Assembly (NCBI GenBank): GCA_004153385.1
Contig: SDAL01000001.1
Span: 1 to 64,000, forward strand
Reading direction: 5' to 3'
DNA: 64,000 nucleotides
From: Paracoccaceae bacterium
Lineage (GTDB): Bacteria; Pseudomonadota; Alphaproteobacteria; Rhodobacterales; Rhodobacteraceae
Notes under the pieces: model-generated
Told to the model about the DNA's origin: nothing
What the model saw: only the letters and a program-made list of their open reading frames with translations
The model's database searches: none
Part shown: piece after piece, positions 1 through 64,000 of the stretch
Position numbering within the stretch: position 1 is the first letter of the stretch
Layout: each line of letters starts with the position of its first letter
Program-made: the position numbers and the translations under genes

Positions 1-1095
1 GGGCACTCCGGCCGAGGCGGCAATGGCGCGGGCGAGGAGCGTCTTGCCGCTGCCGGGTTCGCCCTCAAGGAGGAGCGATGCGCTGAGTTCGGTCCATTGC
101 GCCTCGCCGCGCCGCCATGCGACTAGATCCGTTACAAGATCCCGTGCGACCTGATGCGCGGGCGTATCACCGCCGATCTCCTCAAGCGTCATGTCGGAAG
201 AGGTATTGGCCGTGGGCGCCAGAAGCGCCGTCAGTTTACGCGCCGCAGCAGAGGCGTCCGGCTCCCGCAGTGCGGACATCAGGCTTGGCATATCGAGTGT
301 CGCAAGCGCCTCGTCGTCGGGCAGAAGCGGACGGACCAAGGCGGCATCGATCTTGCCAGTCGAGGAATGGGTCTGGCCGAGCAGCTTCAGCATGAGGTCG
401 CGGTCAATCGGTGCCAGCCGCTTGGCAGGCGGCAGCACCCGACGAAGCTCTGGCGGAAGCAACGCAGTTTCCGGAAGCAGGATCATCAGCGGGTGTGGCA
501 AGGTCAGTGCTGTCAGGATCTCGCTCTCGATCTTCGCGACGGCATGCTCGCTGATCTTTTTGCTGCCGCTCTCCGTCGGGCGCAGAAGCTGCAGCACGCC
601 ACTTTCCTTATGGCGCGGTGCGCGCGCGTGCGACGTCCAGTCTGTCGGCAGGAAGAGGCGGCCGATCGATGTGGCCGCACCGGAAAGCTGCGCGGAGCCG
701 ATCCCTTCCAGCACGGTCACTGCGCGTGGTTCGAGCGCCTGCAGGAAATGTTCCTCGCGGATGAAGGTGGCGGCAAGACGCAGCGCCATCAGGATCTTGC
801 CCGCGGCAATGGTATGAGGCGGCCTGTCCGAGCCGCGATCATCCAGGGAGACGCCATCGACACCGGCTGCGCGCATCGCGTCGAGGTCGTGCAGATCGTG
901 CTTTTGTGTGGAGTCCATCGCATCAAGCAGCTCGATGACACCGGGCGGCGTCCTTTTGCTGCGCGGCGCGATCGTGTCGCCATCCATGTCAATGTCCAGA
1001 TCGAAGCTGCTGTCATCTTCGACAGCATGCAGGCGGCGCAGGATCGTGCGGGCAAAAGGCGCCCAAGAGGCGTTCATGTTCGTGGGTTTCGGCAT
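1..1095 (-). CDS. AAA+ ATPase, FtsH-like P-loop (C-terminus beyond window)
   Basis: An open minus-strand frame runs unbroken from here to base 1, so the protein is cut after 365 residues. The last visible residues hold a Walker A motif, GEPGSGKT at about 345-352, followed by LLARAIA, which resembles the FtsH/Cdc48 type of AAA+ domain. The preceding 340 residues match no domain I recognise. The ATG at 1095 is chosen because GGAG lies 9 nt upstream; an in-frame ATG at 1110 is the alternative. It lies 3' of the zinc-finger/GIY-YIG gene on the same strand, in what looks like a mobile region. Whether an M41 protease domain follows cannot be seen. Confidence 0.72.
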   Translation of the reverse strand, partial: MPKPTNMNASWAPFARTILRRLHAVEDDSSFDLDIDMDGDTIAPRSKRTPPGVIELLDAMDSTQKHDLHDLDAMRAAGVDGVSLDDRGSDRPPHTIAAGKILMALRLAATFIREEHFLQALEPRAVTVLEGIGSAQLSGAATSIGRLFLPTDWTSHARAPRHKESGVLQLLRPTESGSKKISEHAVAKIESEILTALTLPHPLMILLPETALLPPELRRVLPPAKRLAPIDRDLMLKLLGQTHSSTGKIDAALVRPLLPDDEALATLDMPSLMSALREPDASAAARKLTALLAPTANTSSDMTLEEIGGDTPAHQVARDLVTDLVAWRRGEAQWTELSASLLLEGEPGSGKTLLARAIAASAGVP

Positions 1096-1186
1096 GTCGC
1101 AGTGCTCCATGACAATGGGAAGTGGGCCGGCTAACGCCGGTTCTTTCCATGAAAAAAGGGAAGGTGAGTGGGGGAAGAGGGAGGGA

Positions 1187-1732
1187 TCAGACGGAGGGGT
1201 CGGTGCCGGTGCCGAACTGGTTCAACATGGCCAGGATCGTGGTCTCGAGCCGTGCCTCGTAGATCTCGGACTTCACGCGCAGATGCTCGCGGTATTGCTC
1301 GGGCGGGATGATCGCGTCGGGATGCGTGCGCTTCAGGGCGCCATGCATGCGCTTCTCGAGACTTTGGGCCGTGCGGCCGGTGGGCATGGAGGCCGTGAGC
1401 AAGATGGTGCCTCCAATCTCCGGGCTGCACATAAGCTGGTGGTGCAATCGGCTGCGCGGATTGCGCGAGAAGCCGAGCTTGATCATATGCGGCATGTGGA
1501 GGATCCCGAAGCGCATGCAGTAGATAAAACTTGGCGCTGTCGCCCAGCCGATGCCGCATCCGCCGCAGCAGACCCGTTCGGTTTGCATGTTTGCGCGCGC
1601 GATCTCCTGGTGATGGCCGCAGCTGTGCCGATACCGGCGATAGTTCACCCCTTTCTCGACAGCCGGGCCAATCAGTTCCCAGCCGGTGATCTTGGCCTCG
1701 GCTTCTCCCACACGCAGTGGCAAATCTCGCAA
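1187..1732 (-). CDS. GIY-YIG (T5orf172-like) nuclease half of a split gene
   Basis: 181 residues from a TTG. A Cys/His cluster lies near residues 38-59 (HSCGH...CCGGC). It is followed by a GIY-YIG-like core of the T5orf172 type: FIYCMRF near 69-75, KLGFSR near 85-90, RLHHQL near 95-100 and LEKRMH near 125-130, carrying the family's conserved Arg and Glu. The first 60 nt overlap the upstream zinc-finger frame. The two frames look like the halves of one protein: the repeated pattern G-W/L-E-L...CGH...C-x2-C runs across the junction. A 1-nt frameshift or slippage near 1695-1715 would join them. Function beyond a likely DNA-cutting fold is unknown. Confidence 0.62.
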   Translation of the reverse strand: MRDLPLRVGEAEAKITGWELIGPAVEKGVNYRRYRHSCGHHQEIARANMQTERVCCGGCGIGWATAPSFIYCMRFGILHMPHMIKLGFSRNPRSRLHHQLMCSPEIGGTILLTASMPTGRTAQSLEKRMHGALKRTHPDAIIPPEQYREHLRVKSEIYEARLETTILAMLNQFGTGTDPSV

Positions 1733-2115
1733 CGTAGAGCGTGTTTGCCGCGCGCGATTTGCCGGATACGTCCGAATTGCCGACGGACGGAGTGGCCACA
1801 GGCGGCACGGTAGAACCCATGCCTATGATCGTCCGGGTCGCGGTGCAGCAATTCGAGACCGACGGATCTGGCATCTTCGCGCCAACGTTGCTCGATGCAA
1901 TGTGGGCAAAGCGGGGTGTGGTCCATCAGCACATTGCGCTTGCTGCGATGCTCCCTGCCGCAGTGGTGGCACTCAAGCATGATCTGATACCGATCCGCAC
2001 CGCGGCGCGTGAGACTAAACCCCTTGCCGCGTGCCGTCTTCTGCCAATGGGCAGGGATCGGAATCGTTACGGCAAGCGGTACGGCCGGGGAGATGTTATG
2101 GTCAGACTGGGTCAT
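1672..2115 (-). CDS. Zinc-finger N-terminal half of the split GIY-YIG protein
   Basis: 147 residues with ATG at 2115 and a GGAGG ribosome site just upstream. Cys pairs CHHC (49/52) and CPHC (70/73) suggest one zinc ribbon. A second, AACGH...CEIC (about 105-132), mirrors the Cys/His cluster at the start of the next frame. The frame stops at 1672, inside the coding region of the nuclease half, after an implausible proline/arginine-rich tail (EKPRPRSPAGN). That tail suggests translation past an old frameshift. Alone it would be a small nucleic-acid-binding protein; with the next frame it would make a product of roughly 310 residues. Confidence 0.55.
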   Translation of the reverse strand: MTQSDHNISPAVPLAVTIPIPAHWQKTARGKGFSLTRRGADRYQIMLECHHCGREHRSKRNVLMDHTPLCPHCIEQRWREDARSVGLELLHRDPDDHRHGFYRAACGHSVRRQFGRIRQIARGKHALRCEICHCVWEKPRPRSPAGN

Positions 2116-2251
2116 GAGAAGACCTCCGGAAAGAGCGTGGCCAGCCCGCTGCCCGTGAGGGCGCGGTGGGCGACACGCGTAAACTGTGAGTAGACACAGG
2201 GGACCCGCCCGGCGCGGAGCGCGCCGGCTGGTCAGTTGAAAGGCGGGGAGA

Positions 2252-2794
2252 TCAGATCGCGCAGGCCGCGATCAGCGCGCTTTGCTCGGCATCAGAACTC
2301 TGCTCGGCCCAGGCCGCGACCGGGTCATTGAACTCGCCAAGCTCGGCAATGGCGTCGATCTGCTCGTGGCAGATCCTCAGCATTTGCCGCGTTCGGATCA
2401 CGGTCACGCCGGCATCCAGGCAGGCGAAGAGCTCTGCATGGGTGCCAAGCAGACGGTGCAGGTCGGTGAAGGCGACCTCGGTAGCGCTCTCGATCACCGC
2501 ACGCGTGAGGATGGCCGAACGCTTCAGAGGCAGATCTTCGCGGCGTTGAACAGGCAAGGCGGCGATACGGCCCGACAGGCTCAGTACCTCGGCCCGGGCG
2601 CCCTCGGCGTCTGTCGTCCAGGACAGGAACGCGGGGTCAAAACAATCCGCATGCTCAAGATCGCGTTCGAACTCGATGTACGCGGCGAGCGCGATGTTCA
2701 ACTACGTGAACCTGCGCGAGATGATGCTGTGCGAAAACACGTCGCGCGATGCTTCCGTCACGCTGGGCCGCGTGATAGCGATGGTGTTAGCCAT
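2252..2794 (-). pseudogene. Unknown protein gene interrupted by an in-frame amber codon
   Basis: A 30-residue start (MANTIAITRP..., ATG at 2794, AAGGAGA upstream) ends in TAG at 2704-2702. The same frame continues at once with a TTG codon for another 149 residues (NIALAAYIEFERDLEHAD...) to a stop at 2252. The short leader plus the long body reads as one acidic helical protein of about 180 residues, so the TAG is probably a point mutation. Alternatives are restart at the TTG or amber readthrough. I recognise no family. It shares its strand with the GIY-YIG pieces and diverges from the small repressor gene. Confidence 0.55.
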
Positions 2795-2878
2795 GTGGGT
2801 CTCCTTGCCGAGATCGGTATGGTTAGGCCCTCGTGGATGTTCCAGCATCAGCGGGGGCCGTTTGCATTGTGTAGGTAA

Positions 2879-2922
2879 TGTATGTACACTCGAATCTGAA
2901 AAGTAAAGAGGATGTATATACA
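2879..2922. promoter_or_regulatory. Paired palindromes between divergent genes (candidate repressor operators)
   Basis: TGTATATACA at 2913-2922 is a perfect 10-bp palindrome ending 2 nt before the start codon of the ribbon-helix-helix gene. TGTATGTACA at 2879-2888 is a near-copy, with centres 34 bp apart. Placement in the divergent intergenic space suggests autoregulation and control of the opposite gene; binding is inferred. Confidence 0.5.
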
Positions 2923-2924
2923 AA

Positions 2925-3104
2925 ATGAGAGAGAAAAAGACCTCTCAGATTAACCTCCGTATCTCGCCTAGCCTTAAAGAGGCTGCGGATCGTGCGGCTG
3001 CAGCAGATCAGAGATCCCTAACGTCATTGATTGAGAAATTGCTCACCGAGCATCTTCGGAAGAACGGATACATGGGCGAGGGGAATGGTCAGAGCGACCT
3101 GTGA
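2925..3104 (+). CDS. Ribbon-helix-helix (CopG/Arc-type) DNA-binding protein
   Basis: 59 residues starting MREKKTSQINLRISPSLKEA. The pattern is a short strand (QINLRIS), helix A (PSLKEAADRAAAADQ), a turn (RSLTS) and helix B (LIEKLLTEHLRKNG), the layout of MetJ/Arc repressors. Such small proteins usually repress plasmid or mobile-element genes as dimers. The ATG directly follows a perfect palindrome that would be its own operator, and the gene lies just ahead of an oriT-like region and relaxase. No antitoxin partner toxin is visible next to it. Confidence 0.72.
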   Translation: MREKKTSQINLRISPSLKEAADRAAAADQRSLTSLIEKLLTEHLRKNGYMGEGNGQSDL

Positions 3105-3454
3105 CGTTTGCAGAAGCAGTTCGCCAGCGGCTCGCAGTAAACGCGTGATTGGCAGCCTGATTAACACCGTCCTAGGAAAACCGAAAAACTAAATGACATC
3201 CTAACCCGGTCAGGGCGGGTCCAGCAGGCTGCTGGCCGCAGGAAGTGTGTTGAGGCGAAAGCCGATAACACACTGACGAGGAGGGGATCGCAGGGGGAAA
3301 CCCCCTCGCGAACAGGTAAGTTGTAAGTCCAGGGCTCAGCCTGGGATTGCAACTTGCCTAGTGAGTACAAGCTTCACAAGATCAAAAAAAGTCTATCGGG
3401 ATTTTCTTCGTCTTCGCGGAGACTCGGATCAGAGAAATAGATCCGAGCAGTAAG
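3105..3454. other. Hairpin-rich oriT-like region ahead of the relaxase
   Basis: No gene in 350 nt, but at least four perfect or near-perfect inverted repeats. CCAGCAG/CTGCTGG is at 3221-3235. GTGTGTT/AACACAC is at 3245-3273, with GGC-GAAA-GCC in its loop. AGGGGG-AAA-CCCCCT is at 3292-3306. A long compound hairpin (AGGTAAGTTGTAA...TTGCAACTTGCCT enclosing CCAGG/CCTGG) spans 3314-3359. Clustered hairpins directly upstream of a Mob/Pre relaxase gene are typical of an origin of transfer. The nick site is not identifiable by eye. Confidence 0.55.
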
Positions 3455-5173
3455 ATGACCGTACAGCCCCAGTTTACCCAAGCCCAGCCTGTCAATCTGA
3501 AAAAGCCACCGATCGTTCTGCGGTTCTCTGGGCTTTGGCCTCATACGCTGCGCCGGTTTAGGTTCCACGATGAACGCCGCGGTGGGGATCTGGGGCATGT
3601 TGATTTGCGCCGCACAAAGGCCAACGAGATTCTTGTTGGTGGTGAGAAATGGCATCAGGTCATCCGTGATGAAATTGTACAGATGAAGCAGCATAACTTT
3701 GAGCAGCATCTTGCAGCTCTCCATAAAAAATCACGCAAATCGGAGGTGCGCAGGGTTGAGGAGGCGGGACCAGCAGACCCGTGGCGCGTCAGCAAGGAGG
3801 GGCCGCTCAGGGAAGGGATCTTGACCGTCAACAAGGATTGGTTTGGCGGAAGTGGGCAGGCGCAGTGGGACCCCGAACGCGTGAAGGAGTTCAGGCGAAC
3901 CGCGATGAAGTTCCTGCGCAGGAGCTTCCCGGGTGATCAGCTGCGATTCGCGTCGATGCATATGGATGAAGAAGCCCTGCACATCCACTTTGTGGTGGTC
4001 GTGTGGGCTGAAAAACCTTCCATCAACCGTGGTCATCAGGTCCTGCTGCAACCATCTGAAAATCCGCTGCTCCGGAATTATGAGTTGGCTCAGGATATGG
4101 CGGGTGCCGCTTTTGCGAAGATTGGGATCACTCGTGGGCAGCGCCGTGCCGAGGCCCGACGCCGGGCGCGGGCCGAGGACAAACCTCTTCCGGACAGGCG
4201 GCGGCACGTGCCGCCGTCTGAGTGGCGCGCCGAAGAGCGCCGCAAGGCGCAGGAAGAGAAGAAGCGCCTCCTCGGCGCGGCCGAGGAGGCGGCGAAGGCG
4301 ACCCTCGAGGACGGTCGGGACCTTGCCAAGGCTGCGGTGAAGAAATCGCGCAAGCGCGCCATAAAAGAGGCGCAGGCCCGCAAAAAGCGGGCTGCGCAAG
4401 AAATTGCAGAAGCGATCCGGCTCCGCGATGCGGCCGGGAAGGAAGCGCTGCAGTTTGAAAAAGCGGCTGCCGCCGCATCTTCTCGGAAAATGGGGATTGA
4501 GGCCGAGGTCGGGGCGTTGGAGCCGTTGGTAAAGGGGTATGAGGAGAGGGCAGAAAAAGCTCTTGAAAAGTTCCAGGCGAAGGTTGCGGAGCGAAAGGTA
4601 GAAGAAGAAAAGTTGGCGCGGATCAATCGCGAAGCGGAGGAGGGAAAGCAAGGGTTGGCCGACCTGCGAAGGCGCGAATGCGGCCTTGTCGCAGAGGTCC
4701 AGTCGCTGGAACAACATCGCGCCCAAGAGGCAGCGGCATGTATTACCGCCCAATCTGCGCGCCAAGTGGAAGAGCAGAAACTGGAAGACGGGGTAACGCA
4801 GGTGCAGCTGAAAGTCGCGGAAGCGGAGATTATCTCAGAGGCCGTTGAAGCTGGTTTGGAGCTGGTTGCTGAGGGCGCGCTGCTTTGGCAGGAAGAAGCG
4901 ACGGATCGGAAAGCGGGCTTGGTTTGGGGCGCGGCGGCACCGAAAACGGGTGACCTGCGGGCGGAAAAGCGGAAGCAAATCCATCCTGCGATGGGAATGG
5001 TCACGCGAATTGCGCAACTGGTCGCACGTACCGTCAAACGAGCTTTGGCCAAAGAACGCCAAAAGTTGCAGGACGATGCGGAATATGTCCGTGGCCTGCG
5101 AGAGCAGTGGGAGCCAGAGGCTCAGGCTCGTCTTGCGCAGATCTCGCAGGGGACAGATGCGGGGCCTTCGTGA
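3455..5173 (+). CDS. MobV/Pre-family relaxase (plasmid mobilization/recombination)
   Basis: 572 residues. Motif I-like HDERRGG...LRRTKANEIL lies near 38-60. The metal-binding relaxase motif HMDEEALHIHF lies at 169-179 (H169, D171, E172, H176, H178) and matches the HxDE..PHxHF signature of MobV/Pre proteins. From about 210 to 540 the protein is an Arg/Lys/Glu/Ala-rich helix, probably a long coiled coil, as usual in this family. Such enzymes nick oriT and attach to the 5' end to start conjugal mobilization. No type IV secretion genes are visible, so transfer would need a helper. The ATG at 3455 has only a weak ribosome site but keeps motif I. Confidence 0.82.
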   Translation: MTVQPQFTQAQPVNLKKPPIVLRFSGLWPHTLRRFRFHDERRGGDLGHVDLRRTKANEILVGGEKWHQVIRDEIVQMKQHNFEQHLAALHKKSRKSEVRRVEEAGPADPWRVSKEGPLREGILTVNKDWFGGSGQAQWDPERVKEFRRTAMKFLRRSFPGDQLRFASMHMDEEALHIHFVVVVWAEKPSINRGHQVLLQPSENPLLRNYELAQDMAGAAFAKIGITRGQRRAEARRRARAEDKPLPDRRRHVPPSEWRAEERRKAQEEKKRLLGAAEEAAKATLEDGRDLAKAAVKKSRKRAIKEAQARKKRAAQEIAEAIRLRDAAGKEALQFEKAAAAASSRKMGIEAEVGALEPLVKGYEERAEKALEKFQAKVAERKVEEEKLARINREAEEGKQGLADLRRRECGLVAEVQSLEQHRAQEAAACITAQSARQVEEQKLEDGVTQVQLKVAEAEIISEAVEAGLELVAEGALLWQEEATDRKAGLVWGAAAPKTGDLRAEKRKQIHPAMGMVTRIAQLVARTVKRALAKERQKLQDDAEYVRGLREQWEPEAQARLAQISQGTDAGPS

Positions 5174-5313
5174 AGATGGGCGGTGAGCCGACCTTCGCTG
5201 TGTCGTGGACCAACGTCTGCTTAGCGGAGGCGCTGCAGCATTCTGATCCAAGGCTGAAGGTCGGATCTGGGCCGGATGCGCAGTTGGGTGCCGGACCCCG
5301 ACGAGCGGTGCGA

Positions 5314-6016
5314 TCATATGCCCTGTGCGCCCCTCGCCTTCCGAGTCGTACTGAGCTTCATGCCGAGAGAGTCTAGCCTCTCCTCGGGGCCGATCCAGGC
5401 GTAGGCCAGAAGGCAGGGGTCCAGTTCGCCCTTGGTGATCCGGTGCTCAAGCCCCGGCCGGTTCATAATGAGCGACCCGGATGCATGGACGGCGGCGTCA
5501 TTCTCAGATCAGGACCCAGCGACCGAGATGTAGCTTTTCTCAATCTCATGGTGGCTATGCTGAGGATAGGTTGTGTTTGGCGCAAAAAGCACGAACTACA
5601 GCACCAGCTTCTCGGTCCGAACAGGGCCGCGCGGTTCTAGGATTTCGCAATAGGCATATTTCCGCGCCAGCGCCTTGGGCACCTCCTCGTATCCGTACTC
5701 CCGGGTGAGCTGGTCCTTCACCCGCGAAAGCGCCCGGGTCCCCCCTGCACCGCGCCACGCTCACCGAGATCGAGCGCCCGGAAGAGATGGGCCGTGACTG
5801 GCTTGGCTTCCACAGGGCGCAGGCTGAGCTCGGGATTTGCGTCGATGATCGAGGGCAGGGCGTCCCGCACGCGCTTGCGGTGTGCGCGGATCAGCCGGCT
5901 CCCTCCTGCAGACCCGTGTCGGTAGAGGGTATCGAATTCACGCAGCAGGAAATACCAGCCGGGGCATTCGTGCAGGCGCAACGTCGCTGCGCCCGCGCTG
6001 TGGAGAGTTGGTCCAT
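5314..6016 (-). pseudogene. dddL: DMSP lyase DddL, decayed (2 deletions, 2 stop codons)
   Basis: Conceptual translation recovers a DddL-like cupin DMSP lyase of about 230 residues: MDQLSTARAQ, then ATLRLHECPGWYFLLREFDT, then ALSRVKDQLTREYGYEEVPK, then the metal-binding core TTYPQHSHHEIEKSYISVAG, then MNRPGLEHRIT and LAYAWIGPEERLD. Lesions seen: a 1-nt deletion near 5985-5987, a 1-nt deletion in the C-run near 5740-5745, TAG at 5596-5598 and TGA at 5509-5511. The start has a good site (GAGGTGA) 19 nt after acuI, the known acuR-acuI-dddL order of Rhodobacter. The enzyme would cleave DMSP to acrylate and dimethyl sulfide; here it cannot be made intact. Confidence 0.85.
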
Positions 6017-6035
6017 TTCGCTCACCTCGGGGCCC

Positions 6036-7016
6036 TCACGCGGCAATCGGAACGACAATACGGCCGCGCACGACGCCGTCGAGGAATTGCGGCGCGGTGT
6101 CGATCACCTCGGCAAAGGGCACCTCGGTGATCATCTCCTCAAGCTTACCAAGGTCGAGATCGCGCGCCAGCCGCGACCATGCCTCGAGCCGATCGGGCTT
6201 GGGGCACATCACGCTGTCAACCCCGGCAAGCGTCACGCCGCGCAGGATGAAGGGCGCGACAGAAGCGGGCAGATCCATGCCTGCCGCCAGGCCGCAGGTC
6301 GCGACGACACCGCGATATTTCATCATCGACAGCATATTCGCCAACACAGTGCTGCCCGCGACATCAATGCCCCCGGCCCAGCGTTCCTTGGCAAGCGGGC
6401 GGGTCTTTCCGGTCAGCTCGGCGCGGTCGATCACCGAGGCCGCCCCAAGCCCGCGCAGATACTCAGCCTCCGCAGGCCGACCGGTCACGGCCACAACCTC
6501 GTAGCCTCCGGCCGCAAGCAAGGCCGTGGCAACACTGCCGACGCCCCCCGCCGCACCGCTGACGACGATCTCGCCCTTGTCGGGCGTTGCCCCCTGCCGT
6601 TCCAGCGCCAACACACAGAGCATCGCCGTGTAGCCCGCCGTGCCGATTGCAGCTGCCTGCCGCGGAGCAATTGCCGCGGGCAGCGGGACGAGCCAGTCGC
6701 CCTTGACCCGGGCTCGTTCGGTCAGCCCGCCCCAATGGGTCTCGCCCACGCCCCAACCGTTCAGCACGACCCGGTCACCGGGCTTGAAGTCAGGGTGACT
6801 GCTTTCGGCGACGGTGCCGGAGAAGTCGATGCCGGGCACCATCGGAAACCGGCGCACGACAGGGGAGGCCCCGGTGATCGCCAGGGCATCCTTGTAGTTC
6901 ATGGTCGAGTAGGCGACATCAACAAGAACGTCGCCTTCGGGCAGCTGCGTATCCGGGACGTCTTGCACCGAAACGATCTGCGTATCGTCGGGCTTTTCGA
7001 TCAGGATTGCCTTCAT
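6036..7016 (-). CDS. acuI: NADPH-dependent acryloyl-CoA reductase AcuI
   Basis: 326 residues, full length for the YhdH/AcuI branch of medium-chain dehydrogenases. NYKD (40-43), PGIDFSGTV (61-69) and the nucleotide loop [10 protein letters not shown] (152-161) are all present, and zinc ligands are absent as expected. AcuI reduces toxic acryloyl-CoA to propionyl-CoA. It sits between acuR and the dead dddL on one strand, 12 nt after acuR. The frame is intact and in good codon use, so the detoxifying step seems kept although the DMSP-cleaving gene has decayed. Acrylate may come from another source or another lyase. Confidence 0.9.
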
Positions 7017-7028
7017 CTTCGTATCCTT

Positions 7029-7691
7029 TCAGGTGTTTGTGGCCTCAATTTCGATCAGGCGGAGGAACGTGTCCGCAAAGCGGCGCAGGGGATCGGGGCG
7101 CAACTCAAGCTTGGCGCGCAGCACGGCGCCCTCCCAGCCGATCCAGAAGGTCTCCGCCAAGTCCGCGGGGGCGTGATGCGGCACGATCGTGCCCTGCGCC
7201 AGGGCCAGGCTGAGCAGTCGCGCCGTGCGGGCCTGCCAGTCTTCCAGCACGGCCGTGAGCGCGGCGCGGAATTCGTCAGGGAGCGCGCCCATTTCCTGCC
7301 CGAGATTGCCTACAAGGCACCCCCGCCGGAAACCGTGCCGCGCCATTCTCTCCTCGGCCCGTGCAGTGAAGATGCGGAGCCGGTCGAGCGGCGCGTGCTC
7401 TTCGTCCAGGAACGCCCGCTCGATCTGCGTGGTGAAATAGGCGTTGTAGGCTGCGACAAGCGCGAGACCGAAATCGGCCTTGCCATGGAAGTAATGGTAG
7501 AAGCTGCCCTTGGGCACACCAGCCGCCTTGAGGATCTCGTCGATCCCGACCGAGAAATACCCCTTTTCCGTGAGGTGCTCGAGCCCGGCGCGGATCAGCT
7601 TCTGGCGCGCCTCGGACGCATCCGGCGCGCCGCGTGGCCGGCCACGGCGGGGCTTCTGGCTGGCGGACTGAAGGGGGACAGTTTCGGTCAT
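7029..7691 (-). CDS. acuR: TetR-family acrylate-responsive repressor AcuR
   Basis: 220 residues. The N-terminal TetR helix-turn-helix spans about 25-72 (ARQKLIRAGLEHLTEKGYFS, then KAAGVPKGSFYHYFHGKADF). The C-terminal half fits the AcuR-like ligand domain (RRGCLVGNLGQEMG). AcuR of Rhodobacter sphaeroides represses acuR-acuI-dddL and is released by acrylate. The gene starts the same operon here, and a perfect TAGAC/GTCTA inverted repeat lies 13 nt upstream of its start, in its presumed promoter. The order and identity of its partners make the AcuR call firm. Confidence 0.87.
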   Translation of the reverse strand: MTETVPLQSASQKPRRGRPRGAPDASEARQKLIRAGLEHLTEKGYFSVGIDEILKAAGVPKGSFYHYFHGKADFGLALVAAYNAYFTTQIERAFLDEEHAPLDRLRIFTARAEERMARHGFRRGCLVGNLGQEMGALPDEFRAALTAVLEDWQARTARLLSLALAQGTIVPHHAPADLAETFWIGWEGAVLRAKLELRPDPLRRFADTFLRLIEIEATNT

Positions 7692-7703
7692 AGTTTGAGT
7701 TTC

Positions 7704-7719
7704 TAGACCACTCAGTCTA
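7704..7719 (-). promoter_or_regulatory. Candidate AcuR operator (TAGAC-N6-GTCTA)
   Basis: TAGAC at 7704-7708 and GTCTA at 7715-7719 form a perfect inverted repeat with a 6-nt spacer, just upstream of acuR on the minus strand. TetR-family repressors usually bind such a site over their own promoter. Binding by AcuR is inferred from position. Confidence 0.6.
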
Positions 7720-8293
7720 ATAATTCAATGTCTACTTGATCAGGGTGTTCAAGCTGACCGGCCAGGCTCTGCCGGTCATAGTGACCCCGCAGCAAACCCG
7801 AGCCTCCGCAGGTGTGGTCGTTGGCTCTAGGTCGATCACCGCATTGATCCTAGCTGAGCGACAGCGTTCGGGGTGAAGGCGGAGTAGAGAAGTGAACGCT
7901 TCCTGCGTTTCGTGGCCGACCACTGCGCCATTGCAGCTTGTGCAGCGAATGTTCGAAAGGTCCGTCTCTGCTGTCATTCGAGGGACAGAGATGCCGCGTG
8001 ATGCACGAATGGCCGCCATGGTGAAACCGTAGGGCAACGCTTGACCCTTGGACGAAGGTCCGCAATGGGCCGGGAGCGACGGAAAGCTTAGTCGCGGATG
8101 CACCTGCCGCCGGTGACATTGCTACGTCAGGTGTCGTTCAGGCGGGGGCCAAGCTGAACGCGCTTGTTAAGGCGTGTCGCGCAGGTCTGCGGACGCTCCC
8201 GGCCCAACGCAATGGTCAGGATCCTTCTCGGCGCTGAATGCGCAAAGATGTTTCATACGGCGCAGATAAGCTCAGGTAGGAAGCGGCGGTTGT

Positions 8294-8308
8294 CTGCTCC
8301 CGCAACCA
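8294..8308 (+). other. Possible tRNA 3'-end remnant / attachment-site half
   Basis: CTGCTCCCGCAACCA resembles the acceptor 3' strand plus CCA of a tRNA (a Ser-type end). It is followed 34 nt later by a strong terminator, as after a tRNA gene. The upstream 60 nt cannot be folded by eye into the rest of a tRNA. Integrated elements often leave such a duplicated 3' end, but the call is tentative. Confidence 0.3.
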
Positions 8309-8342
8309 AATACTAATCTACCAAAATTAGACGTACCCTCAT

Positions 8343-8365
8343 AACCCGCCCCGGCGGGTTTTTTT
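8343..8365 (+). terminator. Strong intrinsic terminator
   Basis: AACCCGCC, a 2-nt loop (cc), then GGCGGGTT running into seven T in all: an 8-bp GC-rich stem and T-run. It has no obvious gene directly upstream, which fits loss of a tRNA or other gene that it once served. Confidence 0.8.
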
Positions 8366-8487
8366 GCGTTCGGGACCGCCTTCCGCGTCAACCGTCGCAA
8401 ACCGCAAAAGCCCGTGAGCGTTGCATCTGACCCCCCTGACGACCCCGTCGCAAGGCGAAGCAAGCCGCAAGATCTTAGGGTCTGGAC

Positions 8488-8975
8488 TCATAACCAATAG
8501 ATGATGGTTGCAGCGAGAGCGATTGCGGACAAGAAGACCTTTGGGCACCTGTCGTACCGGGTCGCGACCCTTCTCCAATCCTTCAATCTACCGAACATGA
8601 TCTCGGTTCTATTTCGGCGTTTGTAGCGGCGCTTGTCGTATTTCACTGTGGTCTTGCGCTGCTTACGACCCGGGATGCAGGCGCGTATCCCTTTGTCTCG
8701 CAACGCTTCTCTGAACCAATCAGCGTCATAGCCGCGGTCACCGAGCAACCAGTCGACATTTGGCACGCTGCTCAGCAAGGCCCGGGCACCGATGTAGTCG
8801 CTGACCTGCCCGGCGGTCACGAACAAGCTGATCGGCCGCCCCTGGCTATCGCAGACCTCGTGCAGCTTGGTATTCATACCGCCCTTGGTGCGCCCGATCA
8901 GGCGTCCACGGCCCCCTTTTTCACGCCCATGCTGGTCGCGGTGCGGTGTGCCTTGAGGTAAGTCGCGTCAATCAT
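8488..8975 (-). pseudogene. IS5-type transposase ORFB (DDE domain), frame broken at A5G5
   Basis: ATG at 8975 overlaps the ORFA stop (TGATG). MIDATYLKAHRTATSMGVKK runs into a run of five A and five G at 8912-8921. One more G would give the expected KKGGRGRLIGRTKGG, but the frame as written stops soon after. The downstream frame carries LLGDRGYDADWFREAL and NRTEIMFGRLKDWRR, the second Asp and the Glu of the DDE triad. Either a 1-nt deletion has inactivated it, or -1 slippage on the homopolymers makes a functional product. Confidence 0.72.
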
Positions 8976-9244
8976 CACGGTCTCCTTTCTTGATGCTCGG
9001 TAGCCAAGCCAGCCATGATCCGATCAAAGACGCCCTTGTCGCTCCACCGCTTCCATCGGTTATAGAGGGTCTTGTGAGGGCCGTATTCTTTGGGCGCATC
9101 GCGCCAGCGTAACCCATTGCGGTTGATGAAAATAATCCCGCTCAGCACCTTGCGGTCATCAACCCTTGGCTTGCCGTGGGACTTCGGAAAATAGGGCTTC
9201 AAGCGCGTCATCTGCGCGTCGCTCAACCACAAAAGATCAGACAT
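8975..9244 (-). CDS. IS5-type transposase ORFA
   Basis: 89 residues: LLWLSDAQMTRLKPYFPKSH...GKPRVDDRKVLSGIIFINRN...WRDAPKEYGPHKTLYNRWKRW, the standard N-terminal domain (DUF4096-like) of IS427-group transposases, including the LRWRDAP and YGPHKTLYNRW motifs. It ends with a TGA overlapping the ORFB start. This half is intact. It binds the terminal repeats in this family, while ORFB supplies the catalytic residues. Confidence 0.8.
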   Translation of the reverse strand: MSDLLWLSDAQMTRLKPYFPKSHGKPRVDDRKVLSGIIFINRNGLRWRDAPKEYGPHKTLYNRWKRWSDKGVFDRIMAGLATEHQERRP

Positions 9245-9309
9245 GTCACCGCTCAGTTTTTCGGCGGTGAATCACGACGCTCGGCTGAGATCAATGGGTC
9301 CTGACCCTA

Positions 9310-9796
9310 GGTGCCTTCGGGAAGATGGCATGTCACTTGGAGATGTCGCCGCCGAGTTGGATGCCCATGAATGCCTGTTGAGAAAGTGGTGGATCGCTGA
9401 TCGGCGAGAGCGTGTTGAAAAAAACTGCGTCGATGGGCAGGCCTTCGAGCAGGTTTTAGTCGAACCGACTGTCGCTCCGGCGGCGCATCAAACTACCGCT
9501 GCAGCTAATAGCTCAGCAGGCTCAGCTCACCTGTACGTGGGCGGGATTTGCCTCAAGTTTCCCTTTGTCCATCGACGAAGCAGACCTTCTGAAGCTGATC
9601 CGTGTTGCTGGACAGTGCCAGTGATTGCACTGTCCAGCAGCGATCGTATCTATCTGACCACTCGCCCTGTCGATTTCCGGAAGGGAAGGGATGGCTTGGC
9701 CAATTACGTCATGACCAATTTGAAACTCGCCCCCTTCTCCGGTGCGTTCTTCGTCTTCCGCTCGAAGGGCGCGACAAGATCAAGGTTTTGATGTAG
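9310..9796 (+). pseudogene. IS66-family tnpA/tnpB remnant
   Basis: The first part reads LGDVAAELDAHECLLRKWW, as in IS66 TnpA. A frameshift near 9570 moves to SIDEADLLKLIRVAGQCQ, TnpA's usual C-terminal end, with TGA at 9622-9624. From GTG 9621 (4-nt overlap) comes the start of TnpB, SSDRIYLTTRPVDFRKGRDG...SGAFFVFRSK. This stops at 9791, where the IS3 remnant begins. tnpC is absent. The element was truncated on both sides, by the IS5-type copy on the left and the IS3 copy on the right. Confidence 0.75.
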
Positions 9797-10613
9797 AACA
9801 TAACCTGAGCCCCAAGTTTCTTCCAGCTCTGGGCGGAGTCCTTGGGGTTAAATTTTTGGCGCCAAGCCGCCATCTTGTCCATTGTCTTTCTCTGCAAAAT
9901 TCCATCGGTGTCAGGTTGCCCAATTCTGAGTGCGGCCTGCGCCAGCTGTAATCCTCCTGCCAGTCTTTAAGCGTGTTGCGGGCATCGCGCATTGTTCCAA
10001 ACAGCGTTTCGTTGAGACGCTCGTCTCGCAGTTTGCTGTTGAAGCTTTCAATGAAGCCGTTCTGCTGGGGCTTTCTAGGCGCGATGTGAAGCCAATCGAC
10101 GCCGATTTCCTGAACTCATTTAAGGATCGCGGTGCTGGTAAACTCAGGGTCGTTGGCCGATACAATCGTCTCTGGCACCCCTTTGGCCCGGCAATGATGT
10201 GTCCGCGACCAGCACCAAGTTCTCGCGATTGAGGTTATCGTCGACGGCCAGAATGCGAAAACGGGGATCGTCTGTCAGCGCATCAGACACGACATCCAAG
10301 CTCCAACGTCGGTTTGGACCATCGGCATTCTCTTGCCCAACGCACGCTTCCTGCCACCTCTGCGCCGCACCTTTTTGTGGTTCGCCGCACAACCTTCCCG
10401 CGCAATTATCCCATGGACGCAACTACAACCAAACCGTCGCTGTTTTCTGGATCGCCGTTTGATCGCATCGCGTCGCTCAGCGTCATCGCCACGGCGCGTC
10501 AGGTATCGCACCGTGGCCCGATCCACTTGCAGAGCATCGCACGCCTGTCGCTGGCTGACCTGATGGACCTCCATCAAATGCGCCATCGCCTCCCGCTTCG
10601 CAACGGGTGTCAT
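9797..10613 (-). pseudogene. IS3-family transposase OrfB remnant with several frameshifts
   Basis: Read on the minus strand, pieces in different frames follow the IS3 OrfB order. First MTPVAKREAMAHLMEVHQ and RQACDALQVDRATVRY (helix-turn-helix), then PNRRWSLDVVSDALTDDPRF and NRENLVLVADTSLPG (integrase core), then [20 protein letters not shown] and [11 protein letters not shown] (end with the final catalytic region). At least three frameshifts separate them. The AAAAAAAG just before the ATG at 10613 is the usual OrfA-OrfB slippage site, but OrfA itself is gone. Non-functional. Confidence 0.75.
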
Positions 10614-10628
10614 CTTTTTTTAGATTGA

Positions 10629-11420
10629 TGTCTCGGAACATGCATCCGACCCATATGATCTGTTAGCTTTGCCGTCTTTCTGGCCGGTAAAGCTGTAGGT
10701 CAGCTGCTCGCCTGCCGGGCAGACACAGGCATGTGTGCCGCTATCATATGCGACCTTAGCCTTGTCGAACTGACTGGGTGCAGCGGCGCTTGATATTATA
10801 GGGTTGGGAACCACACCTGAGATGCCGGCCTCTTCGCTGGCGACGATTTACTGCTCTTGTCGTCCACTTGATCCGTGATCTCTGTGGGCTGATCTGCCGC
10901 TAAGAGATCATTGGCCGCCGCGACCATCATCGACAAGGCATGCCGCTCAGCCCCGCGCATTGCTATTTCATGGGCAACGATCAGGTTGCGATTGGCGTCG
11001 ACGGCCGTTTGAATATTACAGTCGATACTGCGCAGCATCGGGGCCGTTGTTGCTGTGGATCGTGCATCAGGACCACCAAGCGAAACTTGGGGCGCGCGGC
11101 GGTCCCATCCATGCTCTGCTCGATTGTTCTGTAGCACAGGGCTTCTTTTGACAGATGCGCCAGCTTTCTCAAGACACGTTCCAGATTGCCATCACGTTCG
11201 CGCCCCAAACGCCGCGATGAAGGGAGCTGGTTTAAATACCCGTAGACCTGAATTCGAAGCAACAAGACAGGGTGACAGCCGGGCCGAGCAATTGCCGCTG
11301 GCGGTGCATTGAAGCCCGGCACCGTAAGATCGACAAGGGCTGCGAAAGGTGTCACTCAGACGAACGAGACGGCGCATACCATCGATCATGTCGAAATGGG
11401 CAGGGGTCCACACGGCCTGT
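10629..11420 (-). pseudogene. IS1182-family transposase remnant
   Basis: Fragments in order on the minus strand match IS1182 transposases: GCHPVLLLRIQVYGYLNQLP then SSRRLGRERDGNLE (N-terminal), CNIQTAVDANRNLIVAHEIA (central Asp region) and FDKAKVAYDSGTHACVCPAG then EQLTYSFTGQKDGKA (insertion domain). Several frameshifts and missing segments (including the C-terminal Glu region) show it is dead. It abuts the IS3 remnant at about 10.62 kb. Confidence 0.7.
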
Positions 11421-11557
11421 CCGCACTGCGAACATCCCCAGCCTGACGGAGGCTGCCCGCTATGTCGAAGGTTGGCAATGGGCCGCTCTGGCTGGCGTTT
11501 AGCTCATGAGCTTCCACAACCAAAAATAAAAAATGCCCTACGCCTAGAGAAGGCAAA

Positions 11558-11584
11558 CCTGCATCTCCTGCATCTCCTGCATCA
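11558..11584 (+). repeat. Three tandem 9-bp repeats (CCTGCATCT)
   Basis: CCTGCATCT occurs twice and is followed by CCTGCATCA, head to tail, in the degenerate DNA next to the IS1182 remnant. Probably simple slippage with no known role. Confidence 0.75.
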
Positions 11585-12472
11585 GCGGCGTGAAAACAGG
11601 ACCGATCATTCCGATGTGCACGGCGTCTGCTGCCGAGGACTTGCCGTGAGAAAGCATAGACCTTCACCGATTGAACGCATCGGGCGGAGGCTGACAAGCC
11701 GCGAGCCTGCGTTCAGCCAGCACACTGCAGATAAAACCGGCACAGTACCAGCACGCAAACACTCAGGCGCCTGACAGCAAGCACACGATCCTTCAAATGA
11801 TTGCGGGACCTACGAATGAGGCGTCGACTCTGCGGCGGGCTGCATGCCGGGGGGAGGCGGCGTCCAACTTGATTTTCATGGCGCAAGCCTCGTCAGGTTT
11901 GCTGTATATTGCGCGATCACAAGAGATCTTATGAATAGCATTCGTGAAAAAGCGCACCGATCTTGCCTTGAGATCTGATGTGCATCTTACGGATCGTTTA
12001 TGCGCGTAAAATGCTGGCGCTAAAGATGTAAATTTTAAGCGTTCCATTCAAAACAGAGATTTCTGGAAATCTGCGGCTGGGCCCGCTCAAGAATGCAACT
12101 GAAAAACTGCCACTTAGGCGGATGGCACCCTTAAGAAATGAGGGCTTGAGGCTGGGCGTTAACAACGCAATGGATTTGGTTCGTCGCGAAACATGGTGGT
12201 AGAAACAGCATCCCTCTTCTGGCTGCGCCGTCAGGTGTAAGACGCAATAGGCGCTATAAGTTTGGCCTGTGAAACACACATGGAGCTGTGTGAAACGCTT
12301 ACGCGATCCCGCAGCGTCGTGTCACACATGCAGCCTAGCCCTCGTCAGAAATGGTTAAAAAATAGGCAAAGTTTTTCTGGATGCCTTGAAAATTTGCATA
12401 TCTTCATGGCGGGACGGTTTTGCAATCTGATGATCTTTACGTGACGATTTCGTGATGCTATTTCATGTATTA

Positions 12473-12492
12473 GCAAAACAACAAAGTTTTGC
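12473..12492. promoter_or_regulatory. 20-bp inverted repeat GCAAAAC-N6-GTTTTGC (operator-like)
   Basis: Perfect 7-bp arms with a 6-nt spacer (AACAAA), 185 nt ahead of the binding-protein gene. It could be a repressor/activator site or a leader hairpin with a hexaloop starting in A. No regulator is assigned. Confidence 0.45.
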
Positions 12493-12515
12493 ACATGCCG
12501 GATGCCAAAAGCGTC

Positions 12516-12544
12516 GTCTGGATATTGCCGGATCTCTGATCCGG
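12516..12544 (+). promoter_or_regulatory. Overlapping alternative hairpins in the amide-operon leader (candidate AmiR antitermination site)
   Basis: GTCTGG (12516-12521) pairs with CCGGAT (12528-12533) around a hexaloop ATATTG. The same CCGGAT, extended to CCGGATC (12528-12534), pairs instead with GATCCGG (12538-12544) around TCT, followed by a weak T-rich stretch. The two stems exclude each other. An ANTAR protein ends this operon, and such proteins act by binding hexaloop hairpins to block a terminator. The loop has A at position 1 but lacks the consensus G at position 4, so the assignment is inference. Confidence 0.4.
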
Positions 12545-12603
12545 TCATTTCTCCATTTCCTTATCGAAATTGTTGCCGGCAGCCCTGTGTCGGCAGTCGA
12601 GCC

Positions 12604-12639
12604 TCGCATGTGTTTTCCCCTTGGAAAATGATCGTGCGA
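12604..12639 (+). promoter_or_regulatory. Leader hairpin just upstream of the binding-protein gene
   Basis: TCGCATG (12604-12610) pairs with CGTGCGA (12633-12639), enclosing TTTTCC-CCTT-GGAAAA. It ends 37 nt before the start codon and has no following T-run. It may shape translation or mRNA stability. Confidence 0.4.
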
Positions 12640-12676
12640 TGGCGGGACGACAGGGCCCAATCATTGAGGTCAAATA

Positions 12677-13900
12677 ATGAAAATCAACCGTCGCCAGACG
12701 TTGGGCCTGCTTGGCTCGACAGCCGTTCTTGCTTGTCCGAATATTCTATCCGCTCAGGAGGGGCCGATCAACGTGTCGGCGCTTTATGATCTTTCCGGCG
12801 GCCTTGATGTTTACGGGGCACCAATTGTCGACACGCTGAAATTCGCTGTCGCAGAGCAAAACCGTAACGGGGGCCTTTTGGGTCGCGAGATAGAGCTGAA
12901 GGTGTTCGATCCGCAATCCAACATGCAGCTTTATGCCCAATTCGGTCGCCAGACCGTTTTGGCCGACAAGCCTGCTGTGGTGTTTGGCGGCATCACCTCC
13001 TCCTCGCGCGAGGTGTTGCGCCCGATCATGCGCCAGTTCAACACGCTGTATTTCTATGCCAATCAATACGAAGGTGGTGTTTGCGATCGAAACATGTTCG
13101 CAACCGGCGTGACACCGGGGCAGACGGTCGAAAAACTGGTGGATTATTCCACCAAGACGTTTGGCAAGAAGGTTTATATCGTCGCGGCCGATTATAACTA
13201 TGGTCAGATCACCGCAAATTGGGTGCGTAAATTCACAGCCGATCAGGGCGGTGAGGTGCTGGCGGTCGAATTCTTCCCGCTGGATGTGACAGATTTCAAA
13301 ACGGCCATCTCGAAGATACAGCAGGCAAAACCGGACTATGTCTGGTCGGCGCTTGTTGGCGGGGCGCATATCTCCTTCTACCGCCAGTGGCAGGCGGCGG
13401 GGATGCACCGGCAAATTCCGCTTTCGTCTACCACATTCGCAGGCGGCAACGAGCATGTCATCCTTACGCCCGAGGAATGCAACGGCTTTATGGTCTGCCA
13501 GAATTATCTTCAGGAGATCGATACCCCCCAGAACGCGGCCTTCGTATCAGCGTTTCACAAGATGTATGGTGCCGATTATCCCTATATCACCGAACTTGGC
13601 GTTGGCGCCTATCAGGGGTTCAAGCTGTGGGCCAAGGGCGTCGAGCAGGCAGGGACCACAGACCGGATGCCGGTTATCGAGGCGTTGGAAACCGGCGTGT
13701 CGGTCGACGGGCCGAGCGGCCGTGTGCAAATCGATCCGCAGACGCATCACACGATCATGGATGTGCATATCGCGCGGGTACAGGACGGTGGGCTGGTGCC
13801 CGTCGAGACCTTCTCGCAAGCGCGACCTGTCGACACCGCAATGTCGTGTGATCTGATCGCAAACCCAGCCGATACCACGCAATACGTGATCGAGCTGTAA
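12677..13900 (+). CDS. Amide/urea-type ABC transporter periplasmic binding protein
   Basis: 407 residues with an N-terminal export signal. NRRQTLGLLG suggests the Tat route, and cleavage is likely after about residue 26. The mature part is a type I periplasmic binding fold of the AmiC/UrtA/FmdD class (LYDLSGGLDVYGAPIVDTLK near 37-56; FGGITSSSREVLRPIM). It would deliver short amides, urea or a related solute to the two permeases that follow. It is the first gene of an operon that also codes for an amidase and an AmiC/AmiR pair, which argues for an amide ligand. GAGG precedes the ATG. Confidence 0.85.
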   Translation: MKINRRQTLGLLGSTAVLACPNILSAQEGPINVSALYDLSGGLDVYGAPIVDTLKFAVAEQNRNGGLLGREIELKVFDPQSNMQLYAQFGRQTVLADKPAVVFGGITSSSREVLRPIMRQFNTLYFYANQYEGGVCDRNMFATGVTPGQTVEKLVDYSTKTFGKKVYIVAADYNYGQITANWVRKFTADQGGEVLAVEFFPLDVTDFKTAISKIQQAKPDYVWSALVGGAHISFYRQWQAAGMHRQIPLSSTTFAGGNEHVILTPEECNGFMVCQNYLQEIDTPQNAAFVSAFHKMYGADYPYITELGVGAYQGFKLWAKGVEQAGTTDRMPVIEALETGVSVDGPSGRVQIDPQTHHTIMDVHIARVQDGGLVPVETFSQARPVDTAMSCDLIANPADTTQYVIEL

Positions 13901-13909
13901 GGAGCGGAC

Positions 13910-14779
13910 ATGGATCTGGCATCTATCCTGACAATCGAGATTCTGGGCTCTGTGGCCGTTTTGGTGCTGATCAGCATCGGGCTGGCCGTGGTGTTCGGGA
14001 TGATGAAGGTGATCAATATGGCGCATGGCGAATTTCTCATGATAGGGGGATATGTTGCCATCTATGCAAAAAACTGGGCTGGCCTGAATTTCTGGGTCAG
14101 CTCGCTTGTGGTGGCGCCGCTTTGCGTGGGGCTACTGGGGCTGGCCTTGGAATGGCTTGTTGTACGCCATTTATATGGCCGGATGATTGATACCATGCTG
14201 GCGACATGGGGGATCAGTCTTGCCCTGATCGGTGCGATGACCATGCTGGTTGGCAATACCACGACGGGGATTTCCACGCCGCTCTCAAGCGTGACAATCG
14301 GGGCATATTCGGTCAGCGGCTACGGGATCTATCTGATCTGTCTGGCGCTTGCGATTTTTGTGCTGCTGTACGGGCTGTTTCGCTTTACCGCCTTCGGGTT
14401 GCAGGCGCGCGCCACAACCCAAAACGCCGATATGGTGGCCGCACTCGGGGGCAACCCGCGCAGGATTTATTCGATGACCTTCGCTCTGGGGGCCGCTTTG
14501 GGGGGCTTGGGCGGGGCCGCACTCGCCCCGATTACGGGTGTCATTCCTACCATTGGTGCCACCTATATCGCCAAAGCCTTCATCACTGTGATCAGCGGCG
14601 GCGGGGCTGTGATTGCGGGGAACCTGTCGGCGTCTTTGTTGTTTGGCACCGTTGGTCAGGTTTTCACCTATCTTTATACGCCGGTCATAGGCGAGGTGGC
14701 GCTGCTGGTGGCAGCCGTGGTTCTGATCCGGATTTTGCCGAAAGGCATCACCGGTCGTTTCTTCCGGAGGTCCATCTGA
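13910..14779 (+). CDS. ABC transporter permease, LivH/UrtB type
   Basis: 289 residues, highly hydrophobic with about eight membrane segments. The conserved LivH-type region VFGMMKVINMAHGEFLMIGG is near residues 28-47, and a GGLGGAALAPITG segment lies near 200. It forms one half of the membrane channel with the next gene. It starts 9 nt after the binding-protein gene and overlaps the next permease by one base (TGATG), so the two are likely co-translated. The substrate follows from the binding protein and is probably an amide or urea-like compound. Confidence 0.87.
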   Translation: MDLASILTIEILGSVAVLVLISIGLAVVFGMMKVINMAHGEFLMIGGYVAIYAKNWAGLNFWVSSLVVAPLCVGLLGLALEWLVVRHLYGRMIDTMLATWGISLALIGAMTMLVGNTTTGISTPLSSVTIGAYSVSGYGIYLICLALAIFVLLYGLFRFTAFGLQARATTQNADMVAALGGNPRRIYSMTFALGAALGGLGGAALAPITGVIPTIGATYIAKAFITVISGGGAVIAGNLSASLLFGTVGQVFTYLYTPVIGEVALLVAAVVLIRILPKGITGRFFRRSI

Positions 14780-15783
14780 TGTCGCGTATCTTACAAACAC
14801 TCGCCTTGCTGGTCGTGCTCGCGGGCGGAATGGCACTGCCCAATCTGGTCGAACTTTATACGGTCTACGAGGTCACGGTTTATGTCGTGATGGCACTTCT
14901 TGCGCTGAGCCTTGCCTTTATCTGGGGCAAGGGCGGGATCATGTGTCTGGGGCAGGCAAGCTTCTTCGGTCTGGGGGCGTATGCGTACGCGATTGCCGCG
15001 CTCAATTTCGGTCCCGGACTGCTGGCCGTTGCCATCGCGATTTCAGTGCCAACGCTCTTTGCCGCAATCCTTGGCTATTTCATGTTCTACGGCCGGATCA
15101 GCGACATCTACGTCGGTGTGATCACGCTGGCCGTATCGCTGATCTTGATGAACCTCGTGAATTCAACCTCGGGGCCGCAATACCGTATAGGAGCGGCGCA
15201 ACTTGGCGGCTTCAACGGGATTACGGGGATCCCGACACTTGCATGGCCCAACGGAACACCACTGGATCCGGCGGCGCTGTTCAGACTGTCGCTTACGTTG
15301 CTGGTGGGCTGTTTCGCAGCGATCAGCCTTTACCTGCGCAGCCGCGCGGGCAAGGTTGTAATCGCGATCCGCGAGAACGAATACCGTGCCGAGCTGCTGG
15401 GCTATAATGTTGCGCTGAGCAAGCTTGTCACGTTTTCTGCGGGCGGTGCACTTGCCGGTCTGGCAGGCTGTCTGTTCGCGAATTGGGGCGCTTTTGTCAG
15501 CCCGACAGTTTTCGCGCTGGTGCAGTCGGCGCAGATCATCATCTGGGTGATCGTCGGCGGTCGGGGGACGCTGATCGGGCCGATATTGGGATGTATCGCG
15601 TTGCAATGGGCGACCACGCAGCTTGGCACTCAACAAACGATACAGGTCAATCTTGTGCTCGGTCTGGTGCTGACCTTCTTCGTTCTGGTCGTGCCGGCGG
15701 GTATCGCGCCGCTTCTGGCAAAATGCGCCAGAGCCGTCACCCCAAGCAGGTCCCGTATCACCGCTAAGGAGAAACAGGCATGA
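14779..15783 (+). CDS. ABC transporter permease, LivM/UrtC type
   Basis: 334 residues beginning MSRILQTLALLVVLAGG. The LivM-type signature GKGGIMCLGQASFFGLGAYA lies near 54-73, REN (AIRENEYRAELLGYN) is in the cytoplasmic loop, and TFSAGGALAGLAG comes after it. A longer open frame extends upstream, but the ATG overlapping the previous stop and the good GGAGG site show this start. It pairs with the LivH-like subunit in the inner membrane. Its stop overlaps the first ATPase gene by 4 nt. Confidence 0.87.
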   Translation: MSRILQTLALLVVLAGGMALPNLVELYTVYEVTVYVVMALLALSLAFIWGKGGIMCLGQASFFGLGAYAYAIAALNFGPGLLAVAIAISVPTLFAAILGYFMFYGRISDIYVGVITLAVSLILMNLVNSTSGPQYRIGAAQLGGFNGITGIPTLAWPNGTPLDPAALFRLSLTLLVGCFAAISLYLRSRAGKVVIAIRENEYRAELLGYNVALSKLVTFSAGGALAGLAGCLFANWGAFVSPTVFALVQSAQIIIWVIVGGRGTLIGPILGCIALQWATTQLGTQQTIQVNLVLGLVLTFFVLVVPAGIAPLLAKCARAVTPSRSRITAKEKQA

Positions 15784-16511
15784 ATGGCGAGGTTATTCTC
15801 AAGGCCGAAGGGCTGGGCATCAGCTTTGGCGGTGTTCACGCAGTCAAAGCGGTCGATTTCGAATTGCGCGCAGGAGAGCTGCGTTGCCTGATCGGGCCGA
15901 ACGGAGCTGGTAAAACGACGTTTTTCCGCTTGTTGAGTGGCCAGCACAAGCCGACACGTGGCACGGTCACGTTCAAGGGACAGACGCTGACATCGCTTCT
16001 GCCCTACCAGATCTCGCGCCTCGGGATCGGGATCAAGACGCAGGTGCCCAGTCTGTTTGAGGACATGACGGTGGCCGAAAACCTCGAATTGGCGGTGCCG
16101 CACGGCGTTCATGCACGAGACATTCCTCACCGCGTCGCAGAGGTGCTGGAGCGTATCGGCTTGGCCGACCTGCGTGATCGCCCCTGTGCCGAGCTGGCCC
16201 ATGGCCAGCGGCAGTGGGTGGAGCTGGGGCAGATCCTTGCATCACGCCCCGCCGTCGCACTTCTGGATGAACCCGCCGCCGGTATGACCCATATCGAAAG
16301 CGTCAAAACAGTCGAGATTATCCGTGACATCACCCGTTACAGCGCGGTGATCGTGGTTGAACACGACATGGATTTCATCCGGATGATCGGAGACCGCGTG
16401 ACCGTTTTCGAGCAGGGCGAGGTTATTGCAGAGGGCAGTTTCCAGCAGGTCGCACAGGACCCGCAGGTTCGTGCTGCCTATCTGGGCCGAAAGGAGACAA
16501 CGGATGCTTGA
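15780..16511 (+). CDS. ABC transporter ATP-binding protein, LivG/UrtD type
   Basis: 243 residues. Walker A GPNGAGKTT lies near 39-47, and the ABC signature is a variant (LAHGQRQWVELGQIL instead of LSGGQ), as in UrtD proteins. Walker B is VALLDEPAAGM and the H-loop is VVEHDMDFI. It powers import through the two permeases together with the next gene. ATGA overlap with the permease and an 8-nt overlap with the following ATPase indicate tight co-translation. Confidence 0.87.
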   Translation: MNGEVILKAEGLGISFGGVHAVKAVDFELRAGELRCLIGPNGAGKTTFFRLLSGQHKPTRGTVTFKGQTLTSLLPYQISRLGIGIKTQVPSLFEDMTVAENLELAVPHGVHARDIPHRVAEVLERIGLADLRDRPCAELAHGQRQWVELGQILASRPAVALLDEPAAGMTHIESVKTVEIIRDITRYSAVIVVEHDMDFIRMIGDRVTVFEQGEVIAEGSFQQVAQDPQVRAAYLGRKETTDA

Positions 16512-17208
16512 TATCACTGCACTCAACTCAGGCTACGGGCGGGTGCCCGTGCTGCGCGATCTGCAAATGCAGATCGGTGCGGGCGAATGTGTTGGCGTTC
16601 TTGGTCGCAACGGCATGGGAAAAACAACGTTATTGCGTGCGATCATGGGCGAACTTCCGGCATGGTCGGGCCGTGTCACCAAGAGCGGGCAGGACCTTAC
16701 CACGACACCGACGCAGCTTCGTGCCCGTGCGGGGATCGGGTATGTGCCGCAGGGCAAGCAACTGTTCAAGGCGCTGAGTGTGCACGAAAACCTGCGCATG
16801 GGATGCGTCAAGGATTTTCGCGGCAGCGCACGCCAGATCAGTGCGGTTCTCGAGCTGTTTCCGCGTCTTGTGCGGCTGCTCGAGCGCCAGGCGGGGATGC
16901 TGTCGGGGGGCGAGCAGCAGCTTCTGGCATTGGCACGATGCTTGTGCGGGCAGCCCGATCTGATCTTGCTCGACGAGCCGACAGAAGGCATCCAGCCCTC
17001 TATCTGTGACGAGATCATCGACGTTCTGATCAAACTGCGCCGGGAGCAGGGGATGTCGATCATTCTGGTCGAGCAGGACATCGATTTCCTGTGGCAAATC
17101 TGTGACCGCGTGCTGGCCATCGACAAGGGCAGCGTCGTGCAGGTCATTGATCCGAAGGCGGCAGGATCGACAGAGGCCGCCAAAACATTCATCGGGATTG
17201 AAGGATAG
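16504..17208 (+). CDS. ABC transporter ATP-binding protein, LivF/UrtE type
   Basis: 234 residues from MLDITALNSGYGRVPVLRDL. Walker A GRNGMGKTTL lies near 36-45, signature LSGGEQQLLALARCL, Walker B LILLDEPTEGIQP, H-loop VEQDIDF. The EGIQP stretch is typical of LivF/UrtE. The start at 16504 lies 8 nt inside the previous gene; an upstream in-frame start would run deep into that gene and is less likely. Completes the five-part importer. Confidence 0.87.
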   Translation: MLDITALNSGYGRVPVLRDLQMQIGAGECVGVLGRNGMGKTTLLRAIMGELPAWSGRVTKSGQDLTTTPTQLRARAGIGYVPQGKQLFKALSVHENLRMGCVKDFRGSARQISAVLELFPRLVRLLERQAGMLSGGEQQLLALARCLCGQPDLILLDEPTEGIQPSICDEIIDVLIKLRREQGMSIILVEQDIDFLWQICDRVLAIDKGSVVQVIDPKAAGSTEAAKTFIGIEG

Positions 17209-17211
17209 ATC

Positions 17212-18726
17212 ATGACCATTCGCAGACCCGACACCGGCGATATCGAGGCGGCCAGCCAGCATTACAATCTGGATTTGTCACAATCCGATATCGCGGCGTT
17301 CGAAACCCTTCTGGACGCGGTGAGCGCCGATTACACCATTGTGGACCATCTGGTCGAGGACCTGCCAGAGGTCCGCTATCCACGCACCCCCGGCCATCGT
17401 CCCGCCCCCGAGGACAACCCCTATAACGCATGGTATGTCTTGTCGGAGGTGCGCGGGCGCAAAGGTGGCCCGCTGGACGGGCTTCGTATCGCGCTGAAAG
17501 ACAATATATGTCTGGCGGGCGTGCCGATGATGAACGGTGCCGACAGTCTGCGCGGGTACATGCCCGAAATCGACGCGACATTGGTCACCCGCATGCTGGA
17601 TGCTGGTGGGGTGATAAAGGGAAAAGCCCAGTGCGAATATTTTTGCGTATCCGGCGGTAGCCATACCAGCGCGCTTGGACCGGTGCGCAACCCGCATGAC
17701 GAAACCCGTTCGGCGGGAGGGTCGTCTTCGGGATGTTCGGCGCTGGTTGCGTCGGGCCTTGTCGATGTGGCGATCGGCACCGATCAAGGCGGATCTGTGC
17801 GCATCCCCGCGGCCTATGCAGGTTTTGTGGGGATGAAAGCCACCCACGGGCTGGTGCCGTATACGGGTGTCATGCCCGTCGAGATGACGCTGGATCATGC
17901 CGGTATCATGTCGGGGACGGTGCGTGACAATGCCCGTGTTCTGGACGTCATCGCAGGGGCCGACGGGCTTGATCCGCGTCAGGTAAACCTGCCCGACTGT
18001 GGCGATTATACAGCCGGTCTGGAAACGGGTGCGGCCGGCTTGCGTATTGCGGTCATCACCGAAGGATTCGGCTGGCCAAATTCCCAACCGGACGTGGACG
18101 ATGCCGTCCGTGCCGCCGCGCGCCATTATGCAGCGCTCGGCGCGACCATAGAGGAGGTCAGCTTGCCCATGCACCGCAATGGCCACGCGATCTGGTCGCC
18201 GATTGCGGTAGAGGGCACCGTCCGCCAGCTTGAGGGCAATAATTACGGCTCGAACTGGAAAGGGCTCTATCTGTCGTCGCTCATGCGCGCGCAGCAGGAC
18301 TGGCGCGCGCATGCCGCGACGTTTCCCGATGATATGAAATCGGTGTTGCTGGCGGCGCATTATTTCGGCACCCGTTACCACGGCCGGTATTATGCCAAAG
18401 CGCAAAATCTGGTGCGCCCGCTCAAACGGGCGTATGAAGGGCTGCTTGAAGATTACGATCTTTTGCTGATGCCTACGGTCCCGCTGCAGGCGCCGGAATT
18501 ACCCGATGCAGGCTGTGATCCGGCCACATTCGTGGGACGCGCGCTGGAAATGAACGCCAACACCGCACCGTTCAATGCAACGGGGCTGCCGGCGCTCAGC
18601 GTGCCGTGCGCGATGCGCAACGGCCTTCCGGTGGGAATGATGCTTGTGGGGCGCGATTTTTCGGAGGCTTTATTGTATCGTGCAGGCGCGGCCTTCGAGG
18701 CGGCCTATGACTGGAAGACGTTGTGA
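17212..18726 (+). CDS. Amidase (amidase-signature family)
   Basis: 504 residues. The amidase-signature core is clear: catalytic Lys in LRIALKDNI near 90-98, the Gly/Ser-rich loop RSAGGSSSGCSALVASG near 164-180 with the cis-Ser, and the nucleophile Ser in GTDQGGSVRIPAAYAG near 187-202. Length and N-terminal extension resemble broad-range aliphatic/aromatic amidases of Rhodococcus and Pseudomonas. It would hydrolyse the imported amide to acid and ammonia in the cytoplasm, giving nitrogen. It starts 3 nt after the transporter genes and overlaps the AmiC-like gene. The exact substrate is not deducible. Confidence 0.87.
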   Translation: MTIRRPDTGDIEAASQHYNLDLSQSDIAAFETLLDAVSADYTIVDHLVEDLPEVRYPRTPGHRPAPEDNPYNAWYVLSEVRGRKGGPLDGLRIALKDNICLAGVPMMNGADSLRGYMPEIDATLVTRMLDAGGVIKGKAQCEYFCVSGGSHTSALGPVRNPHDETRSAGGSSSGCSALVASGLVDVAIGTDQGGSVRIPAAYAGFVGMKATHGLVPYTGVMPVEMTLDHAGIMSGTVRDNARVLDVIAGADGLDPRQVNLPDCGDYTAGLETGAAGLRIAVITEGFGWPNSQPDVDDAVRAAARHYAALGATIEEVSLPMHRNGHAIWSPIAVEGTVRQLEGNNYGSNWKGLYLSSLMRAQQDWRAHAATFPDDMKSVLLAAHYFGTRYHGRYYAKAQNLVRPLKRAYEGLLEDYDLLLMPTVPLQAPELPDAGCDPATFVGRALEMNANTAPFNATGLPALSVPCAMRNGLPVGMMLVGRDFSEALLYRAGAAFEAAYDWKTL

Positions 18727-19877
18727 TGCATTTGCTAAATCCCACATGTGACGGGATACCGGTGGGGCTGTTGTTTTCGGATTGCAGCCCGACGGCTGCC
18801 GTCGAGGCCACGCAGGCGGCTGCGAGCGAACTTGCAATCAGCGAGGTGAACGAGGCCGGCGGGATCAATGGCGTGCCTTTGGTGCTGTGCCGTGTGCCGG
18901 TGGGGGGGCGTCCTGCGGATTATCTGCGCGCGGCAGAAACCCTGTGCGATGTGCACCATGTGCGCACAGTGTTCGGCACACATATGTCGGACTCCCGCAA
19001 GGCCGTTTTGCCGATGATCGAGGGGCGTCAGGCACTTTTGTTCTATCCGACGCTTTACGAAGGGTTCGAGTATTCAAAAAACTGCATCTATACTGGAGCT
19101 GCGCCGAACCAGAACTGCCTACCCATCGCGCGCTACCTGCTGAAAAATCACGGGCCGCGCGGATTTTTTATCGGAAATAACTATATATATGCCCATGAAT
19201 CCAACCGGATCATGCGCGATCTGTTCGAACAGGCAGGGGGCGAAATTGCCGCAGAGGCATATCTTCCGATCAATGCCCCTGACGATGCTTTGGCTGCGGT
19301 GATGGCGCGGCTTGAACAGGCGCAGCCGGATTTCGTCTACTCCACAGTTGTCGGAAACGACACGATCCGCCTTTACAGGGCCTTCGCCCGCACCCGTCTG
19401 CGCACGCGGGGTGTGCCGATTGCGAGCCTTGCCACGAACGAATCCGATCTGGCGCGGATGGGGGCCGATATTGCCGAAGGCAGCATTGCCGCGGCACCCT
19501 ATTTCGCATCCCTCGACACTGTGGCCAGCCGCCGTTTCGTGGCGGGAATGCAGGCCCGGTTCGGGCCGGATATGGCGGTGACCTCAGGGGCCGAAGCCGC
19601 GTATTTTCAAGTGCATCTTTTTGCTGCTGCCGCGCGGGCGAGCGATACACTTACCATCGATGCGGTGCGGGACCGGTTATGGGATGTCGCCTATGATGCG
19701 CCCGAAGGGCGGGTGCGGCTGGATGCGGGAACACATCACAGCTATCTTTGGCCACGCGTGGCGCGCGCCGATACGAGGGGGGTTTTCCAGATCGTGGAGG
19801 CAGCGCCCGAAGCCGTCAGGCCAGAACCCTATATGGTTGAGCATTGCTTAGAGGATCGCACAACCGAACATGTCTAG
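18726..19877 (+). CDS. amiC: AmiC-like cytoplasmic amide sensor / antitermination regulator
   Basis: 383 residues with the same type I binding fold as the operon's transport protein (PVGLLFSDCSPTAA, HMSDSRKAVLPMIEG, YPTLYEGFEYSKNCIYTGAA) but no signal peptide. That is the hallmark of AmiC, which binds amides in the cytoplasm and holds or releases AmiR. ATG at 18726 overlaps the amidase stop; GTG 18723 is an alternative. Its last 8 nt overlap the AmiR-like gene, matching the obligate amiC-amiR pairing of Pseudomonas. Confidence 0.85.
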   Translation: MHLLNPTCDGIPVGLLFSDCSPTAAVEATQAAASELAISEVNEAGGINGVPLVLCRVPVGGRPADYLRAAETLCDVHHVRTVFGTHMSDSRKAVLPMIEGRQALLFYPTLYEGFEYSKNCIYTGAAPNQNCLPIARYLLKNHGPRGFFIGNNYIYAHESNRIMRDLFEQAGGEIAAEAYLPINAPDDALAAVMARLEQAQPDFVYSTVVGNDTIRLYRAFARTRLRTRGVPIASLATNESDLARMGADIAEGSIAAAPYFASLDTVASRRFVAGMQARFGPDMAVTSGAEAAYFQVHLFAAAARASDTLTIDAVRDRLWDVAYDAPEGRVRLDAGTHHSYLWPRVARADTRGVFQIVEAAPEAVRPEPYMVEHCLEDRTTEHV

Positions 19878-20529
19878 CGCCCGCAGGAAGCCACGCATCA
19901 GCGACTTGAAAGGCACCCGTGTCCTTGTGCTCCTGCCGCCCGGCGAGGAGGCGGAGGGGCTGGTGTCCCATCTGATACGGATACATTGTCTGCCGCGTCT
20001 GGAATGGCCGGTGCCCCAACGGTTGCCAGATGATGTCGATGTGGTGTTCATGACCGTACAGACGGATGCGCGCGATGCCGTGCGCGGGCTGATCGCGACC
20101 CTCACCGATCTGAGCCCGCCGATCATCGCGCTGACCGGCTATGAGGACCCGTCGACCTTGCAGCTGGTGCTCGAACTGGGCGCGTCGGCGGTCATCGAAC
20201 GTCCGGTGAAGCCCTTCGGTCTGTTGACCAATCTGATGATCAGCCGCGACGTCTGGCGGCGTCGTCAAAGTGACGCCAGACGGCTTGCCGAAGCTGACCG
20301 GCAGGGCCTCGCGCTAACAGCGGTTCACGTCGCTAAAATGATCCTGTGCCGGCTGCACCAGATGGAGATGGGCGAGGCCCATCGCCATTTGCAAAAAACC
20401 GCAATGGACAATCGTAAATCCATCGAAGATGTGGCGCAGGATATTATCGCCCAATGCCCTGCGCTGGCGCTTGCAGCGGGGCCAGCGGATGGGGATGTCG
20501 GGCCAAGCCCGATGCCGCCCAAGACCTGA
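19870..20529 (+). CDS. amiR: AmiR-like ANTAR-domain antitermination protein
   Basis: 219 residues. The N-terminal 130 form a pseudo-receiver fold (VLVLLPPGEEAEGLV, PPIIALTGYEDPSTLQLVLE) without the phospho-Asp pocket. Residues of about 140-200 fit the ANTAR RNA-binding domain (ADRQGLALTAVHVAKMILCR, MGEAHRHLQKTAMDN, IEDVAQDIIA). AmiR binds the leader RNA and prevents termination when AmiC is occupied by an amide. As the last gene of the operon it would control its own expression; a candidate leader site lies at 12516-12544. Confidence 0.85.
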   Translation: MSSARRKPRISDLKGTRVLVLLPPGEEAEGLVSHLIRIHCLPRLEWPVPQRLPDDVDVVFMTVQTDARDAVRGLIATLTDLSPPIIALTGYEDPSTLQLVLELGASAVIERPVKPFGLLTNLMISRDVWRRRQSDARRLAEADRQGLALTAVHVAKMILCRLHQMEMGEAHRHLQKTAMDNRKSIEDVAQDIIAQCPALALAAGPADGDVGPSPMPPKT

Positions 20530-20829
20530 TGGGGTTTGGTGATCTTTGGCACAAATCCGGATCGGATGGCCGTAGGTCACAGCCCTTTGGAGCCCTGATA
20601 TGCCGACATGCCATAGAAGACCCCATGGTTGACCCTGTCCGGTTTGCGACTGTCTGCACCCTCAAAGGCGCAATTTCTACGCCACGCGGAGCGGGGCGGT
20701 GGGCAAAACAGGGATCGGATCGGTAAAGTGTGCGCGGCGCAAGCAGGACCGGTGCAAGGCTGATCTTGTACACGTCCACAAACCGGTCTCTCATCAATCG
20801 ATATCCCTCAGGCGAGGGTGGGGCGGCTT
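20530..20829. other. Gap between amiR-like and gntR genes
   Basis: 300 nt with no supportable gene and no clear intrinsic terminator. Short frames here lack ribosome sites. Confidence 0.5.
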
Positions 20830-21561
20830 TCAGGTGATACCCGCGCGGAGCAAAACGTTTACCGCACTGTCGAAATGCGCGTTCATGGCCGCTTCCGCGC
20901 GCACGGCATCCTGCGCCATAATGGCGTTCGCGATGTTTTCATGGCACAGGATGCTGCCCAGCCGGTTGTCGTCCGTTGCGCGCGCGCGCCAGCCGATGCC
21001 CCATGTCTGACGTGTGATGACCCGAAAGCTTTCGATCAGGATGGAATACAGCAGGTTGCCCGACGCCCGCGCGATGACCTCGTGAAAGGTGATATCCAAC
21101 TTCATGATAGTATTCTGGTCTTCTTCCAGCGCTGCGTGCATTTGCTGCACGACAGACAGCAGCGCAGTGGCATCCGCATCGCTACGCCGGATGGTTGCCA
21201 GCAATACGGTGCGCAGTTCAAGGGTACGGCGAACATCGAGCATCTGCTGGATGGACAGCTTGCCCGTATAGGACGTGTGATCAAGAATAACGCTAAGCGA
21301 GGATGCATCCGGCATCGCCACCCGCGCCTTGCGCCCGTGTCCGATATCGACCACGCGCAGGGTGGACAGCCCCCTCAGGGCTTCTCGCGCGACGGGACGC
21401 GATACACCTGAATGCGCGGCCAAGGCGATTTCCGACGGCAGCACCGCACCGGGCATACGCCTCTTGGCGCGGATATAGGCCCGTATGTCGATCATGGCCT
21501 GCTCTACCAATCCGATGTCAGAGGCCTCCATCAGCGGGGAGGGGGTCGATCCGGATGTCAT
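20830..21561 (-). CDS. GntR-family (FadR/FCD) transcription regulator
   Basis: 243 residues. The N-terminal winged helix-turn-helix has LPSEIALAAHSGVSRPVARE near 41-60. The C-terminal all-helical FCD domain has DITFHEVIARASGN with metal-binding-type Asp/His, and a final helix DAVRAEAAMNAHFDSA with His. Such regulators usually sense a sugar acid or organic acid. It diverges from the enolase-superfamily dehydratase and SDR genes, so it most likely represses them. A TGTCTT-AC-AAGACA palindrome lies between. Confidence 0.85.
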   Translation of the reverse strand: MTSGSTPSPLMEASDIGLVEQAMIDIRAYIRAKRRMPGAVLPSEIALAAHSGVSRPVAREALRGLSTLRVVDIGHGRKARVAMPDASSLSVILDHTSYTGKLSIQQMLDVRRTLELRTVLLATIRRSDADATALLSVVQQMHAALEEDQNTIMKLDITFHEVIARASGNLLYSILIESFRVITRQTWGIGWRARATDDNRLGSILCHENIANAIMAQDAVRAEAAMNAHFDSAVNVLLRAGIT

Positions 21562-21924
21562 AATGGCTATTTCTGTCTTACCAAAATATCAGGCGGGCCA
21601 AGTTTCGCATGAACTGTCAGGGCCTGTCTTACAAGACATGGCACGCCGCCGTCAGCTGTGCCAGTTGTCAAAATCCACAGCCGTAAAGCTGTTGAACGTG
21701 TTTCAAGACAGGCGCGTCCCAACCTTGCGAAATAGATATTACAGAAAACATCTAACTGTATGACCAAATAAAAAAGAGAGTTGCCATGCGTTGTCCTCGC
21801 CGTTTACGGTCATTTCTGGCTGCGGGCAGTCATACGATCCCACACGACCCGACCCGTATTTGCGCCACAGTTCCGCCGCGCGCGGCAGGCCCTGTCGGAG
21901 GTGCTATGCTTGCAAGGGAGTGCT
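21562..21924. other. Divergent promoter region between gntR and the dehydratase
   Basis: 363 nt without a gene. The dehydratase frame is open upstream to 21781, but coding signs start only at 21925. Contains the palindrome at 21625-21638. Confidence 0.5.
21625..21638. promoter_or_regulatory. Candidate GntR operator TGTCTT-AC-AAGACA
   Basis: Perfect 6-bp arms with a 2-nt spacer; it contains GT-N3-AC (GTCTTAC) as in FadR-subfamily operators. It sits 64 nt upstream of the gntR start in the divergent promoter region. Confidence 0.5.
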
Positions 21925-23124
21925 ATGAAAATCACCGCGTTACGGACCTATCGGGTCGAGGAATTCGCAAACGTTCTGTGGGTGCATGTCGAAACAGATG
22001 CAGGCATCACCGGTCTGGGCGAGACATTTTACGGTGCCGAGGCAGTGGAGGCGCATATCCACAATACGCTGGCGGTACGACTGGTGGGGCAAAATCCGCT
22101 AAACATCGAGGCATTGCACAAGGAGATGGTCTCGTTGCCCAATGCGCAGGCCTCCACAGGTGTCGAGTACCGGGCGGCGTCGGCAATCGATATCGCCTTG
22201 TGGGACCTGTTCGGCAAAGTCTGCGATCAGCCGGTTCATGTCATGCTTGGCGGCCAAAGCTGGGACAGGATCCGCGTGTACAACACCTGCGCAGGCACCC
22301 GATATGTGCGCACCAACAAGATCAAGCCTGTCGATACATGGAACCTTGATGGGGATCACTCGCCCTATGAAGACCTCGACGGTTTCATGACCCGCGCGGG
22401 CACGCTGGCCGAGGATCTGCTGGACCAAGGCATCACCGCGATGAAAATCTGGCCGTTTGATCCTGCGGGCATTGAGAACAAGGGCATGTTCATCACCACC
22501 GAGCAGATGAAAACGGCGATCAAACCGTTCGAGGACATCCGCCACGCGGTTGGCGACAAGATGGATATCATGGTCGAGTTGCATTCGCTTTGGAACCTGC
22601 CGGTGGCCAAGGATATCGCCCGCGCGCTGGAGCCGTTCAACCCGCGCTGGTATGAGGACCCGATCCGCATGAACGCGCCGCAGGCTTTGGCCGAATTCGC
22701 GCGCTCCACCCATGTGTGGACCTGCGCGTCCGAAACCCTCGGCTCGCGGTTTGCCTATAAAGAGTACTTGGACCGTGACGCCGCACATGTGGTGATGGCC
22801 GATTTGTGCTGGACCGGTGGCCTGACAGAAGGGCGCAAGATTGCCGCGATGGCCGATACCTACCATCGTCCGTTTGCGCCGCATGACTGTATCGGACCGG
22901 TCGGGTTTGCAGCCGCGATCCATATGTCCTTCAGCCAGCCCAACACGCTGATCCAGGAATCGGTGCGCGCCTTCTACAAGGGCTGGTATCGCGAGCTGGT
23001 GACGGAAGTACCGCGTATCGAGGGGGGCTATGTCTACCCGATGGAAGGCCCCGGCCTTGGCACGGAGCTTGTTGCCTCTTTCTTTGAACGTCCGGATCTG
23101 AGCGTCCGTGTATCGGAGTTATAA
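21925..23124 (+). CDS. Enolase-superfamily sugar-acid dehydratase (mandelate racemase/MLE family)
   Basis: 399 residues from MKITALRTYRVEEF, with AAGGGAG 4 nt before the ATG. The N-terminal capping domain is followed by the barrel. ITAMKIWPFD carries the first catalytic Lys region, IMVELHSLWN the first metal Asp/Glu, and WYEDPI the second. ASETLGSRFAYKEYL and the late HDCIGPVGF His motif follow. Residues fit acid-sugar dehydratases more than racemases, but the exact substrate (for example an aldonate) is not fixed. It is followed 2 nt later by an SDR of the gluconate 5-dehydrogenase type and faces a GntR regulator: a small sugar-acid catabolic unit. Confidence 0.8.
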   Translation: MKITALRTYRVEEFANVLWVHVETDAGITGLGETFYGAEAVEAHIHNTLAVRLVGQNPLNIEALHKEMVSLPNAQASTGVEYRAASAIDIALWDLFGKVCDQPVHVMLGGQSWDRIRVYNTCAGTRYVRTNKIKPVDTWNLDGDHSPYEDLDGFMTRAGTLAEDLLDQGITAMKIWPFDPAGIENKGMFITTEQMKTAIKPFEDIRHAVGDKMDIMVELHSLWNLPVAKDIARALEPFNPRWYEDPIRMNAPQALAEFARSTHVWTCASETLGSRFAYKEYLDRDAAHVVMADLCWTGGLTEGRKIAAMADTYHRPFAPHDCIGPVGFAAAIHMSFSQPNTLIQESVRAFYKGWYRELVTEVPRIEGGYVYPMEGPGLGTELVASFFERPDLSVRVSEL

Positions 23125-23126
23125 TC

Positions 23127-23894
23127 ATGTCTATCAATCTATTCGACCTGACGGGCAAAACGGCCTTGATTACAGGATCCTCGCGGGGCCTTGGCCAGGC
23201 GTTCGCCGCAGGTCTTGCGGCGGCAGGCGCCCGTGTCATCCTCAACGGGGTCAACGAGGCACGGCTGGAGGAGGCCGCCTGCGAGATGCGCGCACAAGGC
23301 CATGATGTGCTGACTGCCGCATTCGATGTAAGCTGCGAGGCCGCAATCAAGGCCACGTTCGAGCGGTTCGATGACGAGGGTATTGACGTTGATATCTTGA
23401 TGAACAACGCGGGTATCCAGTTTCGAAAACCCATGCTGGAACTGGAGACCGCCGATTGGCAGCGCGTGCTGGATATCAATCTGACCGCATCGTTTGTTAT
23501 CGGGCGCGAGGCTGCCAAGCGGATGGCCGTGCGCGGTTATGGCAAGATTATCAATATCGGATCGCTCACCTCGGAATTGGCCCGTGCGACGGTTGCGCCT
23601 TATACGGTTGCCAAAGGCGGCATCAAAATGCTGACCAAGGCGATGGCCGCTGAATGGGGTGAAAAAGGCATCCAGTCCAACGCAATCGGTCCGGGGTATA
23701 TGGTGACCGATATGAACGAGGCGCTGATCAACAATCCCGATTTCGACAGCTGGGTGAAAGCCCGTACGCCGATGCGTCGTTGGGGGCTGCCCGATGAATT
23801 GGCTGGCACCGCGATCTACCTTGCGTCGGATGCATCCAACTATGTGTCAGGCCAGATCATATATGCAGATGGCGGCATGATTTCAGTGCTATGA
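23127..23894 (+). CDS. SDR-family oxidoreductase, gluconate 5-dehydrogenase type
   Basis: 255 residues, classical short-chain dehydrogenase. The nucleotide motif TGSSRGLGQA lies near 16-25, NNAG near 92-95, the catalytic Ser in INIGSLTSEL, and the YxxxK in PYTVAKGGIKML near 157-168. PGYMVTDMNEAL and YVSGQIIYADGG near the end resemble IdnO/Gno. It would oxidise or reduce a keto/hydroxy sugar acid in the pathway of the preceding dehydratase, with which it is co-transcribed (2-nt gap). Confidence 0.85.
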   Translation: MSINLFDLTGKTALITGSSRGLGQAFAAGLAAAGARVILNGVNEARLEEAACEMRAQGHDVLTAAFDVSCEAAIKATFERFDDEGIDVDILMNNAGIQFRKPMLELETADWQRVLDINLTASFVIGREAAKRMAVRGYGKIINIGSLTSELARATVAPYTVAKGGIKMLTKAMAAEWGEKGIQSNAIGPGYMVTDMNEALINNPDFDSWVKARTPMRRWGLPDELAGTAIYLASDASNYVSGQIIYADGGMISVL

Positions 23895-24149
23895 TGCGCG
23901 CCGTCTGTTTCGATGCGGTGCGACACCCCTTGTGCTGACCGGAGCGCGGAAGTCTTGGCATCGGGATTGAGGTATGTGCCGCATCGCACTGCTGTTGGCG
24001 CAATCCTGGCGCTGATTTGCGGCGTGTCCTGAAACAAACGGCTGGGCAATGCTCGCGCGGCTGTTCCCGCCTTGTGCATTGGCATGGTGCGCGTTTGCCA
24101 ATCGTTCTTGGCTTTTCTAGATCTATCGGGAGGATGAGGGCGGTGCGCC
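23895..24149. other. Gap between SDR gene and the hemP terminator
   Basis: No supportable gene. With the terminator and the stretch up to hemP, the space from 23895 to 24232 is 338 nt. Confidence 0.5.
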
Positions 24150-24191
24150 CCAAACAGAAAACCGTGGCAACGCCTATCGGTTTGCCACGGT
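24150..24191 (-). terminator. Intrinsic terminator after hemP
   Basis: ACCGTGGCAA (24161-24170) and TTGCCACGGT (24182-24191) form a perfect 10-bp stem. On the minus strand it runs into TTTTCTGTTT, 42 nt after the hemP stop. Confidence 0.8.
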
Positions 24192-24232
24192 CTATAGCAG
24201 ACAATGAGATTGATGATTGGGTCTGGATGAGA

Positions 24233-24382
24233 TCACTTCGTGAGGATCAACTTACCCGCGCGCGTGATGCGGAGCGTGTAGACCTGCCCGTTGAGCAAGA
24301 TGTTGGCCTGGTTGCCACCATCGGTCAGGGTTTGGGCCTCGTGTGCGGGAAGGGCGTTGGTGAAATCCGGAGAAATGGTCAT
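24233..24382 (-). CDS. hemP: Hemin uptake protein HemP (49 aa)
   Basis: 49 residues ending QANILLNGQVYTLRITRAGK followed by LILTK. This matches the HemP family's conserved C-terminus (nucleotide-like hydrophobic strand, G-x-x-Y-x-L-R-x-T-x-x-G-K-L-I-L-T-K). HemP proteins are small, iron-regulated and needed for full expression of haem uptake in some proteobacteria. The ATG overlaps the previous small gene's stop (ATGA). No haem receptor or hmu transporter lies nearby, so this is a detached mini-operon. Confidence 0.85.
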   Translation of the reverse strand: MTISPDFTNALPAHEAQTLTDGGNQANILLNGQVYTLRITRAGKLILTK

Positions 24383-24540
24383 TGGGTCCTCTCAATCCTA
24401 TTGAGCATCATTTCGATCACACCAGCCTGCGGCGTGAATTCGCGACACAAGGCCTGCACAAGATCGTGCAATGTGATCGGATCGAATTCATCTTTGATTA
24501 CAGCCCGTTGGTCGGGCCGGTGTGGTAATGTGTCAGGCAT
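24379..24540 (-). CDS. Unknown 53-aa protein co-transcribed with hemP
   Basis: MPDTLPHRPDQRAVIKDEFD then PITLHDLVQALCREF and a short helical tail. ATG at 24540 has AGGAGA about 8 nt upstream; the stop overlaps the hemP start by 4 nt, so the two are translationally coupled. A single Cys and an amphipathic helix are visible. I do not recognise the family. By context it could act in haem or iron regulation. Confidence 0.65.
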   Translation of the reverse strand: MPDTLPHRPDQRAVIKDEFDPITLHDLVQALCREFTPQAGVIEMMLNRIERTQ

Positions 24541-24767
24541 TTCCGGTCTCCTGTTTATGGGGCTGGTCAAAAGCTGACTGGCGCTACATGTCATATCCTG
24601 AGTTAAAAAGTCGGGCTTGTAAAGTCTGATTGTTTTACTCGGGATATTTTTTTGCAGTTTTCCGCTGACGTCTGTTTGGGCGTAAACAGATCAGGGGGGG
24701 TGCCAGTCGCGCGACCGCTTGGGCGGTGCGGATTTTGGTATTGATCGGTTGCGCCGTCGGTTGCTGG

Positions 24768-24831
24768 CCAGACTACCAGCATGCCAGACTACCAGCATGC
24801 CAGACTACCAGTATTCCAGACTACCAGTATG
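24768..24831 (+). repeat. Four tandem 16-bp repeats (CCAGACTACCAGYATK)
   Basis: Units at 24768, 24784, 24800 and 24816. The first two are identical, CCAGACTACCAGCATG; the last two read CCAGACTACCAGTATT and CCAGACTACCAGTATG. Each contains a small CTGG/CCAG-type inverted repeat. No spacer separates them, so this is a minisatellite and not a CRISPR. Confidence 0.9.
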
Positions 24832-24843
24832 CCGCAACGGCAC

Positions 24844-24874
24844 GCACCGGCCATGACGGCGCAATGGCCGGTGC
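24844..24874. other. Perfect 11-bp-stem hairpin
   Basis: GCACCGGCCAT and ATGGCCGGTGC with a 9-nt loop, just after the tandem repeats. There is no T-run on either side, so it is not a standard terminator. Confidence 0.6.
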
Positions 24875-24897
24875 GCTGCGTGATGGCCACGCGTTCA

Positions 24898-24934
24898 TAT
24901 GAAAACGGTGCGCGCCTTGGAGGGCACGCACCGT
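24898..24934 (-). terminator. Intrinsic terminator after hom
   Basis: ACGGTGCG (24905-24912) and CGCACCGT (24927-24934) with further pairing inside. On the minus strand it is followed by TTTTC, 28 nt after the hom stop. Confidence 0.75.
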
Positions 24935-24962
24935 CACTGGTTCGTATAAAGGCGCGGGTGCC

Positions 24963-26267
24963 TTAAAGTTCTTCGATGCGCAAGGCGACGGGATCGCCCT
25001 CAACCACGCCGGTTGCGGGGAATTGCGACACGGCATAATGGATCGCATCGGTCGTGGTTTTATGCGTCACAATCAGTACAGGTGCCGAGGTGTCGGCATG
25101 GCCGTATTGCCGCATCCGCGAGATGGAGATACCAGCATCGCCCAGCGTTTGTGCGACTTTCGCAAGCGCGCCGGGTTTATCGGACAGGTTGATGCGCAGA
25201 TAATACGGGGCAGGGGCCGCGGTCACGGCTGGCGCGGCTTCTACCAACTGCGTGGCGGGGGCCCCGAATGTGGGCAGACGCAGCCCGCGGGCGACATCCA
25301 TGACATCGCCCATAATGGCGCTTGCCGTAGGGCCTTCACCGGCGCCCGCGCCGCGCATCACGATCTGGCCGACGCTGTCGCCTTCGAACACAACCATATT
25401 CGTGCCGCCTGACAGTTGCCCCAAAGCAGAGCTGGCAGGCACCAGACACGGTGTCATGCGCTGTTCCAACCCGCGCCCTGTCATTTGGGCCACGCCCAAC
25501 AGCTTGATTTTATACCCCATGTCGCCGGCGCGGCGGATATCATCAATCGAGATCCTGCCGATCCCTTCCAGCTGCACATTTTCAAATGCCACTTTGGTGC
25601 CAAAGGCGATCGAGGCCATCAGCGCAAGCTTGTGGCCCGCATCGATTCCGCCGACATCCAGTGTGGGGTCGGATTCCAGATAGCCAAGCTGGTTGGCTTC
25701 TTCGAAAACGGTATCATAGGGCAGGCCTGCGTCTTCCATGCGGGTCAGGATGTAGTTACAGGTTCCGTTCATCACGCCCATCACCCGGCGCAGCTGGTTG
25801 CCGGCCAGCCCCTCTGTCAGCGTTTTGATACAAGGGATACCACCGGCCACGGCAGCTTCGAAACGGATGACTTGTCCGTTTGCCTCGGCGGTTTCGGCCA
25901 AGGCCTGACCGTGATGGGCCAGCAGCGCCTTGTTGGCGGTGACCACGTCCTTGCCTGCGCGCAGCGCGGCCTCTGTCGCATCTTTGGCCGCACCTTCATG
26001 GCCGCCCATCACTTCCACGAAAACGTCGATATCGTCACGCTGTGCAAGGGTGACGGCATCGGTCTCCCACGCATAGCCCGACAGATCCGCGCCGCGGTCC
26101 TTGTTTTGATCGCGCGCGCACACGGCGGTGATCTGCACAGGGCGTCCCGCGCGCATGGCCAGCATGTCGGCATGGCGCTGCACGATTTTCACAACGCCGA
26201 TGCCCACTGTGCCAAGACCCGCGATACCAAGGCGAAGGGCGGGGCCGGTCAGGATGGGGCTGGACAT
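24963..26267 (-). CDS. hom: Homoserine dehydrogenase
   Basis: 434 residues. The Rossmann motif LGIAGLGTVGIGVV lies near residues 12-25, followed by the catalytic domain (NGTCNYILTRMEDAG, DPTLDVGGIDAGHKLA with the family Asp/Lys). A C-terminal ACT domain (YYLRINLSDKPGALAKVAQT...) suggests feedback control by threonine. It reduces aspartate semialdehyde to homoserine on the way to threonine and methionine. An open frame extends 31 codons further upstream, but MSSPILTG at 26267 follows GAGG and fits the family start. Single gene with its own terminator. Confidence 0.92.
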   Translation of the reverse strand: MSSPILTGPALRLGIAGLGTVGIGVVKIVQRHADMLAMRAGRPVQITAVCARDQNKDRGADLSGYAWETDAVTLAQRDDIDVFVEVMGGHEGAAKDATEAALRAGKDVVTANKALLAHHGQALAETAEANGQVIRFEAAVAGGIPCIKTLTEGLAGNQLRRVMGVMNGTCNYILTRMEDAGLPYDTVFEEANQLGYLESDPTLDVGGIDAGHKLALMASIAFGTKVAFENVQLEGIGRISIDDIRRAGDMGYKIKLLGVAQMTGRGLEQRMTPCLVPASSALGQLSGGTNMVVFEGDSVGQIVMRGAGAGEGPTASAIMGDVMDVARGLRLPTFGAPATQLVEAAPAVTAAPAPYYLRINLSDKPGALAKVAQTLGDAGISISRMRQYGHADTSAPVLIVTHKTTTDAIHYAVSQFPATGVVEGDPVALRIEEL

Positions 26268-26404
26268 GAAAACCTCGTTGGATCTGCTTTTCAGGGTTGC
26301 GCGATCTGTTATCTGGAAAGCGCGGCCCTTGCAACGCGCATAGCGCGCACCACCCCGCAAAGCGTCGGTACGTGACTTGCGCGGGTGGCCTTGTGCGGGT
26401 CGGG

Positions 26405-26713
26405 TCAGTCCGCCTCGGTGCCCGGGGCAACAGGGGCTGTGTCTGCGGTGGGTCCGGTGGTGTCCACCGCTGGGACTGCGGGCGTATCGGGGCTGGGGGC
26501 AGGCTGCAGCTTGCGCAAACCCTCGGCACGTGCGCGCAGCGCATCTGCCCGCGATTGCAACGCGGCGGTGGCGCGGTAATCGGGCGCAGGCTCTTCGACC
26601 AGCAGGCGATCAAGCGGCAAAAGCTCCGGATAGCTCTCATAGGTATCATTGCCACAGCCAGCAAGCATAAGCGCTATGAACATGACACGTAAAGCGGTCC
26701 GGGGCTTGGGCAT
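26405..26713 (-). CDS. Small lipoprotein of unknown function
   Basis: 102 residues. The N-terminal signal MPKPRTALRVMFIALMLAGC ends in a lipobox (LAGC), so Cys20 would be lipidated. The mature part has a short helical stretch (QSRADALRARAEGLRKL) and a Pro/Thr/Ala-rich tail, with no known domain. It diverges from dnaG. Small lipoproteins in this place are seen in relatives, but no role is known to me. Confidence 0.75.
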   Translation of the reverse strand: MPKPRTALRVMFIALMLAGCGNDTYESYPELLPLDRLLVEEPAPDYRATAALQSRADALRARAEGLRKLQPAPSPDTPAVPAVDTTGPTADTAPVAPGTEAD

Positions 26714-26890
26714 TGCGATCTCCTAATCGTCTTTGTGCGAAACCATAGTTAGGGCGGACCGGCTTGGCCAGCGGCGATCACATGCCGTTCTGCCCCTGAT
26801 CGGGCAGGTGCACCTTTTTGCACGCCTTCTTGGGGCGTTGTGTGCGGGCCCCCTCTGGACACACGCGCCCAGACAGCCGATATGAGAGAT

Positions 26891-28927
26891 ATGAGCCTAC
26901 CACCCGGATTTCTAGATGAATTGAGAACCCGCACCTCGATCGCGCAAGTGGTCGGGCGCAAGGTCATGTGGGACAACCGAAAGTCCAATCAGGGCAAGGG
27001 CGACATGTGGGCACCGTGCCCGTTCCATCAGGAAAAGTCGGCCTCGTTTCATGTGGATGACCGTAAGGGCTATTATTATTGCTTCGGGTGCCATGCCAAA
27101 GGCGATGCGCTGACCTTTATCCGCGAGACCGAAAATGTCGGTTTCATGGAGGCGGTCGAGATACTGGCCCGCGAGGCCGGGCTGAGTATGCCCGCCCGCG
27201 ATCCCCAAGCGCAGGAAAAGGCCGACCGACGCACCGAACTTGCCCAAGTGATGGAGGCCGCCGTCCAGTATTTCCGCCTGATGTTGTCCTCCCAAAGCGG
27301 GCAGGCGGCGCGCGATTATCTGGCCGGTCGCAAACTGGGCGCCCCCGCGCAGGAGCGGTTCGAGATCGGGTTTGCCCCCGATACGCGCCAAGGGCTGTTT
27401 CAGGCGCTATCCGCCAAGGGGTTCACGCCAGAGCTGATCGTTGATGCGGGCCTGTGTGCCAAGCCAGACGGTAACGGCGCCCCCTATGACCGCTTTCGCG
27501 GGCGCATCATCTATCCGATCCGCGATCCGCGCGGGCGCTGCATCGCCTTTGGTGGCCGTGCGATGGATCCGAACGCACGCGCGAAATACCTCAATTCGCC
27601 AGAAACAGTGCTGTTTGACAAAGGGCGCTCGCTCTACAACCACGGACCTGCACGCGAAGCCTGCGGCAAGGGGCAAAAGCTGGTGGTCTGCGAAGGCTAC
27701 ATGGATGTGATCGCGCTGTCGGAGGCCGGTTTCGGCGGCGCGGTGGCCCCCCTTGGCACGGCTGTGACCGAGCACCAGCTCCAGATGCTGTGGCGGATCC
27801 ACGACGAGCCGATCATCGCGCTTGATGGTGATACGGCCGGTATCCGCGCGGCCCATCGTGTGATCGATCTGGCGCTGCCCCTGCTGGAGGCTGGCAAGGG
27901 ATTGCGGATCGCGATCCTGCCAGAGGGCAAAGATCCCGATGATGTGCTCAAGGCGCAAGGCCCCGAGGCGATGAATGCGCTGCTGGATGGCGCCCGCCCG
28001 ATGATCGATCTGATGTGGACGCGCGCGATAGAGGGCAAGAGCTTTGACAGCCCCGAGCGTAAAGCCGCGTTGGACAAGGAATTGCGCGCCGCCATCGGCC
28101 AGATCAAGGACCCCTCTATCCGCACGCATTACGGCGTGGAAATCAAAGAAAAACGCAGGGAATTGTTCGGCCAGGGGCGGAATTATCCCCAAGGAGATAC
28201 CGGGCGCTCTTTCCGGCCGGGCGGATCTTATCCACAAGGTGGTGGGTATAATTCTGGGGGTGGTTTCGGGAGAAACAGCAGTTATCCACAAAGGCGCGGA
28301 AATTATCCACAGGGACGTGCGGCATGGATGGCCGCCCAGCATCCGCTTGAGCAGACACGCAACTCCATGCTGGCGGTGGCGCAGGATGCCGCTGCTGCAG
28401 AAGAACTGCGCGGGGCGATGGTTCTGGCGATTTGCGTGACCCATCCCGGCCTTGCAGCAGAGTTCGAATCAGAGCTGGAAACCGCACCTTTCCTGCACCC
28501 CGATCAGGACCGCGTTCGCAATCTTTTACTGCGCCATATCGCTCTTCCAGCGGCGGAACTTGGCGAGCGTGTGCAAATTGATGCCGCCGAAAGCCTTGAA
28601 ACTCTGCTCCGTCTGCCCCATGTCCGGACAGCCCCACCTGTTATGAAAGTGGCGGATACGGCTTTGGCACGCATGTGTCTGGCTGAAGAGTTTGCAAAGC
28701 TGGAGGCGGAGCGGGCTGTGAGAGCAGAGGTCGAAGATGCAATGGAGGATCTGGAAGGATTGGCTGATGAAGGGGTTACCTGGCGGTTAAGTCAGGCAAA
28801 TTCACGGCGCCAGCGTGCATCGAGTTCGAAACTGGACGATACGAGTGATATGGGAGAGGACCGCGAAGCGCTCTCCGCATTTCTGCAATCTGCCATAGAT
28901 CAGCAAATATGGCGGAAAAAGAAATGA
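26891..28927 (+). CDS. dnaG: DNA primase DnaG
   Basis: 678 residues from MSLPPGFLDELRTRT. A CHC2 zinc finger (C43, H46, C64, C67: APCPFH...CFGC) is followed by the primase core with Toprim motifs VVCEGYMDVIAL and ALDGDTAG, and a helical C-terminal domain that binds DnaB. It makes the RNA primers of replication. Residues of about 430-475 form a Gly/Tyr/Pro/Gln-rich linker with the repeated tripeptide YPQ. Its codons create four TTATCCMCA motifs, three of them perfect DnaA boxes. ATG 26882 (three codons earlier) is an alternative start. rpoD follows 132 nt later. Confidence 0.94.
   Translation: MSLPPGFLDELRTRTSIAQVVGRKVMWDNRKSNQGKGDMWAPCPFHQEKSASFHVDDRKGYYYCFGCHAKGDALTFIRETENVGFMEAVEILAREAGLSMPARDPQAQEKADRRTELAQVMEAAVQYFRLMLSSQSGQAARDYLAGRKLGAPAQERFEIGFAPDTRQGLFQALSAKGFTPELIVDAGLCAKPDGNGAPYDRFRGRIIYPIRDPRGRCIAFGGRAMDPNARAKYLNSPETVLFDKGRSLYNHGPAREACGKGQKLVVCEGYMDVIALSEAGFGGAVAPLGTAVTEHQLQMLWRIHDEPIIALDGDTAGIRAAHRVIDLALPLLEAGKGLRIAILPEGKDPDDVLKAQGPEAMNALLDGARPMIDLMWTRAIEGKSFDSPERKAALDKELRAAIGQIKDPSIRTHYGVEIKEKRRELFGQGRNYPQGDTGRSFRPGGSYPQGGGYNSGGGFGRNSSYPQRRGNYPQGRAAWMAAQHPLEQTRNSMLAVAQDAAAAEELRGAMVLAICVTHPGLAAEFESELETAPFLHPDQDRVRNLLLRHIALPAAELGERVQIDAAESLETLLRLPHVRTAPPVMKVADTALARMCLAEEFAKLEAERAVRAEVEDAMEDLEGLADEGVTWRLSQANSRRQRASSSKLDDTSDMGEDREALSAFLQSAIDQQIWRKKK
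28183..28311 (+). promoter_or_regulatory. Cluster of DnaA-box-like 9-mers inside dnaG
   Basis: TTATCCCCA at 28183 and perfect TTATCCACA at 28228, 28282 and 28303, all on the plus strand within 129 nt. They coincide with codons for Y-P-Q in the primase linker. Binding of DnaA is inferred from the consensus only. Confidence 0.5.
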
Positions 28928-29059
28928 AGTTGTGATGAACTGAACTGAATAAGACTGACTCACCCCTCTGTGATTCGGTTTATTGATTCGATAAAACGAT
29001 GGGATGTGATTCGATCCTGTCACAGCCGTGCTTAAGCCAAAGCCGATCAAGGAGCGCCC

Positions 29060-31063
29060 ATGGCCGCTAAAGATGTCGACGAGAACAAGCCAACTTCCGC
29101 AGGTGATGAAGACACGTCCTTTGATATGTCGAAAACCGCGGTCAAGCGGATGATCGCCGAGGCCAAGGACCGAGGATTCATTACCTACGACCAGCTGAAC
29201 GCGGTCATGCCGCCCGATCAGGTGTCGGGTGACCAGATCGAGGATGTCATGTCGATGCTGTCCGAGATGGGCATCAACGTGATCGAGGCTGAAGACGCCG
29301 AGGAAGAAACCACGACCGGGGGCCAGTCCAAGGGCGGCGCCGTGGCCACGACGGGCGGCGGCAACCGTGATGTGACCGTCTCCTCGTCTTCGGCAGAAGC
29401 GCTGGACCGCACCGATGATCCGGTCCGGATGTATCTGCGTGAAATGGGCTCGGTCGAGCTGTTGTCGCGCGAAGGCGAGATTGCGATTGCCAAACGCATC
29501 GAGGCCGGCCGCAATACGATGATCGCGGGGCTTTGCGAAAGCCCGCTGACGTTCCAGGCGATCACGATCTGGCGCGAAGAGCTTTTGGAAGAAGACATTC
29601 TTCTGCGCGATGTGATCGACCTTGATGCCACCTTCGGACGCTCGCTCGATGAAGAGGGCGAAGACGATGATACGCCGGTGGTGTCCCCTGCTATGGGCGA
29701 GACGCAATCGCGCCCTGCGGAGAAAACGCAGGAACTGGATGCCGACGGGAACCCGATCGACTCCGATGACGACGACGAGGACGAAGCCCCCAACATGTCG
29801 CTTGCGGCCATGGAGGCCGCGCTGAAGCCGCGCGTTCTTGAAACGCTCGAGGCGATCGCGAATAACTACGAACTTCTGGCTGAAATGCAGGATCTTCGGA
29901 TGTCGGCCACCCTCAACGAGGATGGCAGCTTCTCGAAAGCCGATGAGGCGCTCTACCAGAAAACCCGCAGCGAGATTGTGGTTTTGGTGAATTCGCTTCA
30001 TCTGCACAACAACCGCATCGAGGCACTGATCGATCAGCTTTACGGCATCAACCGCCGCATCATGTCGATCGATTCAAGCATGGTGAAGCTGGCCGATCAG
30101 GCTCGCATCAACCGCCGCGAGTTCGTGGAATCCTATCGTGGATACGAGCTGGACCCTGCATGGGTCGAGCGGATGGCCGAAAAACCCGGCCGTGGTTGGC
30201 AAACCCTGATGGAGAAATTCCGCGACAAGGTCGAGGAACTCCGCTCCGATATGGCGCAGGTCGGCACCTATGTGGGTGTGGATATCTCGGAATTCCGCCG
30301 GATCGTCAGTCAGGTGCAAAAGGGCGAGAAAGAAGCCCGCGCGGCGAAAAAGGAAATGGTCGAGGCCAACCTGCGCCTCGTGATTTCGATCGCCAAGAAA
30401 TACACCAACCGCGGTTTGCAGTTCCTCGATCTTATTCAGGAAGGCAACATCGGCCTGATGAAGGCTGTCGACAAATTCGAATACCGTCGCGGGTATAAAT
30501 TCTCGACCTATGCGACATGGTGGATCCGTCAGGCTATCACCCGTTCGATCGCCGATCAGGCGCGCACGATCCGTATTCCTGTGCACATGATCGAAACGAT
30601 CAACAAGCTTGTGCGCACGGGCCGCCAGATGTTGCACGAAATCGGTCGCGAGCCGACGCCGGAGGAATTGGCAGAAAAACTGCAAATGCCGCTGGAGAAG
30701 GTTCGCAAGGTGATGAAAATCGCCAAGGAGCCGATCTCGCTCGAAACCCCGATCGGGGACGAGGAAGACAGCCAGCTTGGTGATTTCATCGAGGACAAGA
30801 ATGCGGTTCTGCCGCTCGATTCCGCGATTCAGGAAAACCTGAAAGAAACCACCACGCGGGTTCTGGCGTCGCTCACCCCGCGTGAGGAGCGCGTGCTACG
30901 GATGCGCTTTGGTATCGGGATGAACACCGATCATACGCTGGAAGAAGTGGGCCAGCAGTTCTCGGTGACCCGTGAACGGATCCGCCAGATCGAGGCGAAG
31001 GCATTGCGCAAGCTCAAGCATCCGTCGCGGTCGCGCAAGATGCGCAGCTTCCTTGATCAGTAA
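29060..31063 (+). CDS. rpoD: RNA polymerase sigma-70 factor RpoD
   Basis: 667 residues, full length. Region 1.1 is at the N-terminus ([20 protein letters not shown]). A long acidic non-conserved insert (about residues 200-245, with a run of Asp/Glu) follows region 1.2 ([20 protein letters not shown]). Region 2 is present ([25 protein letters not shown]), as are region 3, and region 4 with the final helix-turn-helix ([20 protein letters not shown]). It directs polymerase to housekeeping promoters. It follows dnaG, the macromolecular-synthesis arrangement, with a GGAG site before the ATG. Confidence 0.95.
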
Positions 31064-31068
31064 GCTTT

Positions 31069-31566
31069 ATGTGGCCTGAAACTCTTGACGGGCCGCTGGA
31101 CCGTTTGGCGCGCGTGGTGGAAACCGCGCGCGCTGCGCGTTTCAGCGACGAGGCTGTGCTGGAAAATATGCATTGGCAGGATAATCTGGAAACCCGCTTC
31201 GGCTGGGCCGACCCAGCGTTGTATGTAATCGAGGATCTGAGCGGTAACCCGACTGAAACCCAAGAGATCTTTGTGCAAAAGCGCCAAAGTCTCAGCCCTC
31301 AAAACCGCCACAAGCTGAAGCTGCTGGAGCCGGTGGCGCGCCCTGGCCCGGTGCTGTTTGTGGGGGCTGCGATGAAAAACCTGCGCGGGGAGTTACGCCA
31401 GCATGTGCTGTCGATCACTGCAGCGACCCCGTCGCTCAAGCTAAGCTGGTGGTTCACGCCGCGGCCCTACCGCATCCATCTGCGTAAATTCGATGGCCTC
31501 AGCGCGGATGCTCTGGCCTTGGTCTTGCGCGCGACCCAAGAGCAACTGCCCCCCGCATTTCGGTGA
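31069..31566 (+). CDS. Conserved-looking hypothetical protein
   Basis: 165 residues, starting 5 nt after rpoD: MWPETLDGPLDRLARVVETA...NMHWQDNLETRFGWADPALY...LFVGAAMKNLRGELRQHVLS. No signal peptide, membrane segment or known motif. The composition and codon use match its neighbours, and the tight spacing suggests co-transcription with rpoD. I do not recognise the family. Confidence 0.7.
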   Translation: MWPETLDGPLDRLARVVETARAARFSDEAVLENMHWQDNLETRFGWADPALYVIEDLSGNPTETQEIFVQKRQSLSPQNRHKLKLLEPVARPGPVLFVGAAMKNLRGELRQHVLSITAATPSLKLSWWFTPRPYRIHLRKFDGLSADALALVLRATQEQLPPAFR

Positions 31567-31653
31567 TCCGTTGAACGGATATGGCGGCTGCCCCTTCACG
31601 GGGCATCGCGTTTCACGTAATGCTACGGTCAAATTCAGCGCAGAGGTTTTATC

Positions 31654-31998
31654 ATGTCCCGCATCGCCCTTGTCCTTGCCTTGATCCCGCTGGCCGCCTG
31701 CCAGATGGACAACCTGCCGCAATTGCCCGGCATGGCCCCGCCCGCGAACCTGCCGGACATGAGCGTGCCGGGCACCTGCTTTATGTTTGTCGAGGACCCG
31801 GGCGATGGTACGTTCACCTTGGTTCAGGGTATTTCGGATGGTAGCGAAGTGCCGGTGGGCACACGTGCGCGCGGTCTGAGTGCGGCGGAACTGGACGCGC
31901 GTTGGGAAAAAGAGCGTGCCATCATGCAGGTCAATCCAGAATGTCTGGCGATTTCCGTGCGTGACCGGACGCAGGCGCGCGAAGTTTCGGCCAGCTGA
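31654..31998 (+). CDS. Small lipoprotein of unknown function
   Basis: 114 residues. The signal MSRIALVLALIPLAAC ends in the lipobox LAAC, so Cys16 is the likely lipidation site. The mature domain is short (PGTCFMFVEDPGDGTFTLVQ, then SAAELDARWEKERAIM), with two further cysteines that could form a disulfide. AGAGG precedes the ATG. Function unknown. Confidence 0.75.
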   Translation: MSRIALVLALIPLAACQMDNLPQLPGMAPPANLPDMSVPGTCFMFVEDPGDGTFTLVQGISDGSEVPVGTRARGLSAAELDARWEKERAIMQVNPECLAISVRDRTQAREVSAS

Positions 31999-32084
31999 CC
32001 TGACAGGCGCGTGCCGGTGCCGTCCGGCGCGCGTCACCTTATCCGGTTCAGTTTATCCGGTTCAGTGGCCAAAGCGGGGGCAGA

Positions 32085-32504
32085 ATGGCATCCACCACAT
32101 TTGAAGTGACAACCAAAGGCCCCGGCCTTTACGAGATCACCCGCGATGTGCGTCGCTGGGCCGAGGGGGCAGGGGAGCAGGAGGCGCTTGTGACCCTGTT
32201 TATCCGCCACACCTCGGCCAGCTTGGTGATACAGGAAAATGCCGATCCGGATGTTCAGGTGGACCTCAAGGGCTTCTTCGACAGGCTCGTGCCCCCCTCA
32301 AGCGATCCGCGCCACGACTGGATGATCCACACCTATGAAGGGCCCGACGACATGCCCGCGCATGTGAAATCGGCGCTTTTGCCGGTGAGTTTGCAGATCC
32401 CGCTGGTGAACGGGGGGCTTGTGTTGGGCACGTGGCAGGGGATCTATCTGTTTGAACACCGCAAGCACTCCCACCGGCGCGAGGTGGTGGGCCTTTTGCG
32501 CTAG
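32085..32504 (+). CDS. yjbQ: YjbQ family (UPF0047) protein
   Basis: 139 residues covering the whole family length. Conserved FIRHTSASLVIQENADPDVQ lies near 46-65, followed by the metal-site region HDWMIHTYEGPDDMPAHVKS near 84-103 and GTWQGIYLFEH near the end. Members are small trimeric metal-binding proteins with weak thiamine-phosphate-synthase-like activity and no settled role. A stand-alone gene between the lipoprotein and nrdR. Confidence 0.88.
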   Translation: MASTTFEVTTKGPGLYEITRDVRRWAEGAGEQEALVTLFIRHTSASLVIQENADPDVQVDLKGFFDRLVPPSSDPRHDWMIHTYEGPDDMPAHVKSALLPVSLQIPLVNGGLVLGTWQGIYLFEHRKHSHRREVVGLLR

Positions 32505-32600
32505 GACGGTTGCCTGAGTCTCTGACGCAACAATGGCTAAACGCATTTGCAGGCATCTTTTTTCCACCTACCCAAAGCCTTGTGTGCCACATATAGTCCT

Positions 32601-32609
32601 TGTGGATAA
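32601..32609 (-). promoter_or_regulatory. DnaA-box-like site inside a palindrome upstream of nrdR
   Basis: TGTGGATAA (the complement of TTATCCACA) lies within CCTTGT-GGATA-ACAAGG, about 55 nt before the nrdR start. It could be a DnaA site or simply a hairpin in the leader. Confidence 0.35.
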
Positions 32610-32662
32610 CAAGGGCAGGGCCCCTAAGGCTCGTGATGCAGATTTTAGAGAAGGGGAAGGCG

Positions 32663-33130
32663 ATGCGCTGCCCGTTTTGCGGAAATGTTGATACCCAGGT
32701 GAAGGATTCCCGACCGGCCGAAGATCACGTTGCAATCCGGCGCCGTCGGTTTTGTCCGGCGTGCAGTGGTCGCTTCACCACCTACGAACGTGTGCAGCTG
32801 CGCGACCTCGTGGTGATCAAAACCTCCGGCAAGCGCGAGGATTTTGATCGCGACAAGTTGGAGCGTTCGATCCGGATCGCCATGCAGAAACGCCCGGTGG
32901 AACCAGAGCGGATCGACCAGATGATTTCCGGACTGGTGCGCCGGCTGGAAAGCACGGGCGAGACGGACATCGCCTCCAAGGTGATCGGCGAGATCGTAAT
33001 GGAAGCCTTGGCGCGGATCGATACTGTCGGATATGTCCGGTTCGCGAGTGTTTACAAGAATTTTCAGGAAGCCGATGATTTCGACAAATTCGTATCGGAA
33101 TTGCGCCCGCCCCAAAGCGTGATCGAGTGA
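32663..33130 (+). CDS. nrdR: Transcriptional repressor NrdR
   Basis: 155 residues. The zinc ribbon is C3-x2-C6 ... C31-x2-C34 (MRCPFCGN...[17 protein letters not shown]). The ATP-cone follows ([20 protein letters not shown]...), where ATP/dATP binding sets repression of ribonucleotide reductase genes. The open frame extends upstream, but the ATG at 32663 with AAGGGGAAGG before it is the family start. The stop overlaps the ribD start (GTGA), as is usual for nrdR-ribD in this group. Confidence 0.95.
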
Positions 33131-34218
33131 GCGCTGACGACATCCGCTTTATGTCGCTGGCCCTATCGCTTGCGCGGCGGGGGTTGGGGAATACATGGCC
33201 TAATCCTGCGGTGGGATGTGTGCTGGTGCGCGAGGGCGTGATTGTCGGGCGGGGCTGGACACAGCCGGGCGGGCGTCCGCATGCCGAACGCCATGCGCTG
33301 GCGCAGGCCGGTGCCAAGGCCAAAGGCGCGGTGGCTTATGTCACGCTTGAGCCCTGTTCGCATTTCGGCAAGACACCCCCTTGTGCGCAGGGGCTGGTCA
33401 CGGCGGGTGTGGCCCGCGTGGTCTCTGCCATGACCGACCCCGACCCGCGTGTTGCGGGGCGTGGGCATGACATGCTGCGCGCGGCAGGCATCGTGGTTGA
33501 CGAAGGGGTGCTGGAGACACAGGCGCGCGCCTTGCAATGTGGTTTCCTGTCACGGATCGAAAACGGGCGGCCTTGGCTCGCGCTGAAGCTTGCGACCTCT
33601 TTCGACGGTCGGATCGCGCTTGCCTCCGGTGAAAGCCAGTGGATCACAAGTGCCGCGTCACGGGCGCATGTGCATGCGTTGCGCGCCCAGTTCGATGCGG
33701 TGATGGTGGGTGGACAAACGGCACGGACCGATGATCCGCTGTTGACGGTCAGGGGGTTCGATCCTGTCTGCCAGCCGGTGCGGGTGGTTGCAGCCCGGCA
33801 TCTGGATCTGCCGCGCGCGCGGCTTGCGGCGTCCGCCAAAGACACGCCGCTTTGGCTGTGTCACGGGCCGGAAGCGCCCAAGGACGCCCGCGACTTCTGG
33901 CACGCACAGGGCGCGAGCCTGATCGAGGTGCCACAAGGCCCCGACGGGCTGTCGCCTGTCGATCTGCTGCGTGTTCTGGGCCAGGCCGGGCTGACGCGCG
34001 TCTTTTGCGAGGGGGGCGGCCAGTTTGCGGCGGCATTGATGCGGGCAGGTCTTGTGGATGAATTGATCGGATTTACCGCAGGCGCTGTTCTGGGCGGTGA
34101 CGGGCGCGCCGCGCTTGGTCCGATGGGGCTTGTGCATTTGACCGAGGCCCCGCGGTACCAATTGGCGTCCCAGCGGGTGATTGGCGGCGATATACTGCAT
34201 CGCTGGCGGCGCGCGTAA
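33127..34218 (+). CDS. ribD: Bifunctional riboflavin deaminase/reductase RibD
   Basis: 363 residues from GTG overlapping the nrdR stop. The deaminase half has the zinc motif [10 protein letters not shown]...[13 protein letters not shown] near 50-80. The reductase half begins near 145 ([20 protein letters not shown]) and carries [20 protein letters not shown]. It performs the second and third steps of riboflavin synthesis from GTP. The remaining rib genes lie 4.8 kb downstream, beyond the opposite-strand capsule block. It converges with kpsC, with 12 nt between stops. Confidence 0.93.
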
Positions 34219-34230
34219 CAGCCATCAACC

Positions 34231-36243
34231 TCATCGCCATAAATGGCTGAAACGTACAAGACGCGATTGCGCCCCCGCGAAGACACGTGTGCGCCAGCGG
34301 GCAGGGAGGCCATCGCGCAAGCGGATCACAGCGACCTCCGGCGGGCACGCAAGATTGCTGAGCGGATCGAAATACCGCGGGTAGGCGATGAGTGTGGCAT
34401 AGGCCAGTTGCAAGATATCGGGTCGCGCGGTGCGTCGCGCCGGCGCGGGGTGCAAATCCTCCGTCAGGCCCCAGCCTGCGTAGAACGGCATGCCCAGACA
34501 CGTCACCGGCTTGCCACGGATCAACGCTTCGAACCCTAGAAGCGAGGTCATGGTGACGACCCTGTCACAGGCCTCGATCAGCGCGACCGGATCGGAATTG
34601 TGGCAGATGACATCGGCGTAGCGGCGCGCCTCATGCTGTGCAATCGCGCCCGGACGTAGTCCGGCCTCCACATCGGGATGGGGTTTGTAGACCACCACAG
34701 CCTTTGGATTGCGTTCCCGCGCCACGCGCAACAGATCCAGATTGCGCCCGCCCCGGCCCCCCATCCCGCAGCGGATTGACGCATCGTCTTCCACTTGACC
34801 GGGCACCAGAACCCGCACACCTTCCGGCAAATTCTCTGCGGGTGCGTGCAGGTTGTATTTACTGAGCCGCGCGGCGATCACATTGTCCAGAAGGCTGTTG
34901 ATGCGTGTTTTTTGTGCCCTATCAAGCGGTCGGGCCACAAGCTCCTCCAGATCACTGGGATCGTTCGGATCATAATAGATCCCGCGTGTGTCGCAGATGA
35001 GCGAGAGCGGTGGGACCAGTTGCGCCCCAAGCCCGTTCGAGCGTAAAAAACCGTCCTCCATCCGCGCCGCGCCATCGGGGCGCGCAGGCTTGCTGGCCCA
35101 GTGCACGATCGGGGGCGCCGATGATGTGGGCAAGCGATCGGGGGTGCCAAAACGCACCTGCCCGTAGCGGCCGAAAATCCGGCGCAGATGGGGGCGTTTC
35201 CAGCGGCTCATGCCGGTCATCAGGTAGCCATGCCGGTCTTCGCGGTAGCTACGGCATTCTGCCTCCAGATGATTGAGGGCATCTTCCAAGGTGCATCGTT
35301 GCTTGCGGCAGGGGTCGAACCAGACCGGCGCCAGAATATGGCTTACCGCGAACAGTTGCGCAGGCGTCAGGGTGCGGGTGCGCCGCGCGATGCTCTGCAT
35401 GTCATGGGACACTCCCCAGCCAGCGTAGAACGGAAGACCGAACACATGCGGCGTGTGGCCTGCCAAGATCGCCTCGAACCCCATCAGCGACGAGACGGTA
35501 TAGACTGCATGCGCCCCTGCCAAAAGCCGCCATGGCGATATGGGCTCGTTCAGCAGGCTGGTGCGCGCATCACAATCGGACAGCCCGAAATGGCCGCGCC
35601 GCTTGCCTGCACGGGTTTCAGGATGGGTCTTTATGATGATCCGGGCGTCGGGGTGATCGCGCCGTGCCTTGCGCAGCATCTGTGCGAAACTCTCGGGGCC
35701 GGCGTGACCGTAGCGGATCGACGCATCGCCTTCGGTCTGATCAATGACCAGAACATATCCCGGCGGCGGTGCAGGGCGCTCGGGGTCGAAATTGTTGTAT
35801 TTGGACAGCTGCATGGCGCGTAATCGCGCGATTGCGGAGCGCGCGCGCTCCAGCAGGGCCGGATCATCAAGCGGGTGTGTTTGTGCCAGATGTTCGATCA
35901 GGGAGGGACAACTGGCATCGAAATGAACGCCGTAGGGATCGATCAATAGCCCCAGCGGACCCTTGTCCCCCATTCGCCCGGGCAAGACGGAGCGAAGAAA
36001 AGCGTCCTCGACACGCACCAGCCCCGCGCCTGTATGGCGCGCGGCCCGCTCGCCACGCGTGGCATAGCGGGTGCGGCCCCAGACGGCTATGCGATCTTCG
36101 GCCAAGGGCAGGCCGAGGCACAGGTCGTAGCCTGCGGCATCCAAAATCTGGCGCAGGCGTTTTTGTCGTGCAAAGCCTGCGTTGAAATAGAAAAGCCGCC
36201 GGCGTGAACCGGCGGCTTTGTCCAAAGAGGGGGTGCTGGTCAA
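34231..36243 (-). CDS. kpsC: Capsule polysaccharide Kdo-transferase KpsC
   Basis: 670 residues in two similar glycosyltransferase halves (about 20-330 and 345-650). Each contains a GVRVLVPGQVEDDASIR or GYVLVIDQTEGDASIRYG segment, an IIIKTHPETRAG or VVYKPHPDVEAG motif, and a GFEAI...G...FGLPFYAGWG or GFEALIRGKPVTCLGMPFYA segment. KpsC adds beta-linked Kdo to the lipid anchor of group 2-type capsules in the cytoplasm. Last gene of the kpsS/export/kpsC block; its start overlaps the export gene's stop by 4 nt. Confidence 0.9.
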   Translation of the reverse strand: MTSTPSLDKAAGSRRRLFYFNAGFARQKRLRQILDAAGYDLCLGLPLAEDRIAVWGRTRYATRGERAARHTGAGLVRVEDAFLRSVLPGRMGDKGPLGLLIDPYGVHFDASCPSLIEHLAQTHPLDDPALLERARSAIARLRAMQLSKYNNFDPERPAPPPGYVLVIDQTEGDASIRYGHAGPESFAQMLRKARRDHPDARIIIKTHPETRAGKRRGHFGLSDCDARTSLLNEPISPWRLLAGAHAVYTVSSLMGFEAILAGHTPHVFGLPFYAGWGVSHDMQSIARRTRTLTPAQLFAVSHILAPVWFDPCRKQRCTLEDALNHLEAECRSYREDRHGYLMTGMSRWKRPHLRRIFGRYGQVRFGTPDRLPTSSAPPIVHWASKPARPDGAARMEDGFLRSNGLGAQLVPPLSLICDTRGIYYDPNDPSDLEELVARPLDRAQKTRINSLLDNVIAARLSKYNLHAPAENLPEGVRVLVPGQVEDDASIRCGMGGRGGRNLDLLRVARERNPKAVVVYKPHPDVEAGLRPGAIAQHEARRYADVICHNSDPVALIEACDRVVTMTSLLGFEALIRGKPVTCLGMPFYAGWGLTEDLHPAPARRTARPDILQLAYATLIAYPRYFDPLSNLACPPEVAVIRLRDGLPARWRTRVFAGAQSRLVRFSHLWR

Positions 36244-37373
36244 TTTGCGAGGTTATTGATGGAATTGGCCGAGCTAAGCGGCGACGTGATCGCAGACAGG
36301 ACCTTGGACCATTGCACATAGGGTGCTTCGGTTACGTAAACGGTATCGTCATCATGGATCATGAAATCACGTGCCTCGAACATGCCGTTGGGCTCGGTCA
36401 GGTTCAGCACATAAACCAGACGCTGCGGCCCGATCAGGTCGTTACGGCCCAGAAGGCGGCGGGCCACGTCTTGTGATTCATTGCGCAGGACAAACACACC
36501 TGTGGGATCTGCGGTACGCGACTGAAGGCCGCCCACGGTCGCGATCGCCTCTAGCGCCGAAAGTTCTTTGGCCTCGAACGGCACGCGGGCCTGCTGACCT
36601 GTGGCGCCGAGCGCGGTATAGGCACGGGAGTCTTTCTCGACCAGAATCGTATCGCCCGAACGCAGCGCGATATCCATGCGCGGGTTGGCGTATAGATCAG
36701 AGAGCCAGACCGTGCCGCGCGCACCGTTAGAGCGCGTTACTGTGACCTTGGCGATCTCAGGCTCTATCGAGACGCCGCCTGCGCGGGCAATCATCGACGA
36801 AAGTGTCCGCGTCGGACGTTCTATCGCATAGACGCCTTGAGCGCCGATTGTGCCCATCAGCGACACGGTCGCCCCGTCGCCTGGCACGCGGGACACAGAG
36901 ACCTGCGGATCGGGGGTTTGAAGGTTCAGCTTTTCCGTGATGACGCGGCGCAGACCGTCGGGTGTATTGCCCGCAGCCTTGATACGTCCGGCATAGGGCA
37001 CGAAGATAAAACCAGCGCCGTCGACCTGCACTTCGCTCAGCTGGGTGGCATTCGCCCCTTGCTGCACCAGCAGGCCGTCATCCACGTTTTCCCAGACTGT
37101 CAGATTAAGCGTATCGCCGGGGCTGATGGTATCGGACCCGATGATGCCTGCGTTTTGAAAGGAGCTTGAGAAGGCAAGTGCCGGCTGCGCAGAGGCGATT
37201 TGCGCGACACGCGGGTCCACCGGAATCACAAAAGCATTTCCACGTTGCAATTCAGAACCGGCATAAATTTCTTTTTTGCTCGGACCGGAGCGGGGAAGGG
37301 CACATGCGGACAATCCGAACACCACAGCGGTGAGCAACAAGAGCCGTGAGCTGCGAAAAACCTTGATAGTCAC
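36240..37373 (-). CDS. Polysaccharide export outer-membrane lipoprotein (Wza/KpsD-like)
   Basis: 377 residues. A signal peptide ends in the lipobox LSAC (GLSACALPRSG). A poly-export domain (SPGDTLNLTVWENVDDG) is followed by SLBB-type repeats (VDGAGFIFVPYAGRIKAAGN; SLMGTIGAQGVYAI; LRSGDTILVEKDSRAY). This matches Wza and its relatives, which form the outer-membrane channel for capsule export. It sits between kpsS and kpsC on one strand, which fits capsule transport. No KpsM/T/E genes are in the window. Confidence 0.87.
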   Translation of the reverse strand: MTIKVFRSSRLLLLTAVVFGLSACALPRSGPSKKEIYAGSELQRGNAFVIPVDPRVAQIASAQPALAFSSSFQNAGIIGSDTISPGDTLNLTVWENVDDGLLVQQGANATQLSEVQVDGAGFIFVPYAGRIKAAGNTPDGLRRVITEKLNLQTPDPQVSVSRVPGDGATVSLMGTIGAQGVYAIERPTRTLSSMIARAGGVSIEPEIAKVTVTRSNGARGTVWLSDLYANPRMDIALRSGDTILVEKDSRAYTALGATGQQARVPFEAKELSALEAIATVGGLQSRTADPTGVFVLRNESQDVARRLLGRNDLIGPQRLVYVLNLTEPNGMFEARDFMIHDDDTVYVTEAPYVQWSKVLSAITSPLSSANSINNLAN

Positions 37374-37438
37374 TAATAAGCTCCTTTGTAGGGACGCCGT
37401 CTGTGTAATTGGCTAAAACACTATAGGAAAGTCTCAAA

Positions 37439-37447
37439 TTATCCACA
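37439..37447 (+). promoter_or_regulatory. DnaA-box-like TTATCCACA in the kpsS/export-gene gap
   Basis: A single perfect 9-mer, 66 nt upstream of the export lipoprotein start. With the dnaG cluster and the nrdR site it makes five perfect copies within about 9.2 kb. No evidence of function. Confidence 0.3.
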
Positions 37448-37451
37448 TGGG

Positions 37452-38738
37452 CTAATTGATAACCCGCAACTGTTGCCGCGGGGACGCTCTGCCAGAGCTG
37501 AGCGCATCATAGGGATCTTCGGCGTCCAGGATCATATCCACGACCTGACGCAGCAATGTGCGCCGGCCTTTGGCAGAATAAAACCCGCCCGGCACCTGAC
37601 TGGTTTCCAGCAGATAATGGCGGTATTCGCGGTAGGCACGTGTATCGGGCCGTGCGGGGTTCGAGAAGAACTCCTCAAGCGGCTGGTCGGAGACAAATTC
37701 GGGTTTGTCGAACACCGCGCGGCCAAAGGCCTTGATCGGCAGGCCACGCCACAGCACCTGCTGGGCGGCCGTCGAATTGACCGTGACCGCGGACCGTGCC
37801 TGCGACAGCAATCTTGCAAGCTTGCCGCCGCGCACGAAATGGACGCGCCCGGCCAGACCGTAATCGGCCACGCCCTTCTGGATGGCCGCTGCAATGGGCG
37901 CGCGCCCGTCTTCGAGCGGATGCGCCTTGAGCACAAGATGGTGATGGGAGGGGGCGCCCTCGCCAAAGGCCTTCATGACCATTTCCAGAAATTCCGTCTG
38001 GCTGTTGAACGGAGAATGCATCACGAAGCTGGAATCGTGTTCAAGTTGCATCAAGACCAGATGATAGGGGAAGCCGCCGTATTTCACGCGGGCCGTGGCA
38101 AACCAGCGCTGGACCATATGCAGCGGAATCAACAACAACCGCCTGAGATACAACCTGAATTCCTCGATTACCTTTACGCCGCGATGGGGTTGGAAATTAC
38201 GATACGCCTTGTTTTGGGTCATCACGAAAAAATGGTAAAGCGCGCCGTAGAACACATGCTGGCGCATGTCGCCCCATCTGGGCGGGGCATCGGGAAATTC
38301 GATTTCTGACTGGCGCAGCGCATCGCGCATCTGGGCCACGTCCATCTTCATCAGGCGGGAATTGCCGTTGGAGCCGCCACGCTCGTATGTGATCCAGTAG
38401 GGGCGGACATAGCCTTCCTCGAACACATGCACGGTGATGGATCGGGCGCGTGCGGCGGCGGCGGCCTGTGCATGGATCGGGCGCGTGTCGCCGTAAAGGA
38501 TGATATCGGTGATCTGGTGTTCGTTCAGGATCTGCGCAAACCGTTCAGCCCAGCGGTCGGGTGTGTCGCGATAGGCAATCAGCGAGGCACGGTGGGGCCA
38601 GAAGGCCTCGTCGCCCTTATTGAAACTGACACGCCAGACCTGTGCACCGGCCAGACGCAGCATCCGGCCAAGTTGTGCAAAGAACGGGCCGTGCGGTCCC
38701 TGCAACAGCAAGAAATTGCGTGCTTTATAGTCGTGCAT
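37452..38738 (-). CDS. kpsS: Capsule polysaccharide Kdo-transferase KpsS
   Basis: 428 residues: NFLLLQGPHGPFFAQLGRML at the start, VHVFEEGYVRPYWITYERGG near 100, LVLKAHPLEDGRAPI near 265 and TVNSTAAQQVLWRGLPIKAF near 325. These are the marks of KpsS/LipB capsule proteins. KpsS adds the first Kdo to phosphatidylglycerol, after which KpsC extends the linker. It is the first gene of the block and diverges from ribE, with 265 nt between starts. The gap of 78 nt to the export gene may hold a second promoter. Confidence 0.9.
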   Translation of the reverse strand: MHDYKARNFLLLQGPHGPFFAQLGRMLRLAGAQVWRVSFNKGDEAFWPHRASLIAYRDTPDRWAERFAQILNEHQITDIILYGDTRPIHAQAAAAARARSITVHVFEEGYVRPYWITYERGGSNGNSRLMKMDVAQMRDALRQSEIEFPDAPPRWGDMRQHVFYGALYHFFVMTQNKAYRNFQPHRGVKVIEEFRLYLRRLLLIPLHMVQRWFATARVKYGGFPYHLVLMQLEHDSSFVMHSPFNSQTEFLEMVMKAFGEGAPSHHHLVLKAHPLEDGRAPIAAAIQKGVADYGLAGRVHFVRGGKLARLLSQARSAVTVNSTAAQQVLWRGLPIKAFGRAVFDKPEFVSDQPLEEFFSNPARPDTRAYREYRHYLLETSQVPGGFYSAKGRRTLLRQVVDMILDAEDPYDALSSGRASPRQQLRVIN

Positions 38739-39003
38739 CTCAACTGGTCCACATACTGATTACGGCGGCCCGAACCCGCTCAAAGCCGGTCTGTGCACAC
38801 AAAGCCTGCACGCGCGCAGATCCGAGCCGATAGATTACCGCCCGAGGATGCGTGAAAAATCTGTGTGATCCTAGAGTTTTATCTGGATGCCGCGGTGTTT
38901 TGCGCATTTTTACACGACACATGTGTCCTTGTGGCCGATATGGCGCTTCTTGCGCCAAACGGGGCGGCAGGTTAGTTGGGAAGAAAGGATCAAGGAGGGT
39001 GCG

Positions 39004-39609
39004 ATGTTCACCGGAATTATCACGGATATGGGCGAGGTTCTCGATCTGGCGCAGGAGGGCGATCTGCGTGCCCGTATCGGAACCGCTTATGATATGGACA
39101 GCGTCGATATCGGGGCGTCGATTGCCTGTGACGGGGTGTGCCTGACGGTTATTGCCAAGGGAAAGACACCGAAGGACTGGTTCGATGTGCAGATATCGGC
39201 AGAGAGCGTCGAGAAAACCAATATCGGTCGCAATGCATGGTTCACGGGGCGCAGGCTCAATCTGGAACGCGCGTTGAAGGTTGGCGACGAACTGGGCGGG
39301 CATATCGTCGCCGGTCACGTGGATGGCGTGGCGCAGATCGTGTCGATCACGGACGAGGGTGACAGCACGCGGTTCTGGTTTCGCGCCCCTGACGCACTGG
39401 CCAAGTTCATCGCGCCCAAAGGCTCTGTTACGCTCAACGGCACCTCGCTGACTGTTAACGATGTGTCGGGGGCAGAATTCGGTGTGAACATCATCCCGCA
39501 TACCAAAGAAGTGACGACTTGGGGTGATGCGCGTGCGGACGATTTCGTGAACCTCGAGATTGATACAATGGCGCGCTATGTTGCCCGCCTGCAGGAGTGG
39601 AACGCATGA
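39004..39609 (+). CDS. ribE: Riboflavin synthase (alpha subunit)
   Basis: 201 residues from MFTGIITDMG, with AAGGAGG 6 nt before the ATG. Two lumazine-binding repeats are visible: DIGASIACDGVCLTVIAKG and, in the second half, FIAPKGSVTLNGTSLTVNDV. HIVAGHVDGVAQI joins them. It converts two lumazine molecules to riboflavin. An open frame continues 39 codons upstream but is not coding-like. The stop overlaps the start of ribB (ATGA). No FMN riboswitch is seen before it. Confidence 0.93.
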   Translation: MFTGIITDMGEVLDLAQEGDLRARIGTAYDMDSVDIGASIACDGVCLTVIAKGKTPKDWFDVQISAESVEKTNIGRNAWFTGRRLNLERALKVGDELGGHIVAGHVDGVAQIVSITDEGDSTRFWFRAPDALAKFIAPKGSVTLNGTSLTVNDVSGAEFGVNIIPHTKEVTTWGDARADDFVNLEIDTMARYVARLQEWNA

Positions 39610-40745
39610 GTGACATCACCCCCGTGGACAAATCAGGCCCCCATGATGTGCCTGGCCCTGTAGAGGACAGCCTGCGCGATGCGATCTCTCCCATCGAGGA
39701 GATACTGGAGGATGCGCGAAACGGCCGTATGTATATTCTGGTCGATCACGAGGATCGCGAAAACGAGGGCGATCTTTGCATTCCTGCCCAAATGGCGACA
39801 CCCGATGCGATCAACTTCATGGCGACCCACGGGCGCGGGCTGGTGTGTCTGGCGCTGACGTCTGAGCGGGTGGACCAGTTGGGCCTGCCGTCCATGGCCT
39901 CCAGCAACTCCTCGCGTCAGGAAACCGCCTTTACCGTCTCGATCGAGGCACGCGAGGGGATTTCCACAGGGATTTCCGCACAAGACCGTGCGCGCACAGT
40001 GGCGGTTGCGGTCAACCCAGCCAGTACCGGGGCCGATCTGGCCTCGCCCGGGCACGTGTTCCCGCTGCGTGCGCGCGACGGCGGGGTGCTGGTGCGCGCC
40101 GGCCATACCGAGGCTGTGGTCGATGTCAGTCGTCTGGCAGGCATGGATCCTTCCGGTGTGATTTGCGAGGTTATGAAGGAAGACGGCAGCATGGCGCGCC
40201 TCCCCGATCTGATTGCCTTCGGTCAGCGCCACGGGATCAAGATCGGCACGATTTCCGATCTGATCGCCTATCGCCGCCGGTATGATAATCTGGTGAAGGA
40301 AACGGCGCAAAAACCGGTGACCTCCGAATTCGGAGGGGATTGGGCAATGCGCGTATTCACCGATACGACCGAAGGGGCAGAGCATATCGTTCTGAGCTGT
40401 GGCGACCTGACCGATGGCGCGCCGGTGCTTGTGCGGATGCATGCGCTTGATCCCTTGGGTGATACGCTGGGGCTGACCCCGGGGCGTCTGGGGGATGTGG
40501 GCCGCGCGATGAGCGCGATTGCCGCCGAGGGGCGCGGCGTGTTTGTGGCGCTGCGTGATCCGGCGATGAAGCTTGCGCTGGGCGACGAGGAAAGCCCGCG
40601 TATCTTGCGCCAGTACGGGTTCGGGGCGCAGATACTGGCAGCCCTCGGCCTGTCCAAGGTCGAATTGCTGACCAACTCCCCGATGCCCAAGGTCGTGGGT
40701 CTTGAGGGATATGGTCTCGAAATCATCAAAACCCGCAAGTATTGA
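39606..40745 (+). CDS. ribB: Dihydroxybutanone phosphate synthase with degenerate RibA-like domain (RibBX type)
   Basis: 379 residues. The N-terminal RibB domain is intact: [16 protein letters not shown] near 46-61, [11 protein letters not shown], and [10 protein letters not shown] with the catalytic His/Glu. The C-terminal half aligns with GTP cyclohydrolase II in shape, but the stretch that should carry the zinc cysteines and CDCG reads [19 protein letters not shown], with no Cys. It therefore cannot be a zinc GTP cyclohydrolase, and a separate ribA must exist elsewhere. This hybrid is known in many proteobacteria. Start chosen for the ATGA overlap and AGGAG site. Confidence 0.88.
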
Positions 40746-40759
40746 GCCGGAGATTAGAT

Positions 40760-41311
40760 ATGGCCGAAGCCGAAGAGCATTACGTCCTGCCCAACCCGAC
40801 ATTCGACACGCCTGTGCGCATGCTGGTGGTGGTGGCCCCGTATTACAAAGACATCGCAGACAACCTTGTGCAAGGTGCGCGCGATATGGCCACCAGCTGC
40901 GGCGCGGTGGTGGATGTGGTGGAAGTTCCCGGTGCGCTGGAAATTCCCACCGCGATCAAACTGGCCGCACGGATGGCCGATTATGACTGTTTCACCGCGC
41001 TGGGCTGTGTGATCCGTGGCGAGACCACGCATTACGATACCGTGTGCAACGATAGTTCGCGTGCGATCCAGCTGATGGGGCTGGAAGGGATCTTGATCGG
41101 CAACGGCATCGTGACAGTCGAGAACAAAGCCCAAGCCGAGGCCCGCGCCGATCTTGACCGCGGCAACAAAGGTGCCGGTGCAGCCGCTGCGGCCTTGCAT
41201 TTACTCGCGCTCTCGCGCAAATGGGCGAACCGCACAAAAGGGATTGGCTTTCGCCCACAAGGTGAGTCGTTCCGAATTGCCGGTGAAGCCGAAGGAACAA
41301 CGACCGCATGA
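40760..41311 (+). CDS. ribH: Lumazine synthase (6,7-dimethyl-8-ribityllumazine synthase)
   Basis: 183 residues. Conserved PGALEIPTAIKLAA lies near 60-73, GCVIRGETTHYDTVCND near 88-104 holds the catalytic His, and GILIGNGIVTVENKAQAEAR follows. It condenses the RibB product with the pyrimidine to form lumazine, used by ribE. ATG 40760 follows CCGGAG; an alternative TTG at 40742 overlaps the ribB stop. The C-terminus overlaps nusB by 4 nt. Confidence 0.93.
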   Translation: MAEAEEHYVLPNPTFDTPVRMLVVVAPYYKDIADNLVQGARDMATSCGAVVDVVEVPGALEIPTAIKLAARMADYDCFTALGCVIRGETTHYDTVCNDSSRAIQLMGLEGILIGNGIVTVENKAQAEARADLDRGNKGAGAAAAALHLLALSRKWANRTKGIGFRPQGESFRIAGEAEGTTTA

Positions 41312-41805
41312 CCGATACGACGCCCAGCCCCGCACCGCGTAAACCCTCGCTCGAGGAGCGACGCCAGATGAAATCTGCCGCACGGCTTTATGCCGTTCAG
41401 GCGCTTTTTCAAATGGAAGCCGTCGGGCAGGGCGCCGATAAGGTGCGCGCAGAGTTCGAGGCCCATCGTTTTGGTGCGGTCTATGACGATATCGAGATGG
41501 CAGAAGGCGATGCAAACCTCTTTCGCCGTCTGATTGACGACGCTGTGACATGGCAGGGTAAGATCGATCAGGCGACGGATCAGGCGCTTTTGGAGGCATG
41601 GCCTCTGGCACGCATCGATTCGGTCTTGCGGGCGCTTTTCCGCGCCGCCGGCGCCGAACTGTGCAGCCCCGCGACACCGCCGCGTGTTGTGATCAGCGAA
41701 TTTGTGGATGTGGCGCGGGCGTTTTTCCCCGAAGGCCGCGAGCCGAAATTCGTGAACGCTGTTCTGGATCACATGGCGCGTCAGTTCCAGCCAGAGGCAT
41801 TCTAA
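41308..41805 (+). CDS. nusB: Transcription antitermination protein NusB
   Basis: 165 residues, all-helical: SAARLYAVQALFQMEAVGQG near 25-44, then DQALLEAWPLARIDSVLRAL, then VVISEFVDVARAFFPEGREP followed by KFVNAVLDHMA, the family's signature end. It works with NusE/S10 on boxA RNA in rRNA transcription. ATGA overlap with ribH; the ribH-nusB pair is widely conserved. Confidence 0.93.
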   Translation: MTDTTPSPAPRKPSLEERRQMKSAARLYAVQALFQMEAVGQGADKVRAEFEAHRFGAVYDDIEMAEGDANLFRRLIDDAVTWQGKIDQATDQALLEAWPLARIDSVLRALFRAAGAELCSPATPPRVVISEFVDVARAFFPEGREPKFVNAVLDHMARQFQPEAF

Positions 41806-41968
41806 TCCCTGCGGTTGCGGCAGTTTTCGGGGCTTTGACCCGCAACGCCCAGCAATCGCAGGCCGCGCCTTCGATTTGGTTTTCATGTTAGCGCAATATT
41901 TCCCGAATGCCCCCTTGGAATTGAGAAAAGTTGCGTTACATTATGAGAACAAACCGGAAGGAGCGATC

Positions 41969-42235
41969 ATGCTGAAAACTATGCGCCCGTCGATCCAGAA
42001 TATGGCACTTGGTGTCGCGATGATCGCTTCGCTGTCTGTCGGGGCTTCGAATGCCACGCTGCGCGACTTTATCCTCGGGTTTGATCCTGCTGTTGCCATG
42101 CTGGTGGCAGGCACTGTGATTGCGTCCTTGGCAGCGCTTCAGCTGGCGCGCTCAGCCGCTTATGCAAAACAACTGCAGCCGGTGGCTATCCGGACAGTCC
42201 AGCCAAATGCGCAGCAGCGTCAATTACGCCGCTAG
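41969..42235 (+). CDS. Small membrane protein of unknown function
   Basis: 88 residues with GGAAGGAG just before the ATG. Two hydrophobic stretches (NMALGVAMIASLSVGAS near 11-27 and AVAMLVAGTVIASLAALQLA near 41-60) suggest two membrane helices or a signal plus anchor. The basic, Gln-rich tail would face the cytoplasm or periplasm. A clear terminator follows at 42271. No family recognised. Confidence 0.65.
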   Translation: MLKTMRPSIQNMALGVAMIASLSVGASNATLRDFILGFDPAVAMLVAGTVIASLAALQLARSAAYAKQLQPVAIRTVQPNAQQRQLRR

Positions 42236-42270
42236 GACGACCATATAGCCGCTGAGATGCTCCGAAAGAC

Positions 42271-42297
42271 GGGCGTGCATTTTTGCGCGCCCTTTTT
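42271..42297 (+). terminator. Intrinsic terminator after the small membrane protein gene
   Basis: GGGCGTGC and GCGCGCCC form an 8-bp stem around ATTTTT, followed by TTTTT; 35 nt after the stop. Confidence 0.8.
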
Positions 42298-42380
42298 GTT
42301 TGGCAATCCTGCGCCAGCTTGACAGTTGCCGGACTGCGCGCGACCGTCTGGCCGGTGTTGAACAGGCAGGATAGAGTGCA

Positions 42381-42842
42381 ATGATAACCTTAACTGCGGA
42401 ACATCCGGTGCAGGAAAATCTGGCGCTTTTGCACAAGCGTCACTACGCCGCGATGCATGAAGATACGCCCGCAGGCTCCAACCACATGCTGGCCCCCGAT
42501 GCGCTGGCCGCACCCGGTATCTCGTTTTTTGTGATGCGCGAGGACACGAACGCGGTCGCAATGGGGGCGTTCAAACTGATCACACCCCGTCAGGCGGAGC
42601 TGAAATCCATGCATGTATTAAGCGAGCAGCGGGGTCGTGGTCTGGCGCGAATGATGCTGCGCCATCTTCTGACAGAGGCGCGGCGTGCCGGCGCACAGGA
42701 GGCCCTGCTGGAGACCGGTGCCCAAGACAGCTTTCTGCCCGCCCGGTTGCTTTATGAGGGGGAAGGGTTCAGCTACTGCCCGCCCTTTGGCACTTATCGC
42801 GACGATCCGGCAAGCGTGTTCATGAAATGCGTGATCGGCTAA
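42381..42842 (+). CDS. GNAT-family N-acetyltransferase
   Basis: 153 residues. The acetyl-CoA loop is in motif A, VLSEQRGRGLARMMLRHLLT near 77-96. FFVMREDTNAVAMGAFKLIT lies before it, and LYEGEGFSYCPPFGTYRDDP lies near the end. The layout matches the PhnO/YjgM-type acetyltransferases. The target amine is unknown. It is a single gene between a terminator at 42271 and a hairpin at 42898. Confidence 0.83.
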   Translation: MITLTAEHPVQENLALLHKRHYAAMHEDTPAGSNHMLAPDALAAPGISFFVMREDTNAVAMGAFKLITPRQAELKSMHVLSEQRGRGLARMMLRHLLTEARRAGAQEALLETGAQDSFLPARLLYEGEGFSYCPPFGTYRDDPASVFMKCVIG

Positions 42843-42897
42843 GGCCGTTCGCCATCAAAGCGTCGCGGGGTCTAAGCGACATGCCGCACAGCCGGCG

Positions 42898-42919
42898 TTG
42901 CCTGAAAATCAGGCAATTT
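42898..42919 (+). terminator. Short hairpin terminator after the acetyltransferase gene
   Basis: TTGCCTGA-AAA-TCAGGCAA followed by TTT: an 8-bp stem with a short T-run. Confidence 0.6.
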
Positions 42920-43002
42920 CACAGGCGTTTGTCGCTGCGCGATAGGGCGTTTCGGGGTTTTTACTTGCCCCGTGGTGACAGATCGCGCTAATCGATGGGG
43001 GT

Positions 43003-43195
43003 GCAGCGACGGGAGAATTCGGGCGCGACCCGATGCCGAAGGAGCAACCGCCCCAGGAAACTCTCAGGCCACAGGGACCCCGCTGCAGACAGACTCTGGA
43101 GAGTGGTGCGCCTATCGCACCCGCCGAAGGGATAATGATCTCAGGCGCGCGGTCGTTTCCGTCACCGGAAAACCGCGTAAGGACAGAAGGGGCAT
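43003..43195 (+). ncRNA. Tandem glycine riboswitch upstream of gcvT
   Basis: Two glycine aptamers in series. The first shows CGGGAGAATTC, GCCGAAGGAGCAA and CCCCAGGAAACTCTCAGG. The second shows CTCTGGAGAGTG, CGCCGAAGGGATAA and ATCTCAGGCG, ending in the typical GGACAGAAGGGG. It ends about 75 nt before the glycine-cleavage operon start. Glycine binding would turn on gcvT-gcvH-gcvP so that excess glycine is degraded. Confidence 0.92.
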
Positions 43196-43269
43196 CGAAA
43201 AGCCTGCAGGCATAGGCTCTGCGGCGGTATTTGATGCCGGAGTATCCGGCGCTGCAAAGAGGTGCCATC

Positions 43270-44358
43270 ATGGCGAAACTTCTGCGGACGGATCTATATG
43301 ATCTGCATCTGGACCTTGGCGCTAAAATGGTTTCTTTCGCCGGATGGGAGATGCCGGTCCAGTATCCTATGGGCGTTCTCAAGGAACATCTGCACTGCCG
43401 CGCTCAGGCGGGGCTTTTCGACGTGTCCCACATGGGGCAACTGCGCGTGCCGCTTGCGGCAGCCACCGCTCTGGAAGGGCTGATGCCGGTCTGTGTCACA
43501 GGGCTGGCCGAGGGGCGCCAGCGCTATGGTATGCTGACCACGCCGGGCGGCGGGATATTGGATGATCTGATGGTGGCCCGCAAATCCGACCATCTGTTTT
43601 TGGTTGTGAACGCGGCCTGTGCGGACGCCGATATCGCACATATCCGTGCCGTTGTTCCCGAACTCGAGGTGATAACCGATCGCGCGCTGTTGGCATTGCA
43701 GGGACCTAAGGCCGAGGCAGCCTTGGCGCATCTGATCCCGCAGGTGGCCGCGATGCGATTTATGGATGTGGCGGACGTCGACTGGCAGGGCCGGCGGCTG
43801 TGGATCTCGCGCTCTGGCTATACCGGCGAGGACGGGTTCGAGATTTCATTGCCGCGCGAGGCGGCCCCCTCCTTTGCACGTGCCATGCTTGCAAATGATG
43901 CGGTGGCCCCCATCGGGCTGGGCGCGCGCGACAGTCTGCGGCTTGAGGCAGGCTTGTGTTTGTATGGCCATGACATCACGCCCCAGACAACGCCGGTCGA
44001 GGCGGGGTTGGCATGGGCGATCCAGAAAAACCGGCGAAATTCGGGCGGTTTTTACGGCGAGGAGACAATTCTTGCACAGTTGCAAAACGGCGCCCCACGC
44101 CAGCGTGTGGGCCTGCGCCCGGACGGGCGCGCGCCGATGCGTGAGGGCACCCCGATCTATGCCGAGGCCGAGGGTGGCACGCCGGTTGGGGTCGTGACAT
44201 CAGGCGGTTTCGGTCCGTCGGTCGGGGCGCCGGTGGCGATGGCCTATCTACCAACGGCGCTGTCACAAGGCGGAACGGTTTTTGGCGAGGTCCGTGGCAA
44301 AAGATTGCCCGCACAGATCACCCCATTGCCATTTCACCCGCATCATTTCAAACGCTGA
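43270..44358 (+). CDS. gcvT: Glycine cleavage system T protein (aminomethyltransferase)
   Basis: 362 residues from MAKLLRTDLYDLHLDLGAKM. VSFAGWEMPVQYPMG lies near 21-35, FDVSHMGQLRV near 50-60, SRSGYTGEDGFEISLP near 180-195 with the conserved folate-site Asp/Glu, and ARDSLRLEAGLCLYGHDI follows. It transfers the one-carbon unit from the H-protein lipoyl arm to tetrahydrofolate. ATG 43270 follows AGAGG; an earlier ATG at 43231 in the same frame is unlikely. Confidence 0.93.
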   Translation: MAKLLRTDLYDLHLDLGAKMVSFAGWEMPVQYPMGVLKEHLHCRAQAGLFDVSHMGQLRVPLAAATALEGLMPVCVTGLAEGRQRYGMLTTPGGGILDDLMVARKSDHLFLVVNAACADADIAHIRAVVPELEVITDRALLALQGPKAEAALAHLIPQVAAMRFMDVADVDWQGRRLWISRSGYTGEDGFEISLPREAAPSFARAMLANDAVAPIGLGARDSLRLEAGLCLYGHDITPQTTPVEAGLAWAIQKNRRNSGGFYGEETILAQLQNGAPRQRVGLRPDGRAPMREGTPIYAEAEGGTPVGVVTSGGFGPSVGAPVAMAYLPTALSQGGTVFGEVRGKRLPAQITPLPFHPHHFKR

Positions 44359-44429
44359 AATATCACGATCCGCCCGCGCTGTTCAGGTGCGGGCGCGTGG
44401 TGCAAATCACTTCAGACAAGGAGCATAAA

Positions 44430-44789
44430 ATGAAATTCACCGAAGAGCACGAATGGCTGCGTGTCGATGGCGATCTGGTCGTGGTCGGAATTACCGATCA
44501 CGCTTCCGAACAGTTGGGCGATGTGGTGTTCATCGAACTTCCCGAAACCGGCACCAAGGTCGCGCAGGGCGACGAGATCTGTGTGATCGAATCCGTCAAG
44601 GCAGCGTCTGACATCAGCGCGCCGGTGGATGGCGAAGTGGTCGAGGTGAACGATGCGCTGGTCAATAACCCCGCGATGGTCAATGACGACCCGCTGGATA
44701 CGGCATGGTTTTTCAAGATGAAGCTTGATGACATGGAGCAGCTGGACGCGCTGATGGATGAAGATGCCTATAAGGACTTCATCGGCTAG
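44430..44789 (+). CDS. gcvH: Glycine cleavage system H protein
   Basis: 119 residues from MKFTEEHEWLRVDGDLVVVG. The lipoylated Lys sits in VIESVKAASDIS near 57-68, and WFFKM is near 103-107. It carries the aminomethyl group between the P and T proteins on its lipoyl arm. AAGGAGC lies 6 nt before the ATG; in-frame codons upstream are not family-like. Confidence 0.94.
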   Translation: MKFTEEHEWLRVDGDLVVVGITDHASEQLGDVVFIELPETGTKVAQGDEICVIESVKAASDISAPVDGEVVEVNDALVNNPAMVNDDPLDTAWFFKMKLDDMEQLDALMDEDAYKDFIG

Positions 44790-44856
44790 ACCCATACGCG
44801 GCCCCTTGGTGCACCGCGGGCGCTTGTGGATCAAGGGCCGCATCACACCGGTTGCG

Positions 44857-44914
44857 GCCTGAAAGACCTGCGGCATCTGATCTGCGCTGGTCTTTCAGGC
44901 TGCGCAGATCAGAT
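44857..44914. repeat. Two interleaved perfect inverted repeats between gcvH and gcvP
   Basis: GCCTGAAAGACC (44857-44868) pairs with GGTCTTTCAGGC (44889-44900). ATCTGATCTGCGC (44875-44887) pairs with GCGCAGATCAGAT (44902-44914). The order is A-B-A'-B', so the two long stems cannot form together without a strained pseudoknot (1-nt linkers). It looks like a two-state RNA or DNA element in the gcvP leader. No T-run follows either stem. Confidence 0.75.
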
Positions 44915-45033
44915 CCGGTTCCCCCCCCACGCCCTTACACAGCGCTTTGGGACCGTTGGACGCGCGCATCACAAACACTGTCCCATGCAAGCTTTTGCAG
45001 GTTGATCCTTCAGATAACACAACAGGTTCCGTT

Positions 45034-47865
45034 ATGCCCTTCGTACCCTCGTCCTATGCCACATATGATTTCGCCAACCGCCGTCACATCGGGCCGTCGC
45101 CATCGGAGATGGAGGAGATGTTGCAGGCCGTGGGCGCGGCCTCGCTCGAACAGTTGATCGACGAGACGGTGCCGCAAGATATCCGCCAAGAGGTACCGCT
45201 TTCATGGGCGCCGCTGTCGGAATACCGTTTGCTTGAAAAAATGCGCGCGGTGGGGGCGAAAAACCGCGTGATGACCCAGCTGATCGGGCAGGGGTATTAT
45301 GGTACGGTGACGCCGCCCGCAATCCAGCGCAATATTTTTGAAAACCCGGCATGGTATACCGCCTACACCCCCTATCAGCCTGAAATCGCGCAAGGCCGGC
45401 TGGAGGCTTTGTTGAACTTTCAGACGATGGTAAGTGATCTGACAGGGTTGCCGGTGGCCAATGCCTCGCTTCTGGACGAGGCGACGGCCGCCGCAGAGGC
45501 CATGACAATGGCCAAGCGCGCGGCCAGATCGAAGGCAAACGCGTTCTTCGTGGACGAGAATTGTCATCCCCAGACGATTGCGGTGATCGAAACCCGTGCG
45601 CGCCCGTTGGGCATCGAGATCATCATAGCCCCGCCGGAGGATCTGGACGCCAGCGCCGTTTTCGGCGCGATTTTCCAGTATCCGGGTACCTATGGCGATG
45701 TGCGCGATTTTACCGATGCCTGTCAGGCGCTGCATGATGCCAAGGCCGTTGCGGTGATGGCCACCGACCTTCTGGCGCTGTGTATGCTGAAAGAACCCGG
45801 TGCTATGGGGGCCGATATCGCTGTGGGCTCGGCGCAGCGGTTCGGAGTGCCGATGGGATATGGCGGCCCGCATGCGGCGTTCATGGCGTCGCGCGATGCA
45901 TTCAAACGCGCGATGCCGGGGCGGATCGTCGGTGTGTCTGTCGATGCCAAGGGGAACAAGGCCTACCGCTTGGCGTTGCAGACCCGCGAACAGCATATCC
46001 GCCGCGAGAAAGCCACCTCGAACGTGTGCACAGCGCAGGCCCTGCTTGCGGTCATGGCATCGTTTTACGCGGTGTTCCACGGCCCCGAAGGACTGCGCGC
46101 GATTGCCCAGACCGTGCATTGGAACACGGTCCGGCTGCGCGATGCGCTGTTGGCTGCGGGTGCCGATGTCGCGCCACAGGCGTTTTTCGATACATTAACC
46201 GTACGCGTGGGTGTGGGCCAGCAAGGCATCATGGCCGCCGCCCGTCATCGCGGCATCAACCTGCGCAAGGTGGGCCATGATCGTGTTGGTATCGCGCTGG
46301 ATGAATTGAGCGATGACGATGTGCTGTCCCGGCTTCTGGATGCGTTTGGTATCACCACGCCTGCGCCCGATCAGGTGGAGCTGGGCGTTCCGCAGGGGCT
46401 GCTGCGCGAAAGCGATTATCTGACCCATCCGGTGTTTCAGATGAACCGTGCCGAAAGCGAGATGATGCGCTACATGCGCCGGCTGGCGGACCGTGATCTG
46501 GCGCTCGACCGTTCGATGATTCCGCTGGGATCGTGCACGATGAAGCTGAACGCCGCCGCCGAGATGATGCCGGTAAGCTGGCCGGAGTTCGGATCACTCC
46601 ATCCCTTTGCACCAATCAGTCAGGCCGCGGGCTACAGCGAAATGCTGGAGGATCTGACACATAAACTGTGCGAGATCACCGGCTATGACAGCTTTTCCAT
46701 GCAGCCCAACTCTGGCGCGCAGGGTGAATATGCGGGGCTTTTGACTATTGCCGCCTATCACAAGGCGCGCGGCGAGGGGCATCGCAACATCTGCCTGATC
46801 CCGATGTCGGCACACGGGACCAACCCCGCCAGTGCGCAAATGGCAGGTATGAAAGTCGTAGTGGTGAAATCCGCGCCCAACGGCGATGTGGATCTGGATG
46901 ATTTCGCGGCCAAGGCCGAAGCGGCGGGCGCTCATCTGGCGGCGTGTATGATCACCTATCCCTCAACCCACGGTGTGTTCGAACAGACCGTGCGAAGGAT
47001 CTGCGAGATCACCCATGCACATGGCGGACAGGTGTATCTGGACGGGGCGAATATGAACGCCATGGTGGGGCTGGTGAAACCGGGTGATATCGGATCGGAT
47101 GTCAGTCACCTCAATTTACACAAAACGTTTGCCATTCCGCATGGCGGCGGTGGCCCGGGGATGGGGCCGATCGGGGTGAAGGCGCATCTCGCCCCTTACT
47201 TGCCCGGACACCCCGAAACAGGCGGGGCCGATACGGTGTCGGCGGCCCCCTTCGGATCTGCCTCAATCTTGCTGATCTCATGGGCGTATTGCCTGATGAT
47301 GGGGGGCGAGGGGCTGACGCAGGCGACGCGGGTCGCGATTTTGAATGCCAATTATATCGCAGCCAAGCTGAAACCGGCCTATCCGATCCTGTTCATGGGC
47401 AATCGCGGACGCGTCGCACATGAATGTATCGTGGATACGCGCGGATTTGCGGAATATGGCATCACGGTCGATGATCTGGCCAAGCGTTTGGTGGATAGCG
47501 GATTTCACGCGCCCACCATGTCGTTTCCGGTTTCAGGCACGTTGATGGTCGAACCCACCGAATCCGAGACAAAGGCCGAACTGGATCGCTTTATCGCAGC
47601 CATGCTCTCAATCCGCGAGGAAGTGCGCGCAGTGGAGGCGGGCACTATCGCGGCCGAAGACAGCCCGCTGCGCCATGCACCGCACACGGTGGAGGATTTG
47701 CTGGTGACATGGGACCGCAAATACTCGCGCGAGGCGGGGTGTTTTCCTGCAGGTGCATTCAGGACCGATAAATACTGGCCTCCCGTAGGGCGGGTGGACA
47801 ATGCCTATGGCGACCGGAACCTGATCTGCACCTGTCCGCCGCCAGAGGCCTATAGCGACGCATAA
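45034..47865 (+). CDS. gcvP: Glycine decarboxylase (P protein)
   Basis: 943 residues, the fused full-length form. The N-terminal half shows [16 protein letters not shown] and [14 protein letters not shown]. The C-terminal half carries [20 protein letters not shown], with the pyridoxal-phosphate Lys in the HKTF motif. [14 protein letters not shown] precedes it. It decarboxylates glycine and loads the aminomethyl group on GcvH. The open frame reaches back to 44947, but [20 protein letters not shown] at 45034 fits the family start; its ribosome site is weak. Confidence 0.93.
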
Positions 47866-48038
47866 CCTGCGGGCGTGCGCGCCGGAACAGTGCGCAGACC
47901 TTTGCGGGCAAAAACCCTTCGTGCGCGGGATGGCTTTGCGGCCACGCGCACGGGGCGATGATCGTTATGCCTGTTGTGCAAAGTCATCCCGCCAACAGCC
48001 CTTTACGCGCGTTATGTGTCCTACATCGGCTTGCGCAT

Positions 48039-48069
48039 AAAAAAAGGGCATCCCGAAGGATGCCCTTTT
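48039..48069 (-). terminator. Bidirectional terminator between gcvP and groEL
   Basis: GGGCATCC-CGAA-GGATGCCC with seven A on the left and TTTT on the right. On the minus strand it ends groEL with seven T; on the plus strand it can end gcvP transcripts. Confidence 0.9.
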
Positions 48070-48099
48070 CCCGATGTCCCATGGGATGGGAGCGGATGA

Positions 48100-49785
<1,686 letters not shown>

Positions 49786-49811
49786 TCAGGGCTGTCTAGC
49801 AAGCGCGTGGC

Positions 49812-50099
49812 TTACGACAAGATACCCATGATGTCGGATTCTTTCATGATCAGGAACTCTTCACCCTCGAGGGTGATTTCAGTACCCGACCATTTGCCAA
49901 ACAGAACGCGATCGCCTGCTTTGACCGAAGGGGCGATCAATTCGCCTGAATCCTTGCGCGCGCCTTCACCGATGGCGATAATTTCGCCTTCAGCGGGTTT
50001 TTCTTTCGCGCTTTCGGGGATGATAAGGCCGCCTTTGGTCTTGTCTTCGCCTTCGACGCGCTTGACCAGCACACGGTCATGAAGCGGTTTGAATGCCAT
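49812..50099 (-). CDS. groS: 10-kDa co-chaperonin GroES
   Basis: 95 residues from [20 protein letters not shown]. The mobile loop reads [18 protein letters not shown], and [20 protein letters not shown] follows. It caps the GroEL ring. First gene of the operon; ATG at 50099, about 34 nt after the CIRCE element. In-frame codons further upstream overlap the leader and are not used in the family. Confidence 0.96.
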
Positions 50100-50132
50100 C
50101 TGGGTGACTCCCAATAACTTTGTTTGTTTGTT

Positions 50133-50159
50133 TTAGCACTCACTCGAGGCGAGTGCTAA
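50133..50159 (-). promoter_or_regulatory. CIRCE element (HrcA operator) of groESL
   Basis: TTAGCACTC-N9-GAGTGCTAA with no mismatch to the consensus. Placed between the promoter and the groES start, where the HrcA repressor binds in the absence of heat stress. Confidence 0.95.
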
Positions 50160-50168
50160 CGATGCCGG

Positions 50169-50197
50169 AGTTAGGCATTGTGCCCCCTATGTGTCAA
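50169..50197 (-). promoter_or_regulatory. Likely groESL promoter
   Basis: On the minus strand TTGACA (50197-50192) and CTAACT (50174-50169) are separated by 17 nt, just upstream of CIRCE. The -35 is perfect and the -10 weak, as expected for a repressor-controlled vegetative promoter. Confidence 0.6.
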
Positions 50198-50436
50198 GCC
50201 TTCTGTCGAGTGAAAATCCGGATTTTTTGAACGGCGATGAATGTCATATTTCAAGGGGCCTTTCGTGAGTATTTTGCCCCTCGGGGCGGATGTGTGCGCA
50301 AAGGGGGCGCAAAACCAATAACGGGCTGGATTGAACGTGCGCGGCGTGACAGCATCCGGCCAGATGATCACGTATTTTTTTCGATGCGGCCCGCAACCCA
50401 AACGACGCCGCACAATCTTGCGAGGGGTGGTTTATC
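50198..50436. other. Divergent intergenic region between groES and the TraB gene
   Basis: Together with the CIRCE element and promoter this makes 337 nt without a gene. Nothing else identifiable. Confidence 0.5.
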
Positions 50437-51465
50437 ATGCGTCAGTTCTGTTTTGCGTTCTCGGTCGTCGTATCGCTGGGGGCAGGGCTTGCGGCACACG
50501 CACAAACGCAGGCACAAACGCAGGCAGGAGCATGTGGCGGGCGCAACATCTTTGTGACCTACCCCCAAGCCACCCAAGACCGGATCCGCATGCGCGCCGA
50601 TGCCGTGCCTTTTTCGCGCGGGCTGGTCTGGCGCGCGGATCGCGGGGGCGAGGTGGTGACGCTGGTGGGCACAATGCACGTGCCGGATTCGCGCTATGAC
50701 GGGTTGCTCGACCAACTGGATCCGATGCTGAATGAGGCCACACAGCTTCTGGTGGAGGCCGGCCCGAAAGAAGAGGCCCGGCTGCTGAAGGCCATGCGGA
50801 CCGATCAGGATCTGATGTTTCTGACTGATACGACCTTGCCGGAGATGCTTCCCGAAGATCTTTGGCAGTCGCTCAGGCAAGCGGCACAAGCGCGGGGCAT
50901 TCCCTCTGTGCTGCTGGCGAAAATGCGCCCCGGATATGCGACGATCGCGCTGTCGATCCCGTCGTGTATGGTTGTGGCGATGCAATCGGGCGGGGTTGGC
51001 GTTGACAAGGCCCTGATGGCGCGGGCCGCGCAAAGGCAGGTGCCTGTTCATGCGCTTGAAGCCTATGACACGTTGTTTACGCTCCTCGATCAGGTGACCG
51101 ATGCCGAGGCCGTCGAGATGCTGCGCTATACCGCGCAAAGCATGGCGGGTGCCGAAGATGATATGGCCACTATGGCCGATCTTTATGCGACAGGCGACAT
51201 CCAGATGATATGGGAGTTCAGCCGGACGCGGGCCTTGCAGGCGGGCGCCACACCCGAGGAGGTGGAACGCCAGATGCAGCTGTCCGAGGAAGTGATGCTG
51301 GATGCGCGCAACGCGGCATGGATCGATGTGATCGAGGGGGCGGCCGAGCGGGGGCCTGTGATGGTCGCGGCGGGCGCGCTGCATCTGCCGGGCGAGGGCG
51401 GTGTTCTGTCGCGGCTGAAAGCGCGTGGCTGGCAGATCACCCCGCTTATCGCGAAGCTGCCATAG
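50437..51465 (+). CDS. TraB/GumN family secreted protein
   Basis: 342 residues. A signal peptide of about 22 residues (MRQFCFAFSVVVSLGAGLAA, then HAQ) is followed by an AQTQAQTQA stretch. The family's paired motifs are present: VTLVGTMHVPDSRYDGL near 70-86 and MVAAGALHLPGEGGV near 309-323, holding the GxxH/Glu residues of the proposed metalloprotease site. Members (GumN, TIKI) are periplasmic or membrane-linked with largely unknown targets. It diverges from groES. Confidence 0.82.
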   Translation: MRQFCFAFSVVVSLGAGLAAHAQTQAQTQAGACGGRNIFVTYPQATQDRIRMRADAVPFSRGLVWRADRGGEVVTLVGTMHVPDSRYDGLLDQLDPMLNEATQLLVEAGPKEEARLLKAMRTDQDLMFLTDTTLPEMLPEDLWQSLRQAAQARGIPSVLLAKMRPGYATIALSIPSCMVVAMQSGGVGVDKALMARAAQRQVPVHALEAYDTLFTLLDQVTDAEAVEMLRYTAQSMAGAEDDMATMADLYATGDIQMIWEFSRTRALQAGATPEEVERQMQLSEEVMLDARNAAWIDVIEGAAERGPVMVAAGALHLPGEGGVLSRLKARGWQITPLIAKLP

Positions 51466-51543
51466 CGTTTGCTCGAGGTGACAATCCCAAACCGGCGGGC
51501 TATGTATCGCGCCAGACGCCAACAATCTACCCAGAGGAATGAA

Positions 51544-52464
51544 ATGACCACCAAGGTTTTCGGCCACAAGGCCCCCGACACTGATTCCACCGGCTCCCCC
51601 ATCATCTGGGCGTGGTATCTGAACGAGGTGAAAGGCAGTGCGGCCGTGCCCTGTCTTCTGGGCGAGCCGAACACCGAGGCGGCCTTTGTTCTGACGCATT
51701 TCGGCTTGGACAAGCCGCAGATCATTTCGGATGTGGATGCGGGCGACAAGGTCGTGATCGTGGATACCAACAACCCCGCGGAACTGCCTGCCTCGATCAA
51801 CGCAGCCGATATCACGGCGATCATCGATCACCACAAGCTGGTGGGCGGGCTGGAAACCAAAGGCCCGATCGATATCACGATCCGTCCCTTGGCCTGCACG
51901 GCCACACTCATGCATGATCTGATCGGTGAGGATCTGGATCGCGCGCCCGACGCGATCAAGGGCGCCATGCTGGCGTGCATTCTGTCGGACACGCTGGAAT
52001 TCCGTTCGCCCACCACGACCGATCATGATCGCGCGGTATGTGACCGTCTGGCCAAGGATCTGGGGATTGATCTGTCCGATCTGGCGCAAAAGATGTTCGA
52101 GGCGAAATCGGACGTGTCCGCATTCTCCGAGGCAGAGCTGCTGCGGATGGATTCCAAGGAATACAAGGTCGGCACCACCGGGCTGCGCGTCAGCGTTCTG
52201 GAAACCACCGCGCCTGCCGTCGTTCTGGCGCGCAAAGACGCACTGATGGCCGCGATGCCTGCGGTTGCAACCGAAGACGGGGCCGATGAGGTGCTGTTGT
52301 TCGTGATCGATATCCTCAACGAGCAAGCCACGCTATTGGTGCCCAATGACACGGTGAAAACCATCGCCGAGGCGTCATTCGATTGCACGGTTGAGGGCGA
52401 CACGGTCGTGTTGCCGGGTGTGATGAGCCGTAAAAAACAGATCATTCCGAACCTGAAGGTCTGA
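51544..52464 (+). CDS. ppaC: Manganese-dependent inorganic pyrophosphatase (family II)
   Basis: 306 residues, DHH superfamily. The metal site near the start is FGHKAPDTDSTGSPIIWAWY, then VIVDTNNPAELP and the DHH motif ITAIIDHHKLVGG near 93-105. The C-terminal DHHA2 domain ends with LPGVMSRKKQIIPNL, carrying the substrate-binding SRKKQ. It hydrolyses pyrophosphate in the cytoplasm. ATG 51544 follows AGAGG. A 14-bp hairpin follows the gene. Confidence 0.93.
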   Translation: MTTKVFGHKAPDTDSTGSPIIWAWYLNEVKGSAAVPCLLGEPNTEAAFVLTHFGLDKPQIISDVDAGDKVVIVDTNNPAELPASINAADITAIIDHHKLVGGLETKGPIDITIRPLACTATLMHDLIGEDLDRAPDAIKGAMLACILSDTLEFRSPTTTDHDRAVCDRLAKDLGIDLSDLAQKMFEAKSDVSAFSEAELLRMDSKEYKVGTTGLRVSVLETTAPAVVLARKDALMAAMPAVATEDGADEVLLFVIDILNEQATLLVPNDTVKTIAEASFDCTVEGDTVVLPGVMSRKKQIIPNLKV

Positions 52465-52466
52465 TC

Positions 52467-52510
52467 TTCACGCCCCCATGTCCAGCCTGCGCTTTCCATG
52501 GGGGCGTGAA
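52467..52510 (+). terminator. Long hairpin between convergent ppaC and phnM
   Basis: TTCACGCCCCCATG and CATGGGGGCGTGAA form a perfect 14-bp stem with a 16-nt loop. There is no strong T-run, but it lies between convergent genes, 2 nt after the ppaC stop. Confidence 0.65.
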
Positions 52511-52543
52511 CGCCTGTTTGCCCGTTACCGGTGGCCGGGGCGG

Positions 52544-53713
52544 TTAGTCCAGCCGTTCGACCAGATCGCCCGATAAAAACACAGGCGCTCCGGCGCAGAA
52601 ACTGCCCAGAACACGCCGCGTCTTGGGGCAAAGGAGGATCAGATCCGCGCGCTGGCCTTCGGCGATCCGGCCCCGGTCTTTCAATCCCATGACCTGCGCG
52701 GGCCCTGCCGACAGCAGATGCCACGCCTGTGCGATGTCGCAGATGCCGCCCTCCACCAGCGCAAAGGCCGCGCCGATCATCGCCGGATAGTGGTAATCGG
52801 ACGCCAATGCCGATACCAGCCCGTCGGCCACCAGAGCGGTCGCAGACACCGCCCCGCGATTGTGCGACCCGCCCCGCAGCACATTGGGCGCGCCCATCAC
52901 CACCGGCGTGCCATCGGCCACGGCCGCCTCTGCCGCCGCGCGCGTTACCGGAAATTCGGCAATGCTGGCGCCCAACGCGGCCCAGCTATCGCGCATCTTC
53001 GCATCCGCATCATCATGTGAGCCAAATCGCATATGCGGGTTATCCGTGATGATCTTGCGCGCAAACGGCCCGACCTGTGGCGCAAGCTCTGCAAGCCTGA
53101 GCATCATATCCAGATGGGCCTGTGGGGACCGGCCTGCCTTGAGCGCCGATCCGTTCAGCCGCGGGGGCGTTTTGCCCTGCGCCAACGCCTGATGCGGCAA
53201 ATGGTCATTGAACACCAGATAATCGATTTCGGTGTCCGATATCAGCGCCTGAACGGCGGTTTGGTCCGCGATCATGTGTGTTTCAAGCCGCAACTGCATG
53301 CGCAGGTCCAGCCGCTGCGCTGGCTTGGTGGTGTGAAGCGCGGTGGCAAGGCGGGTGGCAAAATCCGGCCCGCGCATGCCGCCCTCCCATGACCAGAACT
53401 GCGCAAGCCACGCAGTGGTGATCCCGCAGGCTGCAAGCTCGGTTTCCACAAAGCGCAGGTTGGCCGACAGATCGCTGACCATGCCGCGGCGCGGGGCCAG
53501 ATGGCGTTCGAACCCGTCGCCATGCACATCGATGATGCCCGGCAAGACCCACAGGCCACTTGCATCAAGGCGGCGCGTGCCTGCGGGCGGCGGTACGTCC
53601 GGTGCGCCCACACGGGTGATGTGCGTCCCACACAGGGCCACATCGGTGCACGCGAGCGCTGTGCCACTTGCGTGATCTGCCAGTACCTTTGCGCCTGTAA
53701 TATGCCAGCCCAT
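52544..53713 (-). CDS. phnM: PhnM-like phosphonate amidohydrolase (orphan)
   Basis: 389 residues, amidohydrolase fold. Metal-binding GIIDVHGDGFERHLAPR lies near residues 57-73, ETELAACGITTAWLAQFWSW follows, then MRFGSHDDAD and ASDYHYPAM. In C-P lyase pathways PhnM removes pyrophosphate from alpha-ribose methylphosphonate triphosphate. No other phn gene is in the window, so the role here is open. The frame is open 23 codons further upstream; MGWHITGAK at 53713 fits the family start. It follows argP on the same strand, 72 nt apart. Confidence 0.82.
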   Translation of the reverse strand: MGWHITGAKVLADHASGTALACTDVALCGTHITRVGAPDVPPPAGTRRLDASGLWVLPGIIDVHGDGFERHLAPRRGMVSDLSANLRFVETELAACGITTAWLAQFWSWEGGMRGPDFATRLATALHTTKPAQRLDLRMQLRLETHMIADQTAVQALISDTEIDYLVFNDHLPHQALAQGKTPPRLNGSALKAGRSPQAHLDMMLRLAELAPQVGPFARKIITDNPHMRFGSHDDADAKMRDSWAALGASIAEFPVTRAAAEAAVADGTPVVMGAPNVLRGGSHNRGAVSATALVADGLVSALASDYHYPAMIGAAFALVEGGICDIAQAWHLLSAGPAQVMGLKDRGRIAEGQRADLILLCPKTRRVLGSFCAGAPVFLSGDLVERLD

Positions 53714-53785
53714 CAATTTTTTCCCAAATTCCAGCGGGTCCGGCTGCTCGGGGATCTGGTCCCTTTGCAGCATGTGCGCCACCGC

Positions 53786-54655
53786 TTACGCGGATTTGCG
53801 CATCGGGCGCAAGAAATCTGCGGCGGCTGTCAGGATTTCACCACTGACATGTTGCATCATATGCTGCATGCGACGCGCCACATGCCAGTAAAGCACAACA
53901 TCTTCAGGCTGCGGATGAAGCTGCACAAGCCGCCCCTCTGACAGGGCGCGGGCCACAAGCGGCTCGGGGTTCAGGCCCCAGCCCAAGCCCAGTTCGCAGG
54001 CGCGCAAGAATGCCTCGCTTGAGGCAATGCGATGCGCGGGCAGGGGCGTGCGCAGATCAAACACCCTACGCGCCCAGGCCTCTTGCAAGGTATCTTTTTG
54101 GTTGAACCGCAACGAGGGCGCGCGCGCAAGGCACGCGGCATCAGGTCCGCTGCCGAAATACCGTGCGGCAAAGGCGGGGCTGGCGGTGGCCACATAGCGC
54201 AGACACCCCAGCCCGCGTACATCACATCCGGGCACAGGGTCGGGCTGCGAGCTGATCGCGGCCATCACCTCGCCCCGGCGCAACCAGTCCGCGGAATGAT
54301 CCTGATCGTCCACCACCAGATCGAACAGCCGCCCCGCGACCTGCGATAATGCTGGCAGAACCCATGTGGCCAAGCTGTCTGCGTTCACCGCGATACGCAT
54401 GACGGGACGGGCGGCGGGATCAAGCTCCGCCTCAAGCAGCTGCACACGCTCCAGATGGTGGGCCAGCCGCATGCCTTCGGGCGTGCCACGACACGGCTGG
54501 CCACGAATGACCAGCGCGCTGCCCATCCGGTCTTCCAGGCTTTTGATGCGCTGCGATACCGCCGACGGGGTGATGCGCAAACGAAGTGCGGCCCCCTCGA
54601 ACGAACCACAATCGATCACCGCGCCAAGCGCGACAAGAGCAGGGTAATCCAACAT
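53786..54655 (-). CDS. argP: LysR-family regulator ArgP (IciA)
   Basis: 289 residues. Winged helix-turn-helix DCGSFEGAALRLRITPSAVS near 15-34, then the ArgP-type QRIKSLEDRMGSALVIR. The effector domain holds MRIAVNADSLATWVLPALSQ, the ArgP motif. ArgP senses lysine/arginine and activates the exporter argO, which diverges from it here (101 nt between starts), the usual pair. Confidence 0.87.
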   Translation of the reverse strand: MLDYPALVALGAVIDCGSFEGAALRLRITPSAVSQRIKSLEDRMGSALVIRGQPCRGTPEGMRLAHHLERVQLLEAELDPAARPVMRIAVNADSLATWVLPALSQVAGRLFDLVVDDQDHSADWLRRGEVMAAISSQPDPVPGCDVRGLGCLRYVATASPAFAARYFGSGPDAACLARAPSLRFNQKDTLQEAWARRVFDLRTPLPAHRIASSEAFLRACELGLGWGLNPEPLVARALSEGRLVQLHPQPEDVVLYWHVARRMQHMMQHVSGEILTAAADFLRPMRKSA

Positions 54656-54756
54656 TAGCCAAGCTTAATCCGGTTTATTCCAATTTAGTAGCATGATTGC
54701 GCCGCCTGTGGCACCTCCGGCAGAGAAGCGACAGTTACAATGCGGGAACGTGGGAT

Positions 54757-55362
54757 ATGTGGGATGCGGGTTTTGCAGGGTTTCGTCTGGGTCTCGGGCT
54801 GATTTTGGCCATCGGTGCCCAAAATGCCTTCGTGATCCGCCAAGGGCTCCGGCGCGAGCATGTGCTGGCGGTGGTCCTGTTTTGTGCCACCTCCGATGCG
54901 GTTCTGATTGCACTCGGGGTGGCAGGGTTCGCCAGTGTCACGCAGGCGCTGCCATGGCTGGCACCGGTTCTGCGCTGGGGCGGCGTGGCATTTTTGGGAT
55001 ATTACGGGCTGTGTGCGGCGCGCTCGGCGTGGCGTGGCGGACAGCAGATGCAGGACGGGGTGGCCCAGACCAAAGGGCTCGTGCCGGTTTTGGGCACATT
55101 GATCGTGCTGACATGGCTCAATCCGCATGTCTGGCTGGATACGGTCGTTTTGATGGGGGCGGTCGCGATGCAGTTTCCCGACCGGCATCTGGCCTTCGGG
55201 GCGGGGGCTGTCAGCGCCTCCTTTTTGTTTTTCTTCGTGTTGGGGTTCGGCGCACGCGGTCTGGCACCGGTGTTTGCCCGCCCCAACGCATGGCGCTGGC
55301 TTGACGGGATCGTGGCTGTGGTCATGATCTCGGTCGCGGTGCGGCTGGCGTGTACGGGCTAG
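54757..55362 (+). CDS. argO: LysE/ArgO-family amino-acid exporter
   Basis: 201 residues with about six membrane helices. The family start GFRLGLGLILAIGAQNAFVI near 5-24 with the GAQNAF motif, WLNPHVWLDTVVLMGA near 125, and LFFFVLGFGARGLAPVF. It exports lysine, arginine or analogues such as canavanine. ATG 54757 is chosen because the earlier in-frame codons (from 54697) are not hydrophobic or conserved. A terminator follows the gene. Confidence 0.87.
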   Translation: MWDAGFAGFRLGLGLILAIGAQNAFVIRQGLRREHVLAVVLFCATSDAVLIALGVAGFASVTQALPWLAPVLRWGGVAFLGYYGLCAARSAWRGGQQMQDGVAQTKGLVPVLGTLIVLTWLNPHVWLDTVVLMGAVAMQFPDRHLAFGAGAVSASFLFFFVLGFGARGLAPVFARPNAWRWLDGIVAVVMISVAVRLACTG

Positions 55363-55399
55363 GCTGTGGGAGGGGCGGTCTGTGGTTGCGGATATGGAA

Positions 55400-55428
55400 A
55401 CGCCCGCCCCATGGTGCAGGGCGGGCGT
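55400..55428. terminator. Bidirectional terminator between argO and choV
   Basis: ACGCCCGCCC and GGGCGGGCGT, a 10-bp GC stem, with CGTTTTC on the plus side and GTTTCC on the minus side. It serves both convergent operons. Confidence 0.8.
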
Positions 55429-55452
55429 CGTTTTCGGTCGGGGGGCGCTGGA

Positions 55453-56487
55453 TCAGGCGCGTGGATTGATCAGCTTGGCGATAACCCCTTCGCGTGTGAT
55501 CTTGCGCCCGTCGGTCAGGGAAATGACCGCATGATCGCGCAGCTGCTCCATCACGATGCGCACAGGCGTTGTGGGGGGCAGGGGGGCGGAGCTTTGCGCA
55601 CAAGGGGCTTGGGGCGCGGTTGCCGCATCCTCTGCCAGATCTTCGGCGGTCAGCACACCGAGCGGGTTCATATGGGCCACAAAATCGGCGACATAATCGT
55701 TCACGGGATTGGCGATAATGTCGCGCGCGGTGCCCACCTGAATGATGCGCCCGCCTTCCATCAGCGCGATGCGGTTGCCCAGTTTGAATGCCTCGTCCAG
55801 ATCATGGGACACGAAAACGATCGTGCGCTTCAGCTTGGCCTGCAACTCCAGCAGCTCGTCTTGCAGCTTGGCACGGATCAGCGGATCAAGCGCCGAGAAA
55901 GGTTCGTCCATCAACAAGGTGGGGGCTTCGGTTGCAAACGCGCGCGCAAGCCCCACACGTTGCTGCATACCGCCCGACAATTCGCCCACACGCACATCGG
56001 CCCATTGCGCCAGCCCGACCAGTTCCAGTTGTTCTTCCACCTTGCGCCGACGCTCGGTTCGGTTGGTCCCGCCCAGTTCCAGCCCAAGCCCCACGTTTTC
56101 GCGCACCGTGCGCCATGGCAACAGGCCGAATTGCTGGAACACCATCGCGATTTCGCGGCGGCGTACCCGCAGCAGATCATCGCTTTTGGCATGGGTCACA
56201 TCAACCATGCCTTGCGATGTTGCCAGATGCACTGCGCCACGACACACCGGATTTAGCCCGTTGACCGCGCGCAACAGCGTGGATTTGCCCGAGCCTGACA
56301 GCCCCATCAGCACCAGTATCTCGCCTTTGGCGACCTTGAGCGAGCAGTCATGCACGCCAAGCGTCTGGCCGGTGGCCGTTTTGACATCGTCGCGCGACTT
56401 GTCTTGATCCATCAATGGCAGGGCCGATTGCGGATTGTGGCCGAAGACGATGGACACGTTGTCGAATTCGATTGCTGTATCGGTCAT
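55453..56487 (-). CDS. choV: Choline ABC transporter ATP-binding protein ChoV
   Basis: 344 residues. Walker A GLSGSGKSTLLRAVNG near 59-74, signature LSGGMQQRVGLARAFA, Walker B LLMDEPFSALDPLIR. The C-terminal extension (about 60 residues) is typical of ProV/ChoV ATPases and may sense osmolarity or nucleotides. The N-terminal VSIVFGHNPQSALPLMDQ is characteristic of the ChoV branch. It powers high-affinity choline uptake with choW and choX; 1 nt separates it from choW. Confidence 0.9.
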   Translation of the reverse strand: MTDTAIEFDNVSIVFGHNPQSALPLMDQDKSRDDVKTATGQTLGVHDCSLKVAKGEILVLMGLSGSGKSTLLRAVNGLNPVCRGAVHLATSQGMVDVTHAKSDDLLRVRRREIAMVFQQFGLLPWRTVRENVGLGLELGGTNRTERRRKVEEQLELVGLAQWADVRVGELSGGMQQRVGLARAFATEAPTLLMDEPFSALDPLIRAKLQDELLELQAKLKRTIVFVSHDLDEAFKLGNRIALMEGGRIIQVGTARDIIANPVNDYVADFVAHMNPLGVLTAEDLAEDAATAPQAPCAQSSAPLPPTTPVRIVMEQLRDHAVISLTDGRKITREGVIAKLINPRA

Positions 56488-56488
56488 C

Positions 56489-57331
56489 TCAGTGCTCCTT
56501 GCGGATTTCGAGCATTACGCGCAACACCGTCGCCAAGGCCACAATAACGATGCCGGATTCAAATCCCAGATCGGGCTGCATCCTGTTTAGCCCGTTGAGC
56601 ACCGGCGTGCCCAGCCCGCCTGCGCCAACCAGCGTGGCGATCACCACCATCGACAGCGACAGCATGATGGTCTGGTTCAGGCCCACCATGATTTGCGGAA
56701 AGGCCGATGGCAGTTCCACTTTCCACAACCGTTGGTTGGAGGTGGCACCGAAGGCGGTTGCGGCCTCTGTCAGCGCGGTGGGGGTGGAGCTGATGCCCAG
56801 ATAGGTCAGCCGGATCGAGGCGGGCAGCGAGAAAATTACCGTGGCGATCAGACCGGGCACCTGACCCAGACCGAAGAAGATCACCGCAGGAATAAGGTAG
56901 ACGAATGTGGGCAGCGTCTGCATCAGATCCAGCACCGGCTCCATCCCCGAATAGATCCAGCGTTTGCGTGCGGCCAGAATGCCCAACGGCACCCCGATCC
57001 CCATACATACGATGCAGCTGACGAGGATCAGCGAGAGCGTTTCGGTCGTATCATCCCAATAGTCCTGATTAAGGATGAACAGCATCCCCAGTGCGACAAT
57101 CAGGCATTTCTTCCAGCTGCGTTGAAGCGCCCATGTCAACGCTACGAACACAACAATCAGTGCCAGCGGCGGCGGGGTCTGCAAAAGCCACAGCACCCCT
57201 TCGATCAGATGGTCAAGCCCGTCCGACAATGTGTCGAAAAAGCCCGCACCATGATCTTTCAGCCCGTTCACGATCGCTTCTGCCGTATCGCCGACGGGGA
57301 TTTTCCAGTCGAATTCGGATAACCAGTCCAT
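56489..57331 (-). CDS. choW: Choline ABC transporter permease ChoW
   Basis: 280 residues with about six membrane segments. VLDLMQTLPTFVYLIPAVIF and LNQTIMLSLSMVVIATLVGA are the ProW-type permease loops. The N-terminus DWKIPVGDTAEAIVNGLKDH is ChoW-like. It forms the inner-membrane channel for choline and is co-transcribed with choX upstream and choV downstream. Confidence 0.9.
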   Translation of the reverse strand: MDWLSEFDWKIPVGDTAEAIVNGLKDHGAGFFDTLSDGLDHLIEGVLWLLQTPPPLALIVVFVALTWALQRSWKKCLIVALGMLFILNQDYWDDTTETLSLILVSCIVCMGIGVPLGILAARKRWIYSGMEPVLDLMQTLPTFVYLIPAVIFFGLGQVPGLIATVIFSLPASIRLTYLGISSTPTALTEAATAFGATSNQRLWKVELPSAFPQIMVGLNQTIMLSLSMVVIATLVGAGGLGTPVLNGLNRMQPDLGFESGIVIVALATVLRVMLEIRKEH

Positions 57332-57411
57332 ATGTCTAAAACTCCGTCGTTCCCTGTCTTTGTCCCATCATTGGGGACGAGAGCCGGCCTTCATTTGGCG
57401 GGCCTGCTTTT

Positions 57412-58341
57412 TTAGTCGAGCGACGCGGACAGAGCGGTGAACGCATCGCCGCCGTCTTTGGCGGTAACGCCATCCAGCCACGGGCGCACAGTATCTGCAT
57501 TTGCCTTCAGCCAGTTGGTGGCCGCTTTTTCAGGGCGCTCGCCATCATCCAAGATTGCGCCCATCACCTGATTTTCCATGTCGAGCGTAAATTCGAGATT
57601 TTGCAAGAATTTGCCGACATTCGGGCACGATTGCACGTAATCGTGACGCGTCAGGGTCTGCACTTCGGCACCGCCGAAATCAGGGCCGAACCAGTCGTCG
57701 CCGCCTTCCAGATAGGTCAGGTCGAAATTGGCATTCATCGGATGCGGCTCCCAGCCCAGAAACACGATTGGCGCGTCGCGTTTGTCGGCACGGGCGACTT
57801 GTGCCAGCATCCCCTGTTCGGAACTTTCGATCATGTCCAGATCGCCCATCCCAAAGGCATCTTGTGCGATCATGTCGCCGATCAGGCGGTTGCCGTCATT
57901 GCCCGGCTCGATGCCATAGATCTTGCCATCCAGATCGTCGGCATGCGTCGCGATATCGGCAAAGCTCTTGATCCCCAGATCAGCGCCTGCCTGATTGGTG
58001 GCGAGTGTGTATTTGGCACCCGTCAGATTGGTGCGCACCATGTCGATTGTGCCTGCCTCGCGGTAGGGGGCGAAGTCGGCCTCCATGGTTGGCATCCATG
58101 CGCCCAAGAACACATCGACATCGTCTTGCGACAGCGCGGAGAAGGTCACCGGCACCGCCAGTACGCGGGTTTGGGTCTTGTAGCCGATCCCTTCCAGCAC
58201 GGCGGTGGTTACGGCGGTGGTGGCGGTGATATCGGTCCAGCCCACGTCCGAAAATACCACCCTGTCGCATCCTTTCGCATGTGCCGGCAGCGCGAGGGCT
58301 GCAACGGCAAGGCTTGCGAGAAGCGTTTTGCGATAGGTCAT
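57412..58341 (-). CDS. choX: Periplasmic choline-binding protein ChoX
   Basis: 309 residues. The signal peptide MTYRKTLLASLAVAALALPA (then HA) precedes KGCDRVVFSDVGWTDITATT, with a Trp of the aromatic choline-binding box. FLGAWMPTMEADFAPY and VFLGWEPHPMNANFDLTYLE carry further Trp/Phe/Tyr residues. It binds choline in the periplasm for ChoWV. First gene of the operon, divergent from betI around a palindrome. Confidence 0.9.
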   Translation of the reverse strand: MTYRKTLLASLAVAALALPAHAKGCDRVVFSDVGWTDITATTAVTTAVLEGIGYKTQTRVLAVPVTFSALSQDDVDVFLGAWMPTMEADFAPYREAGTIDMVRTNLTGAKYTLATNQAGADLGIKSFADIATHADDLDGKIYGIEPGNDGNRLIGDMIAQDAFGMGDLDMIESSEQGMLAQVARADKRDAPIVFLGWEPHPMNANFDLTYLEGGDDWFGPDFGGAEVQTLTRHDYVQSCPNVGKFLQNLEFTLDMENQVMGAILDDGERPEKAATNWLKANADTVRPWLDGVTAKDGGDAFTALSASLD

Positions 58342-58375
58342 GTAGATCTCCTAAAACTTGGGTGTATTTTTATTG

Positions 58376-58389
58376 ATTGACTAGTCAAT
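58376..58389. promoter_or_regulatory. Palindrome ATTGACTAGTCAAT between choX and betI (candidate BetI operator)
   Basis: A perfect 14-bp palindrome 34 nt upstream of choX and 53 nt upstream of betI. TetR-family BetI binds such sites and is released by choline, so one site could control both import and oxidation. Confidence 0.65.
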
Positions 58390-58442
58390 AAACAATCTTG
58401 TAGCCATGAATTGCAAGTTATTTTTTGATCGGGGGCAGTGAT

Positions 58443-59024
58443 ATGCCAAAACTGGGCGCAGAACCTATCCGCAAAGCGGCCTTGATACAGGCCACGATTG
58501 CCTGTGTTGGCGAGGCGCGTTCACTTGAGGTGACGGTGGCCAGTATCGCCAAAAGGGCGGGTATGTCATCGGCCTTGGCACATCATTATTTCGGATCGAA
58601 AGAACAGATCTTTCTTGCAGCAATGCGTTCAATTCTAACGGGTTATGGTCATGAAGTGCGACAGGCTCTTCACGATGTCAATGGCGCGGAACCGCGGCTG
58701 CGCGCGATCGTGACAGGGTCGTTCGCCCCAAGCAGTTTCCGGCGCGAGGCAATCTCGGCATGGTTGAACTTCTATGTACTTGCCCAAAAAAACGCCGAAG
58801 CACGTCGCTTGCTGGGAATTTACCAACGCCGGCTGCAATCGAATCTGGTCTTTAATCTGCGACCGCTTGTGGGGGGGCACGCGGTTGCGGTCGCCCGAGG
58901 GCTCGGAGCGCTGATTGATGGCGTCTATATTCGTGCAGCCCTCGTGGACGGGCCTTCTGACCGCGAGGCGGCAGTGGGCATAATTATGGAATATCTGGAT
59001 AGAGAGCTGGAGGGACACCGATGA
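58443..59024 (+). CDS. betI: Transcriptional repressor BetI
   Basis: 193 residues. TetR helix-turn-helix: [20 protein letters not shown], then [13 protein letters not shown]. The BetI family start [20 protein letters not shown] and [20 protein letters not shown] are present, as is [12 protein letters not shown] near the end. It represses choline catabolism without choline. ATG 58443 follows GGGGGCAGTG; the frame is open six codons further. ATGA overlap with betB. Confidence 0.92.
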
Positions 59025-60466
59025 AGGCGCAACCCAATGCGAGCCATTTCGTAAATGGCGAATATATCGACGACGAGAATGGCGAGGTGATCGAGGTCAC
59101 CTATGCCTACGGCGAGGAGGTGATTGCGCGTCTGCATGCCGCCACCCCGCAAATCATGGAAAAAGCGATTGCATCCGCACGTGCGGCGCAAACGGCATGG
59201 GCGGCGATGGCCCCTGTGGAACGGGGCCGGATTTTGCACCGTGCTGTGGGCATCATCCGCGAGCGTGCAGAGGAACTGGCACTGCTCGAGACGCTCGATA
59301 CCGGCAAGCCTCTTCAGGAAACCCGCGCCGCCGACTGGCCTTCTGGCGCGGATGCGCTGGAGTATTTTGCAGGCCTTGCAGCCACGCTGACCGGCGAGAC
59401 CATGCCGCTGGGCGGTGATTTTGCGTATACGCTGCGCGAGCCCTTGGGGGTGTGCGCGGGCATCGGCGCGTGGAATTATCCCAGCCAGATCGCGTGCTGG
59501 AAGGCCGCGCCTGCGCTGTCGGTGGGCAACACGATGGTGTTCAAACCCTCGGAGATCACACCGCTTGGCGCATTGAAACTGGCCGAGATTTTCATCGACG
59601 CAGGAATGCCTGCGGGCGTGTTCAACGTGGTTCAGGGGTATGGCGCGGTGGGCGCACAGCTTGCCACCGACCCGCGGATCGCCAAAGTCTCGCTGACCGG
59701 ATCTGTTCCGACGGGGGGCAAGGTCTATGCCGCAGCGGCAGGCCAGATGAAGCATGTGACCATGGAACTGGGCGGCAAATCCCCGCTTTTGGTGTTTGAT
59801 GATGCCTCGCTTGAAGATGCCGTGGGCGCGGCCATGCTGGCCAATTTCTACTCGTCGGGGCAGATCTGCTCGAACGGGACGCGGATTTTCGTGCAAAAGG
59901 GCATCAAGGAGGCCTTTTTGCAGCGGCTGACCGAGCGGATGGCCAAGATCACCCCCGGTGATCCGATGGACGAGGCGACCGATTTCGGCCCGCTGATCAC
60001 CCGCGCACAGCGCGACAAGGTGATGGGCTATATCGAGGCGGCGAAATCCGAAGGCGCGCGTCTGGTGGCGGGTGGCACGGCCGGTGCAGACCTGTTTGTT
60101 GCCCCCACGGTGTTTGCCGATGTGACCGACGATATGGCAATCGCGCGTGAGGAAATCTTCGGCCCCGTGATGTCGGTTCTTGAATTCGAGACCGAAGACG
60201 AGGCAATTGCGCGCGCCAATGCGACGCAGTTCGGCTTGGCTGCAGGCGTGTTTACCAGCGACATGACCCGCGCGCACCGCGTTGTGGCGCAGCTGCAAGC
60301 GGGCACGACATGGATCAATGCCTATAACCTGACGCCGGTCGAAATGCCGTTCGGGGCGGTCAAGGGATCGGGGTTCGGGCGTGAAAACTCCCGCCATGCG
60401 ATCGAGCACTATACCCAGATCAAGTCTGTCTATGTCGGAATGACCCCTGTCGACAGCCCTTGGTAA
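59021..60466 (+). CDS. betB: Betaine aldehyde dehydrogenase BetB
   Basis: 481 residues, aldehyde dehydrogenase superfamily. [20 protein letters not shown] (cofactor/active-site region), the Glu in [14 protein letters not shown], and the catalytic Cys in [28 protein letters not shown] and [20 protein letters not shown] follow. It oxidises betaine aldehyde to glycine betaine, the osmoprotectant. Co-translated with betI. Confidence 0.93.
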
Positions 60467-60561
60467 ACCGATGCGTTGGGGGAGGGCCTTGTGCACATCC
60501 TCCCCCTGCACGCGTGATTGCGATCACGCATCCCCCGATGAACATGGAAGCGATTTAGGAT

Positions 60562-62229
60562 ATGAGCGTGGAAGCGGATTATGTGGTCGTGGGCGCAGGC
60601 TCCGGTGGAACGGCCTTGGCGTATCGTCTGGCAGAGGCCGGAAAAACGGTTGTGATGATCGAATTTGGCGGGTCGGACGCGGGGCCGTTTATCCAGATGC
60701 CCGGAGCGTTGTCCTATCCGATGAACATGGGACTGTATGACTGGGGCTACCAGTCCGAGCCGGAGCCGGGGCTGAACGGGCGGGTGCTGGCCACACCGCG
60801 CGGTAAGGTCGTGGGCGGATCATCGTCGATCAACGGAATGGTCTATGTGCGCGGCCATGCGCGCGATTTCGATCATTGGGCCGATCAGGGCGCCGATGGC
60901 TGGCGCTATAGTGATGTGCTGCCCTATTTCAAACGGCAGGAACACTGGCACGGTGGGGATGATGGCGCGGGCTCGAATGTGCGCGGCCATGATGGTCCGC
61001 TGCATATCAGCCGCGGCCCGCGCGACAATCCGTTGTTTGATGCATTTGTGACGGCAGGCCAGCAGGCGGGGTATGGCTACACGCCCGATTACAACGGCAC
61101 GCGCCAAGAAGGGTTCGGCCCGATGGAGGCCACGATCTGGAAAGGGCGGCGCTGGTCTGTGGCCAATGCCTATTTGCGCCCCGGCCAGAAAGCCTTTGGC
61201 GACAGGTTGCGGCTGGTGCGCGGGCTTGCACAGCGCGTGGTGTTTGACGGCTCTCGCGCCACCGGGGTCGAGATCGAGCACAACGGCAAGATAGAAACCG
61301 TCATCGCCCGATCCGAGGTGATCCTTGCGGCAAGCTCGATCAACACGCCCAAACTGTTGATGCTGTCGGGCATCGGGCCTGCGGCGCATCTGGCCGAGCA
61401 CGGCATTGATGTGCGCGCGGATCGCCCGGGGGTGGGCGGCAACCTGCAAGACCATCTGGAAATCTATTTGCAATATGCAGCCCTCAAGCCGATCACGCTA
61501 TACAAATACTGGAATATCTGGGGCAAGGCATGGGTCGGCGCGCGCTGGCTTTTCACCAAAACCGGTCTTGGGGCGTCCAACCAGTTCGAGGCCTGCGGTT
61601 TCATCCGCTCCGACAAGGGCGTGGAATATCCCGATATCCAGTATCACTTCCTGCCGATTGCGGTGCGCTATGATGGCAAGGCCTCGGCGGCAGGGCACGG
61701 GTTTCAGGCCCATGTCGGGCCGATGCGGGCGCACTCTCGCGGGCGGGTGTCGCTGCGTTCGGCCGATCCCAAGGACAAGCCGAAGATCTTTTTCAACTAT
61801 CTGGGCGCGCCACAGGATCGCGAGGACTGGCGCAAGGTGGTGCGCCTGTCGCGCGAAATCTTCGAACAGCCCGCCATGGCAGAGCATGTGAAATACGAAA
61901 TTCAACCCGGGCCGGATGTGCTCAGCGATGACGAGATCGACGCGTTTGTGCGCGAACATGCCGAAAGCGCCTATCACCCGTGCGGCACCGCGCGGATGGG
62001 GCGGCGCGATGATCGCGATGCGGTGGTCGATCCCGAAGGGCGGGTCATCGGCGTGTCGGGGCTGCGTGTGGCGGACAGTTCGATCTTTCCGCGCATCCCG
62101 AACGGCAACCTCAACGGACCGTCGATCATGGTGGGCGAGAAGATCGCCGATCATATCCTGGGCCGCAAACTGCCAGCCGAGAACACGCCGCCTTGGGTCC
62201 ATCCCAACTGGCAGAACCAGCAGCGTTGA
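60562..62229 (+). CDS. betA: Choline dehydrogenase BetA (GMC family)
   Basis: 555 residues. The FAD-binding motif [19 protein letters not shown] near 9-27, GMC signatures [20 protein letters not shown] near 83-102 and [20 protein letters not shown] near 256-275, and the active-site His in [13 protein letters not shown] near the end. It oxidises choline to betaine aldehyde at the inner membrane. It lies 95 nt after betB, completing betI-betB-betA. Confidence 0.93.
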
Positions 62230-62301
62230 CGCTGTGCCCCCCCCCCGGGTGACGTAGGGGGGGCCTTGCACTTGGCGGCATATTCATCGACATGCACGAA
62301 C

Positions 62302-62958
62302 ATGTTTAGGTTTTGTACTCTTTTGGTTTGCGGCGTCCTCGGGGCGTCGGTCGTGCCCACCGCCCTGATGGCCAAAGAGGTGCGCGGACCGGCGCGCGTG
62401 GTGGATGGCGATACGCTGGTCATCGGTGACGAGATCTTGCGCCTGCACGGCATCGACGCGCCCGAACGCGCGCAAGACTGCACCCGCTCGGACGGCCGGA
62501 CATGGGCCTGTGGCGCGGCGGCAACCGAGGCGATGAAGGCACGGGCCACGGGTGTGGTGTCGTGTCGTGGCACCACCCGTGATCGGTATGGCAGGCTGGT
62601 TGCGGTGTGCAGCAAGAATGACGTGGATCTTGGGGCGGCATTGGTCGAGGACGGGCTGGCGATCGCCTACCGGCAGTATTCCACCGATTATATCGGGCAG
62701 GAGAAAGCCGCGATGATCGCCAAGCGCGGGATCTGGTCCGGACCTGTAGAGACGCCCGCCCATTGGCGCGCGCATTCCAACGACCCCACGGGCGATTGCG
62801 CGATCAAGGGCAATATCTCCTCCAATGGGCATTTGTATCATGTGCCGGGTATGCGGTCATATGCGGCCACCAAGATCGACGAGGCCAAGGGCGAGCGCTG
62901 GTTTTGCACCGAAGACGAGGCCCGCGCGGCTGGCTGGACCGCCGCCGATACACGCTAA
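62302..62958 (+). CDS. Secreted thermonuclease-like (SNase) protein
   Basis: 218 residues from MFRFCTLLVCGVLGASVVPT, a signal peptide. The nuclease fold follows: ARVVDGDTLVIGDEILRLHG, then IDAPERAQ, then RDRYGRLVAVC with the catalytic Arg/Glu region. The tail NISSNGHLYHVPGMRSYAAT resembles extracellular-nuclease C-terminal extensions with a Cys pair (DCAIKG...WFCTED). An upstream in-frame ATG at 62266 is possible; no clear ribosome site favours either. A C10/G7 hairpin lies between it and betA. Confidence 0.82.
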   Translation: MFRFCTLLVCGVLGASVVPTALMAKEVRGPARVVDGDTLVIGDEILRLHGIDAPERAQDCTRSDGRTWACGAAATEAMKARATGVVSCRGTTRDRYGRLVAVCSKNDVDLGAALVEDGLAIAYRQYSTDYIGQEKAAMIAKRGIWSGPVETPAHWRAHSNDPTGDCAIKGNISSNGHLYHVPGMRSYAATKIDEAKGERWFCTEDEARAAGWTAADTR

Positions 62959-63044
62959 TGCCCTCTCTAGGCTTGACCCTGATCAAAGCGGCTGCACTAT
63001 GGGGGCGCTATCATAGCGTTATTGCCTGAAAAAGGAGCTGCCCG

Positions 63045-63281
63045 ATGTCTGCAACCCCGCATGCTTTGGCCGAAGATTTTGCCGCTGATATTGATCGGCT
63101 GCGTGAACTGAAATCCGCAGATCCGCGTTTTGCGCGTCTGGTGGCCGAATACGAGAAGATCAACGACGAAGTCTATCGTGCCGAAAGCCACACCGCGCCA
63201 CAATCGTCGTTTGATGAAAACAAGCTGCGCAAACGCCGTGCCTCTTTGAAAGACGAGATCGCAGAGCAACTATCGGCCTGA
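63045..63281 (+). CDS. DUF465 (YdcH-like) small protein
   Basis: 78 residues, helical hairpin: DIDRLRELKSADPRFARLVA, then EYEKINDEVYRAES and ENKLRKRRASLKDEIAEQL. This is the DUF465 pattern of two charged helices around a short turn, with unknown function. AAAAGGAGC lies about 7 nt before the ATG. A short stand-alone gene. Confidence 0.85.
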   Translation: MSATPHALAEDFAADIDRLRELKSADPRFARLVAEYEKINDEVYRAESHTAPQSSFDENKLRKRRASLKDEIAEQLSA

Positions 63282-63470
63282 TCGATCACGTATGACAGAG
63301 CTCGCGCAGTCAGCATCCTGATGCCCCTCGACCCCTTTCACCGCAAGATAGGGGCGTTTGGATGCGGCGCGATCAGCCCCGCCCGTTTGCACAGGGCCAA
63401 TCTGGTACAATCATAGGCCTTGATGGCGCGCCTGTCGGGATCGGCATCAAGGCCGCGCGCAAGTGGTGGG

Positions 63471-64000
63471 ATGGAGTGCAAAGCGTTAATGACCGTTTTC
63501 ACGCGCGCAGATGTGGCAGGACTTGCCGATTGTCGCATAGGCGCGCTGGTGGTCATGCCATCGGCGCAGATCACGCGTCCGGCATGGGTATCCCTCATCC
63601 AAGACAGATCGCGCAGCCGCGCATCGGGGCGCCAAACCGCCCCTGCCGTCCGGTGTCTCGGCCAGCTGGCGCAAGAACCGCGCTGGCGTCTGAAAGACCT
63701 GATGCATATTCCACTGCGGGCAGGCCCCACCGAAACGCGCACATTGCAGCCGCGTGGCGGAAGGGTGTCTGGTGATGGTGTCTGGCTGATTGATCCAAAC
63801 GAGAAAGAATGGAATTCCTTTGGCACCGTGGCGTTTGAATATGGACAGCCGACGGGCGATCTGCTCGTTGGAGGCCCAGAGCGTTTCGGCCAGGTGCTGC
63901 ACATAATGGTGTTCGCGCCGCGCTGCGGTATTGGTGGAAATCTACCGCGATGGCGCGCGCGCCAAGCGCATGGATCGCATAGGAAATCAGAGTACGGTGA
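63471..64000 (+). CDS. Unknown protein, C-terminus beyond window
   Basis: An open plus-strand frame from ATG 63471 (alternatives 63423 and 63489) runs to the window end without a stop, at least 176 codons. It reads MTVFTRADVAGLADCRIGAL, then VVMPSAQITRPAWVSLIQDR, then GDGVWLIDPNEKEWNSFGTV and FEYGQPTGDLLVGGPERFGQ. The frame looks more protein-like than the opposite-strand frames. No family recognised, and the ribosome site is unclear. Confidence 0.55.
   Translation, partial: MECKALMTVFTRADVAGLADCRIGALVVMPSAQITRPAWVSLIQDRSRSRASGRQTAPAVRCLGQLAQEPRWRLKDLMHIPLRAGPTETRTLQPRGGRVSGDGVWLIDPNEKEWNSFGTVAFEYGQPTGDLLVGGPERFGQVLHIMVFAPRCGIGGNLPRWRARQAHGSHRKSEYG

Follow-up and report, generated by a model that had tools for sequence, protein, structure and literature searches.

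A recently broken dddL in a probably transferred acuR-acuI-dddL cassette of a Paracoccaceae genome that also carries a DddD-type gene cluster

In Rhodobacter sphaeroides 2.4.1, the available part of the operon's description (PMC3017554) gives an operator of the form TAATAGAC-N6-GTCTATTA and presents the regulator AcuR as a repressor. In contrast, the AcuR of Halomonas D47 is described as an activator in the portion of that study drawn on here (PMC13104084), where it binds DMSP and acrylate, needs Lys86 for both effectors and acts as the regulator of acuI, with a DddD pathway alongside under the control of a LysR regulator. The sections used of PMC3338564 note a linkage of acuI to dddD, as of 2012, in Halomonas HTNK1 only, and DddD clusters with acuR or acuI homologues appear in further bacteria in the D47 excerpt (PMC13104084). 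The same sections of PMC3338564 name R. leguminosarum WSM2304 as dddD-bearing and report that E. coli strains mutated in YhdH, a homologue of AcuI, show sensitivity to acrylate and, to a lesser degree, to 3-hydroxypropionate. Cleavage by DddD gives dimethyl sulfide and 3-hydroxypropionate (-CoA) (PMC3338564, PMC4437653, each in part). The excerpt of PMC4437653 adds that DddD requires a catalytic aspartate, and that Glu129 of DddQ is among the active-site residues essential for catalysis.

The window analysed here, the first 64,000 nucleotides of contig SDAL01000001.1 of a Paracoccaceae bacterium (GCA_004153385.1), carries a locus of the R. sphaeroides type on its reverse strand. As far as the operon of strain 2.4.1 is covered by the text available (PMC3017554), the two share their gene order, acuR-acuI-dddL with the TetR-type AcuR first, as well as an operator-like inverted repeat over the promoter, immediately ahead of the acuR ATG; they differ in that dddL is broken in the window and that the right arm of the repeat reads GTCTAGAA instead of GTCTATTA. 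The preliminary description had held acuR and acuI to be intact, which stands: the frames of the TetR-family regulator acuR (7029..7691, minus strand) and of the acryloyl-CoA reductase acuI (6036..7016, minus strand) are open, and both products exceed the cut-offs of the NCBIfam equivalog models NF051457 (AcuR, 268.9 bits, cut-off 247) and NF051456 (AcuI, 541.4 bits, cut-off 440). This copy of AcuI is the only one above cut-off in the genome. A probable AcuR operator, TATTAGAC-N6-GTCTAGAA, was located by eye at 7701..7722 (minus strand), 8 nt before the acuR ATG, where it overlaps a promoter-like pair TTGAAT-17 bp-TAGAAA; the R. sphaeroides core is present in it. Comparison with the published pocket residues of D47 AcuR, a residue list and not a sequence in the part of the study available, located 12 of the 13 through their motifs, each shifted by the same 3 positions, and the position of Lys86 is Gln in AcuR of both the window and its nearest relative (PMC13104084).

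The dddL pseudogene (DMSP lyase, PF16867) occupies 5314..6016 on the minus strand and lacks the single ORF of about 230 codons expected of DddL, its frame being interrupted by two stops as well as two frameshifts. Against PF16867 (DMSP_lyase), the C-terminal piece scores 107 bits (cut-off 27, 1e-30), while the 87-aa N-terminal piece alone matched no Pfam or NCBIfam family; each piece is 90% identical to the intact DddL of the nearest relative of the cassette, the MAG Paracoccaceae bacterium isolate STC_3 (L012, JAQTYE010000040.1), and the tree places the window gene among the DddL rows. Together with an alignment to six relatives, these matches bear out the earlier assignment to DddL and its reading as a pseudogene. 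The same alignment defines the lesions. Of the two 1-nt deletions first described, the one near 5742 stands, as a deletion in a G run (5736..5745, minus strand), whereas the one near 5986 is a frameshift directly 3' of the start codon (5993..6010, minus strand, following the ATG at 6016) that amounts to a net gain of 2 nt relative to STC_3, equivalent in frame to a loss of one. Both stops are where they had been placed, a TAG at 5596..5598 and a TGA at 5509..5511 (both in frame, minus strand). The former falls on a codon that encodes Gly in 49/49 relatives and in 6/6 of those aligned, and is three base changes away from the STC_3 codon; the latter falls on a Trp codon (49/49 relatives, 6/6 aligned). 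Across the 3.77-Mb, 9-contig genome there is one PF16867 place (3.4e-30), which contains one TGA and one TAG, and hence no intact backup dddL. The same pseudogene is absent from the other 15 genomes of the genus, and the literature on dddL pseudogenes and on Roseobacter DMSP lyase loss, to the extent that its text was available, yielded no report of a dddL pseudogene.

The preliminary description had further taken the cupin metal box to translate well, which does not hold. At 5533..5541 (minus strand) the metal motif HSHHEIEESY has become HSHHEIEKSY, replacing a Glu found in 49/49 relatives by a Lys at the metal-ligand position, which aligns with DddQ Glu129. Of the expected cupin residues (two His and the Glu in motif 1, the Tyr, and the His in motif 2), the Glu is thus replaced, whereas HSH, the Tyr and the EHRI stretch are retained. 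Also altered are Trp105, Gly127 and Pro217 (STC_3 numbering), each invariant in 49/49 relatives, and Tyr22, now Phe, which is Tyr in 47/47 rows reaching the position. The 48 in-frame rows have 60 invariant ungapped columns; 58 of these can be compared with the window, which alters four, and its stops fall on the other two. When each of the 48 rows was left out in turn, 42 broke no invariant column, five broke one and the most distant (L050) broke three. The frameshifted dddL of another genome of the genus (L011) is within the 49-row residue set and was excluded from the DddL tree and the invariant-column count; L051 is not part of the 49-row set.

Constraint on the three genes was compared using a codon model (custom script) over nine taxa with lesion codons masked, a step that biases the dddL omega downwards. 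The eight relatives were drawn from at least 11 with the whole cassette; L016, whose acuI is frameshifted, and the more distant genus copies in G001 and G005 were left out, and cassette copies from a search of 394 genomes are not in the models. On the window branch, omega for dddL is 0.222, compared with a background of 0.095 (p=0.011), yet full neutrality is rejected at p=0.0002 with nine taxa and at p=0.001 with 19. The 19-taxon model, which adds 10 further dddL rows including L016, gave 0.229 against 0.097 (p=0.010), with two of its three fits ending at the iteration limit. For acuI, omega equals the background (0.090 against 0.093, p=0.92) and is below 1 at p=7e-8, and for acuR it is 0.167 against 0.130 (p=0.55) and below 1 at p=0.002 (both nine taxa). 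The comparison of acuI with dddL that had been proposed therefore came out as relaxed dddL beside acuI under purifying selection. Relaxation short of full neutrality points to a late loss; treating the branch as a mixture of constrained and neutral evolution places it, as a rough inference, within about the final 14% of the branch (profile range about 3-35%), a figure biased low by the masking. The pseudogene is thus "fresh", as had been claimed, in the sense of being young relative to the split from STC_3, in which dddL is intact. Counts by codon position are weak evidence for relaxation of dddL. Parsimony assigns to third positions 15/31 polarised changes of dddL, 15/24 of acuI and 11/21 of acuR on the window branch, and 7/9, 9/9 and 5/10, respectively, on the STC_3 branch, so that acuR looks nearly as unselective as dddL by this measure, for which L016 served as outgroup despite its frameshift. 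Moreover, parsimony puts nine dddL changes on the STC_3 branch, to which the codon model gives almost no length; this conflict makes the polarisation coarse and a control with STC_3 as foreground uninformative.

The cassette shared by the window and STC_3 extends over 5268..7964 (minus strand) at 92.0% over 2699 columns, and similarity ends at both edges. Upstream of it lies an IS5-type transposase copy in two ORFs (8476..9310, minus strand), and downstream a MobV/Mob_Pre-like relaxase ORF (3455..5173, plus strand) that reaches 35.9 bits with Mob_Pre (cut-off 25.5) and, with MobV, 39.3 bits, under the cut-off of 100. The DddL tree joins the window and STC_3 (100/99) within a nine-row set (95/94) that also includes Alloyangia, Salipiger, Chachezhania, a Rhodovulum MAG and another MAG, apart from both the seven-genome dddL clade of the window's own genus (90/93) and the G001/G005 pair; the starred branches of this tree force three label changes. 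In the genus, acuR-acuI adjoin dddL only in G001 and G005 among the 10 other copies examined with 12-20 kb of surroundings. When the cassette was compared with 394 genomes of the family, none exceeded 75% identity except the genome itself, among the matches listed. The simplest reading is that the acuR-acuI-dddL cassette was probably acquired by horizontal transfer and that dddL decayed afterwards.

The first 276 bases of the window are 99% identical to those of contig C3, such that one repeat opens both C1 and C3. Further repeats lie around the cassette: the Mob-like ORF has a 3' end (5032-5188) that recurs on C1 (2070848-2070991) and C3 (25991-26144), and positions 9805-10654 recur on C5 at 92%. 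After the IS-rich stretch, an ABC-type substrate-binding protein (Peripla_BP_5) and a branched-chain-type permease are encoded at 12677-14779. Among the relatives, Alloyangia mangrovi SAOS 153D (L016) has an acuI frameshifted by a 1-nt gain in a G run (9250-9420) beside a dddL in frame, which may be a sequencing error.

Other genes of DMSP metabolism were sought across the genome. Of dddP, dddQ, dddW and dmdA, the genes suggested for checking with the preliminary description, none was found within the reach of the searches, but an intact DddD-type gene, which that list did not include, is present. DddQ is covered by the PF16867 search, since the model scores the aligned DddQ stretch at 66.2 bits. 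No protein of the genome exceeds the DmdA cut-off of 410 bits, nor does any in the 16 genomes of the genus. Of four GCV_T proteins considered as DmdA, three pass the models for GcvT, sarcosine oxidase alpha and YgfZ, and the fourth is an 861-aa oxidoreductase-GcvT fusion under every NCBIfam cut-off shown. At 43231-44358 the window itself encodes a glycine cleavage system GcvT, intact, which matches the DmdA model weakly (72.4 bits) and could be mistaken for DmdA. The one protein of the genus that comes close to the DmdA cut-off of 410 bits, at 373.9 (G009:C1:1041783-1042862, L099), is a possible divergent DMSP demethylase. Likewise, none of four M24 proteins reads as DddP: one, of 274 residues, was taken as far as its family match, one is aminopeptidase-like and under cut-off, one is ectoine hydrolase-like (529 bits, cut-off 613; DoeA structure at 1.5e-140), and one is creatinase-like, matching 1chm at 3e-149 and 4b28 and 4rzy/4s00/4s01, presumably the DddP structures, only at 4e-6 to 4e-5.

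The DddD-type protein is 842 aa long from the ORF-finder start, in an intact open frame of 848 residues, and has two CoA_transf_3 domains (PF02515, two stretches, 372 bits). Its C-terminal domain has a GYDD from residue 572 that aligns with the GYD of CoA-transferases, and the N-terminal domain has AFES at this place; the Asp of GYDD is the candidate catalytic Asp of DddD. The gene is flanked by one for a GMC oxidoreductase and one for a BCCT transporter, a LysR gene being divergent from them (LysR-GMC-dddD-BCCT), and its product shares 66.6% identity over the full length with the R. leguminosarum WSM2304 homologue. NCBIfam offered no DddD model for the protein, the models over it all being below cut-off, and no solved DddD structure was found. 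Architecture, gene order and identity together assign it as a predicted DddD. Of 39 dddL-bearing genomes from the DddL scan, one has a match to it (at 43% over residues 84-841), and the STC_3 genome, a MAG of unstated completeness, has no DddD match at E 1e-100.

Within the genus, dddL is in frame in 9/16 genomes, broken in two (the window genome and G002) and unmatched in five. DddD occurs in five of the 16 (G000, G003, G013, G014 and G015, split in the last over two contigs), two of which, G003 and G015, have it with no dddL. A tie between DddD presence and dddL loss was rejected as evidence: dddL is intact in 2/5 genomes with DddD and in 7/11 lacking it (Fisher p=0.60), which leaves the redundancy argument statistically unsupported, and the second broken dddL, that of G002, is in a genome with no DddD. 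This copy (L011/L125; G002:C1, about 277501-278164) is frameshifted by a net five extra bases in the TTTTCTTTC stretch with its cupin motif otherwise kept, and would be either a pseudogene or an assembly error. AcuI is above cut-off in 14/16 genomes, with one place each at E 1e-60. These include G006, which has neither dddL nor DddD, and retention of acuI is therefore not special to the window locus; AcuI may serve something else, as its retention in G006 beside neither lyase shows. Two observations concern the dddD loci of the genus. In G015 (L121, G015:C108:1-5263), acuR-acuI directly adjoin the dddD-GMC-LysR genes, and in G003 (L122, G003:C56, 8331-9147) only the two ends of the BCCT transporter that follows dddD find a match, marking a transporter remnant beside an intact DddD.

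Taken together, these results make it probable that the locus holds a young dddL pseudogene in a transferred cassette in which acuR-acuI were kept, and that the DddD route probably still yields dimethyl sulfide. On this reading, horizontal transfer would have brought in the cassette, and dddL would have broken down late along the lineage, with purifying selection maintained on acuR and acuI. The BCCT transporter would still import DMSP, and DddD would cleave it to dimethyl sulfide and 3-hydroxypropionyl-CoA, which would render DddL dispensable. AcuR-AcuI would remove acryloyl-CoA arising from 3-hydroxypropionyl-CoA or from environmental acrylate and could have been kept because acryloyl-CoA can still arise. 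Judged from sequence, AcuR-AcuI most likely still handles acryloyl-CoA, and the acrylate-forming cleavage step was lost, with dimethyl sulfide production probably kept through the 3-hydroxypropionate route. The preliminary description had gone further and suggested that dimethyl sulfide production was lost altogether, with acryloyl-CoA detoxification alone being kept. The second half of this suggestion is supported at sequence level by the purifying selection on acuI. The first draws on a dddL that is both broken and the sole PF16867 match, and on the lack of any protein above the DmdA cut-off or reading as DddP, but the conclusion fails on the intact DddD-type cluster, with its transporter and GMC oxidoreductase, elsewhere in the genome. 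Total loss is accordingly improbable, and the ecological shift that had been read from the one locus fails on genome content.

Two further explanations concern the cassette itself. An intact dddL misrepresented by sequencing or assembly error might be suspected from the indel in a G run, from the 9-contig assembly and from the nearly identical 276 bases at the start of C1 and C3. However, indel errors do not account for the two nonsense substitutions, one of three base changes, or for the four further changes at invariant columns; the adjoining acuI and acuR frames are intact, and constraint on dddL is relaxed even with the broken codons masked. The lesion pattern makes error a poor explanation, with next to no probability left to it. 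Decay of the whole cassette, with acuI and acuR next in line, would fit the mobile-element genes around it, the share of third-position changes in acuR on the window branch, and the promoter-like pair and right operator arm, which differ between the window and STC_3. Against it stand an acuI omega at background level, an acuR omega that is not significantly raised, and the standing of AcuI as a gene with no second copy above cut-off here and kept once in most of the genus. The operator moreover keeps its core TAGAC-N6-GTCTA, and each of the -10 and -35 hexamers, scored by eye, agrees with the sigma-70 consensus at 4/6 positions, as in STC_3. Promoter decay, considered from the comparison with STC_3, was set aside, and decay of the entire cassette is unlikely.

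The young pseudogene with acuR-acuI kept and a probable DddD route may be part of something broader. It is conceivable, though tentative, that a switch of DMSP route is in progress, in which the lyase alone is shed and AcuR-AcuI acts as an acrylate- and DMSP-sensing guard of the DddD route against acryloyl-CoA. The same switch may have been repeated in the genus, where G002 has the frameshifted dddL, G003 and G015 have DddD and no dddL, and G015 has acuR-acuI beside dddD. If this is true, the genus provides a natural setting in which to compare DMSP cleavage that forms acrylate with cleavage that forms 3-hydroxypropionate, and to test for protection of the DddD route by AcuI. Gene-content surveys of dimethyl sulfide production could be misled in both directions: the broken dddL would be scored as present, as its C-terminal piece passes the PF16867 cut-off, whereas from the window locus alone the genome would be scored as a non-producer despite its intact DddD-type gene.

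Set against known systems, decay of dddL is a known kind of gene decay, with redundancy or route switching as a modest twist. The closest cassette, that of STC_3, resembles the window at 92% DNA identity and differs in its intact dddL and its flanks. The DddD-type cluster has the same layout as that of the Phaeobacter piscinae plasmid pP13_b (81% identity), where another LysR gene and a methylmalonate-semialdehyde dehydrogenase gene follow; in the window genome, no gene identified as an aldehyde dehydrogenase directly follows that of the BCCT transporter. LysR, GMC oxidoreductase, DddD and BCCT also occur together in the dddD clusters of Halomonas HTNK1 and D47, as far as the available parts of their descriptions extend (PMC3338564, PMC13104084). 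The window genome departs from these and from the P. piscinae cluster in that its acuR-acuI is not linked to dddD. Co-occurrence of DddL and DddD in one genome is already known from Dinoroseobacter shibae, for which the available text lists DmdA, DddL and DddD (PMC3789786); here, by comparison, dddL is a pseudogene and DmdA was not found in the genome. The window locus thus represents a known type of operon in decayed form, and its ecological reading is corrected by the genome around it.
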